The notes under the pieces were generated by a model. It saw only the letters and a list, made by a program, of their open reading frames with translations. It had not been told where the DNA came from and ran no database searches. This document shows positions 1 through 64,000 of a DNA stretch of 64,000 nt, piece after piece (position 1 is the stretch's first letter; each line of letters opens with the position of its first letter). A program made the translations under genes and the position numbers. This stretch comes from Acidaminococcus fermentans DSM 20731. Lineage in GTDB: Bacteria > Bacillota > Negativicutes > Acidaminococcales > Acidaminococcaceae. The DNA is taken from positions 682,001 through 746,000 of the forward strand of contig NC_013740.1 of NCBI RefSeq assembly GCF_000025305.1, given 5' to 3'.

Positions 1-107
1 GAAGGACGGCCACCTGGAAGGATGTGTGTCTGGATGGGGCAGGGGTAGTGGCCGGGATTGTGATGTGGAGAATGGGAAATGAGATGGGGAATTTGTTGAA
101 AAGATAG
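1..107 (+). pseudogene. possible C-terminal end of a membrane protein (flippase-like), 5' cut by window
   Basis: An open frame enters from the left edge and stops at TAG 105-107, giving about 34 residues with a hydrophobic stretch (DGAGVVAGIVMW) and a basic end (LLKR). The pattern of a last membrane helix followed by a short charged tail resembles the C-terminus of Wzx-type polysaccharide flippases, and a clearer flippase fragment lies at 4519-4983. I cannot tell whether this is an intact gene end or a remnant. Low confidence. Confidence 0.25.
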
Positions 108-149
108 GGTAGTATTATTGCTTCCAGTTAAGATATATTAAGCATGAGT

Positions 150-199
150 ATAAAATTCTAAGTCCCATTGATTTGATGAAATGGTATTTAGAATTTTAT
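150..199. promoter_or_regulatory. 12-bp perfect inverted repeat upstream of the ATPase/protease pair
   Basis: ATAAAATTCTAA (150-161) is the exact reverse complement of TTAGAATTTTAT (188-199), with a 26-nt spacer. It lies 74 nt upstream of the preferred start of the AAA ATPase gene and could be an operator or the hairpin of a terminator for the gene to the left, because T-rich sequence follows it. Two copies of TTTTTGTCCC (around 200 and 220) follow directly. Confidence 0.4.
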
Positions 200-272
200 T
201 TTTGTCCCCAAATTGACTTTTTTGTCCCAGAAGGATATACTGATACAAAGAGGCAGAAGGAGCTGGAGTGTG

Positions 273-1346
273 ATGAAAAAGAAAGATATTATAAATTTAA
301 TCAGGTGTTTTGTAGAGGGCAATAAAACTGGTTTTAAAACGACCGCCATTCAAATTGCTCATGATTTTGATCAGAATGGTGATACCCAACTTGCACTCTA
401 TATCATGTCGCTTTTATCAGAAGCAAACTCATTTATTCCACAAGTACAGGATTCTACGACAATATTGGATCAACCACAGTTTTTTGAAAAAGTAACTGAC
501 TTCGAAGAAATGTTGTTATTGCCAGATTCCATTACGAATGATGTATTGGGCCTTGTAAATGCTATTAACTATCATATGGGTCTTCACCGATTCCTTTTTG
601 AGGGAGCCCCTGGAACAGGAAAGACAGAAGCCGTGAAACAATTGGGGAGAATTTTAAAAAGGGATGTTTATGTAATCAATTTTTCAGAAATTATTGATAG
701 TAAATTAGGACAAACTACGAAAAATATTGATTGTTTATTTAAGCAGATGAATGGATTTTATGAAAAACAAAAGGCTATTTTTTTGTTTGATGAAATTGAT
801 GCTTTAGCTTTGGATAGAACCAATAATCATGATGTAAGAGAAATGGGAAGAGCGACGTCTGCTTTATTAAAAAGCTTGGACCAACTGGATAAAGAAGTTA
901 TTTTAGTGGCTACAACTAACCTGGTCATGTATTTTGATAAAGCATTATTAAGGAGATTTGATTCTGTTATTAGTTTTAATCGATATACAAATGAGGATTT
1001 ACTTACAATTGCTGAAAAAATCTTAAATCGCTATTTAGACCAGGCGCATCTGAAAAAACGGGATATTCGTTTATTTCGGAAAATCATGCAATTAAAGAAG
1101 AATTTACCGTATCCAGGGGATTTAAAAAATATGATTCGCACGGCTATTGCCTTCAGCAACCCGAATGACGAGGAAGATTATTTTAGAAGGCTATATAGTG
1201 AGATTACGGGTAAACGTTCCAATAATTTACAACAGTTGAGAAAAGACAATTTCACAGTTAGAGAAATGGCCATATTGACTGGAAAATCAAAAAGCACCAT
1301 TGATCGTGAATTAAAGGAGGCAAAGTCTGATGAACAATCTGCTTGA
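273..1346 (+). CDS. AAA+ ATPase, IetA-like partner of a subtilisin-like protease
   Basis: This is a single AAA ATPase domain of 357 aa, starting at ATG 273 behind AAGGAG (10-nt gap). An in-frame start at 213 lacks such a site. Walker A is GAPGTGKT at about residues 111-118, Walker B FLFDEID has D173/E174, a sensor-1 Asn lies in VATTNL, and a paired arginine follows in LLRRFD. The last 30 residues look like a short helix-turn-helix (MAILTGKSKSTIDREL). The gene overlaps the downstream S8 protease by 17 bp. In ietAS systems the ATPase is thought to restrain or license the protease, and ietAS is known as an anti-phage and plasmid-linked toxin/antitoxin pair. Family assignment is from motifs and gene pairing. 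Codon use is AT-rich, unlike the core genome. Confidence 0.8.
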   Translation: MKKKDIINLIRCFVEGNKTGFKTTAIQIAHDFDQNGDTQLALYIMSLLSEANSFIPQVQDSTTILDQPQFFEKVTDFEEMLLLPDSITNDVLGLVNAINYHMGLHRFLFEGAPGTGKTEAVKQLGRILKRDVYVINFSEIIDSKLGQTTKNIDCLFKQMNGFYEKQKAIFLFDEIDALALDRTNNHDVREMGRATSALLKSLDQLDKEVILVATTNLVMYFDKALLRRFDSVISFNRYTNEDLLTIAEKILNRYLDQAHLKKRDIRLFRKIMQLKKNLPYPGDLKNMIRTAIAFSNPNDEEDYFRRLYSEITGKRSNNLQQLRKDNFTVREMAILTGKSKSTIDRELKEAKSDEQSA

Positions 1347-3585
1347 GCTAAAAGGTGAATTTCAGCATATGAAAAATATTCCTGGTGGAGGTTCCCTAAG
1401 CCTGAAGAAAAAACAGGTGGTGGAAGCAAAACATCTTTCAGAACTTGCTAATGAATTGGAAAAAATTTCTTCTTATTGGGAAAAACATACAGAATTAGAA
1501 GGGGCTTTATTAAGTGCACATCATGATAGGGTGATTCCTAAATCCATGCGGCTACAGTTTTTATTTTCCAAAGGAAAATCAGTACCCAATGATTTTGTTG
1601 TTGGAGCAAAATTTGAAAAAAAAGATGATAAATCAGAGCAGAAATGTCATGTGTTTACATATTTTTTGCCATTGGAAATAGTAAAAAAAGCAATCAATCT
1701 ACTAAAAATAACTGCAGAGGTTATTCAAAATGAATATGACGGAGTTATAGATTATAACAAGTTTGAATCCATTAAGAAGAATTTCCATAGTAAGAAGATA
1801 AAAAGGTATCCATTTCAAAAAGTGATCATTGATGGTTCGAATGTGTCATATTTTCAGATTGATAGAGTAGTAAAAGATGTCCAAGAGGATACTTTGGTAA
1901 CGATTTATAAAACTAATGAAAACCTTCCAACAAGGAAGCTTCTTGCAAGATTTGGTATTTATATCCCACAAGAACGGATTATTGACGAACTGACTATACA
2001 AATGCGACCTGAGGAACTTGCAATATTATTGGATAAAGCGCCTTATCTGGTTTCTATGGGTGTTAATGACTTGACAACTTATGTGCCTGAAGAAGTTCCA
2101 CTTATTTCGGATCAGGAAGAAAGAATCATTCCGTCTCCGAAAAATGAACCGATTGTCGGAGTTATCGATACTCCATTTAGAGAGAACGTGTATTTTCATG
2201 AATGGGTAGAATATATTAATTACATTCCTGATGGGATTCCAATCCAAGATAAAGATTACACTCATGGAACGGAAGTTACATCTATTATTGTGGATGGACC
2301 TAAGGGGAATCCACAGTATGATGATGGATGTGGGAGATTTCGAGTCCGACATTTTGGCGTAGCTCTTTCCGGAAGATTTAGCTCATTTTCTGTAATTCAG
2401 AATATTAGAAGAATTATAAGCTTGAATAAGGATATTAAAGTATGGAATTTGTCTTTAGGATCTATTTTGGAGATCAATGAAAATTTTATTTCTCCAGAAG
2501 CAGCTGAATTGGATAAGTTACAAAATGAATTTGACGTCATTTTTGTAATAGCTGGGACTAATTTGCCGCATGGTCAAGAAGGAAACCCCAATTATAGAAT
2601 AGGAGCTCCAGCGGATTCTTTAAATGGTATCGTAGTGAATGCTGTAAATAATAAAGGCCAAAGTGCATCCTATTCGCGGACCGGTCCTGTTTTGTCCTTT
2701 TTTGTAAAACCAGATGTAAGTTATTATGGTGGGGATGGAAAATGTAAAGATTATATGGTTGTTTGTCAAGACGATATGGGACAAGCATATAACACTGGAA
2801 CTTCATTTGCAGCACCTTGGGTTACTCGAAAAGTTGCCTATCTGATTTACGTGATGGGGTTGAGCCGTGAAGTTGCCAAAGCTTTATTAATTGATTCCGC
2901 AGCAGGATGGCATTGCAAAATTGACAATAAAAAAGGGTACGGAGTTTTACCTAGATCCATTCAAGACATCTTAAAATCAGAAGATGACGAAATTAAATTT
3001 TTGGTTTATGGAACGACAGAAAACTATACTACCTATAATTATCAATTGCCGATTCCTATAACAGATGATAAATTTCCCTATCTGGCAAGGGCGACCTTGG
3101 TTTATTTTCCGTTATGTAACCGAAATCAAGGTGTTGATTATACAAATACAGAACTGGATTTTCATTTTGGCCGAGTTGCTACCAATAAAAAAAATAACCA
3201 GCCATATATTAAATCGATTAATGGGAATTTACAAGCCGAAAAAGGGGGGAATGGTATTTATGAAATTGATGCAAGGAGAGATTATCGGAAATGGGATAAT
3301 GTTAAATTTGTTTCTGATGTGTTGAAGTCCACTGTCAAACCTCGGACAGTCTATGAAAAAGGTATGTGGGGAATTAAAATCTACTGTAAAAATAGATTGT
3401 CTTCATCTGTACAATCAGGAATACCTTTTGGTTTGGTGGTCACTCTAAAAGAAATCAATGGGGTTAATAGATATGCAACTTTTATACAGATGTGTCAGGC
3501 AAAAGGTTGGATTGTAAATGAAGTCAGCATTGAAAATCGTATTGATATTTATCTGAAAGGAGAAGAAAGTATAGAGCTAGATTAA
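1330..3585 (+). CDS. subtilisin-like serine protease (S8), IetS-like
   Basis: This 751-aa cytoplasmic protein has no signal peptide. After a ~270-residue N-terminal region comes an S8 domain with a full catalytic set: Asp280 in VGVIDTPF, His312 in YTHGTEVTSII, oxyanion Asn411 in VIAGTNLPHG and Ser492 in NTGTSFAAPWV. About 200 residues follow and may be a beta-rich substrate domain. The start overlaps the end of the AAA ATPase gene, so the two are co-translated. Absence of export signals and pairing with an AAA ATPase fit the IetS type (intracellular protease effector) better than a secreted subtilase. The natural trigger and substrates are unknown. IS21 debris starts 17 bp after the stop, so any third gene would have been lost. 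Confidence 0.85.
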   Translation: MNNLLELKGEFQHMKNIPGGGSLSLKKKQVVEAKHLSELANELEKISSYWEKHTELEGALLSAHHDRVIPKSMRLQFLFSKGKSVPNDFVVGAKFEKKDDKSEQKCHVFTYFLPLEIVKKAINLLKITAEVIQNEYDGVIDYNKFESIKKNFHSKKIKRYPFQKVIIDGSNVSYFQIDRVVKDVQEDTLVTIYKTNENLPTRKLLARFGIYIPQERIIDELTIQMRPEELAILLDKAPYLVSMGVNDLTTYVPEEVPLISDQEERIIPSPKNEPIVGVIDTPFRENVYFHEWVEYINYIPDGIPIQDKDYTHGTEVTSIIVDGPKGNPQYDDGCGRFRVRHFGVALSGRFSSFSVIQNIRRIISLNKDIKVWNLSLGSILEINENFISPEAAELDKLQNEFDVIFVIAGTNLPHGQEGNPNYRIGAPADSLNGIVVNAVNNKGQSASYSRTGPVLSFFVKPDVSYYGGDGKCKDYMVVCQDDMGQAYNTGTSFAAPWVTRKVAYLIYVMGLSREVAKALLIDSAAGWHCKIDNKKGYGVLPRSIQDILKSEDDEIKFLVYGTTENYTTYNYQLPIPITDDKFPYLARATLVYFPLCNRNQGVDYTNTELDFHFGRVATNKKNNQPYIKSINGNLQAEKGGNGIYEIDARRDYRKWDNVKFVSDVLKSTVKPRTVYEKGMWGIKIYCKNRLSSSVQSGIPFGLVVTLKEINGVNRYATFIQMCQAKGWIVNEVSIENRIDIYLKGEESIELD

Positions 3586-3601
3586 TATTTAAAGTTGCTT
3601 A

Positions 3602-3799
3602 GTGTCAAGGGCGGAATATTTTTGACCCATGGGGGTGCGGATATTTTTTTGGACCTACACCGCAATGCCCTGCATCTTCCTATATTGTATTGGACTCATA
3701 CCGCCAAGTGAAACTTTAATCCTTTTTCAGCATATCAGTGGATATATTGATTCAATATATGAATGCAGTTAAGGCCGGACTATAATTGACCTAAAGGGG
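3602..3799 (+). mobile_element. IS21-family left end with internal repeats
   Basis: The stretch opens with TGTCAAGGGCGG, a TG-start typical of IS21-family ends, and carries a repeated unit containing GGGGGTGCGGAT, at about 3632-3643 and again at about 3796-3807. Subterminal repeats of this kind are a known IS21-family feature (transposase binding). The second repeat runs straight into the istB remnant, so istA has been deleted. No gene is present here. Confidence 0.5.
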
Positions 3800-4264
3800 G
3801 TGCGGATCCCGGCCGTGAAGACACTGGAGAAATTTGATTTTTCGTTCCAGCCCAGCCTGAATCCGAAACAGCTCCAGGAACTGCGTACACTTGCTTTTGT
3901 GGAACGAGGTGAAAATCTGATCCTGCTGGGCCCGCCGGGGGTCGGCAAGACACACCTGGCTACCGCGTTTGCGGTAGAAGCTCTGCACCACGGCAAAACC
4001 GCATACTTCATTACGCTAGCCCATCTTATTGAAGATCTGGAAAAACGACGGGAAAAAGGGCTGCTGTCCAGGCGCTGCAAATTTTACGCCCGGCCAGATA
4101 TCCTGGTGATAGATGAAGTTGGCTATATGCAGCTGAGCCGGCAACAGGCAGAATTGCTGTTCCAGATTGTCTGCGCCCGCTATGAGCGGGGCACCATAAT
4201 TATGACCAGCAACAAGTATTTCAGTGACTGGGGTGAACTCATGAGCGATTCAGTGTGTATGTGA
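3800..4264 (+). pseudogene. istB: istB remnant (IS21-family helper ATPase), truncated at both ends
   Basis: The 154-codon frame starts at a chance GTG. It matches the middle of IstB: PAVKTLEKFDF, Walker A LLGPPGVGKTHLA, Walker B DILVIDEVGY and the MTSNKYFSDWGELMSD segment. Complete IstB is about 250 aa. Here the first ~40 residues are missing, and the C-terminus breaks off after SDSV, where the usual ATAILDRLLHH motif should follow. The break coincides with an IS30 fragment on the opposite strand. The GC-rich codon use contrasts with the AT-rich genes on both sides. It is non-functional without IstA. Confidence 0.85.
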
Positions 4265-4430
4265 TAGCTGGAATGTACTCATCATCACTGGCAGTACGGC
4301 GCAGCTCTCGCGAGATTGTAGACTTGCTTCTGCCTAGTAACTCAGCAATGGCAGTGACAGATTTCCCCTCATCATAAAAAAGTAGTATCTTTTCGCACTC
4401 AATTAGTGTAAGATGTTTGTAGTGGCACAT
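4239..4430 (-). pseudogene. IS30-family transposase, N-terminal fragment
   Basis: The minus-strand frame starts at 4430 behind AGGAGG and encodes the N-terminal helix-turn-helix of an IS30-family transposase (AELLGRSKSTISRELRR). Homology ends around EYIPA, near base 4262; the remaining codons read into IS21 sequence. About 250-300 residues, including the DDE catalytic domain, are missing. Upstream, 4431-4518 is the element's promoter region and left terminus (TGTTGCACTTACATTGTAAAT on the plus strand), which abuts the flippase remnant. Confidence 0.8.
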
Positions 4431-4518
4431 AGCTCCTCCTGGGATCTGAGTTGGCAGACACCATTATACCAGAAGTCTATGTGTCATTTCTTTATTTTGT
4501 TGCACTTACATTGTAAAT

Positions 4519-4983
4519 CCGCCCATATTACCCTTCACCATCGACCTGATCCAGAACGTCGGACTCTCTATTTTACAAGCCATGAACCGGTACGATTCCA
4601 GAGCAAGAGTCTACTTCTGCACCGGCCTGCTGAACCTGTTCCTGGCAATCCCTCTGGCCATCCGCTTCGGAGGCATCGGCTGTGCCTTTGCTACAGGGCT
4701 CTCCATGTTTCTGGGCAATGGAGTTGTGATGAACTGGTTTTACAAAAAACACATAGGTCTGGATATCCCCGGCTTCTGGAGACAGATTGGTCGGATTACC
4801 GTCCCTGTTTTGATTTGCTTGGGGATGTGGGCAATGAGTGGATTGTCGGAATGGGGAAAGTGTTGTTTGTTGGAAAGGTACTGGGGTACACGGTATTGTA
4901 TGGTGTTGTGATTTACAGGTTGGCTATGAATGAGGAAGAGAAGGAGAAAATTCGGGGGATTGCTGGGAAGGTAAGAAGATGAT
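4519..4983 (+). pseudogene. oligosaccharide flippase (Wzx/MATE-like) C-terminal remnant, frameshifted
   Basis: The reading begins in mid-protein right after the IS30 end (IDLIQNVGLSILQAMNRYDSR), passes through membrane segments (LLNLFLAIPLAIRFGGIG, FATGLSMFLGN), and continues past about base 4855 only by a change of frame, ending KVLGYTVLYGVVIY then a charged tail and TGA 4981-4983. This architecture is that of the last part of a polysaccharide (O-unit/teichoic acid) exporter. The 5' half is missing and the frameshift makes it non-functional. It suggests the island was built inside a capsule or surface polysaccharide cluster. Confidence 0.7.
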
Positions 4984-4985
4984 AG

Positions 4986-5023
4986 CAAAATGGCAGAAAG
5001 CTGAGGGCCTTCTGCCATTTTGT
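4986..5023 (+). terminator. intrinsic terminator
   Basis: A perfect 12-bp stem AAAATGGCAGAA / TTCTGCCATTTT (4987-4998 and 5010-5021) with an 11-nt loop, symmetrical enough to act on both strands. It ends the flippase remnant. Confidence 0.75.
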
Positions 5024-5197
5024 TATGAATAGAAACATAATTATGGAACTCTTTGCATTTATGAAAAAATATGATATTCTATAGAAAAACGAACTGAAGT
5101 TCATATAATGGTCTGAAGATAAATTTGACGGATGTAAAATTTGAGTGCAATTTAGATATTATTAATATTTCACTTTAATAATTTGGGGGTAAAATTC

Positions 5198-6310
5198 ATG
5201 ACTATAGCGTTGCGTCAAGGAAAAGCAAAGAGCATCTTAGAAAATTCGAGATCCTGTGTATTGACAGCTGTCGAAACATATAATCGTCCAAATAATCTTT
5301 ATAGAAGCGAAAATTATATTGTACTCATGATTATTGGATGGACTAAATTGTTGCATGCATATTTTCAAGCAAAAATTGGGAGTAAGTATTTTTATAAGGC
5401 TGAAAATGGAAGATATAAAAAAGTTAATGGAGAAAAAAGAGCTTGGGATTTGAAAGAGTGTATAAAACAGTTTAATAAAAGAGAACCAGAATTTAAATTA
5501 AGCGAAGCTGTCAGAAAAAATTTATATTTTTTCATTGGGATTAGAAATAAAATAGAACATTCATTTTGGTGTGGTTCTGATTTGGATATGTATGTATTCG
5601 GTGAATGTCAAGCACTTCTATTTAACTATGAAAAGCTGCTAAACGAACTTTTTGGTGATAGTTATGCTATTGAAGGGTGTTTGGCTTTTGCGTTGCAATT
5701 TTCACATAGAAGATCTGAAAATCAGAGTATATCACAAAAAATGTTATTGTCCAAAGAAATACGGGATTTAAAGAATTATATAGATAAATATAAAACTGAT
5801 TTAAATCAGGATGTTTATGACAGTCAGGAATATAGTATAAAACTTTTATTAATTCCTAAGGTGAGTAATACGAACAGGCACGATATGGCTTTAGAATTTG
5901 TAAATTGGAATGCAATAGATGAAAAGGATAGAGAAAGTTATCAAAAGGTCACCGCAATTATAAAGGATAAAATTGTGTATAAAAATGCGTCAAACGTTGA
6001 TTTATTAAAGCCTTCAGATGTGATAGAAAAAGTAAAACAGAGAACTGGTGAATCACTTAATATAGCTAATCACACTTGCTTATGGAAATCTTTTGGAGTT
6101 AGACCGGAAACAAATTCTCAGGATAAATTTGATACTATTGATAAATATTGTTTGTATGATGAACCACACAATGATTATTTATATACAGGTGAGTGGGTTA
6201 ATTTTATTGTGAATCTTATAGAGAAATATAAATTTAATAAAGATAATATAAAAGAACGCTGCGAGACCAAACTTGACTTGAAGGAATATGAATATAATGG
6301 AGGTTGCTAG
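5198..6310 (+). CDS. DUF3644-like protein with HEPN-type RNKIEH motif
   Basis: 370 aa, starting at ATG 5198 behind a G-rich Shine-Dalgarno sequence; an upstream TTG at 5183 is less likely. Residues ~15-160 match the DUF3644 pattern as I know it (ETYNRP..YRSENYIVLMIIGWTKLLHAYF, then KYFYK...NGRYKKVNGEKRAWDL). A canonical HEPN-ribonuclease motif Rx4H lies at residues 116-121 (RNKIEH), preceded by a hydrophobic helix, so an RNase toxin role is plausible; this is inference. The remaining ~200 residues are charged and unassigned. The gene is AT-rich and ends one base before the ATG of an OLD-like ATPase, so the two form a tight operon. Confidence 0.7.
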   Translation: MTIALRQGKAKSILENSRSCVLTAVETYNRPNNLYRSENYIVLMIIGWTKLLHAYFQAKIGSKYFYKAENGRYKKVNGEKRAWDLKECIKQFNKREPEFKLSEAVRKNLYFFIGIRNKIEHSFWCGSDLDMYVFGECQALLFNYEKLLNELFGDSYAIEGCLAFALQFSHRRSENQSISQKMLLSKEIRDLKNYIDKYKTDLNQDVYDSQEYSIKLLLIPKVSNTNRHDMALEFVNWNAIDEKDRESYQKVTAIIKDKIVYKNASNVDLLKPSDVIEKVKQRTGESLNIANHTCLWKSFGVRPETNSQDKFDTIDKYCLYDEPHNDYLYTGEWVNFIVNLIEKYKFNKDNIKERCETKLDLKEYEYNGGC

Positions 6311-8038
6311 ATGGAGTGGAAAATAAATCCAAATGATACAGAACCAGGAATATATGTATCGGAAATTGAATTTAATGATGGAAGTAAAGTAGAAGATATT
6401 GGCACGGATGACATTATTGTTTTTGTGGGGGCCAATAATGTAGGAAAAAGTCAGACATTAAAAGATATTTATTATGGTCTAGGGGATGAAAATGTTTCTA
6501 TTTTAAAGAATCTGCATGCTCTGGTTAAAGGGTGTCCACAGGATGTTATTAATCTTGTTAAAGACAAGGGAACATGTTTTCAACAGACAAATAATAACAT
6601 ATTCTATATACTCGGTAAGGGATTTTCTATAACAAATATACCTTATTATATGGAGGGTGGCTGTAGGCAGCATGAGGTATTAAGGGATTTGTTCGTTTGT
6701 AATATCGATACAGAAAAGCGCCTTTCAGTTTGCCGACCAGCAGATTTGATTAGACGTGATGCTATTAGAGCACATCCAATTCATTATCTTGCTTTTGAAC
6801 CCTCTATTAGAAAAAAATTCTCTGAATACTTTAAGAGGGCATTTCATAAATCTATCGAACCTAATGTGCTGTTTGGAAGCCAGATTCCTCTTATGGTGAC
6901 AGATGGCAAGATTCATTTGGCTGCCGAGGATTATAATGATGAAACGGAAAGAGTAGAAGCGTACGGAGTTGAACTGAATAAATATCCCCAAGCTCATGAA
7001 CAAGGTGATGGAATCAAAGGATTCATTGGTATTTTACTGTATCTGATTTTAGATTTTTATAGGGTCTATCTGATTGATGAACCTGAAGCTTTTCTTCATC
7101 CACCACAAGCCAGAATCATGGGACAGTTGATAGGAGAACTAAGTGCGGGGAAAAAACAGATTTTCATTTCCACACATAGTGAACAGCTGATCCAAGGGCT
7201 TTTAGACACAGCATCTGAAAGGGTTAAAATTGTAAGGATAACAAGAAATCAGAATATAAATCATGCATCAGTTTTAAATGCAGAAGATATAGAACGGGTA
7301 TGGCGTGATCCAATCTTGAGATATTCCAATATTCTGGAAGGACTCTTTTACAAAAACGTGATTCTTTGTGAAAGCGATTCTGATTGTCGGTTTTATTCTA
7401 TTATGAATGACCATTTGCAAAAAGAACAGGGGAGATATGCTGATACATTCTTTACTTATTCCGGTGGCAAACAGAGGATCCCTGTGATTTTAAATGCGTT
7501 ATCATCTTTAGGCGTAGAGACAAAGGTTATTACGGATTTTGATGTGCTTAATAATAAAATTATATTTGAAAAAATATGTAAGGCTTGTCATATTGATTGG
7601 GATTCGATTCAAAAGGATTACCAAGTCTTTTATGATGCCGTTAACAGAAAGTCTAAGTTAAGCATGAAACCGAAAAAAGAAATTCTTACCGAAATTGAAC
7701 AGATAACAAAAAAGGGGGAAGGAAACGATTACTATACGGAAAATGATGTACGGAAGATTAAAGAAATGTTAAAGGGGAAATCTTATTGGAGTATATTAAA
7801 AGAGTCTGGTGAAAATGCGATTCCTGCGGGTGAGCCGAGTCAAGCTTTTAACAAGATTAATCAAGTCGCCAGAGAACATAATTTATTTATCGTACCGGTA
7901 GGTGAACTGGAATGCTTTGTTAAAGAAATCAGTTCGCATGGGCCGAATTGGGTGAATGATGTTTTGGAGAAATATCGCAACTTAAATGATTCTGTTTATG
8001 ATAAGGTAAGGGCATTCTTAGGTCTGTTGAATTTATAA
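6311..8038 (+). CDS. OLD-like AAA ATPase with C-terminal TOPRIM nuclease domain
   Basis: This 575-aa protein has ABC/SMC-type ATPase halves in residues ~1-330: Walker A GANNVGKSQ (Lys46), Walker B VYLIDEPEAFLHPP (Asp256, Glu257) and a switch histidine in ISTHSEQL. A TOPRIM domain follows: Glu354 with SDSD in VILCESDSD, then DxD (Asp409, Asp411) in VITDFD. This is the architecture of OLD-family nucleases and of GajA (Gabija), but no UvrD-type GajB partner is present; the partner is the DUF3644-like protein. The ATG directly follows the stop of that gene, with GGAGG inside its last codons. Likely role: nucleic-acid-sensing ATPase/nuclease in phage defence (inference). Confidence 0.8.
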   Translation: MEWKINPNDTEPGIYVSEIEFNDGSKVEDIGTDDIIVFVGANNVGKSQTLKDIYYGLGDENVSILKNLHALVKGCPQDVINLVKDKGTCFQQTNNNIFYILGKGFSITNIPYYMEGGCRQHEVLRDLFVCNIDTEKRLSVCRPADLIRRDAIRAHPIHYLAFEPSIRKKFSEYFKRAFHKSIEPNVLFGSQIPLMVTDGKIHLAAEDYNDETERVEAYGVELNKYPQAHEQGDGIKGFIGILLYLILDFYRVYLIDEPEAFLHPPQARIMGQLIGELSAGKKQIFISTHSEQLIQGLLDTASERVKIVRITRNQNINHASVLNAEDIERVWRDPILRYSNILEGLFYKNVILCESDSDCRFYSIMNDHLQKEQGRYADTFFTYSGGKQRIPVILNALSSLGVETKVITDFDVLNNKIIFEKICKACHIDWDSIQKDYQVFYDAVNRKSKLSMKPKKEILTEIEQITKKGEGNDYYTENDVRKIKEMLKGKSYWSILKESGENAIPAGEPSQAFNKINQVAREHNLFIVPVGELECFVKEISSHGPNWVNDVLEKYRNLNDSVYDKVRAFLGLLNL

Positions 8039-8054
8039 TTAGAGAGGGAATCCT

Positions 8055-8105
8055 ATGTGGAAAGAGTATTTGCTGATTATTGGGCTTTTTTCTTTTATTA
8101 TGTAA
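8055..8105 (+). pseudogene. start of a third operon gene, cut off by an IS66 end
   Basis: ATG 8055 lies 16 bp after the OLD-like gene, behind GAGGGA. It encodes MWKEYLLIIGLFSFIM and then stops at a TAA that overlaps the first bases of the IS66 terminus (GTAAGCG from 8102). Sixteen residues with a hydrophobic core look like the N-terminus of a membrane protein, so the original gene was probably truncated by the insertion. No downstream part is seen in the window. Confidence 0.45.
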
Positions 8106-8261
8106 GCGCTTAAAAATTCGGTGTATGGAATTACCACCTTCAGTTTGAGATAATACGGATGTTCAAAATATCGCACGAAAAAAAACGAATTTCTCTACGG
8201 TGTGCAACGTGTCGTTTTTTTCGAGCCATTCGTGTCACTCATTTCTGGAGATGGTTTTGTT
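8102..8261 (+). mobile_element. IS66-family left end, copy 1
   Basis: It begins GTAAGCGCTTAAAAATTCGG, and GTAAGCG is the usual IS66-family tip. About 140 bp are repeated with few differences at 10170-10310. A short hairpin sits around CGCACGAAAAAAAACG. This copy leads into a tnpA-like frame; tnpB and tnpC are absent. Confidence 0.65.
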
Positions 8262-8573
8262 TTGGGTGAAATCCAACGCATAAAACATCAGAAGGCTCTG
8301 GAATACTGGAGCCAGATTTTAAAGGAGCAACAGGAAAGCGGTCTTTGCATCAAGGCGTTCTGTCGGTCACGTCAGATGAGCCATCATGCCATGTATTACT
8401 GGATCAAGGGACTGAGAGAGGAAGCGCTGTTGGTCAATCCTCAGGCACCCGCCTGTACTACTCAATTTGCGCCCGTCTCTATGGCTCAGGAGCAACAGCA
8501 TTCCTGCGGGAAGATGGTCGTCTACGTGGGTTCTGCTTCTCTTGAAATCCCTGAGGTGTTAAGGTCGGATTAA
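8262..8573 (+). pseudogene. tnpA: IS66-family accessory protein TnpA, truncated element
   Basis: TTG 8262 (GGAG 11 nt upstream) opens a ~103-codon frame with the TnpA helix-turn-helix (ALEYWSQILKEQQESGL..AFCRSRQMSHHAMYYWIKGLR) and the C-terminal LEIPE motif. The last residues (VLRSD) come from the adjoining 24-bp repeat unit, so the gene lost its tail. The required tnpB and the large DDE transposase tnpC are gone, so the element is dead. Confidence 0.75.
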
Positions 8574-8586
8574 AAAAGCCATGGCT
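8563..8586. repeat. single unit of the 24-bp repeat family
   Basis: GGTCGGATTAAAAAAGCCAT is the same unit that closes the arrays at 10314-10409 and 11390-11461. It abuts the truncated tnpA. Confidence 0.6.
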
Positions 8587-8591
8587 TATTT

Positions 8592-8639
8592 TTCTTGACA
8601 TGATTTTCAGCATGTCAAGAAGGATAATTATGGTATAAT
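8592..8639 (+). promoter_or_regulatory. promoter with 11-bp palindromic operator for the DUF6978/DUF1828-like pair
   Basis: TTCTTGACATG (8592-8602) and CATGTCAAGAA (8611-8621) form a perfect inverted repeat with an 8-nt centre. An extended -10 TGGTATAAT ends at 8639. The right arm covers the expected -35 position, so a protein bound to the palindrome would block transcription. This is the layout of autoregulated toxin-antitoxin-like operons (inference). Confidence 0.55.
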
Positions 8640-8705
8640 GACGGTAAATCACATAATCCTCAATTGAATGTTGAACGGCTTGAACAGTAGATAAGGATGA
8701 TTCTC

Positions 8706-9221
8706 ATGAGTACATTAACAAATGAAGAAGCTGAAAAATTATTAATGCTTCCGAAAAAAATTATTGTCGATGATGAACCACAGAATCAGTATATGCTCAA
8801 AAGTGGCAGTCGCCTTTCAGAAAGATTTTTTCTTCGTTCTGTAGATGGATATCATTTGTTTTTGTTGGAGATTTTTCAAGGGAAAAGACGTTTGAAAATA
8901 ACGCTTCATTTTCAGGAGAACACACAACCTGTTGGCCTTTTACGGGTGGATTATCAGGGAACGCATCAAAATCCTGTTGAATGCAATGAATTTGTCCCGA
9001 ATTTTGCAAAGCCATATGCAAAACAGGATATTAAGGAAAACCATATCCATTTTCATGTACAGGGATATAAACCATTGGCGTGGGCCATTCCGTTACGTAT
9101 CAGCAAATTTCCCGTAAAAGAAATTATGGATATGGATTCCTTTATTAGTGCGTTAGAAGCATTTCAGCGAGTGATCCATTTGGATACAAAATTTCTTTAT
9201 GAGGGGAGGTTGTTTCTATGA
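8706..9221 (+). CDS. DUF6978-like hypothetical protein, first gene of a two-gene module
   Basis: 171 aa; ATG 8706 has AAGGAT 7-8 nt upstream and is preferred over the in-frame ATG at 8697. It is soluble, with no signal or membrane segment. Visible features are a charged N-terminus (LTNEEAEKLLMLPK), a beta-rich middle (RFFLRSVDGYHLFLLEIFQG, KITLHFQ) and a histidine cluster NHIHFHVQGY. It resembles the DUF6978 proteins that commonly precede DUF1828 genes in Firmicutes; I recall this pairing but not a proven function. The stop overlaps the next start (ATGA). A role as antitoxin or partner is a guess. Confidence 0.6.
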   Translation: MSTLTNEEAEKLLMLPKKIIVDDEPQNQYMLKSGSRLSERFFLRSVDGYHLFLLEIFQGKRRLKITLHFQENTQPVGLLRVDYQGTHQNPVECNEFVPNFAKPYAKQDIKENHIHFHVQGYKPLAWAIPLRISKFPVKEIMDMDSFISALEAFQRVIHLDTKFLYEGRLFL

Positions 9222-10006
9222 ACTGGATTGATAAAGCTCTTCAAAATTATTTCGAGTTTTTAAAGGAACATATGAAAGCCACCCCGGTGGATGATCAGTG
9301 GTATTCCATTAGTACGCCTTTTTTGAATATGTTCAATGATTACATTGAAATCTATTGCTGCAATAAAGACGGAAAGATTTATTTGTCCGATGATGGAGAA
9401 ACCTTGCGGAATTTGAGCCTGGCAGGGGTTAATTTGTCCCGCTCTGAGACCAAACAAAAGCTCATGAATCAAATCATGATCAATTATGGAATCAGAGAAA
9501 AGAATCAGGAGCTAATCCTGGAAACGGATATGAAAAATTTTGCGCAGGCAAAACATAATTTTTTGAGTGCAATTTTGGAGATATCGGATTTTTATGTGCT
9601 GTCCAAACCCAATACAATTTCCATGTTCAAAGAAGATGTACAAAATTATTTAGAAGAGCAGGAAATTATTTATACGCCCGGTTTCATTGCAAAAGGAAAT
9701 ACGGGATTGGAATTTACGTTCTCTTTCCAGATTGCTGGAAGGAAACGGGAAATCCTCATTAATACATTCAATGTGATCAACAAGAGCAATTTAACATCGT
9801 TCTTGTTCGACTGGGGCGACATCAAAGAGGGAAGAGAGAGGGTTTCTCAAAAAAGTGTCAGCGGACTGGCAATCATCAACGACCAGAAAAAGCCGATTGA
9901 TTCAAAGTATTTGGATGCCATTCGCAATAAGGGCGCTGATTATATCTTGTACTCAGAGAGAAATAAGAAAGAGAATATAGAAAAACTGAACGCAAATGCT
10001 GCATAA
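9218..10006 (+). CDS. DUF1828 domain protein (DUF1828/DUF1829-like)
   Basis: 262 aa, translationally coupled to the preceding gene by an ATGA overlap with GGGGAGG upstream. Residues ~25-120 match the DUF1828 pattern: STPFLNMFNDYIEIYC..DGKIYLSDDGETLRNLSLAGVNL. The C-terminal ~130 residues (TGLEFTFSFQIAGRKREILINTF..ADYILYSE) fit the companion DUF1829 region. It is soluble, with no recognisable catalytic motif. The DDGET turn and the nuclease-like order of strands in the C-terminal half are suggestive but unproven. Its AT-rich composition and position between two IS66 ends mark it as acquired. Confidence 0.65.
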   Translation: MNWIDKALQNYFEFLKEHMKATPVDDQWYSISTPFLNMFNDYIEIYCCNKDGKIYLSDDGETLRNLSLAGVNLSRSETKQKLMNQIMINYGIREKNQELILETDMKNFAQAKHNFLSAILEISDFYVLSKPNTISMFKEDVQNYLEEQEIIYTPGFIAKGNTGLEFTFSFQIAGRKREILINTFNVINKSNLTSFLFDWGDIKEGRERVSQKSVSGLAIINDQKKPIDSKYLDAIRNKGADYILYSERNKKENIEKLNANAA

Positions 10007-10029
10007 AGCATTGAGCCGCATAGTGGGAT

Positions 10030-10162
10030 GACAAGAAGTCAGAAACGGCCCTGACGGGCCTTGAGACGTCAGATGTCAGCTTAGATGTAGGACCGAACTT
10101 CTAGTCGCGGATCAAGCTGACGTCTGACTTCTGAAAGGCCCGCAAGGGTCGGTCTGACGTCT
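10030..10162. repeat. nested inverted repeats after the DUF1828 gene
   Basis: GTCAGATGTCAGCTT (10068-10082) pairs with AAGCTGACGTCTGAC (10114-10128) with one mismatch. Outer arms built from AGAAGTCAGAA, GACGTCAG, CTGACTTCTG and CTGACGTCT can pair in more than one way. GGCCCTGACGGGCC and GGCCCGCAAGGGTC form small hairpins. The block could be a terminator complex or a MITE/REP-like element. No coding sequence is seen. Confidence 0.45.
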
Positions 10163-10169
10163 TTTGTTA

Positions 10170-10310
10170 GTAAGCGCTTAAAAATCCGGTGTATGGAATC
10201 ACCACCTTCAGTTTGAGATAATATGGATGTTAAAAATATCGCACGAAAAAACGAATTTCTCTACGGTGTGCAACGTGTCGTTTTTTCGAGTCATTCGTGT
10301 TACTCTTTGT
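10170..10310 (+). mobile_element. IS66-family left end, copy 2 (solo)
   Basis: It is nearly the same ~140 bp as 8102-8243, starting GTAAGCGCTTAAAAATCCGG, but passes directly into 24-bp repeats with no tnpA. The two ends are in the same orientation and bracket the DUF6978/DUF1828-like pair. Confidence 0.6.
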
Positions 10311-10313
10311 TAG

Positions 10314-10409
10314 AGTCGGGTTAAAATAGCCAATTACAGTCGGGCTAAAAACGCCAATGTCAGTCTGGTTAAAATCGCCAATCCTGGTCGGATTAAAAAA
10401 GCCATTGCC
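10314..10409. repeat. four tandem 24-bp repeats
   Basis: The units start at 10314, 10338, 10362 and 10386, with consensus AGTCGGGTTAAAATCGCCAA plus four variable bases. Subterminal arrays of this spacing are typical of IS21-family right ends, where they bind the transposase; that origin is inferred. The rest of 10410-10525 holds only the promoter region of the next gene. Confidence 0.6.
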
Positions 10410-10525
10410 GATTTTCCGTCTCACGCCTAATGTCTCCCACTGACACATACCGAAATGCGGCGTCATCATTGCTTTTCGTCGGAAATGTTGTATAATAAAA
10501 TATATTATAGCAGGGAGGTACGGAT

Positions 10526-11323
10526 GTGTTTATTGCAGACAGCAAGATAAAAGAACTCAATAGCTCTCTGATTACTCCTTTTAAAGAAGATGCTATAGGA
10601 CCGGTCTCTTATGATTTAACGGCCCGGCAGTTTCATTTGCTGAAAAATGGAGAAGCTGAAAGTAAAGTTAAAATAGAACTTCTTCCTTTGGAATCGGTTT
10701 TTGTTTCGACAGAAGAAACAATCAATTTGCCGGCTAATTTGTCGGCTGTAGTTAATATAAGGAATTCCAAGTTACGCCAGGGACTAAACTTGGAGAGCCC
10801 GATTTATTATCCGGGGCATCATACACGAGTCTTTTTCCGCTTGACCAATTTTTCTAATGAAAAAATCATTTTATCGGCAGGCGAGAAATATGCAGCTGCT
10901 TATTTTTCTCCTGTGGATGGAGCAGTTGATCAGCCCTATCAAGGTACCTTTCAAGATGAATTTGATTTTACAGGTATGGCCGGCTATACGAATCAATATA
11001 AAAAAGCAATGCATCAAGTACAGGATAAATTGAAAGACCTGAAAGATCTGGAAAAGGGAATTTATGGAAACGTCATGGTTTTAATGACGATTTTCGTGGC
11101 TTTGTTCAGCTTGATTAATATTAATGTGAATTTGGTAAAAGAAGGTTCTGATGGAGCGTATCTGATTCGTCTGCTTGTTTTCAATCTGGGAACGGTTGGC
11201 AGTATTTTTGCATTGATTGGATGTGTGCAATCGATGGTAAAATCTGAAGGAATCAATAAATGCCTGGTTGGATTGAGTGTGTTATGCTTCCTTGCTGCCA
11301 TCTGTCTGGCTATAAAAGCATAA
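10526..11323 (+). CDS. dUTPase/dCTP-deaminase-fold protein with three C-terminal membrane helices
   Basis: 265 aa from GTG 10526, GGGAGG 8-9 nt upstream. Residues ~1-145 follow the dCTP deaminase/dUTPase fold: GPVSYDLTA, the trimer/phosphate motif NIRNSKLRQGLNL (77-89), a YPGHHTRVFFRLTN segment and QPYQG. In active enzymes the third motif reads roughly DPGWxG with a catalytic acid nearby; here it is YYPGHHT (94-100) with an Arg or Phe where Glu is expected. The domain is therefore probably a nucleotide-binding sensor rather than an enzyme. A coiled coil (~155-178) and helices at ~181-199, 212-233 and 245-263 follow. A membrane-effector defence protein is plausible but unproven. Repeat arrays flank it. 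Confidence 0.65.
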   Translation: MFIADSKIKELNSSLITPFKEDAIGPVSYDLTARQFHLLKNGEAESKVKIELLPLESVFVSTEETINLPANLSAVVNIRNSKLRQGLNLESPIYYPGHHTRVFFRLTNFSNEKIILSAGEKYAAAYFSPVDGAVDQPYQGTFQDEFDFTGMAGYTNQYKKAMHQVQDKLKDLKDLEKGIYGNVMVLMTIFVALFSLININVNLVKEGSDGAYLIRLLVFNLGTVGSIFALIGCVQSMVKSEGINKCLVGLSVLCFLAAICLAIKA

Positions 11324-11336
11324 ATGAATAAAAGTA

Positions 11337-11380
11337 GGGGTCTTATGGGAAAACATGTCCATAAGGCCTTATTTATTTAA
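11337..11380 (+). terminator. intrinsic terminator
   Basis: The stem CTTATGG / CCATAAG has a 10-nt loop and is followed by the T-rich CTTATTTATTT, directly after the membrane dUTPase-like gene. Confidence 0.6.
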
Positions 11381-11389
11381 TTGTGTTAC

Positions 11390-11461
11390 AGGCGGGCTAA
11401 AAACGCCAATAGCAGTCGGGTTAAAATCGCCAATCCTGGTCGGATTAAAAAAGCCATTGCC
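11390..11461. repeat. three tandem 24-bp repeats
   Basis: The units start at 11390, 11414 and 11438 and are the same family as 10314-10409. The last two units and the following CCATTGCCG flank are almost identical between the two arrays, so they derive from one element end. Confidence 0.6.
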
Positions 11462-11498
11462 GCTTTCCATTCTGACGGAAACGCCCAAAGCGTTTTCC

Positions 11499-11538
11499 AA
11501 CCACTTACCCACTTAACCACTTAACCACTTAACCACTT
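11499..11538. repeat. 8-bp tandem repeat (AACCACTT)x5
   Basis: Five units of AACCACTT or ACCCACTT lie 83 bp upstream of the Wzi-like gene, just before a TGGTATAAT -10 element (about 11551-11559). Copy-number change by slippage could alter promoter spacing. Confidence 0.6.
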
Positions 11539-11620
11539 ACCCCTCATATATGGTATAATACCCTGAATACACATTGCTTTTTGCTGAATAGATATTGACG
11601 GAAAAGGGGACTTTTGTGCC

Positions 11621-13132
11621 ATGAAACGTACTTTTGCTGTGCTGCTTTCTCTGGGACTGGGGGTTGGGACTCTGCCGGCTTCTGCGCTGGCCCGGGTTGC
11701 GGCCAATGTGCCGGTGGACAGCCATTATTATGAAACCATTGACAAACTTTCAGGGATGGGCTATCTTTCTTCTCTTCCCAACGGTGCCCGGCCTTACAGC
11801 CGGCTCCAGATGGCCCGGTGGGTTCTGGAGGCCCAGAAACGGGCTGGGGACAAGCCGCTGCCCGGGTACCTGGCGGCGGATTTGGCGGATCTGGAGAAGT
11901 TCGTGGCTCCGGAACTGGCTTCTTTGCAGGATGGCCAGGCCGCATCTGACGGGTTCCAGGTGCGGAATGTCCGGGTGGGCACCGGCTATCTCCACAGTGA
12001 CCGGTTTTCTTATGGGGACCGCCGGACGGCCAGTACATGGGCGCCTTTTGCCGGGAACAACGGGCACAAAAAGGGCCGGAACGACAGTCTGTACGGGGAT
12101 GTGGAGGCTTCCGGGAATCTGGGCCATGAGGTGGCGCTGGGCATCCGGGGCCGGGCGGCCTGGGACAAGGACAATGAGGGCACGGCCAGCCTGGAGGAGG
12201 CTTATGTGAAGACCCGGACCGGGGCCTGGGCCTGGGAAGCCGGGAAACAGGCCATGACCTGGGGCCAGGGGGCCAGCGGAAACCTGCTGCTGGGGAACGG
12301 GATGAAGCCCCTCACCACCATCCAGGCTCATCTGAACGAACCCATTCAGGCCGGGGGCTTTCTGAAGTTCCTGGGACAGGTGGATTTCCACGGGTTCTAC
12401 GGTCGGCTGGACGGGGACCGGGCAGCGGATGCGGCAGCCTGGGGCCGGAAGGATTATGACCATGCAGGGCTCCTGGGGCTGCGGCTGGATGTGACCCCGG
12501 TATCCTGGTTTACTCTGGGGATGTCCCGGATTTCCCTGCTGGGGGGCCACGGCAACGGGCTGGATTCCCATGACTGGGGCAAGTGGACCTATGGCCATAA
12601 TGCGGATAGCAGGGATAAGTGGGACGATATCGGGGGCTTTGATTTCCGGGTGCGGCTGCCCGGGGTCCAGTTCTACGGGGAAATGTACGGAGAGGATCAG
12701 GCTCACGGGATGCCTTCGGACTGGGGCTACCGGGGCGGAGTGTATCTGCCCCAGCTGACCCGGGACGGTTCCTGGGACCTGGTGGCGGAAATGGCCCATA
12801 CCAATCAGGACTGGTACGTCCATGGGACCTACCAGGACGGATGGACCTACAGCGGGGACATGCTGGGAGACTGGATGGGCAATGATGCCCGGAAGTACTA
12901 TGCCCGGGTGAACCACTACTTCCCGGGGGCGGACCGGCTGGGTCTGTATTACCAGCGGACGGAGAAGGACCGGGGCGGCAATGGTCCGGTGATCCAGGAG
13001 CTGGGGCTTACGGGACGAAAGAAGCTGAAGGACGCTTTGTACCTGAACGGGACCCTGGGGTATGCAGCGGTGAAACAGGGGAACAAGGACCACGCCCTGT
13101 TTGCCGGTGCGGAAGTGGAATGGGAGATGTAG
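11621..13132 (+). CDS. wzi: capsule assembly Wzi family outer-membrane protein
   Basis: 503 aa with a clear Sec signal peptide (positive MKR, hydrophobic core, cleavage near ASALA at ~24). Residues 30-75 (SHYYETIDKLSGMGYL..GARPYSRLQMARWV) form the helical N-terminal part seen in this family. The rest is rich in alternating Gly/Trp/Tyr beta strands (FTLGMSRISLLGGHG, VQFYGEMYGED) and ends in an aromatic-flanked strand (AGAEVEWEM), as in outer-membrane barrels. Wzi helps attach capsule to the cell surface in Gram-negatives. The GC-rich codons mark the return to core DNA. It is followed by a terminator. Family confident, substrate unknown. Confidence 0.8.
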   Translation: MKRTFAVLLSLGLGVGTLPASALARVAANVPVDSHYYETIDKLSGMGYLSSLPNGARPYSRLQMARWVLEAQKRAGDKPLPGYLAADLADLEKFVAPELASLQDGQAASDGFQVRNVRVGTGYLHSDRFSYGDRRTASTWAPFAGNNGHKKGRNDSLYGDVEASGNLGHEVALGIRGRAAWDKDNEGTASLEEAYVKTRTGAWAWEAGKQAMTWGQGASGNLLLGNGMKPLTTIQAHLNEPIQAGGFLKFLGQVDFHGFYGRLDGDRAADAAAWGRKDYDHAGLLGLRLDVTPVSWFTLGMSRISLLGGHGNGLDSHDWGKWTYGHNADSRDKWDDIGGFDFRVRLPGVQFYGEMYGEDQAHGMPSDWGYRGGVYLPQLTRDGSWDLVAEMAHTNQDWYVHGTYQDGWTYSGDMLGDWMGNDARKYYARVNHYFPGADRLGLYYQRTEKDRGGNGPVIQELGLTGRKKLKDALYLNGTLGYAAVKQGNKDHALFAGAEVEWEM

Positions 13133-13162
13133 GAGGGCGGCAGTGCTGCCCTCTTTTTTTCG
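13133..13162 (+). terminator. intrinsic terminator after wzi
   Basis: GAGGGC..GCAG / CTGCCCTC hairpin followed by TTTTTTT. Confidence 0.75.
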
Positions 13163-13275
13163 AACATATGTAATACTGTCTTGACAGTCGTCTGCTACGG
13201 GTGGAACCTGTGCTACGGAAGACGAACAAAATATTCGGAATCATTTAAAAACTAATCGTTTTCTATCTTTTTCTG

Positions 13276-13304
13276 TTGCACTTGTCTGTATAAAATGGTA
13301 TGAT
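13276..13304 (+). promoter_or_regulatory. promoter for pgi
   Basis: TTGCAC (13276-13281), a 17-nt spacer and TATGAT (13299-13304), with an extended TGG before the -10; 50 bp upstream of the pgi start. Confidence 0.6.
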
Positions 13305-13354
13305 ATTTTACATAAACTTTAAAAACTTTACAAATGAAGGAGCAGCGGATACCC

Positions 13355-14794
13355 ATGCAGGAAACAATTGTCTTTTCAAAAGGTTTTTCTTATCATGCAG
13401 CCAATATGCTGGGCGAAGGGCGGATCTCTCCAGAGGAAGTGGAGGCGCTGGCGCCCCGGATCCGTCAGGCGGCGGCCGGAGTGGAGAAAATCCGGAAGGA
13501 AGGATGGGCGAAGAACCATCTGTCCAAGGATGGGAATCCGGAACCGATATTCTTTCCCCGTCTTCCTTATCCGGGGAGTGATTCTCCCAATACGCCGGAA
13601 CTGCTCCGGAAATTGGTGGATTGGGGGGCCAAAACCCGGGCGGAAGAGGATGCGGTGGTATTCTGCGGGGTAGGTGGCTCCTATCTGGGGGGCAAAGTGC
13701 TCTATGACTGCTGCACCAGCGGGTACTGGGCCGGCCAGACGGCGGCTTCCCGGCCGGAAATCTTCTTTGCCGGGAACAATGTGGATCCGGAAGACGCGGA
13801 AGGGATCCGAATCCGGCTGGAAGCCATGGCCCGGGCGTGCCGGGAAAAGCAGGGGCGGCGGCTGCGGGTGCTGCTGGTGCCCATTTCCAAATCCGGCACC
13901 ACCCTGGAACCCACGGCGGCATTCCTCTATTTCTACGGCCTGCTCCAGGACCAGGGAGATCTGTTCCAGGTGGATGGGACAGTGGTCACCGACGAACGGA
14001 TGGAACAGGGGCCCCTGAACCGGCTGGCCCGGAAGCATGGATGGCCCATGTTCGATGTGCCCAACGGGGTGGGAGGACGGTTCAGCGTCCTTTCCACCCC
14101 GGGGATGATCGTGGGAGCGGTGCTGGGGATGGATCTGCCGGAACTGCTCCGGGGAGCCCGGGAGATGGACCAGGCCTGCCGGGGTGACAGACTGGACACC
14201 AATCCGGCCCTCCTGAATGCGGTACTGAAATTCCTGGGGGCCCGGGACCACGGCGCGGTGACGGAAGTGTTCATGCCCTATGCCATGCGGCTGAAGGCCC
14301 TGGGCGAATGGTATGTGCAGCTGCTGGCGGAAAGCCTGGGGAAACGGAAGGACCGGGAAGGGAACACGGTGTTCTACGGACGGACGCCGGTGGTGGCCAT
14401 CGGCACCACGGACATGCATGCCCAGACCCAGCTCCACCAGGACGGGCGCCGGGACAAGGCGGTCCAGTTCCTGTTCATCGACAGCTGGAAGGGCCGGGTG
14501 AAGATCCGGAACTCGTTCCCGGAAATCGGGGAATATGCCAAATATGCAGGACTGGACATGGGCCGGGCCCTGGAAGTGGCCATGGAGGCCAATGAGGAGG
14601 CCCTGGCCAGTGACCGGCGGATGAATGCTCTGATCCGGCTGTCGGAATTGAATGAATATTCATTGGGCCAGCTGTTCTTCTTCCTGATGCTCAGCATCGC
14701 CTACGAAGGGGAACTGGCGGATGTGGATGCCTACGATCAGCCGGGGGTGGAAATCTACAAGCGGCTGATGGGGGAGAAGCTGAAGAAGAGATGA
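13355..14794 (+). CDS. pgi: glucose-6-phosphate isomerase
   Basis: 479 aa from ATG 13355 (AGGAG 12 nt upstream). An in-frame ATG at 13334 lacks a ribosome site but cannot be excluded. The enzyme interconverts glucose-6-phosphate and fructose-6-phosphate in the cytoplasm. Sugar-isomerase (SIS) motifs are visible: FCGVGGSYLGGKVLYD in the first SIS domain and VPISKSGTTLEPTAAFL in the second, followed by GGRFSVLS and the C-terminal HQDGRRDK segment. Length fits the compact bacterial class. It is monocistronic: own promoter upstream, double terminator repeat downstream. Confidence 0.93.
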   Translation: MQETIVFSKGFSYHAANMLGEGRISPEEVEALAPRIRQAAAGVEKIRKEGWAKNHLSKDGNPEPIFFPRLPYPGSDSPNTPELLRKLVDWGAKTRAEEDAVVFCGVGGSYLGGKVLYDCCTSGYWAGQTAASRPEIFFAGNNVDPEDAEGIRIRLEAMARACREKQGRRLRVLLVPISKSGTTLEPTAAFLYFYGLLQDQGDLFQVDGTVVTDERMEQGPLNRLARKHGWPMFDVPNGVGGRFSVLSTPGMIVGAVLGMDLPELLRGAREMDQACRGDRLDTNPALLNAVLKFLGARDHGAVTEVFMPYAMRLKALGEWYVQLLAESLGKRKDREGNTVFYGRTPVVAIGTTDMHAQTQLHQDGRRDKAVQFLFIDSWKGRVKIRNSFPEIGEYAKYAGLDMGRALEVAMEANEEALASDRRMNALIRLSELNEYSLGQLFFFLMLSIAYEGELADVDAYDQPGVEIYKRLMGEKLKKR

Positions 14795-14800
14795 AAAAAA

Positions 14801-14924
14801 GGCGCTGTGAAAAAATCATCCACAGCGCCTTTATTTCGCTTGCGTCAGCTGGCTTCCATCGGCTAGTGACTAGAGACTAGTGACTAGTGACGGGGTGTGA
14901 AAAAGCATTTTTTCACACCCCCTT
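14801..14924. repeat. 124-bp intergenic repeat, copy 1 (two terminator hairpins)
   Basis: It consists of hairpin GGCGCTGTG / CACAGCGCC, a central TTCGCTTGCGTCAGCTGGC stretch, an array of TAGTGACTAG-like direct repeats, and hairpin GGGGTGTGAAAA / TTTTTTCACACCCC. It is base-for-base identical to 56398-56521 and closely similar, inverted, to 38999-39129. It sits between convergent pgi and the transglycosylase gene, where it can terminate both. Confidence 0.85.
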
Positions 14925-14926
14925 TT

Positions 14927-15724
14927 TTATTTCCCTATCCCCAACGGCTCGTTCAGGGCGTCTTCCAGCTGTTCCGGGGTGATCATGTCCTGCTGGGCCA
15001 TCCGGTTGAGGACCAGGTTCCGGCGCTTTTTGCAGCCCTGCCAGTTGGTGTAGGGGTTCAGGGCGGTGGGGGCGTAGGGGAGTCCGGCCAGGGTGGCGGC
15101 CTGGGGCAGGGACAGGTCTTTGGGCTTTTTGCCGAAGTACACCTGGGAGGCCTGCTTCACCCCGGTGGCCCCGGCACCCAGAAAGGTGGTATTCAGGTAC
15201 ATTTCCAGGATTTCCTGTTTGCTGCACCGGGCTTCCACCAGGAAGGCCAGGCCGGCTTCCGCGGCTTTCCGGCCCAGGGTCTGGTCGGAAGTGAGCAGCA
15301 GGTTCTTCACCAGCTGTTGGGTAAGGGTGCTGGCCCCTTCCACCACCTCGTCGTTCTGGATGTTCACCAGGGTGGCCCGGATGATCCCGTCCGGATCCAC
15401 TCCGTGGTGGGAATAGAACCGTTTGTCTTCCACCGCCACCTGGGCTTTGGGCAGCCAAGGGGAAATCTGGTCCAGGGGGACCCAGTCCTCCCGGGGAATC
15501 CGGCTGCGGGCGATGTCCCGGATGTGCCAGCCCTGCCAGAACAGCTGGAGGGGCTGGGGGAGATCGGCCACCCAGCCGGGCCGGGGTGTGCCGGCGGGCA
15601 GGGCCTGGGCCTGGACGGCGGGCCGGGACGGGGCTCCCACTTTTTCATGGATAGTGGCGGGGCGGGTCATGTGCCAGCACAGGGCACCGGCCAGCACCAC
15701 CAGGATGCATAACAATTTGCGCAT
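14927..15724 (-). CDS. mtgA: monofunctional peptidoglycan transglycosylase (GT51)
   Basis: 265 aa. One N-terminal membrane anchor (LLCILVVLAGALCW, residues ~4-17) is followed by a single GT51 domain. The catalytic glutamate is Glu99 in VAVEDKRFYSHHGVD; the second conserved block EGASTLTQQLVKNLLL and the TFLGAGATGVKQASQVYFGK region follow. No transpeptidase domain is present, so it only polymerises lipid II glycan strands on the outer face of the inner membrane. It is transcribed away from the arginine operon; the shared upstream gap holds both promoters. Symbol by function; orthology to E. coli mtgA not tested. Confidence 0.88.
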   Translation of the reverse strand: MRKLLCILVVLAGALCWHMTRPATIHEKVGAPSRPAVQAQALPAGTPRPGWVADLPQPLQLFWQGWHIRDIARSRIPREDWVPLDQISPWLPKAQVAVEDKRFYSHHGVDPDGIIRATLVNIQNDEVVEGASTLTQQLVKNLLLTSDQTLGRKAAEAGLAFLVEARCSKQEILEMYLNTTFLGAGATGVKQASQVYFGKKPKDLSLPQAATLAGLPYAPTALNPYTNWQGCKKRRNLVLNRMAQQDMITPEQLEDALNEPLGIGK

Positions 15725-15936
15725 GGACTGTTCCCCCTTTACTGGTATCCATTGTACTTGATACCGGGAGAAAAATCCAATGGATTCGGGAAAAGGGAGT
15801 CAGGAGGCGGAACTACAACGCTTCACAAAATTGTCCGGTTCTTTTTGGAAAAAAAGGTGCAGGAGGCGGCACTTTCGTACTATAATGAAGACACATATCA
15901 GGACGGGCTTCCACCTGAAAAAATACGAAAAAATGG

Positions 15937-15965
15937 TTGCAAAATTATACATTGAAGCGTATAAT
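15937..15965 (+). promoter_or_regulatory. promoter and palindromic operator of the arginine operon
   Basis: TTGCAA (15937-15942), a 17-nt spacer and TATAAT (15960-15965). Within it ATTATAC (15944-15950) and GTATAAT (15959-15965) make a perfect 7-bp inverted repeat reaching into the -10 box, a good site for repression. An ArgR box is a natural guess, but the match to known ARG boxes is weak. The remaining leader to 16090 shows no T-box and no gene; 15725-15936 has only direct repeats of CAGGAGGCGG. Confidence 0.6.
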
Positions 15966-16090
15966 AATGCAGCATAAGGGAAAACAGCGGGACAGCAAGG
16001 AAAGTCATGGCCTGATAAAGCGTATTCTGTATGGTTCCGGAACCCGGACAAAAAATCCCAAGACCTGGTATTGGAGTAGGAGGAAATGCA

Positions 16091-16978
16091 ATGCAGATCA
16101 AGAACAACGAAATGAACATATTAGTTGAAGCACTGCCATATCTGAGCGCTTTCAAGGGCAAGACGGTGGTTGTGAAATATGGCGGCAATGCCATGCTCAA
16201 CGATGATCTGAAGAATAAAGTCCTGGAGGACATCGTTTTCCTCCGTTGTGCCGGCATGCGCCCGGTGGTGGTCCATGGGGGCGGCCCGGAAATTACCGCC
16301 ATGCTGAAGGCAGCCGGGAAGAAATCCGAATTCATCAGCGGCCTCCGGGTCACGGACAAGGAAACGGTGGAAATCGCTGAACTGGCTCTGGTGGGCAAGA
16401 CCAATACGGATTTGGTCCGCCGGCTGAACATGCTGGGGGGCAAGGCCATCGGCCTGAACGGCAAGGATGCCAAGCTCATCGAGGCCCGGAAGCATCTGGC
16501 GGATGTGTATGAAAACGGCCAGGTGAACCTGGTGGACATCGGCTTTGTGGGCACGGTGGAAAAGGTGAATACGGACCTGATCAACCTGCTGCTGGAAAAC
16601 GACTACATCCCGGTGATCGCTCCTACAGGGATCGGACCGGACGGGGAAACCTACAACATCAACGCGGACAGCGTGGCCGGGGAAGTGGCCGGCGCCCTGA
16701 AGGCGGAAAAGCTGCTGATGCTCACTGACGTGCGGGGCATTTACGAAGACCACAAGGATGAAAGCACCTTCCTGTCCACCCTGACCTTTGAAAAGGCCCA
16801 GGAACTGATTGTGAAGGGAAGCATCGACGGGGGCATGATCCCTAAGGTGAAGGCCTGCATTTCCGCACTCAGCGGGGGCGCGGTGAAGACCCATATCATC
16901 GATGGGCGGCAGGAACATTCCATTCTCCAGGAGATCTTCTCCGACGAGGGTGTGGGCACGGAAGTTGTAAGAGACTGA
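16091..16978 (+). CDS. argB: acetylglutamate kinase
   Basis: 295 aa from ATG 16091, AGGAGG 7 nt upstream; an in-frame upstream start at 16031 is poorer. It phosphorylates N-acetylglutamate, step two of arginine synthesis. Amino-acid-kinase motifs are VVVKYGGNAM, VVVHGGGPEI, and a C-terminal GGMIPKVKACISAL ATP/substrate loop. The N-terminal helix NILVEALPYLSAFKG before the kinase core is the segment associated with arginine-inhibited, hexameric enzymes, so feedback control is likely (inference). First gene of argBDFGH; argC and argJ are not in the window. Confidence 0.93.
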   Translation: MQIKNNEMNILVEALPYLSAFKGKTVVVKYGGNAMLNDDLKNKVLEDIVFLRCAGMRPVVVHGGGPEITAMLKAAGKKSEFISGLRVTDKETVEIAELALVGKTNTDLVRRLNMLGGKAIGLNGKDAKLIEARKHLADVYENGQVNLVDIGFVGTVEKVNTDLINLLLENDYIPVIAPTGIGPDGETYNINADSVAGEVAGALKAEKLLMLTDVRGIYEDHKDESTFLSTLTFEKAQELIVKGSIDGGMIPKVKACISALSGGAVKTHIIDGRQEHSILQEIFSDEGVGTEVVRD

Positions 16979-16993
16979 AAGGGAGCGCGAACA

Positions 16994-18184
16994 ATGGATA
17001 CGAAAGAAATCATGGATACCACGGAGAAATATTATCTCCCGGTCTTTGGACGGAGCCCCATTGCCCTGGACCATGGGGAAGGGGTTTACCTGTACGATAC
17101 GGACGGGAACAGATACACGGATTTTCTGGCGGGTATCGCGGTGAACGCCCTGGGGTATGCCTATCCTCCTCTGGTGAAGGCGGTCAGCGACCAGGCGGCC
17201 AGGATCATGCACGGCTCCAACCTGTTCTATTATGAAATCCAGGCCAAAGCGGCCAAACAACTTTGCGAAGTGACCACCTTCGACCGGGTGTTCTTCTGCA
17301 ACAGCGGTGCGGAAGCCAACGAAGGGGCCATCAAACTGGCACGGAAATACGGCCACAGCAAGGCCCCCAAAAAGTTCAAGATCATCACCGCCAGGGATTC
17401 CTTCCATGGGCGCACCATGGAAACCCTGACGGCCACCGGCCAGGACCACTACCATGAAGGACTGACTCCCCTGCCGGAAGGGTTCGTGTACGTGCCCTTC
17501 GGGGATACGGCAGCCATGGAAGCGGCCATGGATGATGAGGTGTGCGGGGTACTGCTGGAACCGATCCAGGGCGAAGGGGGCGTCCATGTGCCTCCTGCCG
17601 GCTATCTGGAAAAGGTGAAGGAACTGTGTGAAAAGCACGATGCCCTGCTGATTTTCGATGAAATCCAGACCGGGGTGTGCCGGACCGGCTACTGGTTCGC
17701 CTGGATGCACAGCGGTGTGAAACCGGATGTGCTGACCCTGGCCAAGGCCATCGGCGGCGGCTTCCCCATGGGGGCCTTCCTGGTCCAGGAAAGACTGGCC
17801 CATGTGTTCGCACCCGGGGACCATGGTTCCACCTTCGGGGGCAACGCCCTGTCCTGCGCTTCCTGCTATGCGGCCATCAAGGCCATGAAGGAAGGGGAAC
17901 TGGACAAAAAGGCAGGGGAAACCGGGGCCTATTTCAAGAAGGGACTGGAAGCCCTGAAGGCCAAGTATCCGGACAAAGTGACGGATGTCCGGGGCCTGGG
18001 GCTGATCCTGGGACTGGAACTGGCCAAACCCGGCGCGTCCCTGGTCCAGGGAGCCCTGAAGAAAGGGTTCATCATCAATTGCACGGCGGGGAATGTGCTG
18101 CGGTTCGTGCCTCCGCTGATCATCGGAAAAGAAGATATTGATGCACTGCTGAAGGGATTGGATGAGCTTCTGGCAGAATTCTGA
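16994..18184 (+). CDS. argD: acetylornithine aminotransferase
   Basis: 396 aa, 15 bp after argB. PLP-dependent class III aminotransferase making N-acetylornithine from the semialdehyde with glutamate. Visible motifs: SGAEANEGAIKLARKY (PLP phosphate region), SFHGRTMETLTATGQ, the DEIQTGVCRTG Asp-containing block and the PLP lysine in LAKAIGGGFPMGAF, then GNALSCA. Length and motif order are standard. It may also act on succinyl-diaminopimelate, as in many bacteria. Confidence 0.93.
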   Translation: MDTKEIMDTTEKYYLPVFGRSPIALDHGEGVYLYDTDGNRYTDFLAGIAVNALGYAYPPLVKAVSDQAARIMHGSNLFYYEIQAKAAKQLCEVTTFDRVFFCNSGAEANEGAIKLARKYGHSKAPKKFKIITARDSFHGRTMETLTATGQDHYHEGLTPLPEGFVYVPFGDTAAMEAAMDDEVCGVLLEPIQGEGGVHVPPAGYLEKVKELCEKHDALLIFDEIQTGVCRTGYWFAWMHSGVKPDVLTLAKAIGGGFPMGAFLVQERLAHVFAPGDHGSTFGGNALSCASCYAAIKAMKEGELDKKAGETGAYFKKGLEALKAKYPDKVTDVRGLGLILGLELAKPGASLVQGALKKGFIINCTAGNVLRFVPPLIIGKEDIDALLKGLDELLAEF

Positions 18185-18202
18185 TAAAAAAGAGGGTATA
18201 TT

Positions 18203-19144
18203 ATGGCTTTAAGAAACAAGGATTTGATTTCCATCCATGATCTGTCTGTGGGGGAAGTGGCCACCATCCTGGATGTGAGCAGAAAACTGAAGAAAAAACA
18301 GAAACTGGGGGAACCCCATGAATATCTGAAGGGCAAGACCCTGGCCATGATCTTTTCCAAAGCCTCCACCCGGACCCGGGTGTCCTTTGAAACCGGCTTC
18401 CATCAGCTGGGGGGCCATCCCATTTACATGAGTGAAGCCACCTCCCAGATCGGACGGGGAGAACCGGTGAAGGATACGGCCCGTGTGCTGTCCCGTTTCG
18501 TGGACGGCATCATGATCCGGACTTTCTCCCATGATGCGGTGAAGGAACTGGCGGATTACGCCACGGTGCCGGTGATCAACGGCCTGACGGACCTGCTCCA
18601 TCCCTGCCAGGCCCTGACGGACATGTTCACCGTCCTGGAATACAAGGATGTGCTGAAGGGCCGGAAGCTGGTGTATGTGGGGGACGGCAACAACATGGCC
18701 CATTCCCTGATGTTCGCCTGCGCCAAGGTGGGCATGAACATGGTCTGCGCCAGCCCCAAGGGCTACCAGCCGGATCCTCATATCGTAGCCCAGGCCAGGA
18801 TGGATGCGGCCATTACCGGCTGCACCATCACCGTCCAGGAGGATATGGAAGACGCGGCCAAAGGAGCCGATGTGCTCTATACGGATGTGTGGGCCAGCAT
18901 GGGTGAGGAAGCCCAGCGGGAAGAACGGAAAAAGGCCCTCCACGACTACCAGATCAACCAGCATCTGCTGGACCTGGCCCGTCCGGACGCCATGGTGCTC
19001 CACTGCCTGCCCGCCCACCGGGGAGAGGAAATCACCGATGATGTGATCGAAGGACCCCAGTCCGCGGTATTCGACGAAGCGGAAAACCGTCTCCATGTGC
19101 AAAAAGCCATTATGGCCTTGCTGATGAGTGACGCTGTGCTGTAA
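18203..19144 (+). CDS. argF: ornithine carbamoyltransferase
   Basis: 313 aa, 18 bp after argD, GAGGG upstream. It joins carbamoyl phosphate to ornithine to give citrulline. The carbamoyl-phosphate loop SKASTRTRVSFE, HPCQALTDMFT, the ornithine motif VYTDVWASMG and the HCLPAHRGEEI signature are all present. Biosynthetic (argF) rather than catabolic (arcB) use is inferred from its place in the arg operon; no arcA or arcC is seen. Confidence 0.93.
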   Translation: MALRNKDLISIHDLSVGEVATILDVSRKLKKKQKLGEPHEYLKGKTLAMIFSKASTRTRVSFETGFHQLGGHPIYMSEATSQIGRGEPVKDTARVLSRFVDGIMIRTFSHDAVKELADYATVPVINGLTDLLHPCQALTDMFTVLEYKDVLKGRKLVYVGDGNNMAHSLMFACAKVGMNMVCASPKGYQPDPHIVAQARMDAAITGCTITVQEDMEDAAKGADVLYTDVWASMGEEAQREERKKALHDYQINQHLLDLARPDAMVLHCLPAHRGEEITDDVIEGPQSAVFDEAENRLHVQKAIMALLMSDAVL

Positions 19145-19180
19145 AATAAAAGGATAGAACAAATAAAGGAGAGACCTGCA

Positions 19181-20401
19181 ATGGATAAAAAAGACATCAA
19201 AAAAGTTGTCCTGGCCTATTCTGGCGGCCTGGACACCTCCTGTATCATTCCCTGGCTGAAGGAAAACTACAACAACTGTGAAGTCATCACCGTAACGGCG
19301 GATATCGGACAAGGGGAAGAAGTGGCTCCCGTCCATGACAAAGCCATCAAATCCGGGGCCAGCAAGGCCTACATCCTGGACCTGCGGGACGAATTCCTGA
19401 GAGAATACGCCTGGCCCATGGTGAAATCCGGCGCCGTTTACGAAAAGAAATACCTGCTGGGGACTTCCATTGCACGGCCCATCATTGCCAAATACCTGGT
19501 GGACATCGCCCTGAAGGAAGGGGCGGACGCCATTGCCCACGGGGCTACCGGCAAGGGCAACGACCAGGTCCGGTTCGAACTGGGCATCAAGGCTCTGGCT
19601 CCCCAGCTGAAGGTAATCGCTCCCTGGAGAGAATGGAACATCAAATCCCGGGATGACGCCATCGACTATGCAGCCGCCCACAACATTCCGGTGCCTGTCA
19701 CCAAGAAAAAGGACTACAGCATGGACCGGAACATCTGGCACCTGTCCCATGAAGGCAGCGACCTGGAAGATCCCTCCAACGAACCCAAATCTGAAATCTA
19801 CATCATGAGCCAGACTCCGGAAGCCGCTCCGGACAAGGACGAATACCTGACCCTGGACTTTGAACAGGGGGTTCCTGTGGCCGTCAACGGCAAGAAGATG
19901 GAACCGGTGGAAATGATGGAAACCCTGAATGAAATCGGCAAACGGAACGGCATCGGCATCGCCGACATGGTGGAAAACCGGCTGGTGGGCATGAAGGACC
20001 GTGGGGTTTACGAAACTCCCGGCGGCACCATCCTCTACTACGCCCACAACGAACTGGAAAACCTGTGCCTGGACCGGGCCACCTACAACTATAAGGAACA
20101 GATCGGCATCCGGTATGCGGAACTGGTCTATGACGGCATGTGGTTCTCTCCTCTGCGGGAAGCTCTCCAGGCCTTCGTGGACGAAACCCAGAAGACCGTC
20201 ACCGGTACCGTAAAGATGAAACTGTACAAAGGCAACATCATCACCGCCGGCAGCACCAGCCCGTACTCCCTGTACAGCAAGGAATACGTCACCTTCGGGG
20301 AAGACGAAGTGTACAACCAGGCCGATGCCCAGGGCTTCATCAACCTGTTCGGTCTGCCGCTCACCGTAAGAGCACTGATGAAACAGGGGAAACTGAAATA
20401 A
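19181..20401 (+). CDS. argG: argininosuccinate synthase
   Basis: 406 aa. ATP-dependent condensation of citrulline and aspartate. The N-type ATP pyrophosphatase loop [10 protein letters not shown] is at residues ~11-20, and [14 protein letters not shown] and the [17 protein letters not shown] block match the family. GGAGAG lies upstream of ATG 19181. The stop codon shares its last A with the ATG of argH, so the two are coupled. Confidence 0.94.
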
Positions 20402-21819
20402 TGAGCAAGACGAAACTGTGGGGTGGACGGTTCAGCAAGGATACCAATGCCCTGGTTGATGCCTTCAACGCGTCCATCGATTACGACAAACGGCTGTACC
20501 ATGAGGATATCCGGGGGAGCATCGCCCATGCCCATATGCTGGCCAAGGTGGGGATCATCAGCCAGGAGGATGCGGCAGCCATCGAAAAGGGACTGAAGGA
20601 GATCCTGGCAGAGATCCAGGCCGGGAAATTCGACTTCAGCACCCAGCTGGAAGATATCCACATGAACATCGAGGCGGCCCTGACGGACAAGATCGGGGAC
20701 GCCGGGGCCCGGCTCCATACGGCCCGGAGCCGGAACGACCAGGTGGCCCTGGACATGCACATGTACATGAAACGGGAAGTCACCGAAATCATGGATCTGC
20801 TGATCGCCTTTGAGGAAGCCCTGCTGACCATGGCGGAAAAGCACCTGAAGACCCTGATGCCCGGGTATACCCATCTCCAGCGGGCTCAGCCCATTACCTT
20901 TGCCCATCATATGCTGGCCTACTTCAACATGCTCCGCCGGGATTTCCGCCGGCTCCAGGGCGTGTGGGACGGGGCGGACATCATGCCCCTGGGGGCCGGT
21001 GCAGTGGCCGGGACCACCCTGCCCATCGACCGGTTCCAGGTGGCGGAAGAACTCCACTTCTCCCAGGTGTACGGGAACAGCATGGATGCGGTCAGCGACC
21101 GGGACTATGTGCTGGAATTCCTCAGTTTTGCTTCTCTTTTGATGATGCATCTGTCCCGGCTCAGTGAAGAAATGTGCCTGTGGTCTTCTACGGAATTCGG
21201 GTTCATCGAGCTGGATGATGCTTTTGCCACCGGCTCTTCCATGATGCCCCAGAAGAAGAACCCGGATATCTCTGAACTGGTCCGGGGGAAGACCGGCCGG
21301 GTGTACGGCCACCTGACGGCGCTTCTGACCACCCTGAAGGGTTTGCCCCTGGCCTACAACAAGGACCTGCAGGAAGACAAGGAAGGGTTCTTCGATGCCA
21401 TCGACACGGTGAAGTTCTCTCTCCAGGTGTACCGGGACATGATCCTGTCCACCAAAGTGAACAAGGAACGGATGGCGGAAGCAGTCCACAAGGATTATTC
21501 CAATGCCACGGACCTGGCGGACTACCTGGTGCGGAAGGGGATGCCCTTCCGGAAAGCCCATGCGGTGGTGGGCAAAGCGGTGGCCAAGGCCATTGCCGAA
21601 CACAAGCTGCTGGGCCAGCTGACCCTGGAGGAATACAAGGAAATGAGTCCTCTGTTCGAAAAGGATCTGCTGGAATGCCTGAAACCGGAAAACTGCGTGG
21701 CGGCCCGGACCAGCTACGGCGGCCCCGCTCCCCAGAACAACGCCAAACAGGTGGAATTGGGAAAAGAAGCGGTGGAAGAACAGAAAAAAGTGCTGGAAGA
21801 ATTGAAAAAGAGGATATGA
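20401..21819 (+). CDS. argH: argininosuccinate lyase
   Basis: 472 aa from ATG 20401, overlapping the argG stop by one base; longer in-frame readings into argG are not meaningful. It splits argininosuccinate into arginine and fumarate. It has [25 protein letters not shown] and the fumarase-superfamily signature [11 protein letters not shown] with catalytic Ser. Last gene of argBDFGH, closed by a long terminator. Confidence 0.94.
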
Positions 21820-21914
21820 AAAAGAGCTGTGAAGAAATGAATTTCTCATTTCTTCACAGCTCTTTTTTGACAGCTGACTGTTGACAGGGGTGTGAAAGTT
21901 ATTTTCACACCCAT
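21819..21914. terminator. convergent terminators after argH and the M20 hydrolase
   Basis: The first hairpin is AAGAGCTGTGAAGAAATGA / TCATTTCTTCACAGCTCTT (about 21822-21865) followed by TTTT. The second is GGGTGTGAAA / TTTTCACACCC (about 21889-21913), serving the gene on the minus strand. Confidence 0.75.
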
Positions 21915-21916
21915 CT

Positions 21917-23173
21917 TTATACATTCCTCCTGGCCAGCCGCTCCACCGGTTCCGGGTTGGGGGTGAATTCCGGGTCGAAGTCGGTGTTCAGGAAGGCCAG
22001 GGCGTAGGCTACGCCCATGGCGGCACCGGTCATGAGCCCCCGTTCATCCATGTCGAATTCCGGAGTGTGGTGGTTGGCGCCGCAGCCTTTTTCCGGGTTG
22101 GCGATACCGGTGAAGGCCAGTACCCCCGGGTATTCCTGGAGGAACAGAGCAAAGGATTCGGAGGCCATCCAGGGCTGGGGATCCTGGAGGGCGTCCTTCC
22201 CCAAGGCATCTTCCACGGCCTTCCGTCCCAACCGGGCACAGGCCGGGTTGTTCCGGGCCTCGAACAGGGCTTCGGGCATGTGCTGGATTTCCGCTTCACA
22301 GCCGTAGATTTCCGCATTGCCGGCCAGGGCTTTTTTCAGGAAGTCTGCAAAGGGTTTTCCGGCTTTTTCGTAGCTGAAGAACCGGGCGGTGCCTCCGAAG
22401 GTCAGGTCTTCCGGGATCACATTGTATTTTTCTCCGCTGTGGACGAAGCCCAGGGAGAAGGTGAGACATTCGAAGGGATCCACCTTCCGCTGGCGGAATT
22501 CGTTCAGCTGCTGGTACAGGGCGGCGAAACAGTCCATGGGGTTGTTGGCCAGGTCCGGCCGGGCTCCGTGGCCGAAGGTGCCTTTCAGCCGGATCACAAA
22601 GGAACAGCCCCCTCCCATGACGGCCCCCGGGGTAATGGAAACTTTCCCGGCAGGCAGGTCCCAGCGCACATGGGTGGCGTAGCAGCCGTCGATGGTGAGG
22701 CCGGATTCTTTTACGATGTAGGGGAGCAGGTTCTGGATGTCCCCGCTTTCTTCTTCCCCCCGTTCAAAACACAGCACCACTTTGCCGGAAAAGGCCTCTT
22801 TGTGGGCCGCCAGGATCCGGCCGGCGGTGAGCAGCATGGCCATGTGGCCGTCGTGGCCGCAGGCGTGGGAGACTCCGGGCACATGGGACAGGCAGACTTT
22901 CTTTTCTTTCAGGTTCTCCGGGCTTTCGGCAATGGGCAGGGCATCGGTGTCCGCCCGCATGAGCAGAGTCTTTCCGGGTTTTCCGCTGTCGATGATCCCC
23001 AGAAGACCCCCGTCGGGCACGTTGACGGTGGGGATCTCCAGCTCTTTCAGATAGGCTTCCAAAAAGGCGATGGTGTTCACTTCCCGGCAGCTCAGCTCCG
23101 GGTTTTCATGGAAATGGCGGCGGAGCCGGACGGTTTCCGGAAATTCGGCCCGGGCCAGGGCAAGGATGTTCAT
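21917..23173 (-). CDS. M20-family metal-dependent amidohydrolase (peptidase M20D)
   Basis: 418 aa from ATG 23173 (minus), GAAAGGA upstream. Likely a cytoplasmic amidase for N-acyl amino acids or small peptides. Metal-binding motifs are HENPELSCRE near the N-terminus, the central SHACGHDGHMAMLL (Cys-His pair) and CFERGEEESGD carrying the catalytic Glu; the late TGIANPEKGCGANHHTPEFD block carries the last His. A lid domain lies between. It could be an N-acetyl-ornithine or hippurate hydrolase type. Adjacency to arg genes is suggestive, but it is convergent with them, so not part of that operon. Confidence 0.85.
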   Translation of the reverse strand: MNILALARAEFPETVRLRRHFHENPELSCREVNTIAFLEAYLKELEIPTVNVPDGGLLGIIDSGKPGKTLLMRADTDALPIAESPENLKEKKVCLSHVPGVSHACGHDGHMAMLLTAGRILAAHKEAFSGKVVLCFERGEEESGDIQNLLPYIVKESGLTIDGCYATHVRWDLPAGKVSITPGAVMGGGCSFVIRLKGTFGHGARPDLANNPMDCFAALYQQLNEFRQRKVDPFECLTFSLGFVHSGEKYNVIPEDLTFGGTARFFSYEKAGKPFADFLKKALAGNAEIYGCEAEIQHMPEALFEARNNPACARLGRKAVEDALGKDALQDPQPWMASESFALFLQEYPGVLAFTGIANPEKGCGANHHTPEFDMDERGLMTGAAMGVAYALAFLNTDFDPEFTPNPEPVERLARRNV

Positions 23174-23326
23174 AAGCAGGTTCCTTTCTGTGCAAATGGG
23201 ATTTGCCCACAGTATACCACGAATGATTGTCATTTTTTCGTCTTCATCGTATAATTATCATATTATATTGTAGGTGAATTTCTGTACCATTTCTGATAGA
23301 GAAACCTGCCAGAAGGAGGACAAAGT

Positions 23327-24196
23327 ATGGGAGGACATGTGATTGGCCTGCTCCACACCATTACCATGCTGGATGTGATCGACATCCTGGTGGTGGCGTT
23401 TTTTCTCAATAAGCTGTACCAGATGCTGAAGAATACCCGGGCGGCATCCCTGGTGAAAGGGCTGCTGATGCTGCTGGTGATCATGCTGATCAGCAAATGG
23501 CTGAACCTGTATGTGATCAACTGGATCCTGGAAAAATTCATGACTATAGTGATGTTTGCTCTGCCCGTGGTGTTCCAGCCAGAACTCCGCCGGGCACTGG
23601 AACAGATCGGCCGGGGGAAACTGTTCCGCCGGAGCACGGTGCTCAATGAAATGCAGGTGGAAAACATGCTGGAAGCGGTGGCCACCACCGCTGACGACCT
23701 GAGCCGGAACAAGATCGGGGCCCTGATGGTGTTCGAACGGGAAACGGGACTGGACGACTACATCGAAACCGGGATTCCCATCGATGGTCTGATCAGTACG
23801 GCCCTGTTTGAAAACATCTTCATCCCCAACACCCCCCTCCACGATGGGGCGGTGATCATCCGGGGGGACCGGATCGCGGCGGCCAGCTGTCTGCTGCCTC
23901 TGACGGAAGCACGGAACCTGAGCCAGGAACTGGGCACCCGGCACCGGGCGGCCATCGGCCTTTCGGAACAGACCGATGCCCTGGTGCTGGTGGTCAGTGA
24001 AGAAACCGGGACCATTTCCCTGGCCCGGGGCGGTGCTCTCCAGCGGTACCTGACCCACGGGGATGTGAAGGATCTGCTGCGGCCGGTGATGAAGACCCCC
24101 ATGCTGAACTGGAAGGACACCATCCTGGCCAAGCTGGGGAAGAAGCACCCATCCTCTGATGACCAGAAGGGAGGCGGCAGCCATGGTGAAAAATAA
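23327..24196 (+). CDS. cdaA: diadenylate cyclase CdaA
   Basis: 289 aa, AGGAGG upstream. It makes c-di-AMP from two ATP. Three N-terminal membrane helices (~15-90) precede the DAC domain, which shows the catalytic LHDGAVII and GTRHRAAIGLSE motifs. The next gene is its usual membrane partner, cdaR, overlapping by 14 bp. c-di-AMP controls potassium and osmotic balance and cell-wall homeostasis in Firmicutes. Unlike the common cdaA-cdaR-glmM order, the third gene here is a flavoprotein. Confidence 0.93.
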   Translation: MGGHVIGLLHTITMLDVIDILVVAFFLNKLYQMLKNTRAASLVKGLLMLLVIMLISKWLNLYVINWILEKFMTIVMFALPVVFQPELRRALEQIGRGKLFRRSTVLNEMQVENMLEAVATTADDLSRNKIGALMVFERETGLDDYIETGIPIDGLISTALFENIFIPNTPLHDGAVIIRGDRIAAASCLLPLTEARNLSQELGTRHRAAIGLSEQTDALVLVVSEETGTISLARGGALQRYLTHGDVKDLLRPVMKTPMLNWKDTILAKLGKKHPSSDDQKGGGSHGEK

Positions 24197-25151
24197 TCAG
24201 AACCCCAACCGGAACTCCTGGCTGATGCGGATCATGTCCGTGGTCTGTGCCTGCATCCTTTGGGTCTATGTGATGAACGAACAGAATCCCATTACCACCA
24301 AGACCTTCCAGGTGCCTCTCACGGCCCAGAACCTGGCGGAGGACATGGTGGTGAAGGACCTGCCGGAAACGGTGAGCGTGAAGGTCAGTGGGACCCGGTC
24401 CCAGATTGCCGTGCTCCGGGAAGGGGACATCAAGGCCTTCATCGACTTTACGGATGCCCCCAAGGGGCGGAACACCTACAACGTCCAGGCCACGGTGAAG
24501 GTGGGAGAAGTGGCGGAAGTGAACCCCAGCCTGCTCCAGCTGGAAACTGATTCCCTGGCGGAGAAAACCATGACCCTGGAACCCCGGATCGTAGGGGTGC
24601 CCAATAGCGGGGTCACAGTGAGCCAGATGGATCTGGCCCCCACCAAGGTGACCATCAAGGGGGCCAGCGGACGGATCTCCCAGGTGGACAAGGTGCTGGT
24701 GATGGTGGATATCAGCCACCACGACCGGAACTTCTCCACGGAAGCCACGGCTGTGGCAGTGGACCGGACCGGACGGGAAATGTATGATGTGAAGGTGGTG
24801 CCCGGGAAGATCAAGACCACGGTGACCATTGTGCGCCAGCTGGGAACCAATGATTTTCCGGTGAAGGCCAATATGTCCGGGAAGCTGCCGGACGGGGTCA
24901 CCATCAAGAGCGTGAAGATCACCCCGGATAGCGTGCGGCTGACGGCGGAACCCAAGGTGCTGGGGGGCATCCGGGAAATCCTCACCGCCCCCATCGTCCT
25001 GAACAACATTACCAGTGACGTGGAACTGAAGATGCCGCTCCAGATCCCGGATCAGGTGCTGGCGGATCAGCACAGCGTCATTGTGGAAATCACCTTGCAG
25101 AAAGGAACGGAACAGCAGGATGGCAAAGCCAGTGGAAATCAGAATCAATAA
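24183..25151 (+). CDS. cdaR: CdaA regulator, YbbR-domain protein
   Basis: 322 aa from ATG 24183 (GGGAGG 8 nt upstream, inside the end of cdaA). One N-terminal membrane helix (IMSVVCACILWVYVMN) anchors an external region of repeated YbbR beta domains (e.g. TFQVPLTAQNL, VSVKVSGTRSQI, VTIKGASGRIS). It binds and tunes CdaA at the membrane. The C-terminal tail is polar and low-complexity. Spacing and overlap show co-translation with cdaA. Confidence 0.88.
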   Translation: MVKNNQNPNRNSWLMRIMSVVCACILWVYVMNEQNPITTKTFQVPLTAQNLAEDMVVKDLPETVSVKVSGTRSQIAVLREGDIKAFIDFTDAPKGRNTYNVQATVKVGEVAEVNPSLLQLETDSLAEKTMTLEPRIVGVPNSGVTVSQMDLAPTKVTIKGASGRISQVDKVLVMVDISHHDRNFSTEATAVAVDRTGREMYDVKVVPGKIKTTVTIVRQLGTNDFPVKANMSGKLPDGVTIKSVKITPDSVRLTAEPKVLGGIREILTAPIVLNNITSDVELKMPLQIPDQVLADQHSVIVEITLQKGTEQQDGKASGNQNQ

Positions 25152-26733
25152 TCTCCGGGTGGGGCTGGACAGCAGCCATACCCTGGAACAGATCATCGGG
25201 AAGAAGTACCATCTGGCCCCCCGGGCCATCCGGCAGGTCCAGGTGGTCCGGAAGGCGGTGGATGCCCGGCGGAAAAGCAGCATCTGCCTGGTGTACCATG
25301 TGCGGGCCCGGGTGGAAGCAGCGGCCGGGGTGCTGGACCGGCTGCTCCGGGATCCCCAGGTGAGCCTGTGGCAGGAAAAACCGGAACCGGCGCCGGTGCT
25401 GGGAACGGAAAAACTCATGGGACGGCCGGTGGTAATCGGCCTGGGACCGGCGGGCCTTGTGGCGGCCCTGGAACTGGCCCGGCAGGGGTACGCACCTCTG
25501 GTGGTGGAACGGGGCCGGGACCTGCAGCACCGGGTGAAGGACGTGGAAACCTTCTGGAAAACCGGGAAACTGGATCCGGTGAGCAATGTGCAGTTCGGAG
25601 CCGGTGGCGCCGGGACCTTTTCCGACGGGAAGCTGACCACCCGGGTCAACGACCCCATTATGGGCCATCTGCTCCGGACCTTTGTGGAAGCCGGGGCCCC
25701 GGAAGAAATTTTGACGGAACAGAAACCTCATGTGGGCACGGACAAACTGCGGCTCATGGTCACCGGGCTGATCAGCCGGATCAAAAAGGCTGGTGGCGAG
25801 ATCCGGTACGAGACCCAGGTGACGGATTTCCGGGTGGATCCGGAGCGGGGGCTGACGGCGGTGGAACTGAATGGCCGGGAGTGGCTGGATACCAACGGAG
25901 TGATCCTGGCCTGCGGCCACAGCGCCCGGGACACCTATGAGACCCTGCTGAAACGGTCCGTCCATCTGGAGGCCAAGGCTTTTGCGGTGGGAGTACGGAT
26001 TGAGCATGAACAGGCTCTGATTAACCAGGCCCAGTACGGGAAGTTCGCCAACCATCCCAAACTGGGAGCGGCGGATTACGCTTTGATCTTCCACGACAAG
26101 GAAACCGGACGGGCGGTGTATTCCTTCTGCATGTGCCCCGGGGGCCAGGTGGTGGCTTCCGCTTCGGAACAGGGAGGCCTGGTGGTCAACGGCATGAGCC
26201 CCTTCAAACGGGATACGGGCCTGGCCAACAGCGCCCTGGTGGTGAGTGTGGACCCGGGGGATTTCCCGGCGGGACCGCTGGGGGGCATGGAATTCCAGCG
26301 GAAGTATGAGCATCTGGCCTGGCAGGTGAGCCGGGATTACCGGGCACCGGCCCAGAGCAGCCGGAGCTTTGTGGAGAAAACGGCGCCGGATTTGAAGGTG
26401 GGCTTCCGTCCCAGCTACCGGCCGGGGCTGGTGCCGGCGGACCTGCGGAAGATCCTGCCGGATTTCGTGATCGAATCCCTGGAGCACGGGCTGGCGGATT
26501 TTGAACGGAAGCTGCCCGGGTTCAGCACCCGGGGGCTGATGATCGGGGTGGAGACCCGGACTTCGGCTCCGGTGCGGATCCTCCGGGGAGAGGATGGCCA
26601 GTCGGTGAACTGCCGGGGGCTGTATCCTACGGGAGAAGGGGCCGGCTACGCCGGAGGCATCATGAGCGCCGCCATGGATGGGTACCATCAGGCCAGAAGG
26701 CTGATGGGGAGGTTTGCGGTACCGGAGGAATAG
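25120..26733 (+). CDS. FAD-dependent NAD(P)-type oxidoreductase
   Basis: 537 aa from ATG 25120, overlapping the end of cdaR by 32 bp. An N-terminal ~90-residue domain (RINNLRVGLDSSHTLEQIIGKK) precedes a Rossmann FAD site VVIGLGPAGLVAALELA, then FGAGGAGTFSDGKL and a C-terminal GEGAGYAGGIMSAAMDG flavin motif. The layout matches the large bacterial 'FAD-dependent protein' family often found by cell-envelope or c-di-AMP genes; substrate unknown. Translational overlap makes it a true third member of the cdaAR operon here. Confidence 0.8.
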   Translation: MAKPVEIRINNLRVGLDSSHTLEQIIGKKYHLAPRAIRQVQVVRKAVDARRKSSICLVYHVRARVEAAAGVLDRLLRDPQVSLWQEKPEPAPVLGTEKLMGRPVVIGLGPAGLVAALELARQGYAPLVVERGRDLQHRVKDVETFWKTGKLDPVSNVQFGAGGAGTFSDGKLTTRVNDPIMGHLLRTFVEAGAPEEILTEQKPHVGTDKLRLMVTGLISRIKKAGGEIRYETQVTDFRVDPERGLTAVELNGREWLDTNGVILACGHSARDTYETLLKRSVHLEAKAFAVGVRIEHEQALINQAQYGKFANHPKLGAADYALIFHDKETGRAVYSFCMCPGGQVVASASEQGGLVVNGMSPFKRDTGLANSALVVSVDPGDFPAGPLGGMEFQRKYEHLAWQVSRDYRAPAQSSRSFVEKTAPDLKVGFRPSYRPGLVPADLRKILPDFVIESLEHGLADFERKLPGFSTRGLMIGVETRTSAPVRILRGEDGQSVNCRGLYPTGEGAGYAGGIMSAAMDGYHQARRLMGRFAVPEE

Positions 26734-26817
26734 GATGCGGCTGAGGGGCAGCCGAAGGCTGCGTTTTCATTCAATGCAAAATGCCTGTGGCGTTTTGCTT
26801 CCACGGGCTCCCGGGAC

Positions 26818-26828
26818 TGTGGTATAAT
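26818..26828 (+). promoter_or_regulatory. extended -10 promoter for ppaC
   Basis: TGTGGTATAAT without a convincing -35 at 17 nt; the same TGGTATAAT form recurs at 8631, 11551 and 29656. A weak hairpin GCAAAATGCC / GGCGTTTTGC (26776-26799) precedes it. Confidence 0.5.
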
Positions 26829-26863
26829 ATATCGGTTCAAGTAAAATACAAGGAGATGCTTTT

Positions 26864-27793
26864 ATGGAAAACATCATCATCACCGGGCACAAGAACCCGG
26901 ATACGGACTCCATCTGCTCTGCCCTGAGCTATACCTGGATCAAGGGCCAGCTGGGCGAAAAGGTCACTGCCTGCCGGGCCGGGAACGTGAACCCGGAAAC
27001 CCGGTTCGTGCTGGATTACTGGAAAGTGGACGCTCCTGCACTGGTGGAAAAGGTGGAAGAAGGCCAGAAGATCATCCTGGTGGACCACAATGAAATGAGC
27101 CAGGCTGTGGACGGGCTGGACAAGGCGGATCTGGTGGAAATCATCGATCATCACCGGCTGGGCGGCATCGTCACTTCCAACCCGCTGTTTGTCCGGATGC
27201 AGCCGGTGGGCTGCACTGCCACCATCCTGTACAATGTGGCTGTGGAAAACAACCTGACCCTGCCCAAAGAAATCGCCGGGCTGCTGTTCTCTGCCATCAG
27301 CTCCGACACCCTGTACTTCAAGTCCCCCACCACCACGGAAAAGGACAAGGAAGCTGCTGGTGCCCTGGCCAAGATCGCCGGCATCGCTGATCCCCAGGCC
27401 TATGCCCTGGAAATGCTCCAGGCCGGTTCCGCCATCAACTCCATGACCGCTGAAGAAATCTGCCATGGGGATATGAAAGAATTCGACTTCCCCCAGGGGA
27501 AAGTCACTGTGGCCCAGGTGAACGTGATGAACGGGGAAGCCGCCAAAGCCAAATGGCCGGAACTCCAGAAAGCCCTTCAGGCCATGGTGGATGGCGGGGA
27601 AGCCGACACCAGCCTGCTGATGGTCACCGACATCATGGACGAAGTCACCGAACTGCTGTGGGCCGGGAAGAACCAGGACATCCTGGACAAAGCCTTCGGC
27701 AAGGCCGAAGCCGACGGGCATTACCATCTGCCCAAGGTGCTGTCCCGGAAGAAACAGATCGTACCGCCGCTGACGGATGCGTTCAAAGGATAA
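26864..27793 (+). CDS. ppaC: manganese-dependent inorganic pyrophosphatase
   Basis: 309 aa, AAGGAG upstream. Hydrolyses pyrophosphate. The DHH-family metal motifs are in order: GHKNPDTDSICSALSY (His, Asp, Asp), ILVDHNE, IIDHHRLGG and SSDTLYFKSPT; the C-terminal DHHA2 domain ends with SRKKQIVPPL. There are no CBS/DRTGG regulatory domains, so this is the simple class II enzyme. Own promoter and terminator. Confidence 0.93.
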   Translation: MENIIITGHKNPDTDSICSALSYTWIKGQLGEKVTACRAGNVNPETRFVLDYWKVDAPALVEKVEEGQKIILVDHNEMSQAVDGLDKADLVEIIDHHRLGGIVTSNPLFVRMQPVGCTATILYNVAVENNLTLPKEIAGLLFSAISSDTLYFKSPTTTEKDKEAAGALAKIAGIADPQAYALEMLQAGSAINSMTAEEICHGDMKEFDFPQGKVTVAQVNVMNGEAAKAKWPELQKALQAMVDGGEADTSLLMVTDIMDEVTELLWAGKNQDILDKAFGKAEADGHYHLPKVLSRKKQIVPPLTDAFKG

Positions 27794-27796
27794 GAA

Positions 27797-27832
27797 AAAG
27801 AGGCTGTTGCATGAGCAACAGTCCCTTTTTTT
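27797..27832 (+). terminator. terminator after ppaC
   Basis: GGCTGTTGC-ATGA-GCAACAG then CCCTTTTTTT. The same core is found at 29335 and 49480. Confidence 0.75.
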
Positions 27833-27909
27833 GTCAGCTGTCAACGGTCAACGGTCAGCAGCTGATGGAAATCAATTTTTGCAAATTGAATTTGAAACAG
27901 CATAAACTG

Positions 27910-28030
27910 TAGGGGGCACGCAACCAGGCTGGCGAAGCGCTGGGCCTGCGCCCCCTGCGATTGGGGAGAAGATGCCCACCTGACCACTGAATTCCCCACC
28001 CATAAATTTATCCGATACCTGCCCTCGGAT
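27910..28030 (+). ncRNA. structured intergenic RNA or leader upstream of icd (unidentified)
   Basis: A strong imperfect hairpin spans 27912-27955 (GGGGGC..CGCA..CCAG / CTGG..TGCG..CCCCC). It is followed by TGGGGA (27962-27967) pairing with TCCCCA (27993-27998) and a T-run (TTTTTT at about 28029). The layout resembles a small RNA with its own terminator rather than an mRNA leader, because a promoter-like TGTGGTATCAT (28058-28068) for icd comes after it. I do not recognise the family; 6S RNA was considered but not supported. The rest of 27833-28117 has no gene. Confidence 0.35.
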
Positions 28031-28117
28031 TTTTTGTATGTTTCCTTTTTTCCTGACTGTGGTATCATAAGGACAGATATGGATGTGCTTGTTTTGCAGT
28101 TGGAAAGGAGTGTTCCC

Positions 28118-29326
28118 ATGGCTGATAAAATCCAAATGAAAACCCCGCTGGTGGAAATGGACGGGGATGAAATGACCCGGATCCTGTGGAAGATGATCAA
28201 GGATATCCTGATCCTTCCCTATGTGGACCTGAAAACGGAATATTATGACCTGGGGATGAAGCACCGGGATGATACAGACGACCAGGTGACCATCGATTCG
28301 GCCCTGGCAACGAAAAAATACGGGGTGGCGGTGAAATGCGCTACTATTACGGCCAATGCAGCCCGGGTGAAGGAATACAACCTGAAGAAAATGTGGGCCA
28401 GCCCCAACGGTACCATCCGGGCCATCCTGGATGGAACGGTGTTCCGGAAACCCATTATGGTGAAGGGCATCCGGCCCCTGATCCCCACCTGGGAAAAGCC
28501 CATTACCATTGCCCGGCACGCTTATGGGGACATCTACAAGAACACGGAAATCCGGGTGGAGGGCCCGGCCAAGGCGGAACTGGTGGTCACCGGGGCGGAC
28601 GGGAAGGAAACCCGCCGGACCATTATGGACTTCCAGGATGCAGGGATTGTCCAGGGGGTCTACAACACGGACAAATCCATCAGCAATTTTGCCCGGTCCT
28701 GCTTCAACTATGCCCTGGAACAGAAGGAAGATCTGTGGTTTGCCACCAAGGATACGGTGTCCAAGATTTATGACCATCGGTTCAAGGATATTTTCCAGGC
28801 CATTTATGACGCTGATTACAAAGAAAAATTCGAAGCCGCCGGTATCGAATATTTCTACACCCTGATCGATGATGTGGTGGCCAGGGTGGTCCGCTCCAAA
28901 GGAGGCATGATCTGGGCGTGCAAGAACTATGACGGGGATGTGATGAGCGACATGATGGCCACCGCTTTCGGCAGCCTGGCCATGATGACTTCCGTGCTGG
29001 TGTCTCCGGACGGCTGCTATGAATACGAAGCGGCCCATGGCACGGTACAGCGCCATTACTACCGGTATCTGAAAGGGGAAAAGACCTCCACCAACCCGGT
29101 GGCCACCCTGTTTGCCTGGACGGGAGCCCTGCGGAAACGGGGCCAGCTGGATGGGCTCACGGATCTGGCAGACTTTGCGGACCGGCTGGAAAAAGCTACC
29201 ATCCAGACCCTGGAAGAAGGAATCATGACCGGGGATTTGGTGGCCGTATCCACCCTGCCGGACAAAAAGAAGGTCAACAGCGAGGAATTCCTGGAAGCAA
29301 TCCGGGAGCGGTTGGAGGAAAGATAA
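28118..29326 (+). CDS. icd: NADP-dependent isocitrate dehydrogenase
   Basis: 402 aa from ATG 28118 with AAAGGAG 7 nt upstream. It converts isocitrate to 2-oxoglutarate. It is the homodimeric 'eukaryotic-type' NADP enzyme, shown by [15 protein letters not shown] at the start, [35 protein letters not shown] and the [13 protein letters not shown] coenzyme loop. In a glutamate fermenter it would connect citrate/aconitate to 2-oxoglutarate and glutamate, so it fits functionally with the aconitase-type operon at 50.7-55.5 kb. Confidence 0.93.
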
Positions 29327-29362
29327 AAGGGGGCTGTTGCATACGCAACAGCCCCCTTTTTC
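29327..29362. terminator. bidirectional terminator between icd and a small minus-strand gene
   Basis: AAAAGGGGGCTGTTGC / GCAACAGCCCCCTTTTT, perfect on both strands. Confidence 0.8.
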
Positions 29363-29591
29363 AATAGGCCCTTTTTCCATATACCGGGTGCTCTGTGGGC
29401 TTCAGGGTCAGGCGTTTGGCCAGTTCCACGGCTTCGGCCAGGTGCAGATCGGTTTTGTTCCCGTGTTCTTCGAAGATGCATACAGGGTCGTCGCTGCCGA
29501 TTTCGCTTCCGGGCATGTACAGGTACTGGTCATTGTCCCGGTCGCCCAGGATCAGGCCGGCACGGAGTTCTTCTGCCATAATGACGGACAT
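29361..29591 (-). CDS. small hypothetical protein, 76 aa
   Basis: ATG at 29591 (minus) with AAAGGAGG upstream, 76 acidic residues, no membrane segment or known motif (AEELRAGLILGDRDNDQYLYMPG, GKRAY end). It stops inside the shared terminator. The strong ribosome site and core-type codons support it as real; function unknown. Confidence 0.6.
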   Translation of the reverse strand: MSVIMAEELRAGLILGDRDNDQYLYMPGSEIGSDDPVCIFEEHGNKTDLHLAEAVELAKRLTLKPTEHPVYGKRAY

Positions 29592-29703
29592 GGGGTATTC
29601 CTCCTTTGTTATCCCCTCATTCTACCAGTCCCGGCTTTCCCTGACAAGGGAATCTTGGTATAATAGGAGTACTTGTATTCTGGGCAGAAAGGGATGTGGT
29701 ACC

Positions 29704-30132
29704 ATGAACAGACCCATTGCAAGCATCGATGTGGGACGGGCGGCTTTGCGGATGGCCCTGACGGCCACCCGGGAAGAGGAAGACCGGCTGAAGGAACAGC
29801 TGCGGGAACAGGGGTTCCGGGCAGCGGCGGTGGATTTCGGCGGGGAGTTCCTGCCTTCCATCAAAAAAATCGTGGAACGGGCGGTGGTGGCAGCCGAGCG
29901 GCAGAACATCGTCACCGATACCCATGTGGGAGCCGGCACCGTGGCCGGCGCGGCCCATGAAGCCCTGGAACAGATGATGGAAAAAGCCATCGGGTTCAAT
30001 GTGGGGGGCAAGATCGGGGTGGCCCGGTATGGGGAACATCTCTGTGTGGCCGTGTACATGAGCGTAGGGGTCCTGAACCTGAACGAACTGGGAGTAGGCC
30101 TGGCCCATCGGAGTCTCGCCGGGATCGACTAA
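29704..30132 (+). CDS. hutP: HutP-family RNA-binding antiterminator-like protein
   Basis: 142 aa from ATG 29704; a TTGGTATAAT promoter element lies at 29655-29664. The sequence follows HutP throughout: IASIDVGRAALRMALT, AAERQNIVTDTHVGAGTVAGAAHEAL with the conserved histidines, GGKIGVARYGEHLCVAVYM and a C-terminal LNLNELGVGLAHRSL. In Bacillus, HutP with histidine and Mg2+ opens a terminator in the hut operon. No hut genes are in the window, so its target here is elsewhere or different. A perfect inverted repeat follows it. Confidence 0.85.
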   Translation: MNRPIASIDVGRAALRMALTATREEEDRLKEQLREQGFRAAAVDFGGEFLPSIKKIVERAVVAAERQNIVTDTHVGAGTVAGAAHEALEQMMEKAIGFNVGGKIGVARYGEHLCVAVYMSVGVLNLNELGVGLAHRSLAGID

Positions 30133-30140
30133 AAAAATCT

Positions 30141-30191
30141 GCGGAAAGTGGAAAAAAGCTATTGACACTTTCCGCCTTTCCATGCTAGAAT
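30141..30191 (+). promoter_or_regulatory. tRNA operon promoter overlapping an inverted repeat
   Basis: TTGACA (30162-30167), 18-nt spacer, TAGAAT (30186-30191). GCGGAAAGTG (30141-30150) and CACTTTCCGC (30166-30175) form a perfect 10-bp inverted repeat whose right arm covers the end of the -35, possibly the hutP terminator stem. Confidence 0.6.
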
Positions 30192-30227
30192 AAGTGAGTC
30201 GTCGGATGGCGGCACTAAAGAAAATAT

Positions 30228-30304
30228 GGTGGATATGGTGAAGCGGTTAACACACCGGATTGTGGCTCCGGCACGCGTGGGTTCGATCCCCACTATCCAC
30301 CCCA
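30228..30304 (+). tRNA. tRNA-His (GTG)
   Basis: Cloverleaf with GTGGATA / TATCCAC acceptor, extra G at -1 opposite C73, anticodon GTG, T-arm GTGGG-TTCGATC-CCCAC and an encoded CCA. Confidence 0.95.
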
Positions 30305-30322
30305 TATTTTTTTTTACCTTTT

Positions 30323-30398
30323 TGGGGCATAGCCAAGTCGGTAAGGCACGGGACTTTGACTCCCGCATGCGTTGGTTCGAGTCCAGCTGCCCCAGCCA
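30323..30398 (+). tRNA. tRNA-Gln (TTG)
   Basis: Acceptor TGGGGCA / TGCCCCA, anticodon TTG, T-arm GTTGG-TTCGAGT-CCAGC, encoded CCA. Confidence 0.95.
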
Positions 30399-30401
30399 AG
30401 T

Positions 30402-30477
30402 GATTCACTAGCTCAGTTGGTAGAGCACCTGACTTTTAATCAGGGTGTCCCGGGTTCGAGTCCCGGGTGGATCACCA
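30402..30477 (+). tRNA. tRNA-Lys (TTT)
   Basis: Acceptor GATTCAC / GTGGATC with one G-T pair, D-arm GCTC/GAGC, anticodon TTT in CTTTTAA loop, T-arm CCGGG-TTCGAGT-CCCGG, encoded CCA. Confidence 0.95.
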
Positions 30478-30493
30478 TTTTTTATACCCAAAT

Positions 30494-30577
30494 GCGGCTG
30501 TGGCGGAATTGGCAGACGCGCCAGATTTAGGATCTGGTGTCCACGACGTGCAGGTTCAAGCCCTGTCAGCCGCACCA
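30494..30577 (+). tRNA. tRNA-Leu (TAG)
   Basis: 84 nt with a long variable arm (class II), acceptor GCGGCTG / CAGCCGC, anticodon stem CCAGA/TCTGG, anticodon TAG, encoded CCA. Confidence 0.95.
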
Positions 30578-30591
30578 AATAGAATAGAGTA

Positions 30592-30640
30592 AAAGAGGCT
30601 GTGAAAAAATGAGAAATCATTTTTTCACAGCCTCTTTTTT
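30592..30640. terminator. terminator after the tRNA cluster
   Basis: AAAAGAGGCTGTGAAAAAATGA / TCATTTTTTCACAGCCTCTTTTTT, long stem, effective in both directions. Confidence 0.8.
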
Positions 30641-30833
30641 ACAACACCACAAACAGATTGTACAGCTTCAGCAGGCGGATGTCTTCTTTGGAGATGGTGA
30701 GCTTCTGGGCCAGATCCTTATTGGTCAGGGCCCCGTAATGGGTGATCCGGCCGGTGTAGGTGTGCTGGCAGATCTGGATGTTCTCCTCGTCCAGGATGTC
30801 CATATACATCCGGATGTCGTAATTGGCTTCTCC
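30639..30833 (-). pseudogene. C-terminal fragment of an unidentified gene
   Basis: The minus-strand reading, ending at TAA 30639-30641, gives a convincing core-type protein tail (YDIRMYMDILDEENIQICQ, then NKDLAQKLTISKEDIRLLKLYNL). No start codon with a ribosome site exists; coding sense breaks at about 30831-30845, where another gene fragment begins on the plus strand. I do not recognise the family. Confidence 0.45.
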
Positions 30834-30844
30834 GGGTACCCGGT

Positions 30845-31030
30845 CCGGATGCTGTTCTTCCCATGGCCACCTGCCTGAACTCTTCCGGGGATACGGTGGC
30901 TTCCATGATGATCAGCCGGATGGTGGAAGGCAAAGGCTGGATGGACAAGAAATCCGAGCGGAAAACCGATCCGGAAAAAGCTGCCATTGCCGCCCAGATC
31001 GGGGGCTGTGGCTGCGGAACCAAAGAATGA
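30845..31030 (+). pseudogene. C-terminal fragment of a dicarboxylate/amino-acid:cation symporter (DAACS-like)
   Basis: The frame reads DAVLPMATCLNSSGDTVASMM and a short cytosolic tail ending GGCGCGTKE, stop at 31028-31030. The segment resembles the last conserved block of DAACS transporters (a D..R..xNxxGD motif) followed by the C-terminal tail. The ~350 upstream residues are missing; the break adjoins the minus-strand fragment, so a deletion or inversion joined two gene tails. Confidence 0.5.
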
Positions 31031-31076
31031 CTGGAAGAATTCCTGTTCAATAGTGTACAATAAAGGAGCAATCATT

Positions 31077-31322
31077 ATGCAGATCAAAGTAATCGGCAGC
31101 CACTGCTGCCCTGACACCCTCTATGCCCTGAACCAGCTGGCCGCCGCCGGCGCGGAGATCGATTTCGTGGATATCCTGGCCAGCCATGCTGACCTGAAAC
31201 AGTACCTGGCTCTCCGGGACAGCGACCCGCTGTACGCTGAAATCCGGGGGACGGAACGGAGAAAACCATTGTGGACATTCTCCAGAACAAAAACAGAAAC
31301 CAGCAAGAGGAGGAAAACTGAT
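31077..31322 (+). pseudogene. glutaredoxin-like protein, internal deletion, reading on into the next gene
   Basis: ATG 31077 with AAAGGAG opens a normal glutaredoxin-related start (MQIKVIGSHCCPDTLYALNQL, then DFVDILASHADLKQYLALRD). After ~59 residues the expected GIPCF and C-terminal part is missing and the frame reads unrelated basic sequence. It has no stop before the acetyltransferase start, so 31077-31814 is one open frame. Another frame here ends NQQEEEN-stop, which looks like the original tail, so a small deletion plus frameshift is likely. Confidence 0.55.
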
Positions 31323-31814
31323 ATGGAAATCCGTTGTGCAAAACCCCAGGACGTGGACGCCATTGCCCATCTGGAAGCCGTCTGCTTCCCTCAGGCAGAA
31401 GCGGCTACCCGGGAATCCATCGAGGAGCGGGTGAAGGCTTATCCCAACCACTTTTTTCTCCTTTGGGACGGGGATCAGCTGGTGTCCTTTGTAAACGGCC
31501 TGGTGACGGATCAGCCGGACCTGACGGACGAAATGTATGAAAAAGCGGACATGCATCAGGAAGACGGGGCCTGGCAGATGATCTTCGGGGTGGACACAGA
31601 TCCCCATCGCCGGAAACAGGGCCTGGCCGGCCAGGTGCTGGAAAAATTCATCGATGCGGCCCAGAAGGAAGGGCGGCAGGGGGTGGTGCTCACCTGCAAG
31701 GACCGGCTGGTCCATTATTATGCGAAATTCGGGTTTGTGGATGAAGGGATTTCTGATTCCACCCATGGGGACGTGGTGTGGCATCAGATGCGGCTGACCT
31801 TCAACCGGAAATAA
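31323..31814 (+). CDS. GNAT family N-acetyltransferase
   Basis: 163 aa from ATG 31323, AGGAGG 8 nt upstream, which decides the start against the longer frame. GNAT fold: N-terminal MEIRCAKPQDVDAIAHLE, and the acetyl-CoA loop VDTDPHRRKQGLAGQVLEKFI (R/Q-x-x-G-x-A type), then YAKFGFVDEG. Substrate unknown; the AEAATRESIEERVKAYP region resembles arylalkylamine/spermidine-type members. It overlaps the reading frame of the damaged glutaredoxin-like gene. Confidence 0.82.
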   Translation: MEIRCAKPQDVDAIAHLEAVCFPQAEAATRESIEERVKAYPNHFFLLWDGDQLVSFVNGLVTDQPDLTDEMYEKADMHQEDGAWQMIFGVDTDPHRRKQGLAGQVLEKFIDAAQKEGRQGVVLTCKDRLVHYYAKFGFVDEGISDSTHGDVVWHQMRLTFNRK

Positions 31815-31833
31815 GAAAAGAGGAGCGGAAAAA

Positions 31834-33150
31834 ATGGAGAAGACCGATAAAAAATATGGAACCTATGTACAGATCCTGAAGGAAGAACTGGTGCCGGCCA
31901 TGGGCTGCACCGAACCCATCGCCATCGCCTATGCGGCGGCCAAGGCACGGGAAATCCTGGGTACACTGCCGGATAAGGTGGAAATCGGGGTCAGCGGCAA
32001 TATCATCAAGAACGTGAAGAGCGTGGTGGTGCCCAATACCGACGGGCTGAAAGGCATCCAGGCTGCGGCAGCCGCCGGCATCGTAGGGGGCAAATCGGAG
32101 AAGCAGCTGGAAGTCATTGCGGAAGTGACCCCGGAACAGAAGCAGGCCATGAAGGAATTCCTGAAAAACGTGCCCATCCAGGTGGGAGCGGTGGACAACG
32201 GGCTGATCTTCGACATTATCGTGAAGCTCCTGAAAGGGGACCATTCCTCTCTGGTACGGATCGCCCAGTACCATACCAACATCGTGCTGATCCAGAAAGA
32301 CGGGGAAACGGTCTACGAAGCCAAAAAGGACGGGGGCGCCGGCTGCCAGGATGAAACCAAAGAAGTGGGCCTGGCGGACAAGAACCTGCTGAACATCCGG
32401 GACATCCTGGATTTCGCCAACACCTGCGATGTGGAAGACGTGAAGCCCATGCTGGATCCCCAGATCCAGTGCAACAGCGCCATTTCCGAAGAGGGGCTGC
32501 TGGGGAACTACGGGGCCAACATCGGGTCCGTGCTGCTGCGGACCTACGGCAGCAACATCAAGAACCGGGCAGTGGCCAAGGCGGCGGCCGGGTCCGATGC
32601 CCGGATGAACGGCTGCGAACTGCCGGTGGTGATCAATTCCGGCAGCGGCAACCAGGGAATCACCGTATCGGTGCCTGTCATCGAATATGCCAAGGAACTG
32701 AATGTGGACAAGGAAAAGCTGTACCGGGCCCTGGTGCTGTCCAACCTGATCGCCATCCACGAAAAGACCGGCATCGGCCGGCTGTCCGCTTACTGCGGGG
32801 CGGTCAGCGCCGGGTGCGCCGCTGGCTGCGGCATCGCCTATCTCCACGGGGAAGGGTATGAAGCCATTTCCCATACCCTGGTGAATTCCCTGGCCATTGT
32901 GTCCGGGATCATTTGCGACGGGGCCAAGGCTTCTTGCGCCGCCAAGATTGCTTCCAGCGTGGAAGCCGGGCTCCTGGGCTATGCCATGTACAAAAGCGGC
33001 AACGAGTTCAAGAGCGGGGACGGAATCGTGAACAACGGGGTGGAAGCCACCATCCGGAACGTAAGCCAGCTGGGCCGGGAAGGGATGAAGGAAACCGACA
33101 AGGAGATCATCCGGATCATGCTGGCGCCCCAGCCGGAGAGGAAGGAATAA
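31834..33150 (+). CDS. L-cysteine desulfidase-like / serine dehydratase alpha-type enzyme (UPF0597)
   Basis: 438 aa. The family (CdsB/YhaM) is an oxygen-sensitive [4Fe-4S] enzyme splitting cysteine to pyruvate, sulfide and ammonia; it shares its C-terminal half with iron-sulfur L-serine dehydratase. Cluster-ligand cysteines are visible in PAMGCTEPIAIAYA near the start, SAGCAAGCGIAY and GAKASCAAKIA. GNQGI and the glycine-rich GVSGN motifs also fit. Short spacing (19 bp) after the GNAT gene allows co-transcription. Cysteine versus serine as substrate cannot be decided from sequence alone. Confidence 0.85.
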   Translation: MEKTDKKYGTYVQILKEELVPAMGCTEPIAIAYAAAKAREILGTLPDKVEIGVSGNIIKNVKSVVVPNTDGLKGIQAAAAAGIVGGKSEKQLEVIAEVTPEQKQAMKEFLKNVPIQVGAVDNGLIFDIIVKLLKGDHSSLVRIAQYHTNIVLIQKDGETVYEAKKDGGAGCQDETKEVGLADKNLLNIRDILDFANTCDVEDVKPMLDPQIQCNSAISEEGLLGNYGANIGSVLLRTYGSNIKNRAVAKAAAGSDARMNGCELPVVINSGSGNQGITVSVPVIEYAKELNVDKEKLYRALVLSNLIAIHEKTGIGRLSAYCGAVSAGCAAGCGIAYLHGEGYEAISHTLVNSLAIVSGIICDGAKASCAAKIASSVEAGLLGYAMYKSGNEFKSGDGIVNNGVEATIRNVSQLGREGMKETDKEIIRIMLAPQPERKE

Positions 33151-33200
33151 AAAAGGGGCTGTGAAAAAATGAAGAATCATTTTTTCACAGCCCCTTTGAT
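33151..33200. terminator. bidirectional terminator
   Basis: AAAAAAGGGGCTGTGAAAAAATGA / TCATTTTTTCACAGCCCCTTT between convergent genes; related in sequence to 30592-30640. Confidence 0.8.
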
Positions 33201-33207
33201 TTATGTC

Positions 33208-34593
33208 TTACAACAACACATATTTCAGCACAAACAGGATGGCCAGCACGTACATCAGGCCGCTGATCTTGTCTTTGTGGTCGGTGAGCAGGTTCAGGAT
33301 CACGTAGGTGATGACCCCGAAGGAGATCCCTTCGGAGATGCTGTAGGCGAAAGGCATGGCGATGATGGCGATGTAGGCCGGGATGGCTTCGCTCAGGTCG
33401 CCCATGTCGATCTTGGTCACGGAAGAGAACATCAGGAAGCCTACGATCACCAGGGCCGGAGCGGTGGCGAAGGAGGGGATGGCCATAAAGAAGGGGGAGA
33501 AGAACAGGGACAGCAGGAACAGCACGGACACGGTAATGGCGGTGAGCCCGGTGCGGCCTCCTTCGGATACCCCGGAAGCGCTTTCCACAAAGGTGGTCAC
33601 GGTGCTGGTGCCCAACAGGGCCCCGGTGCAGGTGGCGCAGGCGTCGGCCATGAGGGCTCCCTTGATCCGGGGCAGGTGGCCTTCTTCATCCAGCATGTCA
33701 CTTTTTGCGGCCACCCCGATCAGGGTCCCCAGGGTATCGAAGGTATCCACGAACAGGAAAGCGAAAATCACGGCGAAGAAGTTCAGGCTCAGCACATGGG
33801 AGAAGTCCAGCTGGAGGAACAGGGGCGCCGGATTAATGGGGGCAAAGGAAGCCAGTCCCCCGGACAGGTTGGGGAACACGCTGAAGGTGCCCAGTTCCGG
33901 ATTGGGCACGTAGAGCCCGGTGGCTTCGCAGATCATCCCCAGGATCCAGGTGCCCAGGATGCCGAACAGGATGTTCCCCCGGACGTTTTTGATGATCAGG
34001 AAAGCAGAGAGCAGGATCCCGGCCAGGGCAATCAGCACGGTGATCCCCACACTGTGGAAGGTGCCGTCCGCCACGGATTTGGTGAAGGAATACAGGGACA
34101 CCTTGGTGGCCGGGTTGGCCACGATGATCCGGGCGTTCAGCAGGCCGATGAAGGCGATGAACAGACCGATCCCCACGGAAATGGCCTGTTTCAGGGTCAT
34201 GGGGATGGCGTTGAAGATGGCTTCCCGGATGGAGGTCAGGGACAGGATGATGAAGATAATCCCTTCCACCAGCACGGCGGACAGGGCCATTTCCCAGGTG
34301 TTCCCCATCTGGAGGCAGACTGTGTAGGCAAAGTAGGCATTGAGCCCCATTCCCGGTCCCAGGGCGAAGGGGTAGTTGGCAAAGGCTGCCATGAAGAAGG
34401 TCCCCAGGGCGGAGGCAATGGCGGTGACCGTCAGCAGGGCCCCTTTGTCCATGCCGGTGGCGCTCAGGATGGAGGGGTTCACGATCAGGATGTAGGCCAT
34501 GGTCATGAAGGTGGTGATCCCGGCGATGATTTCCGTCCGCATGGTGGTGTGGTTTTCCTTCAGGTGGAAAACTTTTTCGCAGAATTGTTCCAT
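33208..34593 (-). CDS. NCS2-family purine permease (AzgA/PbuG type)
   Basis: 461 aa with about 12-14 membrane helices. The AzgA branch is shown by EIIAGITTFMTMAYILIVNPSIL near the start, GPGMGLNAYFAYTV and the DTFDTLGTLIGVA motif in the second half. Proton-coupled uptake of adenine, guanine or hypoxanthine is the known role. AAGGAAG precedes ATG 34593 (minus). It is divergent from pcrA with a 109-bp shared upstream gap; no purine riboswitch is seen there. Confidence 0.9.
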   Translation of the reverse strand: MEQFCEKVFHLKENHTTMRTEIIAGITTFMTMAYILIVNPSILSATGMDKGALLTVTAIASALGTFFMAAFANYPFALGPGMGLNAYFAYTVCLQMGNTWEMALSAVLVEGIIFIILSLTSIREAIFNAIPMTLKQAISVGIGLFIAFIGLLNARIIVANPATKVSLYSFTKSVADGTFHSVGITVLIALAGILLSAFLIIKNVRGNILFGILGTWILGMICEATGLYVPNPELGTFSVFPNLSGGLASFAPINPAPLFLQLDFSHVLSLNFFAVIFAFLFVDTFDTLGTLIGVAAKSDMLDEEGHLPRIKGALMADACATCTGALLGTSTVTTFVESASGVSEGGRTGLTAITVSVLFLLSLFFSPFFMAIPSFATAPALVIVGFLMFSSVTKIDMGDLSEAIPAYIAIIAMPFAYSISEGISFGVITYVILNLLTDHKDKISGLMYVLAILFVLKYVLL

Positions 34594-34702
34594 TGATAAC
34601 TTCCTTTCTCAAACAGGTTCAATTGAAGGATTCTTCTATTATAGCAAAAAAACACCGAATCTGTTAGAATATTAGGGAATAAAACATAGAATCGAGGAAA
34701 AA

Positions 34703-38996
<4,294 letters not shown>

Positions 38997-38998
38997 AA

Positions 38999-39129
38999 AA
39001 GGGGGTGTGAAAATATGTTTTTTCACACCCCGTCACTAGTCACTAGTCACTAGTCACTAGTCACTAGCCGATGGAAGCCAGCTGACGCAAGCGAAATAAA
39101 GGCGCTGTGGATGATTTTTTCACAGCGCC
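38999..39129. repeat. 124-bp intergenic repeat family, copy 2 (inverted, ~131 bp)
   Basis: Reverse complement of the 14801-14924 element with a longer CTAGTCA array and small changes in one hairpin (GAAAATATGTTTTTTC). It follows ligA and supplies its terminator (GGGGTGTGAAAA / TTTTTTCACACCCC). Confidence 0.8.
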
Positions 39130-39146
39130 TTTTTGTTGGAGTGATG

Positions 39147-39178
39147 AAAAAAGACTGCCCGCGGGGGCAGTCTTTTTG
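39147..39178. terminator. terminator of cstA
   Basis: AAAAAAGACTGCC-CGCGG-GGCAGTCTTTTT, active on the minus strand after cstA and also readable on the plus strand. Confidence 0.8.
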
Positions 39179-40852
39179 TTATTTGTCGGCAACTTCCACC
39201 TTGCCGGTGAACAGTTCCTTGGTGCAGCTCCGGACCACGTTGATGGCCAGGAACATCAGGCACAGGGCCACTACCAGCTGGAGGCCTTCCACCATGGGGA
39301 AGAACACGCCGGCCATGGCTTTCTTGTAGATGCCATAGATGGACAGGCACAGGGCACTCATGGTCACGAAGAACATGAAGGTCATGGGCACGTAGAGCAT
39401 CCAGCTCTTCCGGCCGGTCATCTTCAGGAATACTGCCAGGGCAACCAGGCACAGAGCACTGAGCAGCTGGTTGGCAGCACCAAACAGCGGCCAGATGTTC
39501 ATGTAACCGCCCAGGCACAGCAGGTAGCTGGGGATCAGGGTCACGATAGTGGCCACATAGGTGTTGCTCAGGAATTTGGCCACAGAACCCTGTTCCTTGC
39601 CTTCTTCCGGAGCCAGGATTTCCTGGAGCATCATCCGGCCGATACGGGTTACCGCATCGATGGTGGTCATGGCCAGAGCGGATACGCACATGGTCACGAT
39701 GCAGGTGCTGTAGTATTTGGGAATACCGAACATGGTGAAGTATCCGCCGATGGCGCTGCCGAAGATGGCAAACGGAGTGGCTTTGGGCAGCTGGCCGTTT
39801 ACAGCCACGGAGCAGGCGATAACCAGGGAAACCACACCCAGGGTGGATTCAATCAGCATGGAGCCGTAGCCAACAGGCAGCATGTCTTTTTCATTGGAAA
39901 TGGTCTTGGAGGAAGTACCGGAGGAAACCAGGGAATGGAACCCGGATACAGCCCCGCAGGCGATGGTGACGAACAGGATGGGGAACAGAGGCTTGCCGGC
40001 CACATCAAAGGAGGTGAAGGCAGGCATATTGATGGAAGGATTCCCCACGATAATCCCTACAACCCCGGCCAGGATCATCCCAAGCAGCAGGAATACGGAC
40101 AGATAGTCACGCGGCTGGATCAGCAGCCACATGGGCATGATGGAAGCAGCAAAGCAGTACGCGTAGGTCACATACAGCCAGGTGGTACGGGAAGCGTAGA
40201 TGGGATGGGCAATGCCCAGGCTCACCATGGCCACCATGCACAGGATCCCCAGAATCAGTTCCTTGGAACCGTGGATGTTGAAACGGCGGGTCACTACACC
40301 GAAGACCATGGCTACGGCAATGTAGATCATGGAAATGGAAGCGGCGGAGGCGTTGGGACCCATCATTTCGCCGGTCTTGGAGAAGCCGTTGAAGGTGCTG
40401 GCCATAATGTCAGAGAAAGCGGCGATGACCAAGAGGGAGAACAGCCAGCCGAACATCAGGAACATTTTGCAGCCGGTATGGCCCACGTATTTTTCAATCA
40501 GGGCACCCATGCCTTTGCCGTCGTTCTTCACGGAAGCATAAAGGGCGGTGAAATCCTGTACAGCCCCGAAGAATACGCCGCCTACAATAATCCACAAGAA
40601 TGCAGGAACCCAACCGAACATGGCGGCGATAATGGGACCGGTTACAGGGCCGGCACCAGTAATGGAAGAAAACTGATGGGCAAATACCGTGAAACGGGAA
40701 GCGGGAGCAAAGTCCTTGTCATCCCGGAAGCGATAGGCAGGAGTCTTCGCATCCGGTTCAATTCCCCAGGTCTTGACCAGCCAGCGTCCATAAAACATGT
40801 ACGCACAGACGAAGATTACAATGGCAAGACACACAAGCGTTAATCCGTTCAT
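39179..40852 (-). CDS. cstA: carbon starvation protein CstA family (peptide/pyruvate transporter)
   Basis: 557 aa with ~15-16 membrane helices. Three in-frame ATGs stand in a row (40858, 40855, 40852, minus strand); AAGGAG is 8 nt from the third, which is chosen. Family motifs: PAYRFRDDKDFAPASR near the N-terminus, FSSITGAGPVTGPI and FHSLVSSGTSSKTI. E. coli CstA and BtsT import peptides or pyruvate. Strong sigma70-type promoter upstream; no CRP-type site recognised. Confidence 0.9.
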   Translation of the reverse strand: MNGLTLVCLAIVIFVCAYMFYGRWLVKTWGIEPDAKTPAYRFRDDKDFAPASRFTVFAHQFSSITGAGPVTGPIIAAMFGWVPAFLWIIVGGVFFGAVQDFTALYASVKNDGKGMGALIEKYVGHTGCKMFLMFGWLFSLLVIAAFSDIMASTFNGFSKTGEMMGPNASAASISMIYIAVAMVFGVVTRRFNIHGSKELILGILCMVAMVSLGIAHPIYASRTTWLYVTYAYCFAASIMPMWLLIQPRDYLSVFLLLGMILAGVVGIIVGNPSINMPAFTSFDVAGKPLFPILFVTIACGAVSGFHSLVSSGTSSKTISNEKDMLPVGYGSMLIESTLGVVSLVIACSVAVNGQLPKATPFAIFGSAIGGYFTMFGIPKYYSTCIVTMCVSALAMTTIDAVTRIGRMMLQEILAPEEGKEQGSVAKFLSNTYVATIVTLIPSYLLCLGGYMNIWPLFGAANQLLSALCLVALAVFLKMTGRKSWMLYVPMTFMFFVTMSALCLSIYGIYKKAMAGVFFPMVEGLQLVVALCLMFLAINVVRSCTKELFTGKVEVADK

Positions 40853-40930
40853 CATCATCACTCCTTCGTAAAAAATCCGACACCTGAGTGCAAGTGCCGT
40901 GATCAAATCGGATGCTTGTTGATGGTACGT

Positions 40931-40959
40931 AATTTATCACTTGTTCACGCTCTTGTCAA
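40931..40959 (-). promoter_or_regulatory. promoter of cstA
   Basis: On the minus strand TTGACA (40959-40954), a 17-nt spacer, and TAAATT (40936-40931). The remaining gap to 41098 is AT-rich with no gene seen. Confidence 0.7.
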
Positions 40960-41098
40960 CAGTTTTTTGTATACTTCATACATTATTTTTTCAAAGTGTT
41001 ATCACAGTAAAGACAGATGCGGGAATTAACAGAGAATTTGTCCGTATGGAAAGGAACTTCACCAATTAGAATCAATTTATTGTGCAGTGGGAATGGAC

Positions 41099-41130
41099 AA
41101 AAGGGGCTGCCGCATGGGCAGCCCCTTTTT
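41099..41130. terminator. terminator after the 61-aa gene
   Basis: AAAAGGGGCTGCC-GCAT-GGGCAGCCCCTTTTT, symmetrical. Confidence 0.75.
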
Positions 41131-41315
41131 CATTCGTAATGGTTCAATATGTTCCGTACCCGCTCTTTTTTGCTTTTGGGCACTTTCCATTCGTAGTTCC
41201 GGTAGTTGTTTTCTCTGTGGTCGGTGGAATAGTCGGCGTAGTCGATATCCCAGTTCCGTTCATAGCTCCGGTTGTAATCCCCGTGGCCGTCATCCAGCTG
41301 ATACCCGGCAAACAT
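41130..41315 (-). CDS. small charged hypothetical protein, 61 aa
   Basis: Starts at 41315 (minus) with AAAGGAGG 3 nt before the ATG. It is very rich in Asp, Tyr, Asn and Arg (YQLDDGHGDYNRSYERNWD, KKERVRNILNHYE); no membrane segment or cysteine. The strong ribosome site and dedicated terminator argue it is expressed. Function unknown; the composition suggests a disordered or RNA-associated protein, which is only a guess. Confidence 0.6.
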   Translation of the reverse strand: MFAGYQLDDGHGDYNRSYERNWDIDYADYSTDHRENNYRNYEWKVPKSKKERVRNILNHYE

Positions 41316-41479
41316 GGCATCGTCCTCCTTTATAAAAAGAAAACCCTTCTATAACATTATGGTTTACAGTTAGAGAGATTTCCCTCATATACTGGTAATT
41401 TTATCACAAACATTGTACAATGAATACATAAGACTATAAAATTCTGGATGGACAATCTGGAACAGGGGAGTGGAGCGCC

Positions 41480-42340
41480 ATGAAAATCGTAACCTTCGAA
41501 TATGACAACGACGTACAGGTGGGAATCATTTCCGAAGACGGGAAATTTGTGATCCCGGCCAACAAGTATGAAACCATGTATGATCTGATCCAGCAGACGG
41601 ATTTTGAAGAACTGCTGGCCATTGCCCGGGTGGACATGGGGGCGGTTCCTCTGGATCAGGTGAAGATCCTGGCGCCCATTACCCATCCCCGGAACGACAT
41701 TATCTGCCTGGGGATCAACTACAAATCCCACGACGATGAACTGCCTGATGAATACGTGCCGGAAAAAATCGTACAGCGCCAGGTGCCCGTGTACTTCTCC
41801 AAACGGGTGGACCGGACAGTGGATCCGGAGGGCACCATCGACGGCCATTTCAATGTGGTGAAGGAACTGGACTATGAATGTGAACTGGCCGTGATCATCG
41901 GGAAAGAAGCCAAGGATGTGGAAGAAAAGGACGCGGCGGATTACGTGTTCGGCTATACCATCATCAACGATGTAACCGCCCGGGACGTGCAGGTGGCCCA
42001 CAAGCAGTGGTACTTCGGAAAGAGCCTGGACACCTTTGCCCCCATGGGACCCTGCATCGTTACGGCGGATGAATTCGACTTCCCGCCGGCCCTGTCCATC
42101 CAGTGCCGGGTGAACGGGGAACTGCGCCAGGACAGCAATACCAAATACCTGGTCCATGGGATCCCCTACATCATCAGCGAACTGAGCAAAGGAATGACCC
42201 TCCGGGCCGGGACCATCATCGCCACCGGGACCCCGGCCGGTACCGGCATTGGTCTGAATCCGCCCCAGTTCCTGAAGAGCGGGGATGTGGTGGAATGTTC
42301 CATCGAAGGAATCGGAACCCTGCGGAATACGGTGAAATAA
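41480..42340 (+). CDS. fumarylacetoacetate hydrolase (FAH) family protein
   Basis: 286 aa. FAH-fold enzymes hydrolyse or decarboxylate acylpyruvates and related diketo acids with a divalent metal. Visible: NDIICLGINYKSH, the metal-binding acidic ligands around YECELAVIIG, and the GYTIINDVTARDVQ, GKSLDTFAPMGP and IATGTPAGTG blocks. The short N-terminal ~65-residue domain is typical of the YcgM/acylpyruvase branch. Own terminator; substrate not predictable. Confidence 0.88.
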   Translation: MKIVTFEYDNDVQVGIISEDGKFVIPANKYETMYDLIQQTDFEELLAIARVDMGAVPLDQVKILAPITHPRNDIICLGINYKSHDDELPDEYVPEKIVQRQVPVYFSKRVDRTVDPEGTIDGHFNVVKELDYECELAVIIGKEAKDVEEKDAADYVFGYTIINDVTARDVQVAHKQWYFGKSLDTFAPMGPCIVTADEFDFPPALSIQCRVNGELRQDSNTKYLVHGIPYIISELSKGMTLRAGTIIATGTPAGTGIGLNPPQFLKSGDVVECSIEGIGTLRNTVK

Positions 42341-42341
42341 G

Positions 42342-42420
42342 AAAAAAGAGGCCTGCGGGCCTCTTTTTTGTCGTGCTGTCAACAAAAAAGGCTGCCTTCC
42401 GGCAGCCTCTGCTTTTTAAC
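42342..42420. terminator. two consecutive terminators
   Basis: GAGGCC-TGC-GGGCCTC then TTTTTT (to 42370), and AAAGGCTGCC-TTCC-GGCAGCCT (42386-42408), which also follows the tRNA-Val gene on the minus strand. Confidence 0.7.
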
Positions 42421-42497
42421 TGGTGGAACTAACTGGACTCGAACCAGTGACCCCCACGATGTCAACGTGATACTCTAACCATCTGAGCTATAGTTCC
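42421..42497 (-). tRNA. tRNA-Val (GAC)
   Basis: 77 nt on the minus strand; acceptor GGAACTA / TAGTTCC, D-arm GCTC/GAGT, anticodon loop TTGACAT with GAC, T-arm ACTGG-TTCGAGT-CCAGT, encoded CCA. Confidence 0.93.
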
Positions 42498-42631
42498 ATA
42501 AGCAACAAAATTATTTTAAACGATATCCCATTTTTTGTCAAGTGGGTTTCCTGTTTCTTTTTTCTCCGGGAAACGATATAATGAAAAGAAACAGTCAATC
42601 TATCTTTGCACCCAAACAGGAGGAAGAGAAT

Positions 42632-43645
42632 TTGCCTGAAGTGACGGAAAAACGGTTTGAATTCCAGGACGCCCGGGAAATGGTGGCGGTCCTGGGTGAA
42701 ACGGATGAATATCTGAAAGAAATGCAGCAGAGCCTGGGCTGCCGGCTGATTCCCCGGGGCAACCAGCTGATCGTCCAGGGGACTCTCCAGGACGTGGAAC
42801 TGGCGGAACGGCTGGTCCGGGAACTGCTGTTCCTGTACCGGCAGGGGATGCCCATTACCCAGCACGATGTGAAATATAGCCTGCGGCTGGTCCGGGAGGG
42901 CCAGGAGGAGCAGCTCCACAAGCTGTTCACGGACACGGTGCTCACCACTGTCCGGGGCCGCCAGGTGAAGGCCAAGACTCTGGGCCAGATGCGGTACCTG
43001 AAGACCATAGCCCAAAGCGACATTACCATTGCCATCGGTCCAGCCGGCACCGGGAAGACCTATCTGGCGGTGGCCATGGCGGTAAAGGCCCTGAAGAACA
43101 AGGAAGTGGAGCGGATCATCCTGACCCGTCCGGCGGTGGAAGCCGGGGAGAAACTGGGCTTTCTGCCCGGTGACCTCCAGGAAAAGGTGGATCCCTACCT
43201 GCGGCCCCTGTACGATGCCCTGTACGAAATGCTGGGGATGGAAGCTTTCCAGAAGAATCTCCAGCGGGGAATCATCGAAGTGGCACCCCTGGCCTATATG
43301 CGGGGCCGTACCCTGAACGATGCCTTCATTATCCTGGATGAAGCACAGAACACCACGGCGGAACAGATGCGGATGGCGCTCACTAGGTTCGGGTTCGGCT
43401 CCAAGCTGGTGGTCACCGGGGATGCCACCCAGGTGGACCTGCCCAGCGGCCGGCAGTCCGGGCTGGTGAATGCCGCCCAGGTACTGGACGGGGTGCCGGG
43501 CATCGGCATCGTCCGGTTCTCGGAACAGGATGTGGTCCGGCACGAAATCGTGGGGGCCATTATCCGCGCCTATGAAAAATATGACCGGGCCCGGAAGGAA
43601 CACCGGCAGGCCCAGGCGGAGAAAAATAAAGGAGAAGGAAAATGA
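42632..43645 (+). CDS. phoH: PhoH family ATPase
   Basis: 337 aa from TTG 42632 with AGGAGGAA 7-10 nt upstream. An in-frame ATG at 42581 overlaps a TATAAT box (42577-42582) and would precede the transcript, so the TTG is preferred. PhoH-like P-loop protein: N-terminal KH-like part, Walker A GPAGTGKTYLAVAMA, LTRPAVEAGEKLGFLPGDL, and Walker B AFIILDEAQNTT. Its known links are to RNA metabolism and to YbeY, whose gene overlaps its end by 4 bp. First gene of phoH-ybeY-cdd-era. Confidence 0.9.
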   Translation: MPEVTEKRFEFQDAREMVAVLGETDEYLKEMQQSLGCRLIPRGNQLIVQGTLQDVELAERLVRELLFLYRQGMPITQHDVKYSLRLVREGQEEQLHKLFTDTVLTTVRGRQVKAKTLGQMRYLKTIAQSDITIAIGPAGTGKTYLAVAMAVKALKNKEVERIILTRPAVEAGEKLGFLPGDLQEKVDPYLRPLYDALYEMLGMEAFQKNLQRGIIEVAPLAYMRGRTLNDAFIILDEAQNTTAEQMRMALTRFGFGSKLVVTGDATQVDLPSGRQSGLVNAAQVLDGVPGIGIVRFSEQDVVRHEIVGAIIRAYEKYDRARKEHRQAQAEKNKGEGK

Positions 43646-44124
43646 TCGTTACCCTGGAAAACAACCAGACGGAAATCGCCATTCCTGAAGAACTGGAAGA
43701 GACCCTGAAAAAGGCCATGGACATTGTGGCCCGGAAGGAGAATCTGACGGACAATACGGAAGTGGACATTACCATTGTGAATAATGAAGAAATCCATACT
43801 CTGAACCGGGACTACAGGGGCATTGACCGCCCCACCGATGTGCTCAGCTTCGCCCTGGACGAAGGGGACGAGGAACCGGAAGTGGAAGACGGGGAAGCGG
43901 AACACCTGCTGGGGGACGTGATCATCTCTGCGCCCCGGGCGGTGGAACAGGGAGAGGAATTCGGCCACGGGCTTACCCGGGAAATGACCTACCTGGCGGT
44001 CCACGGCATGCTCCATCTGCTGGGCTATGACCATATGGAAGAAGCGGACAAACGGGTGATGCGGGCCCGGGAGGAAGAAATCCTCCGGGAACTGGACCTG
44101 GCGGAGGAAAAGTATGGAGGCTGA
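43642..44124 (+). CDS. ybeY: rRNA maturation RNase YbeY
   Basis: 160 aa; ATG overlaps the phoH stop, AAGGAGAAGG upstream. Single-strand endoribonuclease for 16S rRNA 3'-end maturation and ribosome quality control. The zinc motif HGMLHLLGYDH (H-x3-H-x5-H) is near residue 120; LNRDYRGIDRPTDVLSF is the family block. Standard length. Confidence 0.94.
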   Translation: MIVTLENNQTEIAIPEELEETLKKAMDIVARKENLTDNTEVDITIVNNEEIHTLNRDYRGIDRPTDVLSFALDEGDEEPEVEDGEAEHLLGDVIISAPRAVEQGEEFGHGLTREMTYLAVHGMLHLLGYDHMEEADKRVMRAREEEILRELDLAEEKYGG

Positions 44125-44500
44125 ACTGGACCGGGAACTCTTTGAAGCAGCCTGTGCCGTGCGGGAACATTCCTACAGCCCCTATTCCCGGTTTGCCGTG
44201 GGTGCGGCGGTCCGGGCGGCGGACGGGCGGATTTTCACCGGCTGCAATGTGGAGAACGCCTCCTACGGCCTGACTCTTTGCGCCGAACGGTGCGCCATTT
44301 TCGCCGCGGTGAAGGAAGGGGTCCGGGAGTTTGCCGCCCTGTGCGTCACCGCCGATACCCCGGGACCGGTGTCCCCCTGCGGGGCCTGCCGGCAGGTGAT
44401 GGCGGAATTCCGCATCCCCCGGATCTATTTGACCAATATTCAGGGCCAGTACCGGTCCGCCACGGTGGCGGATTTGCTGCCCGATGACTTCAGTCTGTAA
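44114..44500 (+). CDS. cdd: cytidine deaminase
   Basis: 128 aa, overlapping ybeY by 11 bp. Deaminates cytidine and deoxycytidine for pyrimidine salvage. The small tetrameric class is shown by CNVENASYGLTLCAERCA (Cys-Ala-Glu with the catalytic Glu) and SPCGACRQV supplying two more zinc cysteines. SYSPYSRFAVGAA is the N-terminal substrate block. Gene order ybeY-cdd-era is common in Firmicutes. Confidence 0.94.
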   Translation: MEAELDRELFEAACAVREHSYSPYSRFAVGAAVRAADGRIFTGCNVENASYGLTLCAERCAIFAAVKEGVREFAALCVTADTPGPVSPCGACRQVMAEFRIPRIYLTNIQGQYRSATVADLLPDDFSL

Positions 44501-44515
44501 AAAGAAAGGAATTTT

Positions 44516-45442
44516 ATGGAAGAAAAGAATACCCAACAGCATCACTCCGGCTTTGTGGCCGTTGTGGGCCGTCCCAACGCGGGAAAATCCACCCTGGTGA
44601 ACCATCTGGTGGGAGAAAAGGTGGCCATCATCTCTGACCGGCCCCAGACCACCCGGAACCGAATCCTGAGCATTTTAAGCACGGAGGAGGCCCAGATGGT
44701 GTTCCTGGACACCCCCGGTCTCCACAAACCCCAGGACAAACTGGGAGAGCACATGGTCCAGGCGGCTCTCAACGCCATCAAGGAAGTGGACGTGGTGCTG
44801 TTTGTGGTGGACGCCTCAGAAAAACGGGGCAAGGGAGAACAGGTGATCCTGGAACGGCTGAAGGAAGAATGCCATGCTCCGGTGATCCTGGTGCTGAACA
44901 AAATCGACCGGCTGCCGGACAAGGCTGTGCTGCTGCCCATCATCGACAAATTCCGGAAGGAATATCCCTTCCGCAGTGTACTCACCCTCTCCGCCCTGGA
45001 AGATGAGGATTTTTCGCCCCTGCTCCAGGAAATCGTCCGGTGCCTGCCGGAAGGGCCCAGCTTCTATCCGGAAGACATGTACACTGACCAGCCGGAACGG
45101 GTGATGGCGGCGGAAATCGTCCGGGAGAAAATCCTCCAGCTGACCCGGGACGAAGTGCCCCATGCAGTGGCGGTCCAGGTCCAGGAAATGAAGACCCGGC
45201 CCAACAACCTGGTGTACGTCCGGGCGGATATCTACGTGGAACGGGATTCCCAGAAAGCCATCCTGATCGGGGCAAAAGGGAAGATGCTGAAGGAAATCAG
45301 CCAGCGGGCCCGTGAGGATATGGAAGCTTTCCTGGGCAACCGGGTGTACCTGGAACTGTGGGTAAAGGTACGGCCCAAATGGCGGGAAAAGGAAGGGGAC
45401 CTGAAACGGCTGGGCCTGGCGGGAGAACGGTCCCAATATTGA
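44516..45442 (+). CDS. era: GTPase Era
   Basis: 308 aa, AAAGGAA upstream. It binds 16S rRNA near the 3' end for 30S assembly. G motifs: GRPNAGKSTLVNHL (G1), FLDTPGLHKP (G3), VLNKIDR (G4); C-terminal KH domain with the IGAKGKMLKEI loop. Works with YbeY, encoded two genes upstream. Confidence 0.95.
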   Translation: MEEKNTQQHHSGFVAVVGRPNAGKSTLVNHLVGEKVAIISDRPQTTRNRILSILSTEEAQMVFLDTPGLHKPQDKLGEHMVQAALNAIKEVDVVLFVVDASEKRGKGEQVILERLKEECHAPVILVLNKIDRLPDKAVLLPIIDKFRKEYPFRSVLTLSALEDEDFSPLLQEIVRCLPEGPSFYPEDMYTDQPERVMAAEIVREKILQLTRDEVPHAVAVQVQEMKTRPNNLVYVRADIYVERDSQKAILIGAKGKMLKEISQRAREDMEAFLGNRVYLELWVKVRPKWREKEGDLKRLGLAGERSQY

Positions 45443-45468
45443 CCGGGCCCCCGGGAGAAGTGTATAAT
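45439..45468 (+). promoter_or_regulatory. promoter before the CBS-domain gene
   Basis: TTGACC (45439-45444), 18-nt spacer, TATAAT (45463-45468); the -35 overlaps the era stop. Confidence 0.6.
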
Positions 45469-45556
45469 TGAGAGATACAAACCGCCGGGGAACGGCCCGG
45501 CAAACTGATCAAAGGAGAGATGTCCTATAGACGCGGGACCTGCGCTTGGGCGCATA

Positions 45557-46441
45557 TTGAAACCAATCCTATATCCTTTTGCTTTTGTGTTCTGGCACCT
45601 GGGGGCAGCCCTGTACCGGTTCATGGGGGTGGAACCCCAGACGGCCGGCACCAGCCATTCGGAAGACGACATCCGGAAGATGGTCAGCGCCAGCGAAAAG
45701 GGAGGCAGCATCGATCCGGTGGAAAGCCGGCTCATCGACAACGTGTTCGACTTTGCAGACCGGGTGGCCCGGGAAGTGATGGTGCCCCGGCAGGACATGG
45801 TGTGCCTGTTCGTGGACGATCCCATCGAGGAGAACATGAAGGTGATCCGGGAATCCGGCCACACCCGGTATCCTCTCTGTGAAGAGGATCGGGACCATAT
45901 CCTGGGGATGGTCCACATCCGGGAGTTCATGAATGCGGACTACAAACAGCCCGGGTTCGACCTCCGGTCCATTATGCGGGAAATCGACGTGGTGCCGGAA
46001 AGTATGTCCATTGCCAAAATCCTCCAGCTGATGCAGCACAAGCATGTGCAGATGGCGGCTGTGGCCGATGAATACGGAGGCACCGCAGGTCTTGTGACCA
46101 TGGAGGACCTGCTGGAAGAAATCGTGGGCGACATCCAGGATGAACACGATACGGACATGCCGGAAATCAACAAGATGCCTGACGGATCCTATGTGTTCGA
46201 TGGGCTGGTGCTCCTGGACGAGGTATCGGAAATCATGGGGATCCAGTTCGATGATCCGGAAGAAGATACCATCGGCGGCTATGTGTTCGGCCTCATCGGC
46301 CGGCAGCCGGTGGTGGGGGACAGCGTGGAGGAAAATGGCTGCAAGTTCGAAGTGCTGGATTCCACCGGGTTCCGGGTGCTCCGGGTCCGGGTGATCCCCC
46401 TGAAAAAAGAAAAGAAGGAAGCGGCTGGCCATGAGCAGTGA
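45557..46441 (+). CDS. CBS/CorC-HlyC domain protein, short (DUF21 membrane part missing)
   Basis: 294 aa if it starts at TTG 45557, the first usual start codon in frame. Tandem CBS domains (MVPRQDMVCLF to VVPESMSIAKILQLM, GGTAGLVTMEDLLEEIVGDI) and a C-terminal CorC_HlyC domain (GSYVFDGLVLLDEV, RVLRVRVIPL) are complete. Most relatives carry a ~190-residue DUF21 membrane region first; here only its last helix remains (PILYPFAFVFWHL). GGAG at 45514-45517 is ideally spaced for an ATA codon at 45527 in the same frame, while ATG 45520 is out of frame. Start and integrity are therefore uncertain. Overlaps recO by 11 bp. Confidence 0.7.
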   Translation: MKPILYPFAFVFWHLGAALYRFMGVEPQTAGTSHSEDDIRKMVSASEKGGSIDPVESRLIDNVFDFADRVAREVMVPRQDMVCLFVDDPIEENMKVIRESGHTRYPLCEEDRDHILGMVHIREFMNADYKQPGFDLRSIMREIDVVPESMSIAKILQLMQHKHVQMAAVADEYGGTAGLVTMEDLLEEIVGDIQDEHDTDMPEINKMPDGSYVFDGLVLLDEVSEIMGIQFDDPEEDTIGGYVFGLIGRQPVVGDSVEENGCKFEVLDSTGFRVLRVRVIPLKKEKKEAAGHEQ

Positions 46442-47177
46442 AGTGTTTCAGGACGAAGCAGTGATCCTCCGAGTGAAAAACTGGCAGACTGCGGACAAAT
46501 ACGCAGTCTGCTTTTGTCGTGAACACGGGAAAATCTCCTTCGTGGCCTATGGGGCGGCCTATCCCCGGAGCCAGAGCGGGAGACTGGTCCAGCCTTTTGC
46601 CCATCTGCGGCTGACCCTGAATCCGGGCCGGAAGGTGGCTTCCTTACGGGGCTGCGAAAGCCTGGAGATGCCCCTTGCCATGGACTGGGAGAACCTGGCC
46701 TACGGAGCCATCATCGGGGAGGCGGCAGAGCATCTTCTGGGAGAAGAGGAGCCCCAGGAAGAGGTGTTCCAGCTGCTGCTGGAGGCCTTCCGGCTGCTGG
46801 GGAAACGGAACCGGCGGCTGGTTACTGATAGCACCCTGCTGAAGCTGCTGGCCCTGTGCGGGCTGAACCCCATCCTGGACCAGTGCACCAGCTGCGGGGA
46901 GTCGGTGACGGAAGACGGGTATTTCAGTCTGGTCCAGGGGGGCTTCCTGTGCAAAAAATGCGCCATGGGGGACGAACTGCCCTTTACGGTGGCCACCCGG
47001 GATCTGATGGACCGGCTGCTCCATCTGGATCTCCAGGCTCCCCCGGATTTCACCGTCCGGGGCCGGGAACTGATGGCCATGGAGAAGATCCTCCACCAGT
47101 TCATCCTGTACCAGACGGACCGGCCCCTGCGGAGCCTGGAATTCCTGGCGAAAATGGAGAATACGGCCCATGGATAA
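46431..47177 (+). CDS. recO: DNA repair protein RecO
   Basis: 248 aa. Loads RecA in the RecFOR pathway. N-terminal OB fold (EAVILRVKNWQTADKYAVCF..HGKISFVAYGA), helical middle, and a zinc finger CTSCGES...CKKC near residue 145-180. Starts inside the CBS gene and ends overlapping the next membrane-protein gene by 8 bp. Confidence 0.9.
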   Translation: MSSEVFQDEAVILRVKNWQTADKYAVCFCREHGKISFVAYGAAYPRSQSGRLVQPFAHLRLTLNPGRKVASLRGCESLEMPLAMDWENLAYGAIIGEAAEHLLGEEEPQEEVFQLLLEAFRLLGKRNRRLVTDSTLLKLLALCGLNPILDQCTSCGESVTEDGYFSLVQGGFLCKKCAMGDELPFTVATRDLMDRLLHLDLQAPPDFTVRGRELMAMEKILHQFILYQTDRPLRSLEFLAKMENTAHG

Positions 47178-47880
47178 AAGGCAGCTGGGCAAACTGATCC
47201 TGCGGCAGCGGAAGGATCTGATCTTCTGGGTGGTGCTGCTGTTCAACACTCTTACCGCCTTTGCCACCCCGGCGGTGGACTGGTATTTTCCCCTGAAACT
47301 GGTTCTGCTCCTGTGGGTGGGGTCCGGGGTGTGGCTGGCCCTGCCGGTGATCGAGCGGCTGAAAAAGAGGAAACGGGCCTGGCAGCTGGCGGCAGCGGCC
47401 CTGGTGCTGGGAGTGCTGTACCTGTTCCCGGCAGCCTGGCCCCTGAAGGTGGAATATCCCCTGCTGGAACTTTGGTTCCTGGTGACGGTTCCCTGCACCT
47501 GGTACAGCCTGTGGCATTTTTACGGAAAGCGGAGGATGCTCAGGTCCCGGGGAATCCTGTGGACCCTGTGGCCGGTGCTCCAGACCGCCGGGGCCCTGTG
47601 GGCGGTGGCTGACCCGGACCGGGGCGCCCTGGGGGCCGCCTTTCTCCAGCAGCTGTTCTACCTGGCCCTGGGGGTGGAATACGCCCGGTGCGGGGCCCGG
47701 TACCAGCACCGGATTCTGTTCAACGGAGGGCTGGGGCTGATCACCGCGGCCTTCTGGAGCTGCCTCACCTCTTTCCAGTTTGTCCTGCCGGAACCGGCCT
47801 ACCCGGTTTTGTGGGCCGCAGCCCTGGGGGTGATGAACTGGATCCTGCCAGAGCTTGCACGAGGAAAGAGTGCAGAGTGA
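47170..47880 (+). CDS. hypothetical membrane protein, 236 aa
   Basis: Starts in the last codons of recO, so translationally coupled. Seven or so hydrophobic helices (DLIFWVVLLFNTLTAF, LVLLLWVGSGVWLAL, LAAAALVLGVLYLF, WFLVTVPCTWYSLW, and more) joined by short basic loops (ERLKKRKRAW); about half the residues are Leu, Ala, Val or Trp. No transporter signature is recognised. After it, 47881-47932 holds short direct repeats of ATGAACGA-like sequence. Confidence 0.65.
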   Translation: MDKRQLGKLILRQRKDLIFWVVLLFNTLTAFATPAVDWYFPLKLVLLLWVGSGVWLALPVIERLKKRKRAWQLAAAALVLGVLYLFPAAWPLKVEYPLLELWFLVTVPCTWYSLWHFYGKRRMLRSRGILWTLWPVLQTAGALWAVADPDRGALGAAFLQQLFYLALGVEYARCGARYQHRILFNGGLGLITAAFWSCLTSFQFVLPEPAYPVLWAAALGVMNWILPELARGKSAE

Positions 47881-47932
47881 TGAACCATGAACGACCAACG
47901 ATTCACGATGAACGACACACGAGGTATAACCC

Positions 47933-48685
47933 ATGAAACTGATTACCTGGAATGTAAACGGGCTTCGGGCCTGCATGAACAAAGGATTTGCTGATTTTAT
48001 GACGGCGGCGGGGGCGGACATTGTCTGCGTCCAGGAAACCAAGATGCAGCGGGAACAGGCTTCCTTCGATTTTCCCGGCTACCATGAATACTGGAACAGT
48101 GCGGTGAAAAAGGGCTATTCCGGTACCGCCGTATTTTCCAAAACGGAACCCCTGTCCGTCACCTACGGCCTGGGGCAGGAAGAACATGACCAGGAGGGCC
48201 GGGTGATCACTGCCGAATACCCGGATTTCTACCTGGTGAACGTGTACACCCCCAATTCCCAGCGGGGGCTCACCCGTCTGGAGTACCGGATGCAGTGGGA
48301 GGACGTGTTCCAGGATTACTGTGCCGGGCTGGCCCGGAAGAAGCCGGTGATCGTGTGCGGGGACCTGAATGTGGCCGCTCAGCCCATCGATCTGAAGAAC
48401 CCGGACAGCAACCACAAGAATGCCGGGTTCACCGATGAGGAACGGGCCAAGTTCCAGCAGTTCCTGGACCACGGGTTCGTGGATTCCTTCCGGAGCCTGT
48501 ATCCCGACAAGGAAGGCGCTTACACCTGGTGGTCCTATATGTTCAAGGCACGGGAACGGAACGCCGGGTGGAGGATCGACTATTTCCTGGTGTCCCAGAA
48601 CGGAAAAGACCGGATCCAGGATGTGATCATCCACAACGAAGTCATGGGCAGCGACCACTGCCCCGTGGAACTGGAGTGGAAATAG
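47933..48685 (+). CDS. exoA: exodeoxyribonuclease III
   Basis: 250 aa. AP endonuclease and 3'-5' exonuclease for base-excision repair. Exonuclease-endonuclease-phosphatase motifs: KLITWNVNGLRA at the start, VCVQETKMQ with the metal-binding Glu, VCGDLNVAAQPIDL and the terminal MGSDHCPVELEW with catalytic Asp-His. Standard length. 11 bp before the next gene. Confidence 0.93.
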   Translation: MKLITWNVNGLRACMNKGFADFMTAAGADIVCVQETKMQREQASFDFPGYHEYWNSAVKKGYSGTAVFSKTEPLSVTYGLGQEEHDQEGRVITAEYPDFYLVNVYTPNSQRGLTRLEYRMQWEDVFQDYCAGLARKKPVIVCGDLNVAAQPIDLKNPDSNHKNAGFTDEERAKFQQFLDHGFVDSFRSLYPDKEGAYTWWSYMFKARERNAGWRIDYFLVSQNGKDRIQDVIIHNEVMGSDHCPVELEWK

Positions 48686-48696
48686 GAGGTCCCATC

Positions 48697-49473
48697 ATGG
48701 AAGGTGCTTTTATTGGCGATATTGTGGGCTCGGTGTATGAATGGTCCGGGCACAAGGGGAAGGAGTTTCCTCTTTTCCAGCCGGGCTGCCGGGCTACCGA
48801 CGATTCTCTCATGACCCTGGCGGTGGCCCGGGCCTTTCGGGAGGCCCAAAAAGCCGGGAAGCTGCTGGAGGCGGAGACGGTGCTGCCTCTCCTGGCCCGG
48901 TATATGCGGCAGCTGGGGCAGAAATACCCCAACGCCGGATTCGGGGGCAAGTTCCGGCAGTGGCTCAGTGATCCGGCCATGGGGCCCTACGGCAGCTTCG
49001 GCAATGGGGCGGCCATGCGGGTGTCCCCGGCCGGGTGGTTCGCTTCCACCCTGGAAGAGGCCCAGCATCTGGCGGTGCTGTCCTGCCAGGTGACCCACAA
49101 CCATCCGGATTCCTACCGGGCGGCCCGGGCGGTGGCCGGGGCGGTGTTCCTGGCCCGGCAGCACAAGACAAAGGAACAGATCCGCACTTACCTGCGCCAG
49201 TACTATCCCCTGGATTTCCGGCTGGAGGAGATCCGGGACAGTTATCAGGGGGACGCCACCTGTGAAGGTTCCGTACCCCAGGCCCTGGAGGCCTTCCTGG
49301 AGGCGGAGAATTTCGAGGACGCCCTGCGGAACGCCGTCTCCCTGGGCGGGGATACCGATACCCTGGCCGCCATGGCCGGCAGCATCGCCGAGCCCTTCTT
49401 CGGGATCCCGGAGAAAATCCTGGAAGAGGGACGGAAGTATTACCTGCCGGAGATGGGGGAAGAAGTGAAATAG
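48697..49473 (+). CDS. ADP-ribosylglycohydrolase family protein
   Basis: 258 aa from ATG 48697 behind AGGAGGT. Removes ADP-ribose from proteins or nucleic acids, or acts on a related substrate, with two magnesium ions. Ligand motifs: GAFIGDIVGSVYEW, TDDSLMTLAVA (the T-D-D metal triad) and VSLGGDTDTLAAMAGSIA near the C-terminus. Probably co-transcribed with exoA, which may hint at a DNA-repair link. DraG-type nitrogenase regulation is unlikely, as no nif genes are seen. Confidence 0.88.
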   Translation: MEGAFIGDIVGSVYEWSGHKGKEFPLFQPGCRATDDSLMTLAVARAFREAQKAGKLLEAETVLPLLARYMRQLGQKYPNAGFGGKFRQWLSDPAMGPYGSFGNGAAMRVSPAGWFASTLEEAQHLAVLSCQVTHNHPDSYRAARAVAGAVFLARQHKTKEQIRTYLRQYYPLDFRLEEIRDSYQGDATCEGSVPQALEAFLEAENFEDALRNAVSLGGDTDTLAAMAGSIAEPFFGIPEKILEEGRKYYLPEMGEEVK

Positions 49474-49507
49474 GGGGGGCTGTTGCATGAGCAACAGCCC
49501 CCCTTTT
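49473..49507. terminator. bidirectional terminator
   Basis: GGGGGGGCTGTTGC-ATGA-GCAACAGCCCCCC then TTTTT, between the convergent ADP-ribosylglycohydrolase and LysR genes. Confidence 0.8.
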
Positions 49508-50416
49508 TCACGTAAACTCCTTCACCACCTTGATGTATTCCTGGGCGTGGAAGGGCAGATAGCCGTTTTTCCGGTAGGCGGCCACGAAGGTGACGGTGGT
49601 GCTGGGACTGCCTACGGAAAACAGGGCCAGCTGGCTCCGGTCGGGGATGTACTTCAGATGGGTCTCGGTGATGAAGGTGAACCCGTATCCCCGGGCAGCC
49701 AGTTCCGCTTCAGCCTGGATGTTCTTGGTCTCCAGGATGATCCGGGGCTCCATGTGCTGCTGACGGAACAGCCGGTCCACCACCTGCCGGGTCCTCTGGG
49801 TGGCGTTCTGGAGGATGAACCCCTGGTCCTTCAGCAGTTTCAGATCCATGTGGGGATACCGGCAGTCCTTCTTTTTCCGGCCGAACCGGGTGAATTCGCT
49901 GTCCCTGTTCATCACCAGCACCACTTCCTCCCGGCTGATCACCGTGGTGGCCAGTCCGGGCTCCGGGTCCAGGTAGTTGAAAAAGGCCAGGTCGATGTCC
50001 CCGTCCAGCAGCAGTTTCACCAGATGTTCAGAATTGGCCTCGTGGACGTCGATCCGCACATTGGGATACCGGTCGTGGAAAATGGGCAGGGTCACCGGCA
50101 GCATATAGGTACCCCGCATGGTGGGGAACCCGATCTTCAGGTACCCTTCGTTGTTCTTGATGATGTCGCCCATTTCCTGGTCCAGGGCCCGTTTGGCCTC
50201 CAGGATCTCCCTGGCCCGCTGCAGGTACCGTTCCCCTGCGTAGGTGGGCTGGTACCGGTTCCCCAGACGCTGGAACAGGGGCTGGTGGAGTTCTGTTTCC
50301 AGGGCCTTGAGAAATTTGGACAGGGTGGGTTGGGTGAGATGGAGGGCCTCGGCGGCCCGGGTGATGTTCTGGTGCCGGGCAATGGCCAGCACATAGGTGA
50401 GTTCTTTGAAATCCAT
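49508..50416 (-). CDS. LysR-family transcriptional regulator, YbhD-like by context
   Basis: 302 aa from ATG 50416 (minus), GGGAGG 5 nt upstream. N-terminal winged helix-turn-helix (MDFKELTYVLAIARHQNITRAAEALHLTQPTLSKFL), linker helix, and a periplasmic-binding-like effector domain (residues ~90-295). It is divergent from the isomerase-transporter-hydratase operon, the usual layout for a LysR activator of that operon, with carboxylate effectors typical. Palindromic ATGAATT sites lie in the shared 341-bp gap. Confidence 0.9.
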   Translation of the reverse strand: MDFKELTYVLAIARHQNITRAAEALHLTQPTLSKFLKALETELHQPLFQRLGNRYQPTYAGERYLQRAREILEAKRALDQEMGDIIKNNEGYLKIGFPTMRGTYMLPVTLPIFHDRYPNVRIDVHEANSEHLVKLLLDGDIDLAFFNYLDPEPGLATTVISREEVVLVMNRDSEFTRFGRKKKDCRYPHMDLKLLKDQGFILQNATQRTRQVVDRLFRQQHMEPRIILETKNIQAEAELAARGYGFTFITETHLKYIPDRSQLALFSVGSPSTTVTFVAAYRKNGYLPFHAQEYIKVVKEFT

Positions 50417-50486
50417 GGCATCCTCCCTGCTTTTTTCTTCGATTATACTGTAAACCATGGCAAAAATCCATGATAAGTATGGATTT

Positions 50487-50680
50487 CATGAATTGAATCT
50501 ATTTTACGGAAAATAAAAAAAGTACAGCTCCTGTTGGACCCTGTATAGGACTATATTACAATCTATAAAAATCAAACAACGGACAGACCAAAAAGTGTAG
50601 CATAAGCTTCGGGCTGTCCGGTTTTTTCTACCTAAAAACATGAATTTAATTCATGATAAAACAATAAAAGATGAATTTAA
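50487..50680. promoter_or_regulatory. LysR-type operator region with an internal terminator hairpin
   Basis: CATGAATTTAATTCATG (50639-50655) is a palindrome with one central base. Half-sites CATGAATTGAAT (50487-50498) and ATGAATTTAA (50671-50680) flank it. Between them CGGACAG / CTGTCCG with TTTTTT (about 50579-50627) forms an intrinsic terminator pointing at the operon. Rho-independent attenuation or termination of a small upstream transcript is possible. No gene is seen in 50417-50757. Confidence 0.55.
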
Positions 50681-50757
50681 CCTATTCTGATAATTCTGGT
50701 ACCATAAAGCCATGAAAAGAACTGGGGGTTCGGAACGAATCCAGAGAGGGGTACACC

Positions 50758-51900
50758 ATGGAGAAAGTATACAGATTACCGGTAACGCTGCTGCGGGGAG
50801 GTACCAGCAAGGGGGTCTACCTGCTGGAAAAAGATCTGCCGGCCAACCGGAAGGAATGGGACAGCCTGCTGCTGCGGCTCATGGGCAGTCCGGACAAGAA
50901 ACAGATTGACGGGCTGGGAGGCAGCCAGTCGGTGACCAGCAAGGTGGCCATCCTGCGGAAATCGGACCGGCCCGATGCGGATGTGGATTACACCTTCGCC
51001 CAGGTGTCCGTGGACAAGGCAGTGGTCAGCTACGGGGGCAACTGCGGGAACATCTCTTCCGGGGTGGGGCCCTTCGCCATCGAGAAGAAACTGGTGCCTG
51101 CCCTGGAAGGGAGTACCCTGGTGCGGATCTACAACACCAACACCGGCAAGGTGATCCAGGAAGAAGTCCCCACTTCTGAGGGCCAGGTGAAATACGAGGG
51201 AGATTTCCGGATCGCCGGGGTGCCCGGTACGGCGGCGCCTCTCAAGCTGCGGTTCGTGGATCCTGCCGGGACCCTGGGGAAAGGGCTGCTGCCCACCGGG
51301 AATCCGGTGGACGTGCTGGAAGTGCCCGGCCGGGGAACGGTGGAGGTATCCCTGGTGGATGCGGCCAATCCCCTGGTGTTCGTCAAAGCGGTGGATCTGG
51401 GGCTCACCGGTACGGAACTTCCGGACGCCATCAACGGGGATCCGGAACTGCTCCGGCTGTTGGAAACCATCCGGGGCCTGGCAGCGGTGAAGCTGGGGCT
51501 GTGCAGCACCCCGGAAGAAGCGGCCTGGGTCACCCCGGGGCTGCCCAAAATGACCCTGGTGGCCCCGCCCCAGGAATACACCACCTCCGCCGGAGAAGAG
51601 GTACAGGCGGACCAGGTGGACCTGGTGGCCCGGATGATGTCCATGCAGAAGACCCATCCCAGCTATGCCATGACAGGTGCCATGTGCACAGCAGCTGCTG
51701 CGGCGGTTCCCGGAACCCTGGTCCGGCAGGTGCTCCGGCCCGGCTGTGATCTCCAGAACATCCGGATCGGCCATCCGGGAGGCATCCTGCCCTGCGGGGT
51801 GGATCCGGAAGGGGAGGGCCCGGTGCCGGTCATCCGGGACACCTTCGGCTACCGCACTGCCAATCTGCTGCTGGAAGGCCTGGCCCGGGTACGGGTCTGA
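50758..51900 (+). CDS. PrpF-family aconitate/methylaconitate-type isomerase (YbhH-like)
   Basis: 380 aa. Diaminopimelate-epimerase-fold isomerase of the PrpF family: VTLLRGGTSKGVYLLEKDLP at the start, LGGSQSVTSKVAIL, YGGNCGNISSGVGPFAIE with the active-site Cys, and MTGAMCTAAAAAVPGT. Known members isomerise 2-methylaconitate, tautomerise 4-oxalomesaconate or interconvert trans- and cis-aconitate. In this operon, with an aconitase-type enzyme and transporter, an aconitate isomerase is the best guess (inference). E. coli YbhH is the counterpart by context. Confidence 0.85.
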   Translation: MEKVYRLPVTLLRGGTSKGVYLLEKDLPANRKEWDSLLLRLMGSPDKKQIDGLGGSQSVTSKVAILRKSDRPDADVDYTFAQVSVDKAVVSYGGNCGNISSGVGPFAIEKKLVPALEGSTLVRIYNTNTGKVIQEEVPTSEGQVKYEGDFRIAGVPGTAAPLKLRFVDPAGTLGKGLLPTGNPVDVLEVPGRGTVEVSLVDAANPLVFVKAVDLGLTGTELPDAINGDPELLRLLETIRGLAAVKLGLCSTPEEAAWVTPGLPKMTLVAPPQEYTTSAGEEVQADQVDLVARMMSMQKTHPSYAMTGAMCTAAAAAVPGTLVRQVLRPGCDLQNIRIGHPGGILPCGVDPEGEGPVPVIRDTFGYRTANLLLEGLARVRV

Positions 51901-51923
51901 GCCTGAGGAAAGGAGAACGTACC

Positions 51924-53189
51924 ATGGATTTCCGTATCATCTCGCTGCTGGTGCTGGCCCTGGTGGTCGCCATCGGCTTCATCAAAAAAATCAACATCGG
52001 CTTCTTTTCCATCGGAGCGGCATTCCTGCTGGGCATGGCCGGGGGCGTACCCGTAAAGGCCATTGTGGGAGGCTTTTCCAGTTCCATGTTCGTCACCCTG
52101 GTGGGGGTTACTTTCCTGTTCGGCATGGCCTCCGCCAACGGCACCCTGGACCTGTTTTCCAAAAAGGTGGTGGCCCTGGTGGGAAAACGGACCTATCTGA
52201 TCCCCATCCTGATGTTTGTGCTCAGCGCCTTCATTTCCGCCATCGGGCCCGGCCACATCGCCGCCGGGATCCTGATGACCACCTTTGCGGTGTACCTGGC
52301 TTTTGAACTGAAGATCAATCCCATGGCCACTGCCCTGTACGCCAAGTTGGGGGCCAACGCCGGCTGCGCGTCCCCGCTGTCCCTCACCGGGATCCTGGCC
52401 CGGAACCTGTCGGAACCCTACGGTATCAGCGGCTTCGGTCTCCACCTGTTCCTCACCACCCTGCTGTCTGGGTTCGTATTCACCCTGGTGGTCTATCTGC
52501 TGTACAAAGGATACAAGGTCAACGGAGACAATCCTCTGAAACTTTCCGATATTCCCGCTTTCAACCGGGAACAGAAAATCACCATGGCCGCCATTCTTGT
52601 GATGGTCATCTTCTGCATCGGCTTCAAGATGGATACGGGCCTGTTCGCCTTTGTGGCGGCTGCGGTACTGATCCTTCTGAAATGCGCGGATGAAAAACAG
52701 GCCATCCGGCAGATTCCCTGGGGCACCCTGATGATGATCTGCGGGGTGGGGGTGCTGGTCAGCGTCATCACCAAACTGGGAGGCGTGAAACTGGTGTCCG
52801 ACTTCCTGGCTTCTCTCATGACCGAAGCCTCGGCGGTGCCCATTATGGCCGCCACCAGCGGCATCCTGTCCTGGGTCAGCTCCACCACCGGTGTGGTGAT
52901 GCCCGCTCTGTATCCCATTGCCCACCAGATCACCGGAAACTTTGCCGGGCAGGTGGGGTATGTGGAACTGATCTCCGCCATTACGGCCACTTCCTTTGCG
53001 GCGGCCATCAGCCCCCTGTCCACCGGCGGCGCCATCATCATGTCCTCCTATTCGGCGGCCCGGGAAACCACTACCTATGAAATGAACAAAATGTTCAAGA
53101 CACTGTTCCTGCTCAGCGTGGCCAATGTTGGGGTCAATGTGCTCATGGCGGCTCTCCACGTGTTCAATCTGGGCGGCCTGTTCCAGTAA
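51924..53189 (+). CDS. ion-transporter-superfamily carboxylate carrier (MatC/SLC13-like)
   Basis: 421 aa with ~11-12 membrane helices, AAAGGAG upstream, 23 bp after the isomerase gene. N-terminal IISLLVLALVVAIGFIKKINIGFFSIGAAFLLG resembles the MatC N-terminal domain. Two pseudo-symmetric Ser/Thr-rich re-entrant segments are visible (GANAGCASPLSLTG and TSFAAAISPLSTGGAII), as in dicarboxylate/tricarboxylate carriers. Likely uptake of the operon's tricarboxylate substrate. Functional counterpart of E. coli YbhI, though apparently of a different subfamily. Confidence 0.82.
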   Translation: MDFRIISLLVLALVVAIGFIKKINIGFFSIGAAFLLGMAGGVPVKAIVGGFSSSMFVTLVGVTFLFGMASANGTLDLFSKKVVALVGKRTYLIPILMFVLSAFISAIGPGHIAAGILMTTFAVYLAFELKINPMATALYAKLGANAGCASPLSLTGILARNLSEPYGISGFGLHLFLTTLLSGFVFTLVVYLLYKGYKVNGDNPLKLSDIPAFNREQKITMAAILVMVIFCIGFKMDTGLFAFVAAAVLILLKCADEKQAIRQIPWGTLMMICGVGVLVSVITKLGGVKLVSDFLASLMTEASAVPIMAATSGILSWVSSTTGVVMPALYPIAHQITGNFAGQVGYVELISAITATSFAAAISPLSTGGAIIMSSYSAARETTTYEMNKMFKTLFLLSVANVGVNVLMAALHVFNLGGLFQ

Positions 53190-53210
53190 TCTGTCAATGA
53201 GGTGAATGAA

Positions 53211-55484
53211 ATGGAATTGTACAAAAACGGAGCCTATCTGCTCAACGGCCGGGACCTGTTCCCGGAAGAAAACCAAGCCGCCGCCCAGGCCAGAGCCGGG
53301 CAGCCTGTGGACCGGGAAGCCGGCCGCCAGGGGACCATTGCCTGGAGCATCCTCCAGAGCCACAATACCAGCGGGGATCCGCAAAAGCTGAAGATCCGCT
53401 ACGATGCCCTGACTTCCCATGACCTGACTTATGTGGGAATCATCCAGACCGCCCGGGCCTCCGGCATGGACCATTTCCCCATGCCCTACGTGCTCACCTG
53501 CTGCCACAACTCCCTGTGTGCGGTGGGGGGCACCATCAACGAGGACGACCATATCTTCGGCCTTACCGCCGCCAAAAAATACGGGGGCATCTTCGTGCCG
53601 CCCCATGTGGCGGTGATCCACCAGTACATGCGGGAAATGCATGCCGGCTGCGGGAAGATGATCCTGGGGTCCGATTCTCACACCCGCTACGGGGCCCTGG
53701 GTACTATGGCCGTGGGAGAAGGGGGCGGTGAGCTGGACAAGCAGATCCTGGGGGACACCTGGGATACGGACTATCCGGAAGTGGTGGCCGTTTATCTGAC
53801 CGGCCGTCCCCAGCCCTGGGTGGGGCCCCAGGATATCGCCCTGGCCCTGTGCCGGGCGGTGTTCCAGAACGGCTATGTGAAGAACAAGGTGATGGAATTC
53901 GTGGGACCGGGGGTTTCCTCCATGACCACCGATTACCGGAACGCAGTGGATGTGATGACCACGGAAACCACCTGTCTGTCCTCCATCTGGCGGACCGATG
54001 AGGACACCCGGGCCTTCTTGAAAGAACACGGCCGGGAAGAGGACTACCGGGAACTGAATCCGGGGGCCGTGGCCTATTACGACGGATGCATCACCCTGGA
54101 CCTGTCCACGGTGAAGCCCATGATCGCCCTGCCTTTCCATCCCTCCAACGCTTATACCATCGACGAACTGAACGCCAACCTGGAAGACATCCTCCGGGAG
54201 ACGGAAAAGAAAGCGGCGGAGGTGGCCCGGGGACGGGCGCCCTACACCCTCACCGACAAGATCCGGGACGGGAAGCTCCAGGTCCAGCATGGGGTCATCG
54301 GAGGCTGCTCCGGGGGCAACTATTCCAATGTGGCGGAAGCGGCCGCTCTGCTCCGGGGCCGTTCCATGGGCAGCGGGGAATTTGCCCTGAACGTGTATCC
54401 TTCCTCCCTGCCGGTGTACATGGATTTAATGAAGAAAGGGATGCTGGGTGATCTGATGGCCGCCGGGGCCGTGGTGAAGACCGCCTTCTGCGGACCCTGC
54501 TTCGGTGCCGGGGATACCCCGGGCAACAACGGCCTGTCCATCCGGCACAACACCCGGAACTTCCCCAACCGGGAAGGGTCCAAGCCGGGCCAGGGACAGA
54601 TGGCTGCCGTGGCATTGATGGATGCCCGGAGCATCGCCGCCACTGCCGCCAACAACGGCATCCTCACTTCTGCGGAAGAATTTGCCGATGTGTTCGGGAA
54701 GGTGCCGGCCTACCACTTTGATGACAGCGCCTACAAGGCCCGGGTCTGCAACGGATTTGGGAAGCCGGAACCGGAAGAGAAGCTGTTCTACGGTCCCAAT
54801 ATCAAGGACTGGCCGGAAATGCCCGCTCTGGGGGATAATGTACTCCTCCAGGTGTGCTCCAAGATCCTGGATCCGGTGACCACCACGGACGAACTGATTC
54901 CCTCCGGAGAGACTTCTTCCTACCGGTCCAACCCGCTGGGACTGGCGGAATTCACCCTGAGCCGCCGGGATCCGGAGTACGTGGGACGGACCAAGGCGGT
55001 GAAGGAACTGGAACTGGCCCGGGAAGCCGGGAAGGATCTGCCGGAACTGGCGGAAGTGCTGGAACGGATCCGGGAACTGCCGGGAGATGCCACCCTGGCC
55101 AATACGGAAATCGGGTCTCTGGTGTACGCCACCCGGCCCGGTGACGGATCTGCCCGGGAACAGGCCGCCAGCTGCCAGCGGGTGATCGGGGGCCTGGCCA
55201 ACATTACCCAGGATTACGCCACCAAACGGTACCGGAGCAATGTGATCAACTGGGGTATGCTGCCCCTGCACCTGAAAGGGGAACCCACGGCTTTTGAGGT
55301 GGGAGACTGGATCTACCTGCCGGAAATCCGGAAGGCCCTGGAAGGGGATCTGGACAACATCCGGGGCTACGTGGTGAAAAAAGAAGGCCCCGTGGCCATC
55401 GATCTCTACTGCAAGCCCCTGACCCGGGAAGAAAAGGAAATCATCCTGGACGGGTGCCTGATCAATTACAACCGGAAGAAATAA
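53211..55484 (+). CDS. aconitase-family hydratase (YbhJ-like)
   Basis: 757 aa from ATG 53211, GAGGTG 6-7 nt upstream; a GTG at 53202 is in frame but lies inside that site. Aconitase domains 1-3 cover residues ~1-480: [25 protein letters not shown], and the [4Fe-4S] ligands in [12 protein letters not shown] and [13 protein letters not shown]; domain 4 (swivel) includes [33 protein letters not shown] with the active-site Arg. Size and divergence from AcnA/AcnB match E. coli YbhJ. Expected to hydrate cis-aconitate or an analogue. Last gene of the operon. Confidence 0.85.
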
Positions 55485-55542
55485 AAAAGGGTATGAGAAA
55501 AAAACCGGCTGCATCACGCAGCCGGCTTTTTTCTCATACCCA
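55482..55542. terminator. nested bidirectional terminator
   Basis: Outer stem GGGTATGAGAAAAAA / TTTTTTCTCATACCC encloses the inner stem CCGGCTGC-ATCAC-GCAGCCGG; it serves the hydratase operon and convergent lgt. Confidence 0.8.
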
Positions 55543-56293
55543 CCCATACAAACAGCGCCAGTGCCACAGTAAAGGACACCAGGGCCGTTACCTGGGCGCT
55601 TTTCAGGCCCCACAGCATGGGTTCCACGTAATCTCCCCGGAGAAATTCCAGGAAGAACCGGAGCAGGCTGTAGAGCATCACATACAGACAGCAGGGCTGT
55701 CCTTTTCTGGGCTTGGTGGTCTGGAACAGCAGCAGCAGGGCGAACAGGATCACATCCACCTGTCCTTCCCACACTTCCGCCGGCCACAGGGGCACCGCCC
55801 CATAGGTGGAACGGGCCAGGGTCCCTGCCGGGTACAATATGCCGAAATCTCCGCCGGTGGGGGCCCCGAAGGCGTCCCCGTTCAGCAGATTGGCCATGCG
55901 GCCCACGCTCTGGCCGATGAACAGAGCCGGGCAGATCACGTCCAGCATGTCAATCCAGTCCACCTGGTGGCGCCAGCAGTACACCGCACCGCCCAGCACT
56001 CCGCCCAGGATGCCTCCCTGGATGGCCATGCCCCCCTGCCACACAAAGGGAATTTCAGCAAGGTGCTGGCTGTAATAGCCCCAGTCAAAGAAGAACACGT
56101 CCCACAGCCGGGCCCCGATGAGTCCGCAGAAGCCGCCGTAGATGCCGAGGTCCGGCAGGTATTTCTCCCAGCCCCGGCCATCCCGCCAGGCCAGGAAATA
56201 GGCCACCGCCGTGGCCATGAAAATGGCGGTGCACAGCATCAGGCCGTACATCCGCACAGGAAAATCGCCGATAAAAAACAGATATTGATGCAC
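55514..56293 (-). CDS. lgt: prolipoprotein diacylglyceryl transferase
   Basis: 259 aa from GTG 56293 (minus), AAAGGA 7-9 nt upstream. Transfers diacylglycerol from phosphatidylglycerol to the lipobox cysteine at the inner membrane. About seven helices; family signature GRMANLLNGDAFGAPT, HQYLFFIGDFPVRMYGLM at the start and the GARLWDVFFF and QGGMAIQGGILGG blocks. The signature is a variant of the common GRxxNFxNxE form (Leu for Phe, Asp for Glu). The stop lies inside the nested terminator. Confidence 0.92.
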   Translation of the reverse strand: MHQYLFFIGDFPVRMYGLMLCTAIFMATAVAYFLAWRDGRGWEKYLPDLGIYGGFCGLIGARLWDVFFFDWGYYSQHLAEIPFVWQGGMAIQGGILGGVLGGAVYCWRHQVDWIDMLDVICPALFIGQSVGRMANLLNGDAFGAPTGGDFGILYPAGTLARSTYGAVPLWPAEVWEGQVDVILFALLLLFQTTKPRKGQPCCLYVMLYSLLRFFLEFLRGDYVEPMLWGLKSAQVTALVSFTVALALFVWVGMRKKPAA

Positions 56294-56397
56294 AGTAAAG
56301 TCCTTTCTTACGCTTATAAGAGTCACTAGTCTCTAGTCACTAGTCGACAGCCAAAGAAGAAAATTTGCTGAAGCAAATTTTAAAGGATTTCCAACCT

Positions 56398-56521
56398 GGC
56401 GCTGTGAAAAAATCATCCACAGCGCCTTTATTTCGCTTGCGTCAGCTGGCTTCCATCGGCTAGTGACTAGAGACTAGTGACTAGTGACGGGGTGTGAAAA
56501 AGCATTTTTTCACACCCCCTT
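56398..56521. repeat. 124-bp intergenic repeat, copy 3
   Basis: Identical to 14801-14924 over all 124 bases and in the same orientation. A partial extra piece of the TAGTCACTAG array lies at 56325-56346. The element separates lgt and the phosphoesterase gene, both on the minus strand; the rest of 56294-56554 has no gene. Confidence 0.85.
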
Positions 56522-56554
56522 CCTTTGGCTAGTGACTGATCAGGGATTGACTCG

Positions 56555-57259
56555 TCAATCCCTGATCTTCACCAGCCTGAAATCCACGTAATCCGCAGCC
56601 ACCAGCCGGTACCGGGTGCCGTCCCGTTCCCCCTGGAACAGGTTCAGGAAATGGGCTGCGTCTCCGTGGACGTGGCCGTAGATGCACTGTTCCACCTGGT
56701 ACTTTTTGCACAGCTCCGTGAACCCGGTGACTTCTTCCGGATTGTACAGGGGAGGGTAGTGGAGGGCGGCGATGAGATGCTTGGCCCCGGCTTCCCGGGC
56801 TCCCGCCAGGCTCCGTTCCAGCCGCTGGCATTCCCGGTCGTACACCAGCTGGTCGTGTTCCCCGAACCCGGGCATGCTGGGCAGGTTCCAGCCCCGGGTG
56901 CCGCACAGGGCCACGTCTCCGGTCTGGAAGAAGGTATTGTGGAGAAAATGCACCTTGGGGGGCAGGGCGGCTTCCATTTTCTTTAAGGAATTCCACCAGT
57001 AGTCATGGTTTCCCTTGAGGATCGCCAGCTCCCCGGGCAGGGCCGCCAGAGGCCCCAGATCCTTTTCCACTGCGTCCCTCAGGTCCATGGACCAGGAAAT
57101 GTCTCCCACCAGGAGTACAGTGTCTTCTTCCTTTACGGTTTCCTTCCAGTATGTGATGACTTTTTCCCGATGGCCCAGCCACTGGGCTCCAAAGACCTCC
57201 ATGGGCTTGGTGGGGGGCTCTCCGGAAAAATGCAGATCCCCCATGGCATAAATTGCCAT
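56555..57259 (-). CDS. metallophosphoesterase (calcineurin-like)
   Basis: 234 aa from ATG 57259 (minus), GGAGTG upstream. Two-metal phosphoesterase motifs in order: AMGDLHFS (D-x-H), LLVGDISWSMD (GD), ILKGNHDYWW (GNHD), LIAALHYPP and IYGHVHGD (GHxH). Substrate unknown; its size and EEVTGFTELCKKYQVEQCIYGH region match the bacterial serine/threonine-phosphatase-like group often found near translation genes. It is divergent from leuS. Confidence 0.88.
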   Translation of the reverse strand: MAIYAMGDLHFSGEPPTKPMEVFGAQWLGHREKVITYWKETVKEEDTVLLVGDISWSMDLRDAVEKDLGPLAALPGELAILKGNHDYWWNSLKKMEAALPPKVHFLHNTFFQTGDVALCGTRGWNLPSMPGFGEHDQLVYDRECQRLERSLAGAREAGAKHLIAALHYPPLYNPEEVTGFTELCKKYQVEQCIYGHVHGDAAHFLNLFQGERDGTRYRLVAADYVDFRLVKIRD

Positions 57260-57414
57260 AGTTCCCACTCCTTCCTGCGTTGACTTTATGAGATGTGAAA
57301 TATATAATGAATCTATTGCACAGACAAAAACCACTGTAATACTCATATGTTACTGAATCCAGAGAACTTATGCAAGGTGTTTCAGACGGGTTTTCTTTTT
57401 TAGGAGGTATGTTC

Positions 57415-59904
57415 ATGTTCAAGGAAAAGTACGAGCCACACGAGATCGAAGCCCGGTGGCAGCAGTATTGGGAAGACAACAAGACCTACCAGGTCAGCAA
57501 TGAGGATCCCCGGCCCAAATCCTATGTGCTGGAAATGTTCCCGTATCCCTCCGGGAACCTGCATATGGGCCACGTGCGGAACTATTCCATCGGGGATGTG
57601 GTGGCCCGGTTCCGGACCATGCGGGGCTTCAACGTGCTCCATCCCATCGGATTCGACTCTTTCGGCATGCCTGCAGAAAATGCCGCCATCAAACACAAGA
57701 TCCCCCCTGCCAAGTGGACCATGGAAAACATTGCCAACATGACCCGGCAGCTGAAGGAACTGGGGCTGTCCTACGACTGGGACCGGAAAGTGGTCACCTG
57801 CCAGGAAGACTACTACAAATGGACCCAGTGGTTCTTTGAACTGATGTACAAACGGGGCCTGGCCGTCAAGAAGGAAGCCTCCGTCAACTGGTGCGACACC
57901 TGCGGCACCGTGCTGGCCAACGAACAGGTGGAAGACGGAAAATGCTGGCGCTGCCACCAGCCTGTGGAAAAGAAACAGCTGAGCCAGTGGTTCTTCAAGA
58001 TCACCGACTACGCGGAACAGCTGCTGGACGATCTGGCCAAGCTGCCGGGCTGGCCGGACCGGGTCAAGACCATGCAGAAGAACTGGATCGGCCGTAGCGA
58101 AGGGCTGGAATTCGGGTTCGACGTGCCCAGCCTCCACAAAAAACTCATGGTGTACACCACCCGTCCGGATACCATTTACGGGGTCACTTTCGTGGTCATT
58201 CCGCCGGAACATCCCATGGTGGAAGAGCTGCTGAAGGACAACCCCAGAAAGGCGGAACTGGAAGCCTTCTGCAACAAGGTGAAGAACACTTCCGACATTG
58301 AACGGACCAGCAGCGAATCTGAAAAGCTGGGCATGTACACCGGTGTGGACTGTATCCATCCCCTTACCGGCGAAAAGGTCCAGATCTGGATCACCAACTA
58401 TGTGCTGGTGGATTACGGCACCGGCGCCGTCATGGGTGTGCCTACCGGGGACCATCGTGACTGGCTGTTTGCCACCAAATACGGCATCAAAAAGATCCTT
58501 ACCCTGCAGCCCAAGGACAAGGAACTGAAGCTGGAAGAAATGACCGATGCCTATGAGGACAAGGACGGGGTGCTGGTGAACGCCGGTCCCTTCACGGGCA
58601 TGGAAATGCACAAGGCCATGAAGGCCATTATCGACTACATGGAAGAAAAAGGCCTGGGCAAACGGCGGGTCAACTACCGTCTCCGTGACTGGCTGATCAG
58701 CCGGCAGCGGTACTGGGGGTGCCCCATCCCGGTGGTGTACTGCCCTCACTGCGGAGAAGTGCTGGTGCCGGAAAAAGACCTGCCGGTGAAGCTGCCTCTG
58801 GATGTGAAATTCGACGCCGGTGCCTCTTCTCCTCTGGCTACCAGTGAACAGTTCGTCAATTGCACCTGCCCCAAATGCGGCGGCCCGGCCAAGCGGGAAC
58901 TGGACACCATGGATACCTTCCTGTGCTCTTCCTGGTACTACATGCGTTACACCGATCCCCACAACGACAAGGCTCCCTTCAGCGAAGAAGCCGTGAACCA
59001 CTGGATGCCGGTGGATCAGTACATCGGGGGCATCGAACACGCCATCCTGCATCTGCTGTATTCCCGGTTCTTCATGAAGGTTCTCCACGACGCCGGCCTG
59101 GTCAAGGCGGACGAACCCTTCACCAACCTGCTGACCCAGGGCATGGTGATCAAGGACGGGGCCAAGATGTCCAAGTCTCTGGGCAACGTGGTGTCTCCGG
59201 AAGAAATCGTCGGGAAGTTCGGGGCCGATACCGCCCGTCTCTTCATCATGTTCGCCGCTCCTGTGGAACGGGAACTGGAATGGAGCGACCAGGGAGTGGA
59301 AGGGTCCTTCCGGTTCCTGAACCGGGTATGGCGGATCGTGTACCATTTCAAGGATGTACTGGCCAAAAAGGCCACCTCCTATGATACCGCCCACCTGAAT
59401 GAAGCGGATGAGGAACTGCGGCACATCCTCCATGTGAGCGTAAAGAAAGTCACCGAAGACATCGACCAGCGGTTCAATTTCAACACCGCCATTTCCACCC
59501 TGATGGAACTGGTGAACGCCCTGTACGCCTACCGGGAAAAAGCCGAACCGGTGAACGACGGACTGGTGTACGAAGCCATTTCCAAGCTGCTGCTGATGCT
59601 GGCGCCCTTCACGCCCCACATCACGGAAGAACTGTGGCATGACGCCATGGGCAGCGAAACCAGCATCCACAAGGAATCCTGGCCCACCTACGACCCGGAA
59701 GCCATCAAAGTGGAACAGGTGGAAGTGCTGATCCAGGTCAACGGCAAACCCAAGGCACGGATCATGGCTGCTCCGGAAATGAGCAAAGAAGATCTGGGAA
59801 ACCTGGCCCTGGAACAGGCAGAAGTCAAAGCCGCCATCGGAGACAAAAAAGTGATGAAAGTCATTGCCGTCCCCGGCCGGCTGGTGAATATCGTGGCAAA
59901 ATAA
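57415..59904 (+). CDS. leuS: leucyl-tRNA synthetase
   Basis: 829 aa from ATG 57415; AGGAGG (57402-57407) is 7 nt away but only 1 nt from the in-frame ATG 57409. Class Ia motifs: HIGH-type [15 protein letters not shown], the CP1 editing domain ([14 protein letters not shown]), the zinc-type CPHCGEV and CTCPKCGG pairs, KMSKS as [12 protein letters not shown] and a C-terminal [17 protein letters not shown] domain. No T-box leader is seen in the 155-bp upstream region, which is unusual for Firmicutes-like leuS. Confidence 0.95.
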
Positions 59905-59958
59905 AAACGGCAGCTGCCGTATGGGTAAAGCTTTCACCCATGCGGCAGCTTTTTTTGC
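59903..59958 (+). terminator. terminator after leuS
   Basis: AGCTGCCGTATGGGT(AAAGCTTT)CACCCATGCGGCAGCT then TTTTTTT; long stem with one G-T type mismatch. Confidence 0.8.
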
Positions 59959-60027
59959 CCTTTTGCTTCTGTACTTTCCCACCTTTCTCCCATATGGTAC
60001 AATAAGATATTGCCAAGGAGTGAAACC

Positions 60028-61473
60028 ATGAACGCAAAACGACCTTTACTGACGGCGGTGGAAAACTACCGTCTTCAACATGTATATCCTCTCCATACCC
60101 CCGGACACAAAGGGGGACGGGGAGCGGATCCGGTTCTGCGCCATCTGGTGGGGGATGTGGCCCTGGAGAGCGACGTGTCCCTGATGGCGGAGCTGGACGA
60201 CATCCATCATCCGGAGGGATGCATCCGGGATACGGAAACCCTGGCGGCCCGTCTGTACGGCGCTGACCGGTGCTTCCTGGGGGTCAATGGCACCACCGGG
60301 GTCATCCACGGGATGCTGCTGGGGGCCCTGAAGCCCGGAGAAAAGATCCTGATTCCCCGGAACAGCCACCGGAGTGTACTGGGAGCCCTGGTGCTGGGCG
60401 GATTCCATCCGGTATATCTCCAGCCGGCCTATGATCCCCAGTGGAGACTGACCCTCCAGGTGACGCCGGAACAGGTGGAGCAGGCCCTGGAGCAGGATCC
60501 GGAAATCCGGGCGGTGTTCCTGACCACCCCCAACTATTTCGGCCTGGCGGCGGCGACCCGGACCATCGCGGAGATTGCCCACCGTCACGGGGCCCTGCTG
60601 CTGGTGGACGAGGCCCATGGACCTCATCTGGGGTTCACGGACCAGCTGCCTCCGGGGGCCATGGAATCAGGAGCGGATGCGGCGGCTCAGAGCACCCATA
60701 AAATCCTGGGGGCCATGACCCAGTGCAGCCTGCTCCAGGTGCGGTATGACCGGATTTCACCGGAAGCCATGGAAGGTGCCATGAGCCTGGTGACCACCAC
60801 CAGTCCCAACTATCTGCTGATGGGCGCCCTGGACGCAGCCCAGGCCCAGCTGACGGAACAGGGAAAAGCCATGGGAGAGGCTTCGGTACAGGCGGCTCAG
60901 ATCCTGCGCCGGGCTCTCCACAGGATTCCCGGCCTGCCGGTGCTGGAACAGGAACTGGTGGGCAAGGGAGGCGTGGCGGCACTGGATCCGGGGAAAATCA
61001 CCCTGCAGGTCAGTGCCCTGGGCGTGACCGGGCCGGAAGCGGCGGATGCCCTGCGCCAGGCGGGAATCGCCGTGGAACTGGTGGACGAGGACCATGTACT
61101 GCTGCTGGTGACCTATGCGGACCTGGGACCGGAACTGGAACAGGTGGCCGGGACCCTGGTCCGGGTGCTGGAAGCCATCCGGAAACCGGAATGGGAACTG
61201 AAACCGGTGCCGCCGGTGGCGGACCTTCCGGAAATGGTGCGGCTGCCCCGGGATGCTTTTTTTGCCCGGCATGAGCCGGTGGAATTTGAACAGGCGGCGG
61301 GAAGGATTTCCGGAGAGACCATCAGCTTCTATCCTCCCGGGATCCCTCTCCTGATGCCAGGGGAACGGATCACGGAAAAACTGATCCGGTACTGCCGGGA
61401 AATGCAGAAAAAGAAACTGCTGGTCAGCGGTCCCAGGGACAGTGCGCTCCGGCAGATCGAGGTATTGCTATGA
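60028..61473 (+). CDS. PLP-dependent Orn/Lys/Arg decarboxylase-type enzyme (YaaO-like)
   Basis: 481 aa from ATG 60028, AAGGAG 7 nt upstream; promoter element TATGGTACAAT about 30 bp before. Fold-type I PLP enzyme: LHTPGHKGGRG, LGVNGTTGVIHGMLL, LLLVDEAHGPHLGF (PLP Asp and His) and the PLP lysine in STHKILGAMTQCSLL; the C-terminal decarboxylase domain ends with SFYPPGIPLLMPGERI. It is shorter than the ~700-aa inducible decarboxylases and lacks their N-terminal wing. The same gene precedes tmk-holB-yaaT in Bacillus and relatives. Confidence 0.87.
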   Translation: MNAKRPLLTAVENYRLQHVYPLHTPGHKGGRGADPVLRHLVGDVALESDVSLMAELDDIHHPEGCIRDTETLAARLYGADRCFLGVNGTTGVIHGMLLGALKPGEKILIPRNSHRSVLGALVLGGFHPVYLQPAYDPQWRLTLQVTPEQVEQALEQDPEIRAVFLTTPNYFGLAAATRTIAEIAHRHGALLLVDEAHGPHLGFTDQLPPGAMESGADAAAQSTHKILGAMTQCSLLQVRYDRISPEAMEGAMSLVTTTSPNYLLMGALDAAQAQLTEQGKAMGEASVQAAQILRRALHRIPGLPVLEQELVGKGGVAALDPGKITLQVSALGVTGPEAADALRQAGIAVELVDEDHVLLLVTYADLGPELEQVAGTLVRVLEAIRKPEWELKPVPPVADLPEMVRLPRDAFFARHEPVEFEQAAGRISGETISFYPPGIPLLMPGERITEKLIRYCREMQKKKLLVSGPRDSALRQIEVLL

Positions 61474-62090
61474 AACAAAAAGGACTTTTCATTACCCTGG
61501 AAGGGCCCGACGGAGGGGGCAAGACCACCCAGGCCCAACAGCTGGCCCGCTGGTTCCGGCTGTACGGCCGGGAAACGGTGATCACCCGGGAACCGGGGGG
61601 GACGGCTACGGCAGAAAGCATCCGGGAACTGGTGCTGGATCCGGCACTGGACCTTTCTCCGGAAACGGAGACCCTGCTCCAGCTGGCGGCCCGGGCGGAC
61701 CATGTGGACCAGGTGATCCGGCCGGCCCTGGAAGCAGGCAAAGTGGTGATCTGTGACCGGTTCACCGATTCCACCATGGTGTACCAGGGCATACTCCGGG
61801 ATATGGATCTGGCCCAGCTGCGGAAGCTGAATGACTTTGCCACCCGGGGCCTGCGCCCGGATGTGACACTGCTGCTGGACGGAGATCCCCGGGAACTGGT
61901 GAAGCGCCGGGAAAACCGGGGAACCGTGGATAAATTCGAACTCCAGGGGCTGGCCTACCAGGACCGGATCCGGGCGGGCTACCTCCGTCTGGCCCAGGAA
62001 GAACCGGAACGGATCCTGGTGGTGGATGCCCTCCGGGAACCGGAAGTGGTTACGGAGGAGATCATCTGCAGCCTGGAAAGATTTGTGTGA
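61470..62090 (+). CDS. tmk: thymidylate kinase
   Basis: 206 aa, start overlapping the decarboxylase stop by 4 bp. dTMP to dTDP. P-loop EGPDGGGKTTQAQ, DR-x-T motif CDRFTDSTMVYQG, and lid region near VKRRENRG. Length standard. Co-transcribed with holB and ricT. Confidence 0.95.
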   Translation: MKQKGLFITLEGPDGGGKTTQAQQLARWFRLYGRETVITREPGGTATAESIRELVLDPALDLSPETETLLQLAARADHVDQVIRPALEAGKVVICDRFTDSTMVYQGILRDMDLAQLRKLNDFATRGLRPDVTLLLDGDPRELVKRRENRGTVDKFELQGLAYQDRIRAGYLRLAQEEPERILVVDALREPEVVTEEIICSLERFV

Positions 62091-62115
62091 CCGGCAGGAG
62101 AAGAAAGAGAACACC

Positions 62116-63153
62116 ATGTGGGAATCCATCATCGGACATGAAACCAACAAAATCTTTCTGAAAAACATGCTTACAGGGGAGCGACAGACGCCTTCCCTGC
62201 TGTTCTGCGGGCCGGAAGGCATCGGCAAGAAAAAAATGGCCAGAGCCTTTGCCCGGAGTTTCCTGTGTCTGGAAGACCCTCTGGTTCCCTGTCACTGCCG
62301 GAGCTGCCAGGCCATGGATAACGGCAGCCATCAGGATTTCATCCAGGTGGAGCCCGGAGGCAAAAGCCGGACCATCGGGGTGGATGCCATCCATCAGCTG
62401 GCGGCCAGTGCCGCCTTGGGGCCGGTGCTGTCTCCCTTCAAAGTGTGTCTCATCGATGAGGCCCATACCATGCGGGAAGAGGCCCAGAACAGTCTGCTGA
62501 AGCTGCTGGAGGAGCCGCCGGATTACTGGCTGTTCATCCTGGTGGCGGATGACCGGGAAAAGCTGCTGCCCACCATCCGGTCCCGGGTGATGGAACTGCG
62601 GTTCGATCCGCTGTCCATGGAGGATACGGAACGGGTGCTGGAAACCATCCGGCTGCAGGAAAACGACCGGCCGGAAAGCCTGAAAGATGCGGAACTCTCC
62701 CAGGCGGAGGCCCGGTGGCGTGAGCAGCTGCCCATTCTGGCCCGGCTGGCCGGCGGATCGGCAGGCAAGGCCCTGGAGTGGTTCCGGCTGGATGCCCTGA
62801 CCCTCCGGGAAGAAATCCTGGACCTTGTGGAACAGGCCGGCCGGGAGGATATCCTGGTCTATGCGGACGGGCTGCCCTGGATGCTGAAAAACGACCGGCA
62901 GGAGAGTCTGGTACTGATGGAACTGCTGCTGCTCCTGTTCCGGGACGGCCTGATCCTGGAAACCGGACTGTCCCAGCCTTTATACAATGAGGATCTGCGC
63001 CAGCGGCTGGCCATGTGCTTTGCCGGCTGGACGGAAGGGATGCTCCGGAAGGGCCTGGAGCTGGAAGAAAAATGCCGCCGGGCCATCGCTTCGTTCGTAA
63101 CCCGCCGGATGGCGGTGGAGGCGCTGGCCCTGGAAATCCATCAAATGCTGTAA
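62116..63153 (+). CDS. holB: DNA polymerase III subunit delta'
   Basis: 345 aa from ATG 62116; longer in-frame readings overlap tmk without a ribosome site. Clamp-loader AAA+ subunit: FCGPEGIGKKKMARAFA, a zinc site around CLEDPLVPCHCRSC, FKVCLIDEAHTM, LLKLLEEPP and the SRC-like region reduced to TIRSRVMEL. The P-loop has Lys-Lys where Ser/Thr is usual, consistent with delta' not hydrolysing ATP. Standard tmk-holB-ricT order. Confidence 0.92.
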   Translation: MWESIIGHETNKIFLKNMLTGERQTPSLLFCGPEGIGKKKMARAFARSFLCLEDPLVPCHCRSCQAMDNGSHQDFIQVEPGGKSRTIGVDAIHQLAASAALGPVLSPFKVCLIDEAHTMREEAQNSLLKLLEEPPDYWLFILVADDREKLLPTIRSRVMELRFDPLSMEDTERVLETIRLQENDRPESLKDAELSQAEARWREQLPILARLAGGSAGKALEWFRLDALTLREEILDLVEQAGREDILVYADGLPWMLKNDRQESLVLMELLLLLFRDGLILETGLSQPLYNEDLRQRLAMCFAGWTEGMLRKGLELEEKCRRAIASFVTRRMAVEALALEIHQML

Positions 63154-63168
63154 AAAGGAGATAAATCA

Positions 63169-64000
63169 TTGGTTACCATCGTAGGAATCCGGTTCAAACG
63201 GGCCGGTAAAATCTATTATTTTTCCCCGGGAAAGTACGACCTGGAAAAGGGCGACCATGCCATTGTGGAAACGGCCCGGGGCATTGAATACGGGGAAGTG
63301 GTGATTCCCCGGCAGGAAGTGGAGGAAAGCCAGATCGTTTCTCCGCTGAAAACGGTGATCCGCAAAGCCAACGAGGCCGATGCCCGGAAGGTGGAGGAAA
63401 ATCACCGGAAGGAAAAAGAAGCCTTTGTGATCTGCGAAAAGAAAATCGCCGCCCGGAAGCTGGATATGCACCTGGTCAATGTGGAATACACCTTTGACGT
63501 GGGCAAGATCATCTTTTACTTTACCGCCGACGGACGGATCGATTTCCGGGAACTGGTGAAAGACCTGGCTGCCGTATTCCGTACCCGGATCGAGCTGCGC
63601 CAGATCGGGGTACGGGATGAAGCCAAGATGCTGGGGGGCATCGGCTGCTGCGGCCGGCCTCTGTGCTGCTCCACCTTCCTGGGGGATTTCGAACCGGTGT
63701 CCATCAAAATGGCCAAGGAACAGAACCTGTCCCTGAATCCCACCAAGATTTCCGGGATCTGCGGCCGGCTGTTGTGCTGTCTGAAATATGAAAGCGACAT
63801 GTACTGCGGAAAATGCTGCAAAAAGCGGGAAAAGAAGAAAGAACAGAACCTGGTGCCCCGGCCGGGGATGAAAGTGGTGACCCCCAGCGGGGAGGGGATG
63901 GTCATGACCATCAGCCGCCGGGAACAGACGGTGACGGTGGAATTGTCCCCCGGGAACCGGGTGGTGGTCTCCTGGGATGAGATCGTGGAATCCGCCCGGA
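63169..64000 (+). CDS. ricT: PSP1-domain protein RicT/YaaT (3' end outside window)
   Basis: At least 277 aa from TTG 63169, with AAGGAG 8 nt upstream; no ATG exists near the start. PSP1 core: VTIVGIRFKRAGKIYYFSPG, YTFDVGKIIFYFTADGRIDF, and the cysteine-rich GGIGCCGRPLCCSTFL and GICGRLLCCLKYE segments with YCGKCC. In Bacillus RicT joins RicA and RicF in an iron-sulfur Y-complex that aids RNase Y processing. The last visible part begins a KOW-like tail. Confidence 0.9.
   Translation, partial: MVTIVGIRFKRAGKIYYFSPGKYDLEKGDHAIVETARGIEYGEVVIPRQEVEESQIVSPLKTVIRKANEADARKVEENHRKEKEAFVICEKKIAARKLDMHLVNVEYTFDVGKIIFYFTADGRIDFRELVKDLAAVFRTRIELRQIGVRDEAKMLGGIGCCGRPLCCSTFLGDFEPVSIKMAKEQNLSLNPTKISGICGRLLCCLKYESDMYCGKCCKKREKKKEQNLVPRPGMKVVTPSGEGMVMTISRREQTVTVELSPGNRVVVSWDEIVESAR

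Follow-up and report, generated by a model that had tools for sequence, protein, structure and literature searches.

DefensePredictor newly tied five domains to defence in 2026, among them DUF1829 (parts of PMC13092281). In the DS-6/HipAD system described in the same parts of that report, a HipA-like kinase has as its partner a protein with DUF3037 and DUF1829, for which binding to the kinase as well as to DNA is predicted; defence requires kinase activity. A related arrangement is the HipA-DUF3037 pair of Retron-Sda1, tagged PDC-M66. Here deletion of the DUF3037 gene is toxic and loss of HipA abolishes defence, and in the authors' reading the pair consists of a toxin and its neutraliser (parts of PMC12548924).

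The locus compared here with these systems lies in the window, by which we mean the whole 64,000-nucleotide stretch of DNA that was analysed, from a 2.33 Mb host genome of the genus Acidaminococcus. The host is a gut bacterium. The following features of the locus are considered below.

8102–8257, plus strand: IS66-type end, left direct-repeat copy
8202–8573, plus strand: IS66 TnpA-like ORF, remnant (NCBIfam NF047593, 4e-14)
8592–8621, no strand assigned: 11-bp perfect inverted repeat, possible local operator
8612–8639, plus strand: promoter-like site ATGTCA-16-TATAAT, 10/12 consensus positions
8706–9221, plus strand: DUF6978 / PDC-M24A gene, proposed toxin (effector), 171 aa; alternative start at 8697
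9218–10006, plus strand: DUF1828+DUF1829 / PDC-M24B gene, proposed antitoxin, 262 aa
10170–10322, plus strand: IS66-type end, right direct-repeat copy

A Pfam scan assigned the product of 8706–9221 to DUF6978 (PF22398, E 2.2e-19) and the product of 9218–10006 to DUF1828 (PF08861, 2.4e-29) followed by DUF1829 (PF08862, 3.9e-24), all three of which are domains of unknown function in Pfam. Judged by its sequence matches, the window pair is a member of the PADLOC phage defence candidate PDC-M24. The DUF6978 protein matches PDC-M24A (PDLC04537) at 1.6e-56 over residues 4–168 of 171 and the DUF1828-DUF1829 protein matches PDC-M24B (PDLC04539) at 1.4e-93 over residues 1–257 of 262; thus, both models are matched over nearly their full length by adjacent genes. 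PDC-M24 is a bioinformatic candidate that is named in no paper of the open-access literature searched, and hence it offers no mechanism for comparison. The accessions PF22398, PF08861 and PF08862 are likewise named in no paper of that literature. DUF1828 receives an incidental mention in a paper of that literature. The first-pass annotation of this DNA had stated that no function was known for these families, which holds for DUF6978 but has to be revised in so far as the pair was already listed and DUF1829 was implicated in defence in 2026 (parts of PMC13092281).

We favour the explanation, at a probability of roughly 0.55, that the pair is a mobile, prophage-associated anti-phage module of the toxin–antitoxin (TA) type with DUF6978 as the putative toxin. 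This reading draws on the PDC-M24 matches, the linkage of the two genes, their co-divergence (r 0.85), the conservation of residues, the analogy to HipAD and the phage and defence settings in which the pair occurs. With DS-6/HipAD the locus shares a DUF1829 partner in a two-gene system, phage defence being established on the DS-6 side (parts of PMC13092281). The likeness to the Retron-Sda1 pair would lie in a partner that restrains a toxin, and the parts of PMC12548924 used here do not state whether its DUF3037 protein carries DUF1829. The window pair differs from HipAD and PDC-M66 in having DUF6978 in the position of the toxin and DUF1828 as the N domain. No HipA-like kinase was found when the pair and the products of four neighbouring ORFs were scanned with Pfam, and DUF3037 was absent from the pair (Pfam) and from a sample of genomes of the phylum (0/299). 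By the parallel with HipAD and Retron-Sda1, DUF6978 would take the part of the toxin and the DUF1828-DUF1829 protein that of the antitoxin; at the level of sequence this assignment agrees with both the orphan asymmetry and the residue conservation described below.

The two genes are a conserved unit. DUF6978 occurs in 9 of 299 genomes of the phylum and in 14 of 380 genomes of the class, two sets that overlap in genomes, and DUF1828 adjoins it in 9/9 and 14/14 of these cases, respectively. The same was true of all 19 viral loci retrieved by an alignment search with DUF6978, several of which are identical or near-identical contigs. In a search from the DUF1828 side, a DUF6978-type neighbour was present at 22 of 29 places; two weak places of this search (L202 and L203) showed no match with the family profiles. 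The first-pass annotation had proposed the genomic context of DUF1828 as a check. Both genes were adjacent in 59 of 72 distinct loci, the remaining 13 contained DUF1828 only and none contained DUF6978 only. In this count, distinctness was judged by the DUF1828 end, identical C-terminal ends were merged and L085–L171 (the TumE set and neighbourhood stretches) were left out.

In 55 of the 72 loci the DUF6978 gene precedes the DUF1828 gene. Gaps were measured from the first in-frame start, by which overlaps can be overstated. In four loci the genes are convergent (L176, which is also convergent, was merged and not counted separately), an arrangement that is unusual for a TA operon and counts against the TA reading. 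Two properties of type II TA systems are found, namely two small, adjacent and co-inherited genes (59/72 loci, r 0.85) and a putative toxin gene that never occurs without the putative antitoxin gene (0/72 distinct loci).

Among the loci with DUF1828 only, L004 and L190 have intact DUF1828-DUF1829 genes with sufficient flank and no DUF6978. Two further intact genes are found in L073, where the contig ends 263 bp upstream, and in L021, where a broken DUF6978 remnant precedes the gene. The others are stand-alone N domains, fragments, broken genes or genes cut at a contig end. The orphan asymmetry thus comprises few clean cases, since only L004 and L190 are intact with enough flank. Its direction fits a TA pair, because a TA relation predicts the loss of the putative toxin alone.

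The distance matrices of the two proteins correlated with r 0.85 over 51 pairs (those of normal length among the 59), a value that none of 2000 permutations reached. As shared descent contributes to this correlation, it speaks for co-transmission rather than for contact between the proteins. Constant pairing and co-divergence would also fit any obligate defence complex without a TA relation, in which the DUF1828-DUF1829 protein recognises a nucleic acid or a phage protein, DUF6978 acts as an enzyme and neither is toxic alone. A nuclease-like fold without the (D/E)xK motif could be a nucleic-acid-binding sensor in such a complex, and DS-5 is reported to be a two-protein system of this sort (parts of PMC13092281). 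We consider an obligate complex without a TA relation somewhat unlikely in view of the few loci that keep DUF1828 without DUF6978, with none showing the reverse, and of the related HipA-DUF3037 pair, which acts as toxin and antitoxin (parts of PMC12548924).

The conservation of residues in DUF6978 was assessed in the alignment of 26 viral rows (A6, from which duplicate contigs and the partial rows L029, L031 and L060 were removed). H87, N89, P90, H113, H115 and A127 are present in 26/26 rows, K17 in 25/25 rows with a residue at this position and R80 in 24/26, with 9 of the 26 rows having been found by patterns over the H-x-N-P-D-G or H-x-H motifs themselves. A set of 13 sequences that also covers chromosomal members leaves K17, H113, H115 and F153 as the only invariant positions, with variation at H87 and R80 among the chromosomal members (for example L008). 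A divergent sub-branch, compared by eye within a selection of 13 sequences picked by hand, keeps the K, R, H and H-x-H positions. With its invariant Lys and His-x-His, DUF6978 looks like an enzyme by residue conservation.

The predicted model of DUF6978 is of good quality (mean pLDDT 89.6, pTM 0.86). No recognised fold relative was found for it by Foldseek (best E 0.27) or by VIA-align (best Z 3.9), and the DUF6978 profile matched no PDB chain sequence. The failed fold matches do not make the fold a new one. Neither by fold nor by sequence did these searches connect DUF6978 with a known toxin, which counts against the TA reading. By eye, an R-x-D ... H-x-H pattern and small size are common to DUF6978 and the putative toxin of TumE-TumA. 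A relation of DUF6978 to TumE was not supported by sequence profiles: Pfam TumE hits were obtained for 0/26 members, and hhalign against 49 TumE-like sequences, a set assembled without a Pfam check, gave a probability of 3.6%, a value inside the range of the shuffled controls (1 of 10 shuffles scored higher).

For the DUF1828-DUF1829 protein, the predicted model reached a mean pLDDT of 92.2 with a pTM of 0.54, and therefore the domains are confidently modelled while their mutual arrangement is not. The N domain spans about residues 3–133 and the C domain about 134–262. Residues 136–252 of the DUF1829 model aligned with 1y88 (AF1548) at Z 11.0 (rmsd 3.2, 107 aligned residues), followed by PspGI (Z 10.9), Cdn1 (10.7), BstEII (10.7) and Can2 (10.4). 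The best Foldseek rows were mostly nucleases, none with E <0.001. The model suggests that DUF1829 has the PD-(D/E)XK nuclease core fold. Relative to the nucleases of this fold (AF1548, PspGI, Can2/Cdn1), what is missing is the (D/E)xK motif, which occurs in 0 of 28 aligned sequences (alignment A7, without duplicate contigs and without L062). With the motif columns placed by strand order rather than by a residue-level structure alignment, the Lys position is Asn in 28/28, with no D or E two residues before, and the motif Asp is present in 21/28 but replaced by Ser in the window protein. In nine sequences of a divergent sub-branch, inspected by eye, the Asp is present in 8/9 and the Lys in 3/9, with an acid before the Lys position in 0/9.

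These data bear on the inverse assignment of roles, in which the DUF1828-DUF1829 protein is an effector nuclease whose active site is non-canonical, with DUF6978 as its regulator. The predicted PD-(D/E)XK fold would accommodate such a role, the invariant N185 and R206 and the nearly invariant N221-D222 (A7) could form another active site, and the Asp and Lys residues of the divergent sub-branch point in the same direction. On the other hand, the complete lack of (D/E)xK, the Ser of the window protein and the missing acid in the sub-branch argue against a nuclease, and the catalytic-looking residues belong to DUF6978. On balance, we regard an effector role of the DUF1828-DUF1829 protein as quite unlikely.

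The DUF1828 model (about residues 11–133) aligned with 8q8o (Z 9.1) and 3cxj (8.7) and with the type III class I secretion chaperones Spa15 (8.2), InvB (8.1), ExsC (7.6) and CesT (7.5). These matches form a consistent set, yet Z values of 7.5–9.1 come close to what the tool rates as common. Thus, the predicted fold shows a moderate resemblance to secretion chaperones, with no secretion function implied; DUF1828 differs from the chaperones in being fused to a nuclease-like domain. A search of the DUF1828-DUF1829 profile against PDB chain sequences returned two chance-level rows only.

In three temperate phages (Lactobacillus prophage Lj965, Staphylococcus phage 37 and Streptococcus phage Javan249) as well as in the satellite Javan357, the integrase is an immediate or close neighbour of the pair, which is located on the repressor side. 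In phage UPMK_1 no annotated integrase was present within the fetched flank of the pair. With four integrases as queries, an integrase was detected in the flank of at least 8 of 27 other distinct viral pair loci. The window DUF1828-DUF1829 protein matched 16 of 50,697 phage records and 9 of 72,556 plasmid records; DUF1828-DUF1829 is thus rare in both, and replicon preference decides little. For the window DUF6978, no match was found among the plasmid records at 1e-5.

Defence genes are found near several copies. In the window, the neighbours of the pair are a PDC-S19 (DUF3644) gene and an OLD-like ATPase-TOPRIM gene. A copy in Acidaminococcus massiliensis (L002), which shows 91% DNA identity over window positions 8624–10010, has a different neighbourhood and adjoins an AbiJ-like gene. 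The DUF1828-DUF1829 gene of L190, which has no DUF6978 partner, is located between AbiD and SIR2 genes. The L069 copy is flanked by genes that, on inspection by eye, appear to encode type I HsdS and HsdR. A comparison of 97 neighbour proteins from 12 pair loci with 116 from 13 control stretches gave no clean enrichment of defence genes: among the matched families listed (25 of 91 and 25 of 32, respectively), type I R-M, Wadjet JetA and methyltransferases occurred at the pair loci and type III R-M, Tmn and PDC-S42 in the controls.

Several structural features of the window locus reported in the first-pass annotation were borne out. The genes overlap by ATGA at 9218–9221, and the pair is AT-rich, the GC content being 0.30–0.42 over about 5 to 11.5 kb compared with 0.55–0.64 over 11.5 to 15 kb. 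The IS66 ends said to frame the pair correspond to the direct repeats at 8102–8257 and 10170–10322, together with the TnpA-like ORF at 8202–8573, in which an HTH_Tnp_1 match remained below the cut-off. A second set of repeats, with a period of 24 (8564, 10315–10405 and 11391–11457), belongs to another element. The idea that these repeats form a cassette system of their own was rejected, as the same repeats border an IstA-like transposase ORF in L232; they are therefore most simply the ends of an IS21-type element, the IS21-type assignment of this ORF having been made by eye.

An 11-bp perfect inverted repeat over the -35 region had also been described, and it is indeed present: the arms TTCTTGACATG (8592–8602) and CATGTCAAGAA (8611–8621) are separated by an 8-nt spacer, and the right arm contains the -35-like ATGTCA at 8612–8617. 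This hexamer belongs to the best promoter match, which has a 16-nt spacer and a TATAAT at 8634–8639 preceded by TG. Promoter-like sites number six in the region against 4.7 (sd 2.0) expected, which is near chance. Twelve first-order Markov simulations gave, on average, 0.25 perfect repeats with arms of at least 11 and loops of 3–12 per 64 kb, and among 3000 200-bp stretches simulated with the local composition one contained such a repeat. In the real window such repeats occupy 16 distinct places, many with terminator-like T-run ends, and hence they are common there for functional reasons. The palindrome at 8592–8621 is absent from the list of terminator-like sites of the window and has one copy genome-wide with up to 3 mismatches allowed.

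Its proposed role as an autoregulatory operator fared less well. The palindrome was not found in the 91%-identical A. massiliensis copy, with which DNA similarity begins at window position 8624, directly past the right arm. Upstream regions of 35 pair loci, hand-picked from those then known, contained an inverted repeat at P ≤ 0.05 in five cases compared with about 1.75 expected, which is slightly more than chance would give (binomial probability about 0.03, calculated by hand). The sequences of these repeats are mutually unrelated, and some of them may be terminators of preceding genes. Since the palindrome is missing from the A. massiliensis copy and the upstream excess is only slight, autoregulation through a conserved operator is unsupported as a trait of the family; the palindrome is perhaps an operator of this copy alone or was left behind by an IS insertion. 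Accordingly, the operator argument for a toxin–antitoxin or defence module is weak; the suggestion of such a module is supported by the PDC-M24A/B matches, the linkage, the phage and defence settings and the link of DUF1829 to DS-6/HipAD.

The palindrome and the phage settings would also be compatible with an ordinary prophage or island pair that has a non-defence role, such as lysogeny control or element stabilisation, and is autoregulated by the palindrome. Such a role agrees with the location in temperate phages, close to the genes for integrase and repressor, with the improbability of the palindrome in random sequence and with the slightly raised number of inverted repeats ahead of related pairs (5/35). 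However, the palindrome is unconserved, and the pair also occurs among chromosomal defence genes and between remnants of IS elements. We therefore judge a non-defence role to be very unlikely.

For the favoured TA-type module, the following mechanism can be envisaged. DUF6978 would be the toxin, an enzyme and perhaps an RNase or an enzyme that acts on nucleotides, and the DUF1828-DUF1829 protein would bind it via the secretion-chaperone-like N domain and thereby keep it inactive. The disarmed nuclease domain (DUF1829) might serve in dimerisation, nucleic-acid binding or sensing. Phage infection would break the complex, and the freed toxin would halt growth and phage production, which amounts to abortive infection; therefore, a prophage bearing the pair would exclude rival phages. 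Transcriptional feedback via the palindrome at 8592–8621 would be possible in the window copy only.

A wider reading joins two proposals, that DUF1828/DUF1829 proteins are exchangeable antitoxin-chaperones for unrelated toxins and that stand-alone viral DUF1828 proteins are decoys; taken jointly, we regard them as unlikely. For the former, the models suggest that a domain resembling secretion chaperones is combined with a restriction-nuclease domain that has been disarmed. The guarded toxins would include DUF6978, the HipA-like kinases of HipAD and perhaps AbiD in the AbiD-DUF1828-SIR2 locus L190. The stand-alone DUF1828 in viral contigs L045, L046, L047 and L049 may represent decoy antitoxins made by phages.

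The pair belongs to a candidate family, PDC-M24, that was already listed. New in our analysis are the counts of linked and orphan genes, the correlated divergence of the two proteins, a predicted nuclease domain without its motif, a chaperone-like domain and the connection to HipAD. The loci collected here place PDC-M24 in temperate phages, in one phage satellite and in chromosomes from the phylum of the window. If the TA-type reading is true, this otherwise unexplained defence candidate would have a testable mechanism with a likely toxin and probable active-site residues named. PDC-M24 would then be tied to HipAD by a shared nuclease-like domain without the motif, which would suggest that one antitoxin scaffold serves several toxins.

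The DUF6978-DUF1828/1829 pair is found in the window together with the following features:

5183-8038: two-gene set of a DUF3644 gene and an OLD-like ATPase-TOPRIM gene (PADLOC matches below)
8564, 10315-10405 and 11391-11457: period-24 repeats
10025-10165: dispersed element of ~140 nt (similarity to A. massiliensis L002)
10526-11323: dCTP-deaminase-like domain gene (Pfam DCD, 6.9e-10)

The upstream set is probably a defence system distinct from the pair; its DUF3644 protein matched PADLOC PDC-S19 (2.9e-138) and its OLD-like protein matched PADLOC Old (1.8e-25). The dCTP-deaminase-like gene is flanked on both sides by IS repeats and forms a cassette of its own. Its product, which by eye has a hydrophobic C-terminal part, gave no match in the PADLOC search. 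Judged by sequence similarity, the ~140-nt stretch is a dispersed element: A. massiliensis L002 has sequences resembling it at several other sites, on both strands.

The two genes of the pair are convergent in L030, L041, L044 and L174, where their 3′ ends overlap by 4 or 8 bp. At locus L190, DUF6978 is absent and the gene order is AbiD, DUF1828/1829 and SIR2 (PDC-S25), so that the gene may have switched partners or may encode an orphan antitoxin. DUF1828 also occurs as a stand-alone protein of 125-144 aa, lacking DUF1829 and DUF6978, in L005 and in four related viral contigs (L045, L046, L047 and L049; 91-100% identity across the protein), three of which carry an adjoining DNA methyltransferase gene, as read by eye.

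The period-24 repeats, of which the window contains eight (0.02 expected), flank the pair in the window, and in A. massiliensis they are found upstream of the pair. They also border an AbiLi-like ATPase gene with a second small gene (L218, 869-872 kb) and, by eye, a Cas9-Cas1-Cas2 locus after which comes an Abi_2-like gene (L231, genome G007). In genome G005 (L232) they border, by eye, an IstA-like transposase ORF. These repeats are probably the ends of IS21-type elements, which in the genus Acidaminococcus are often found next to defence genes.
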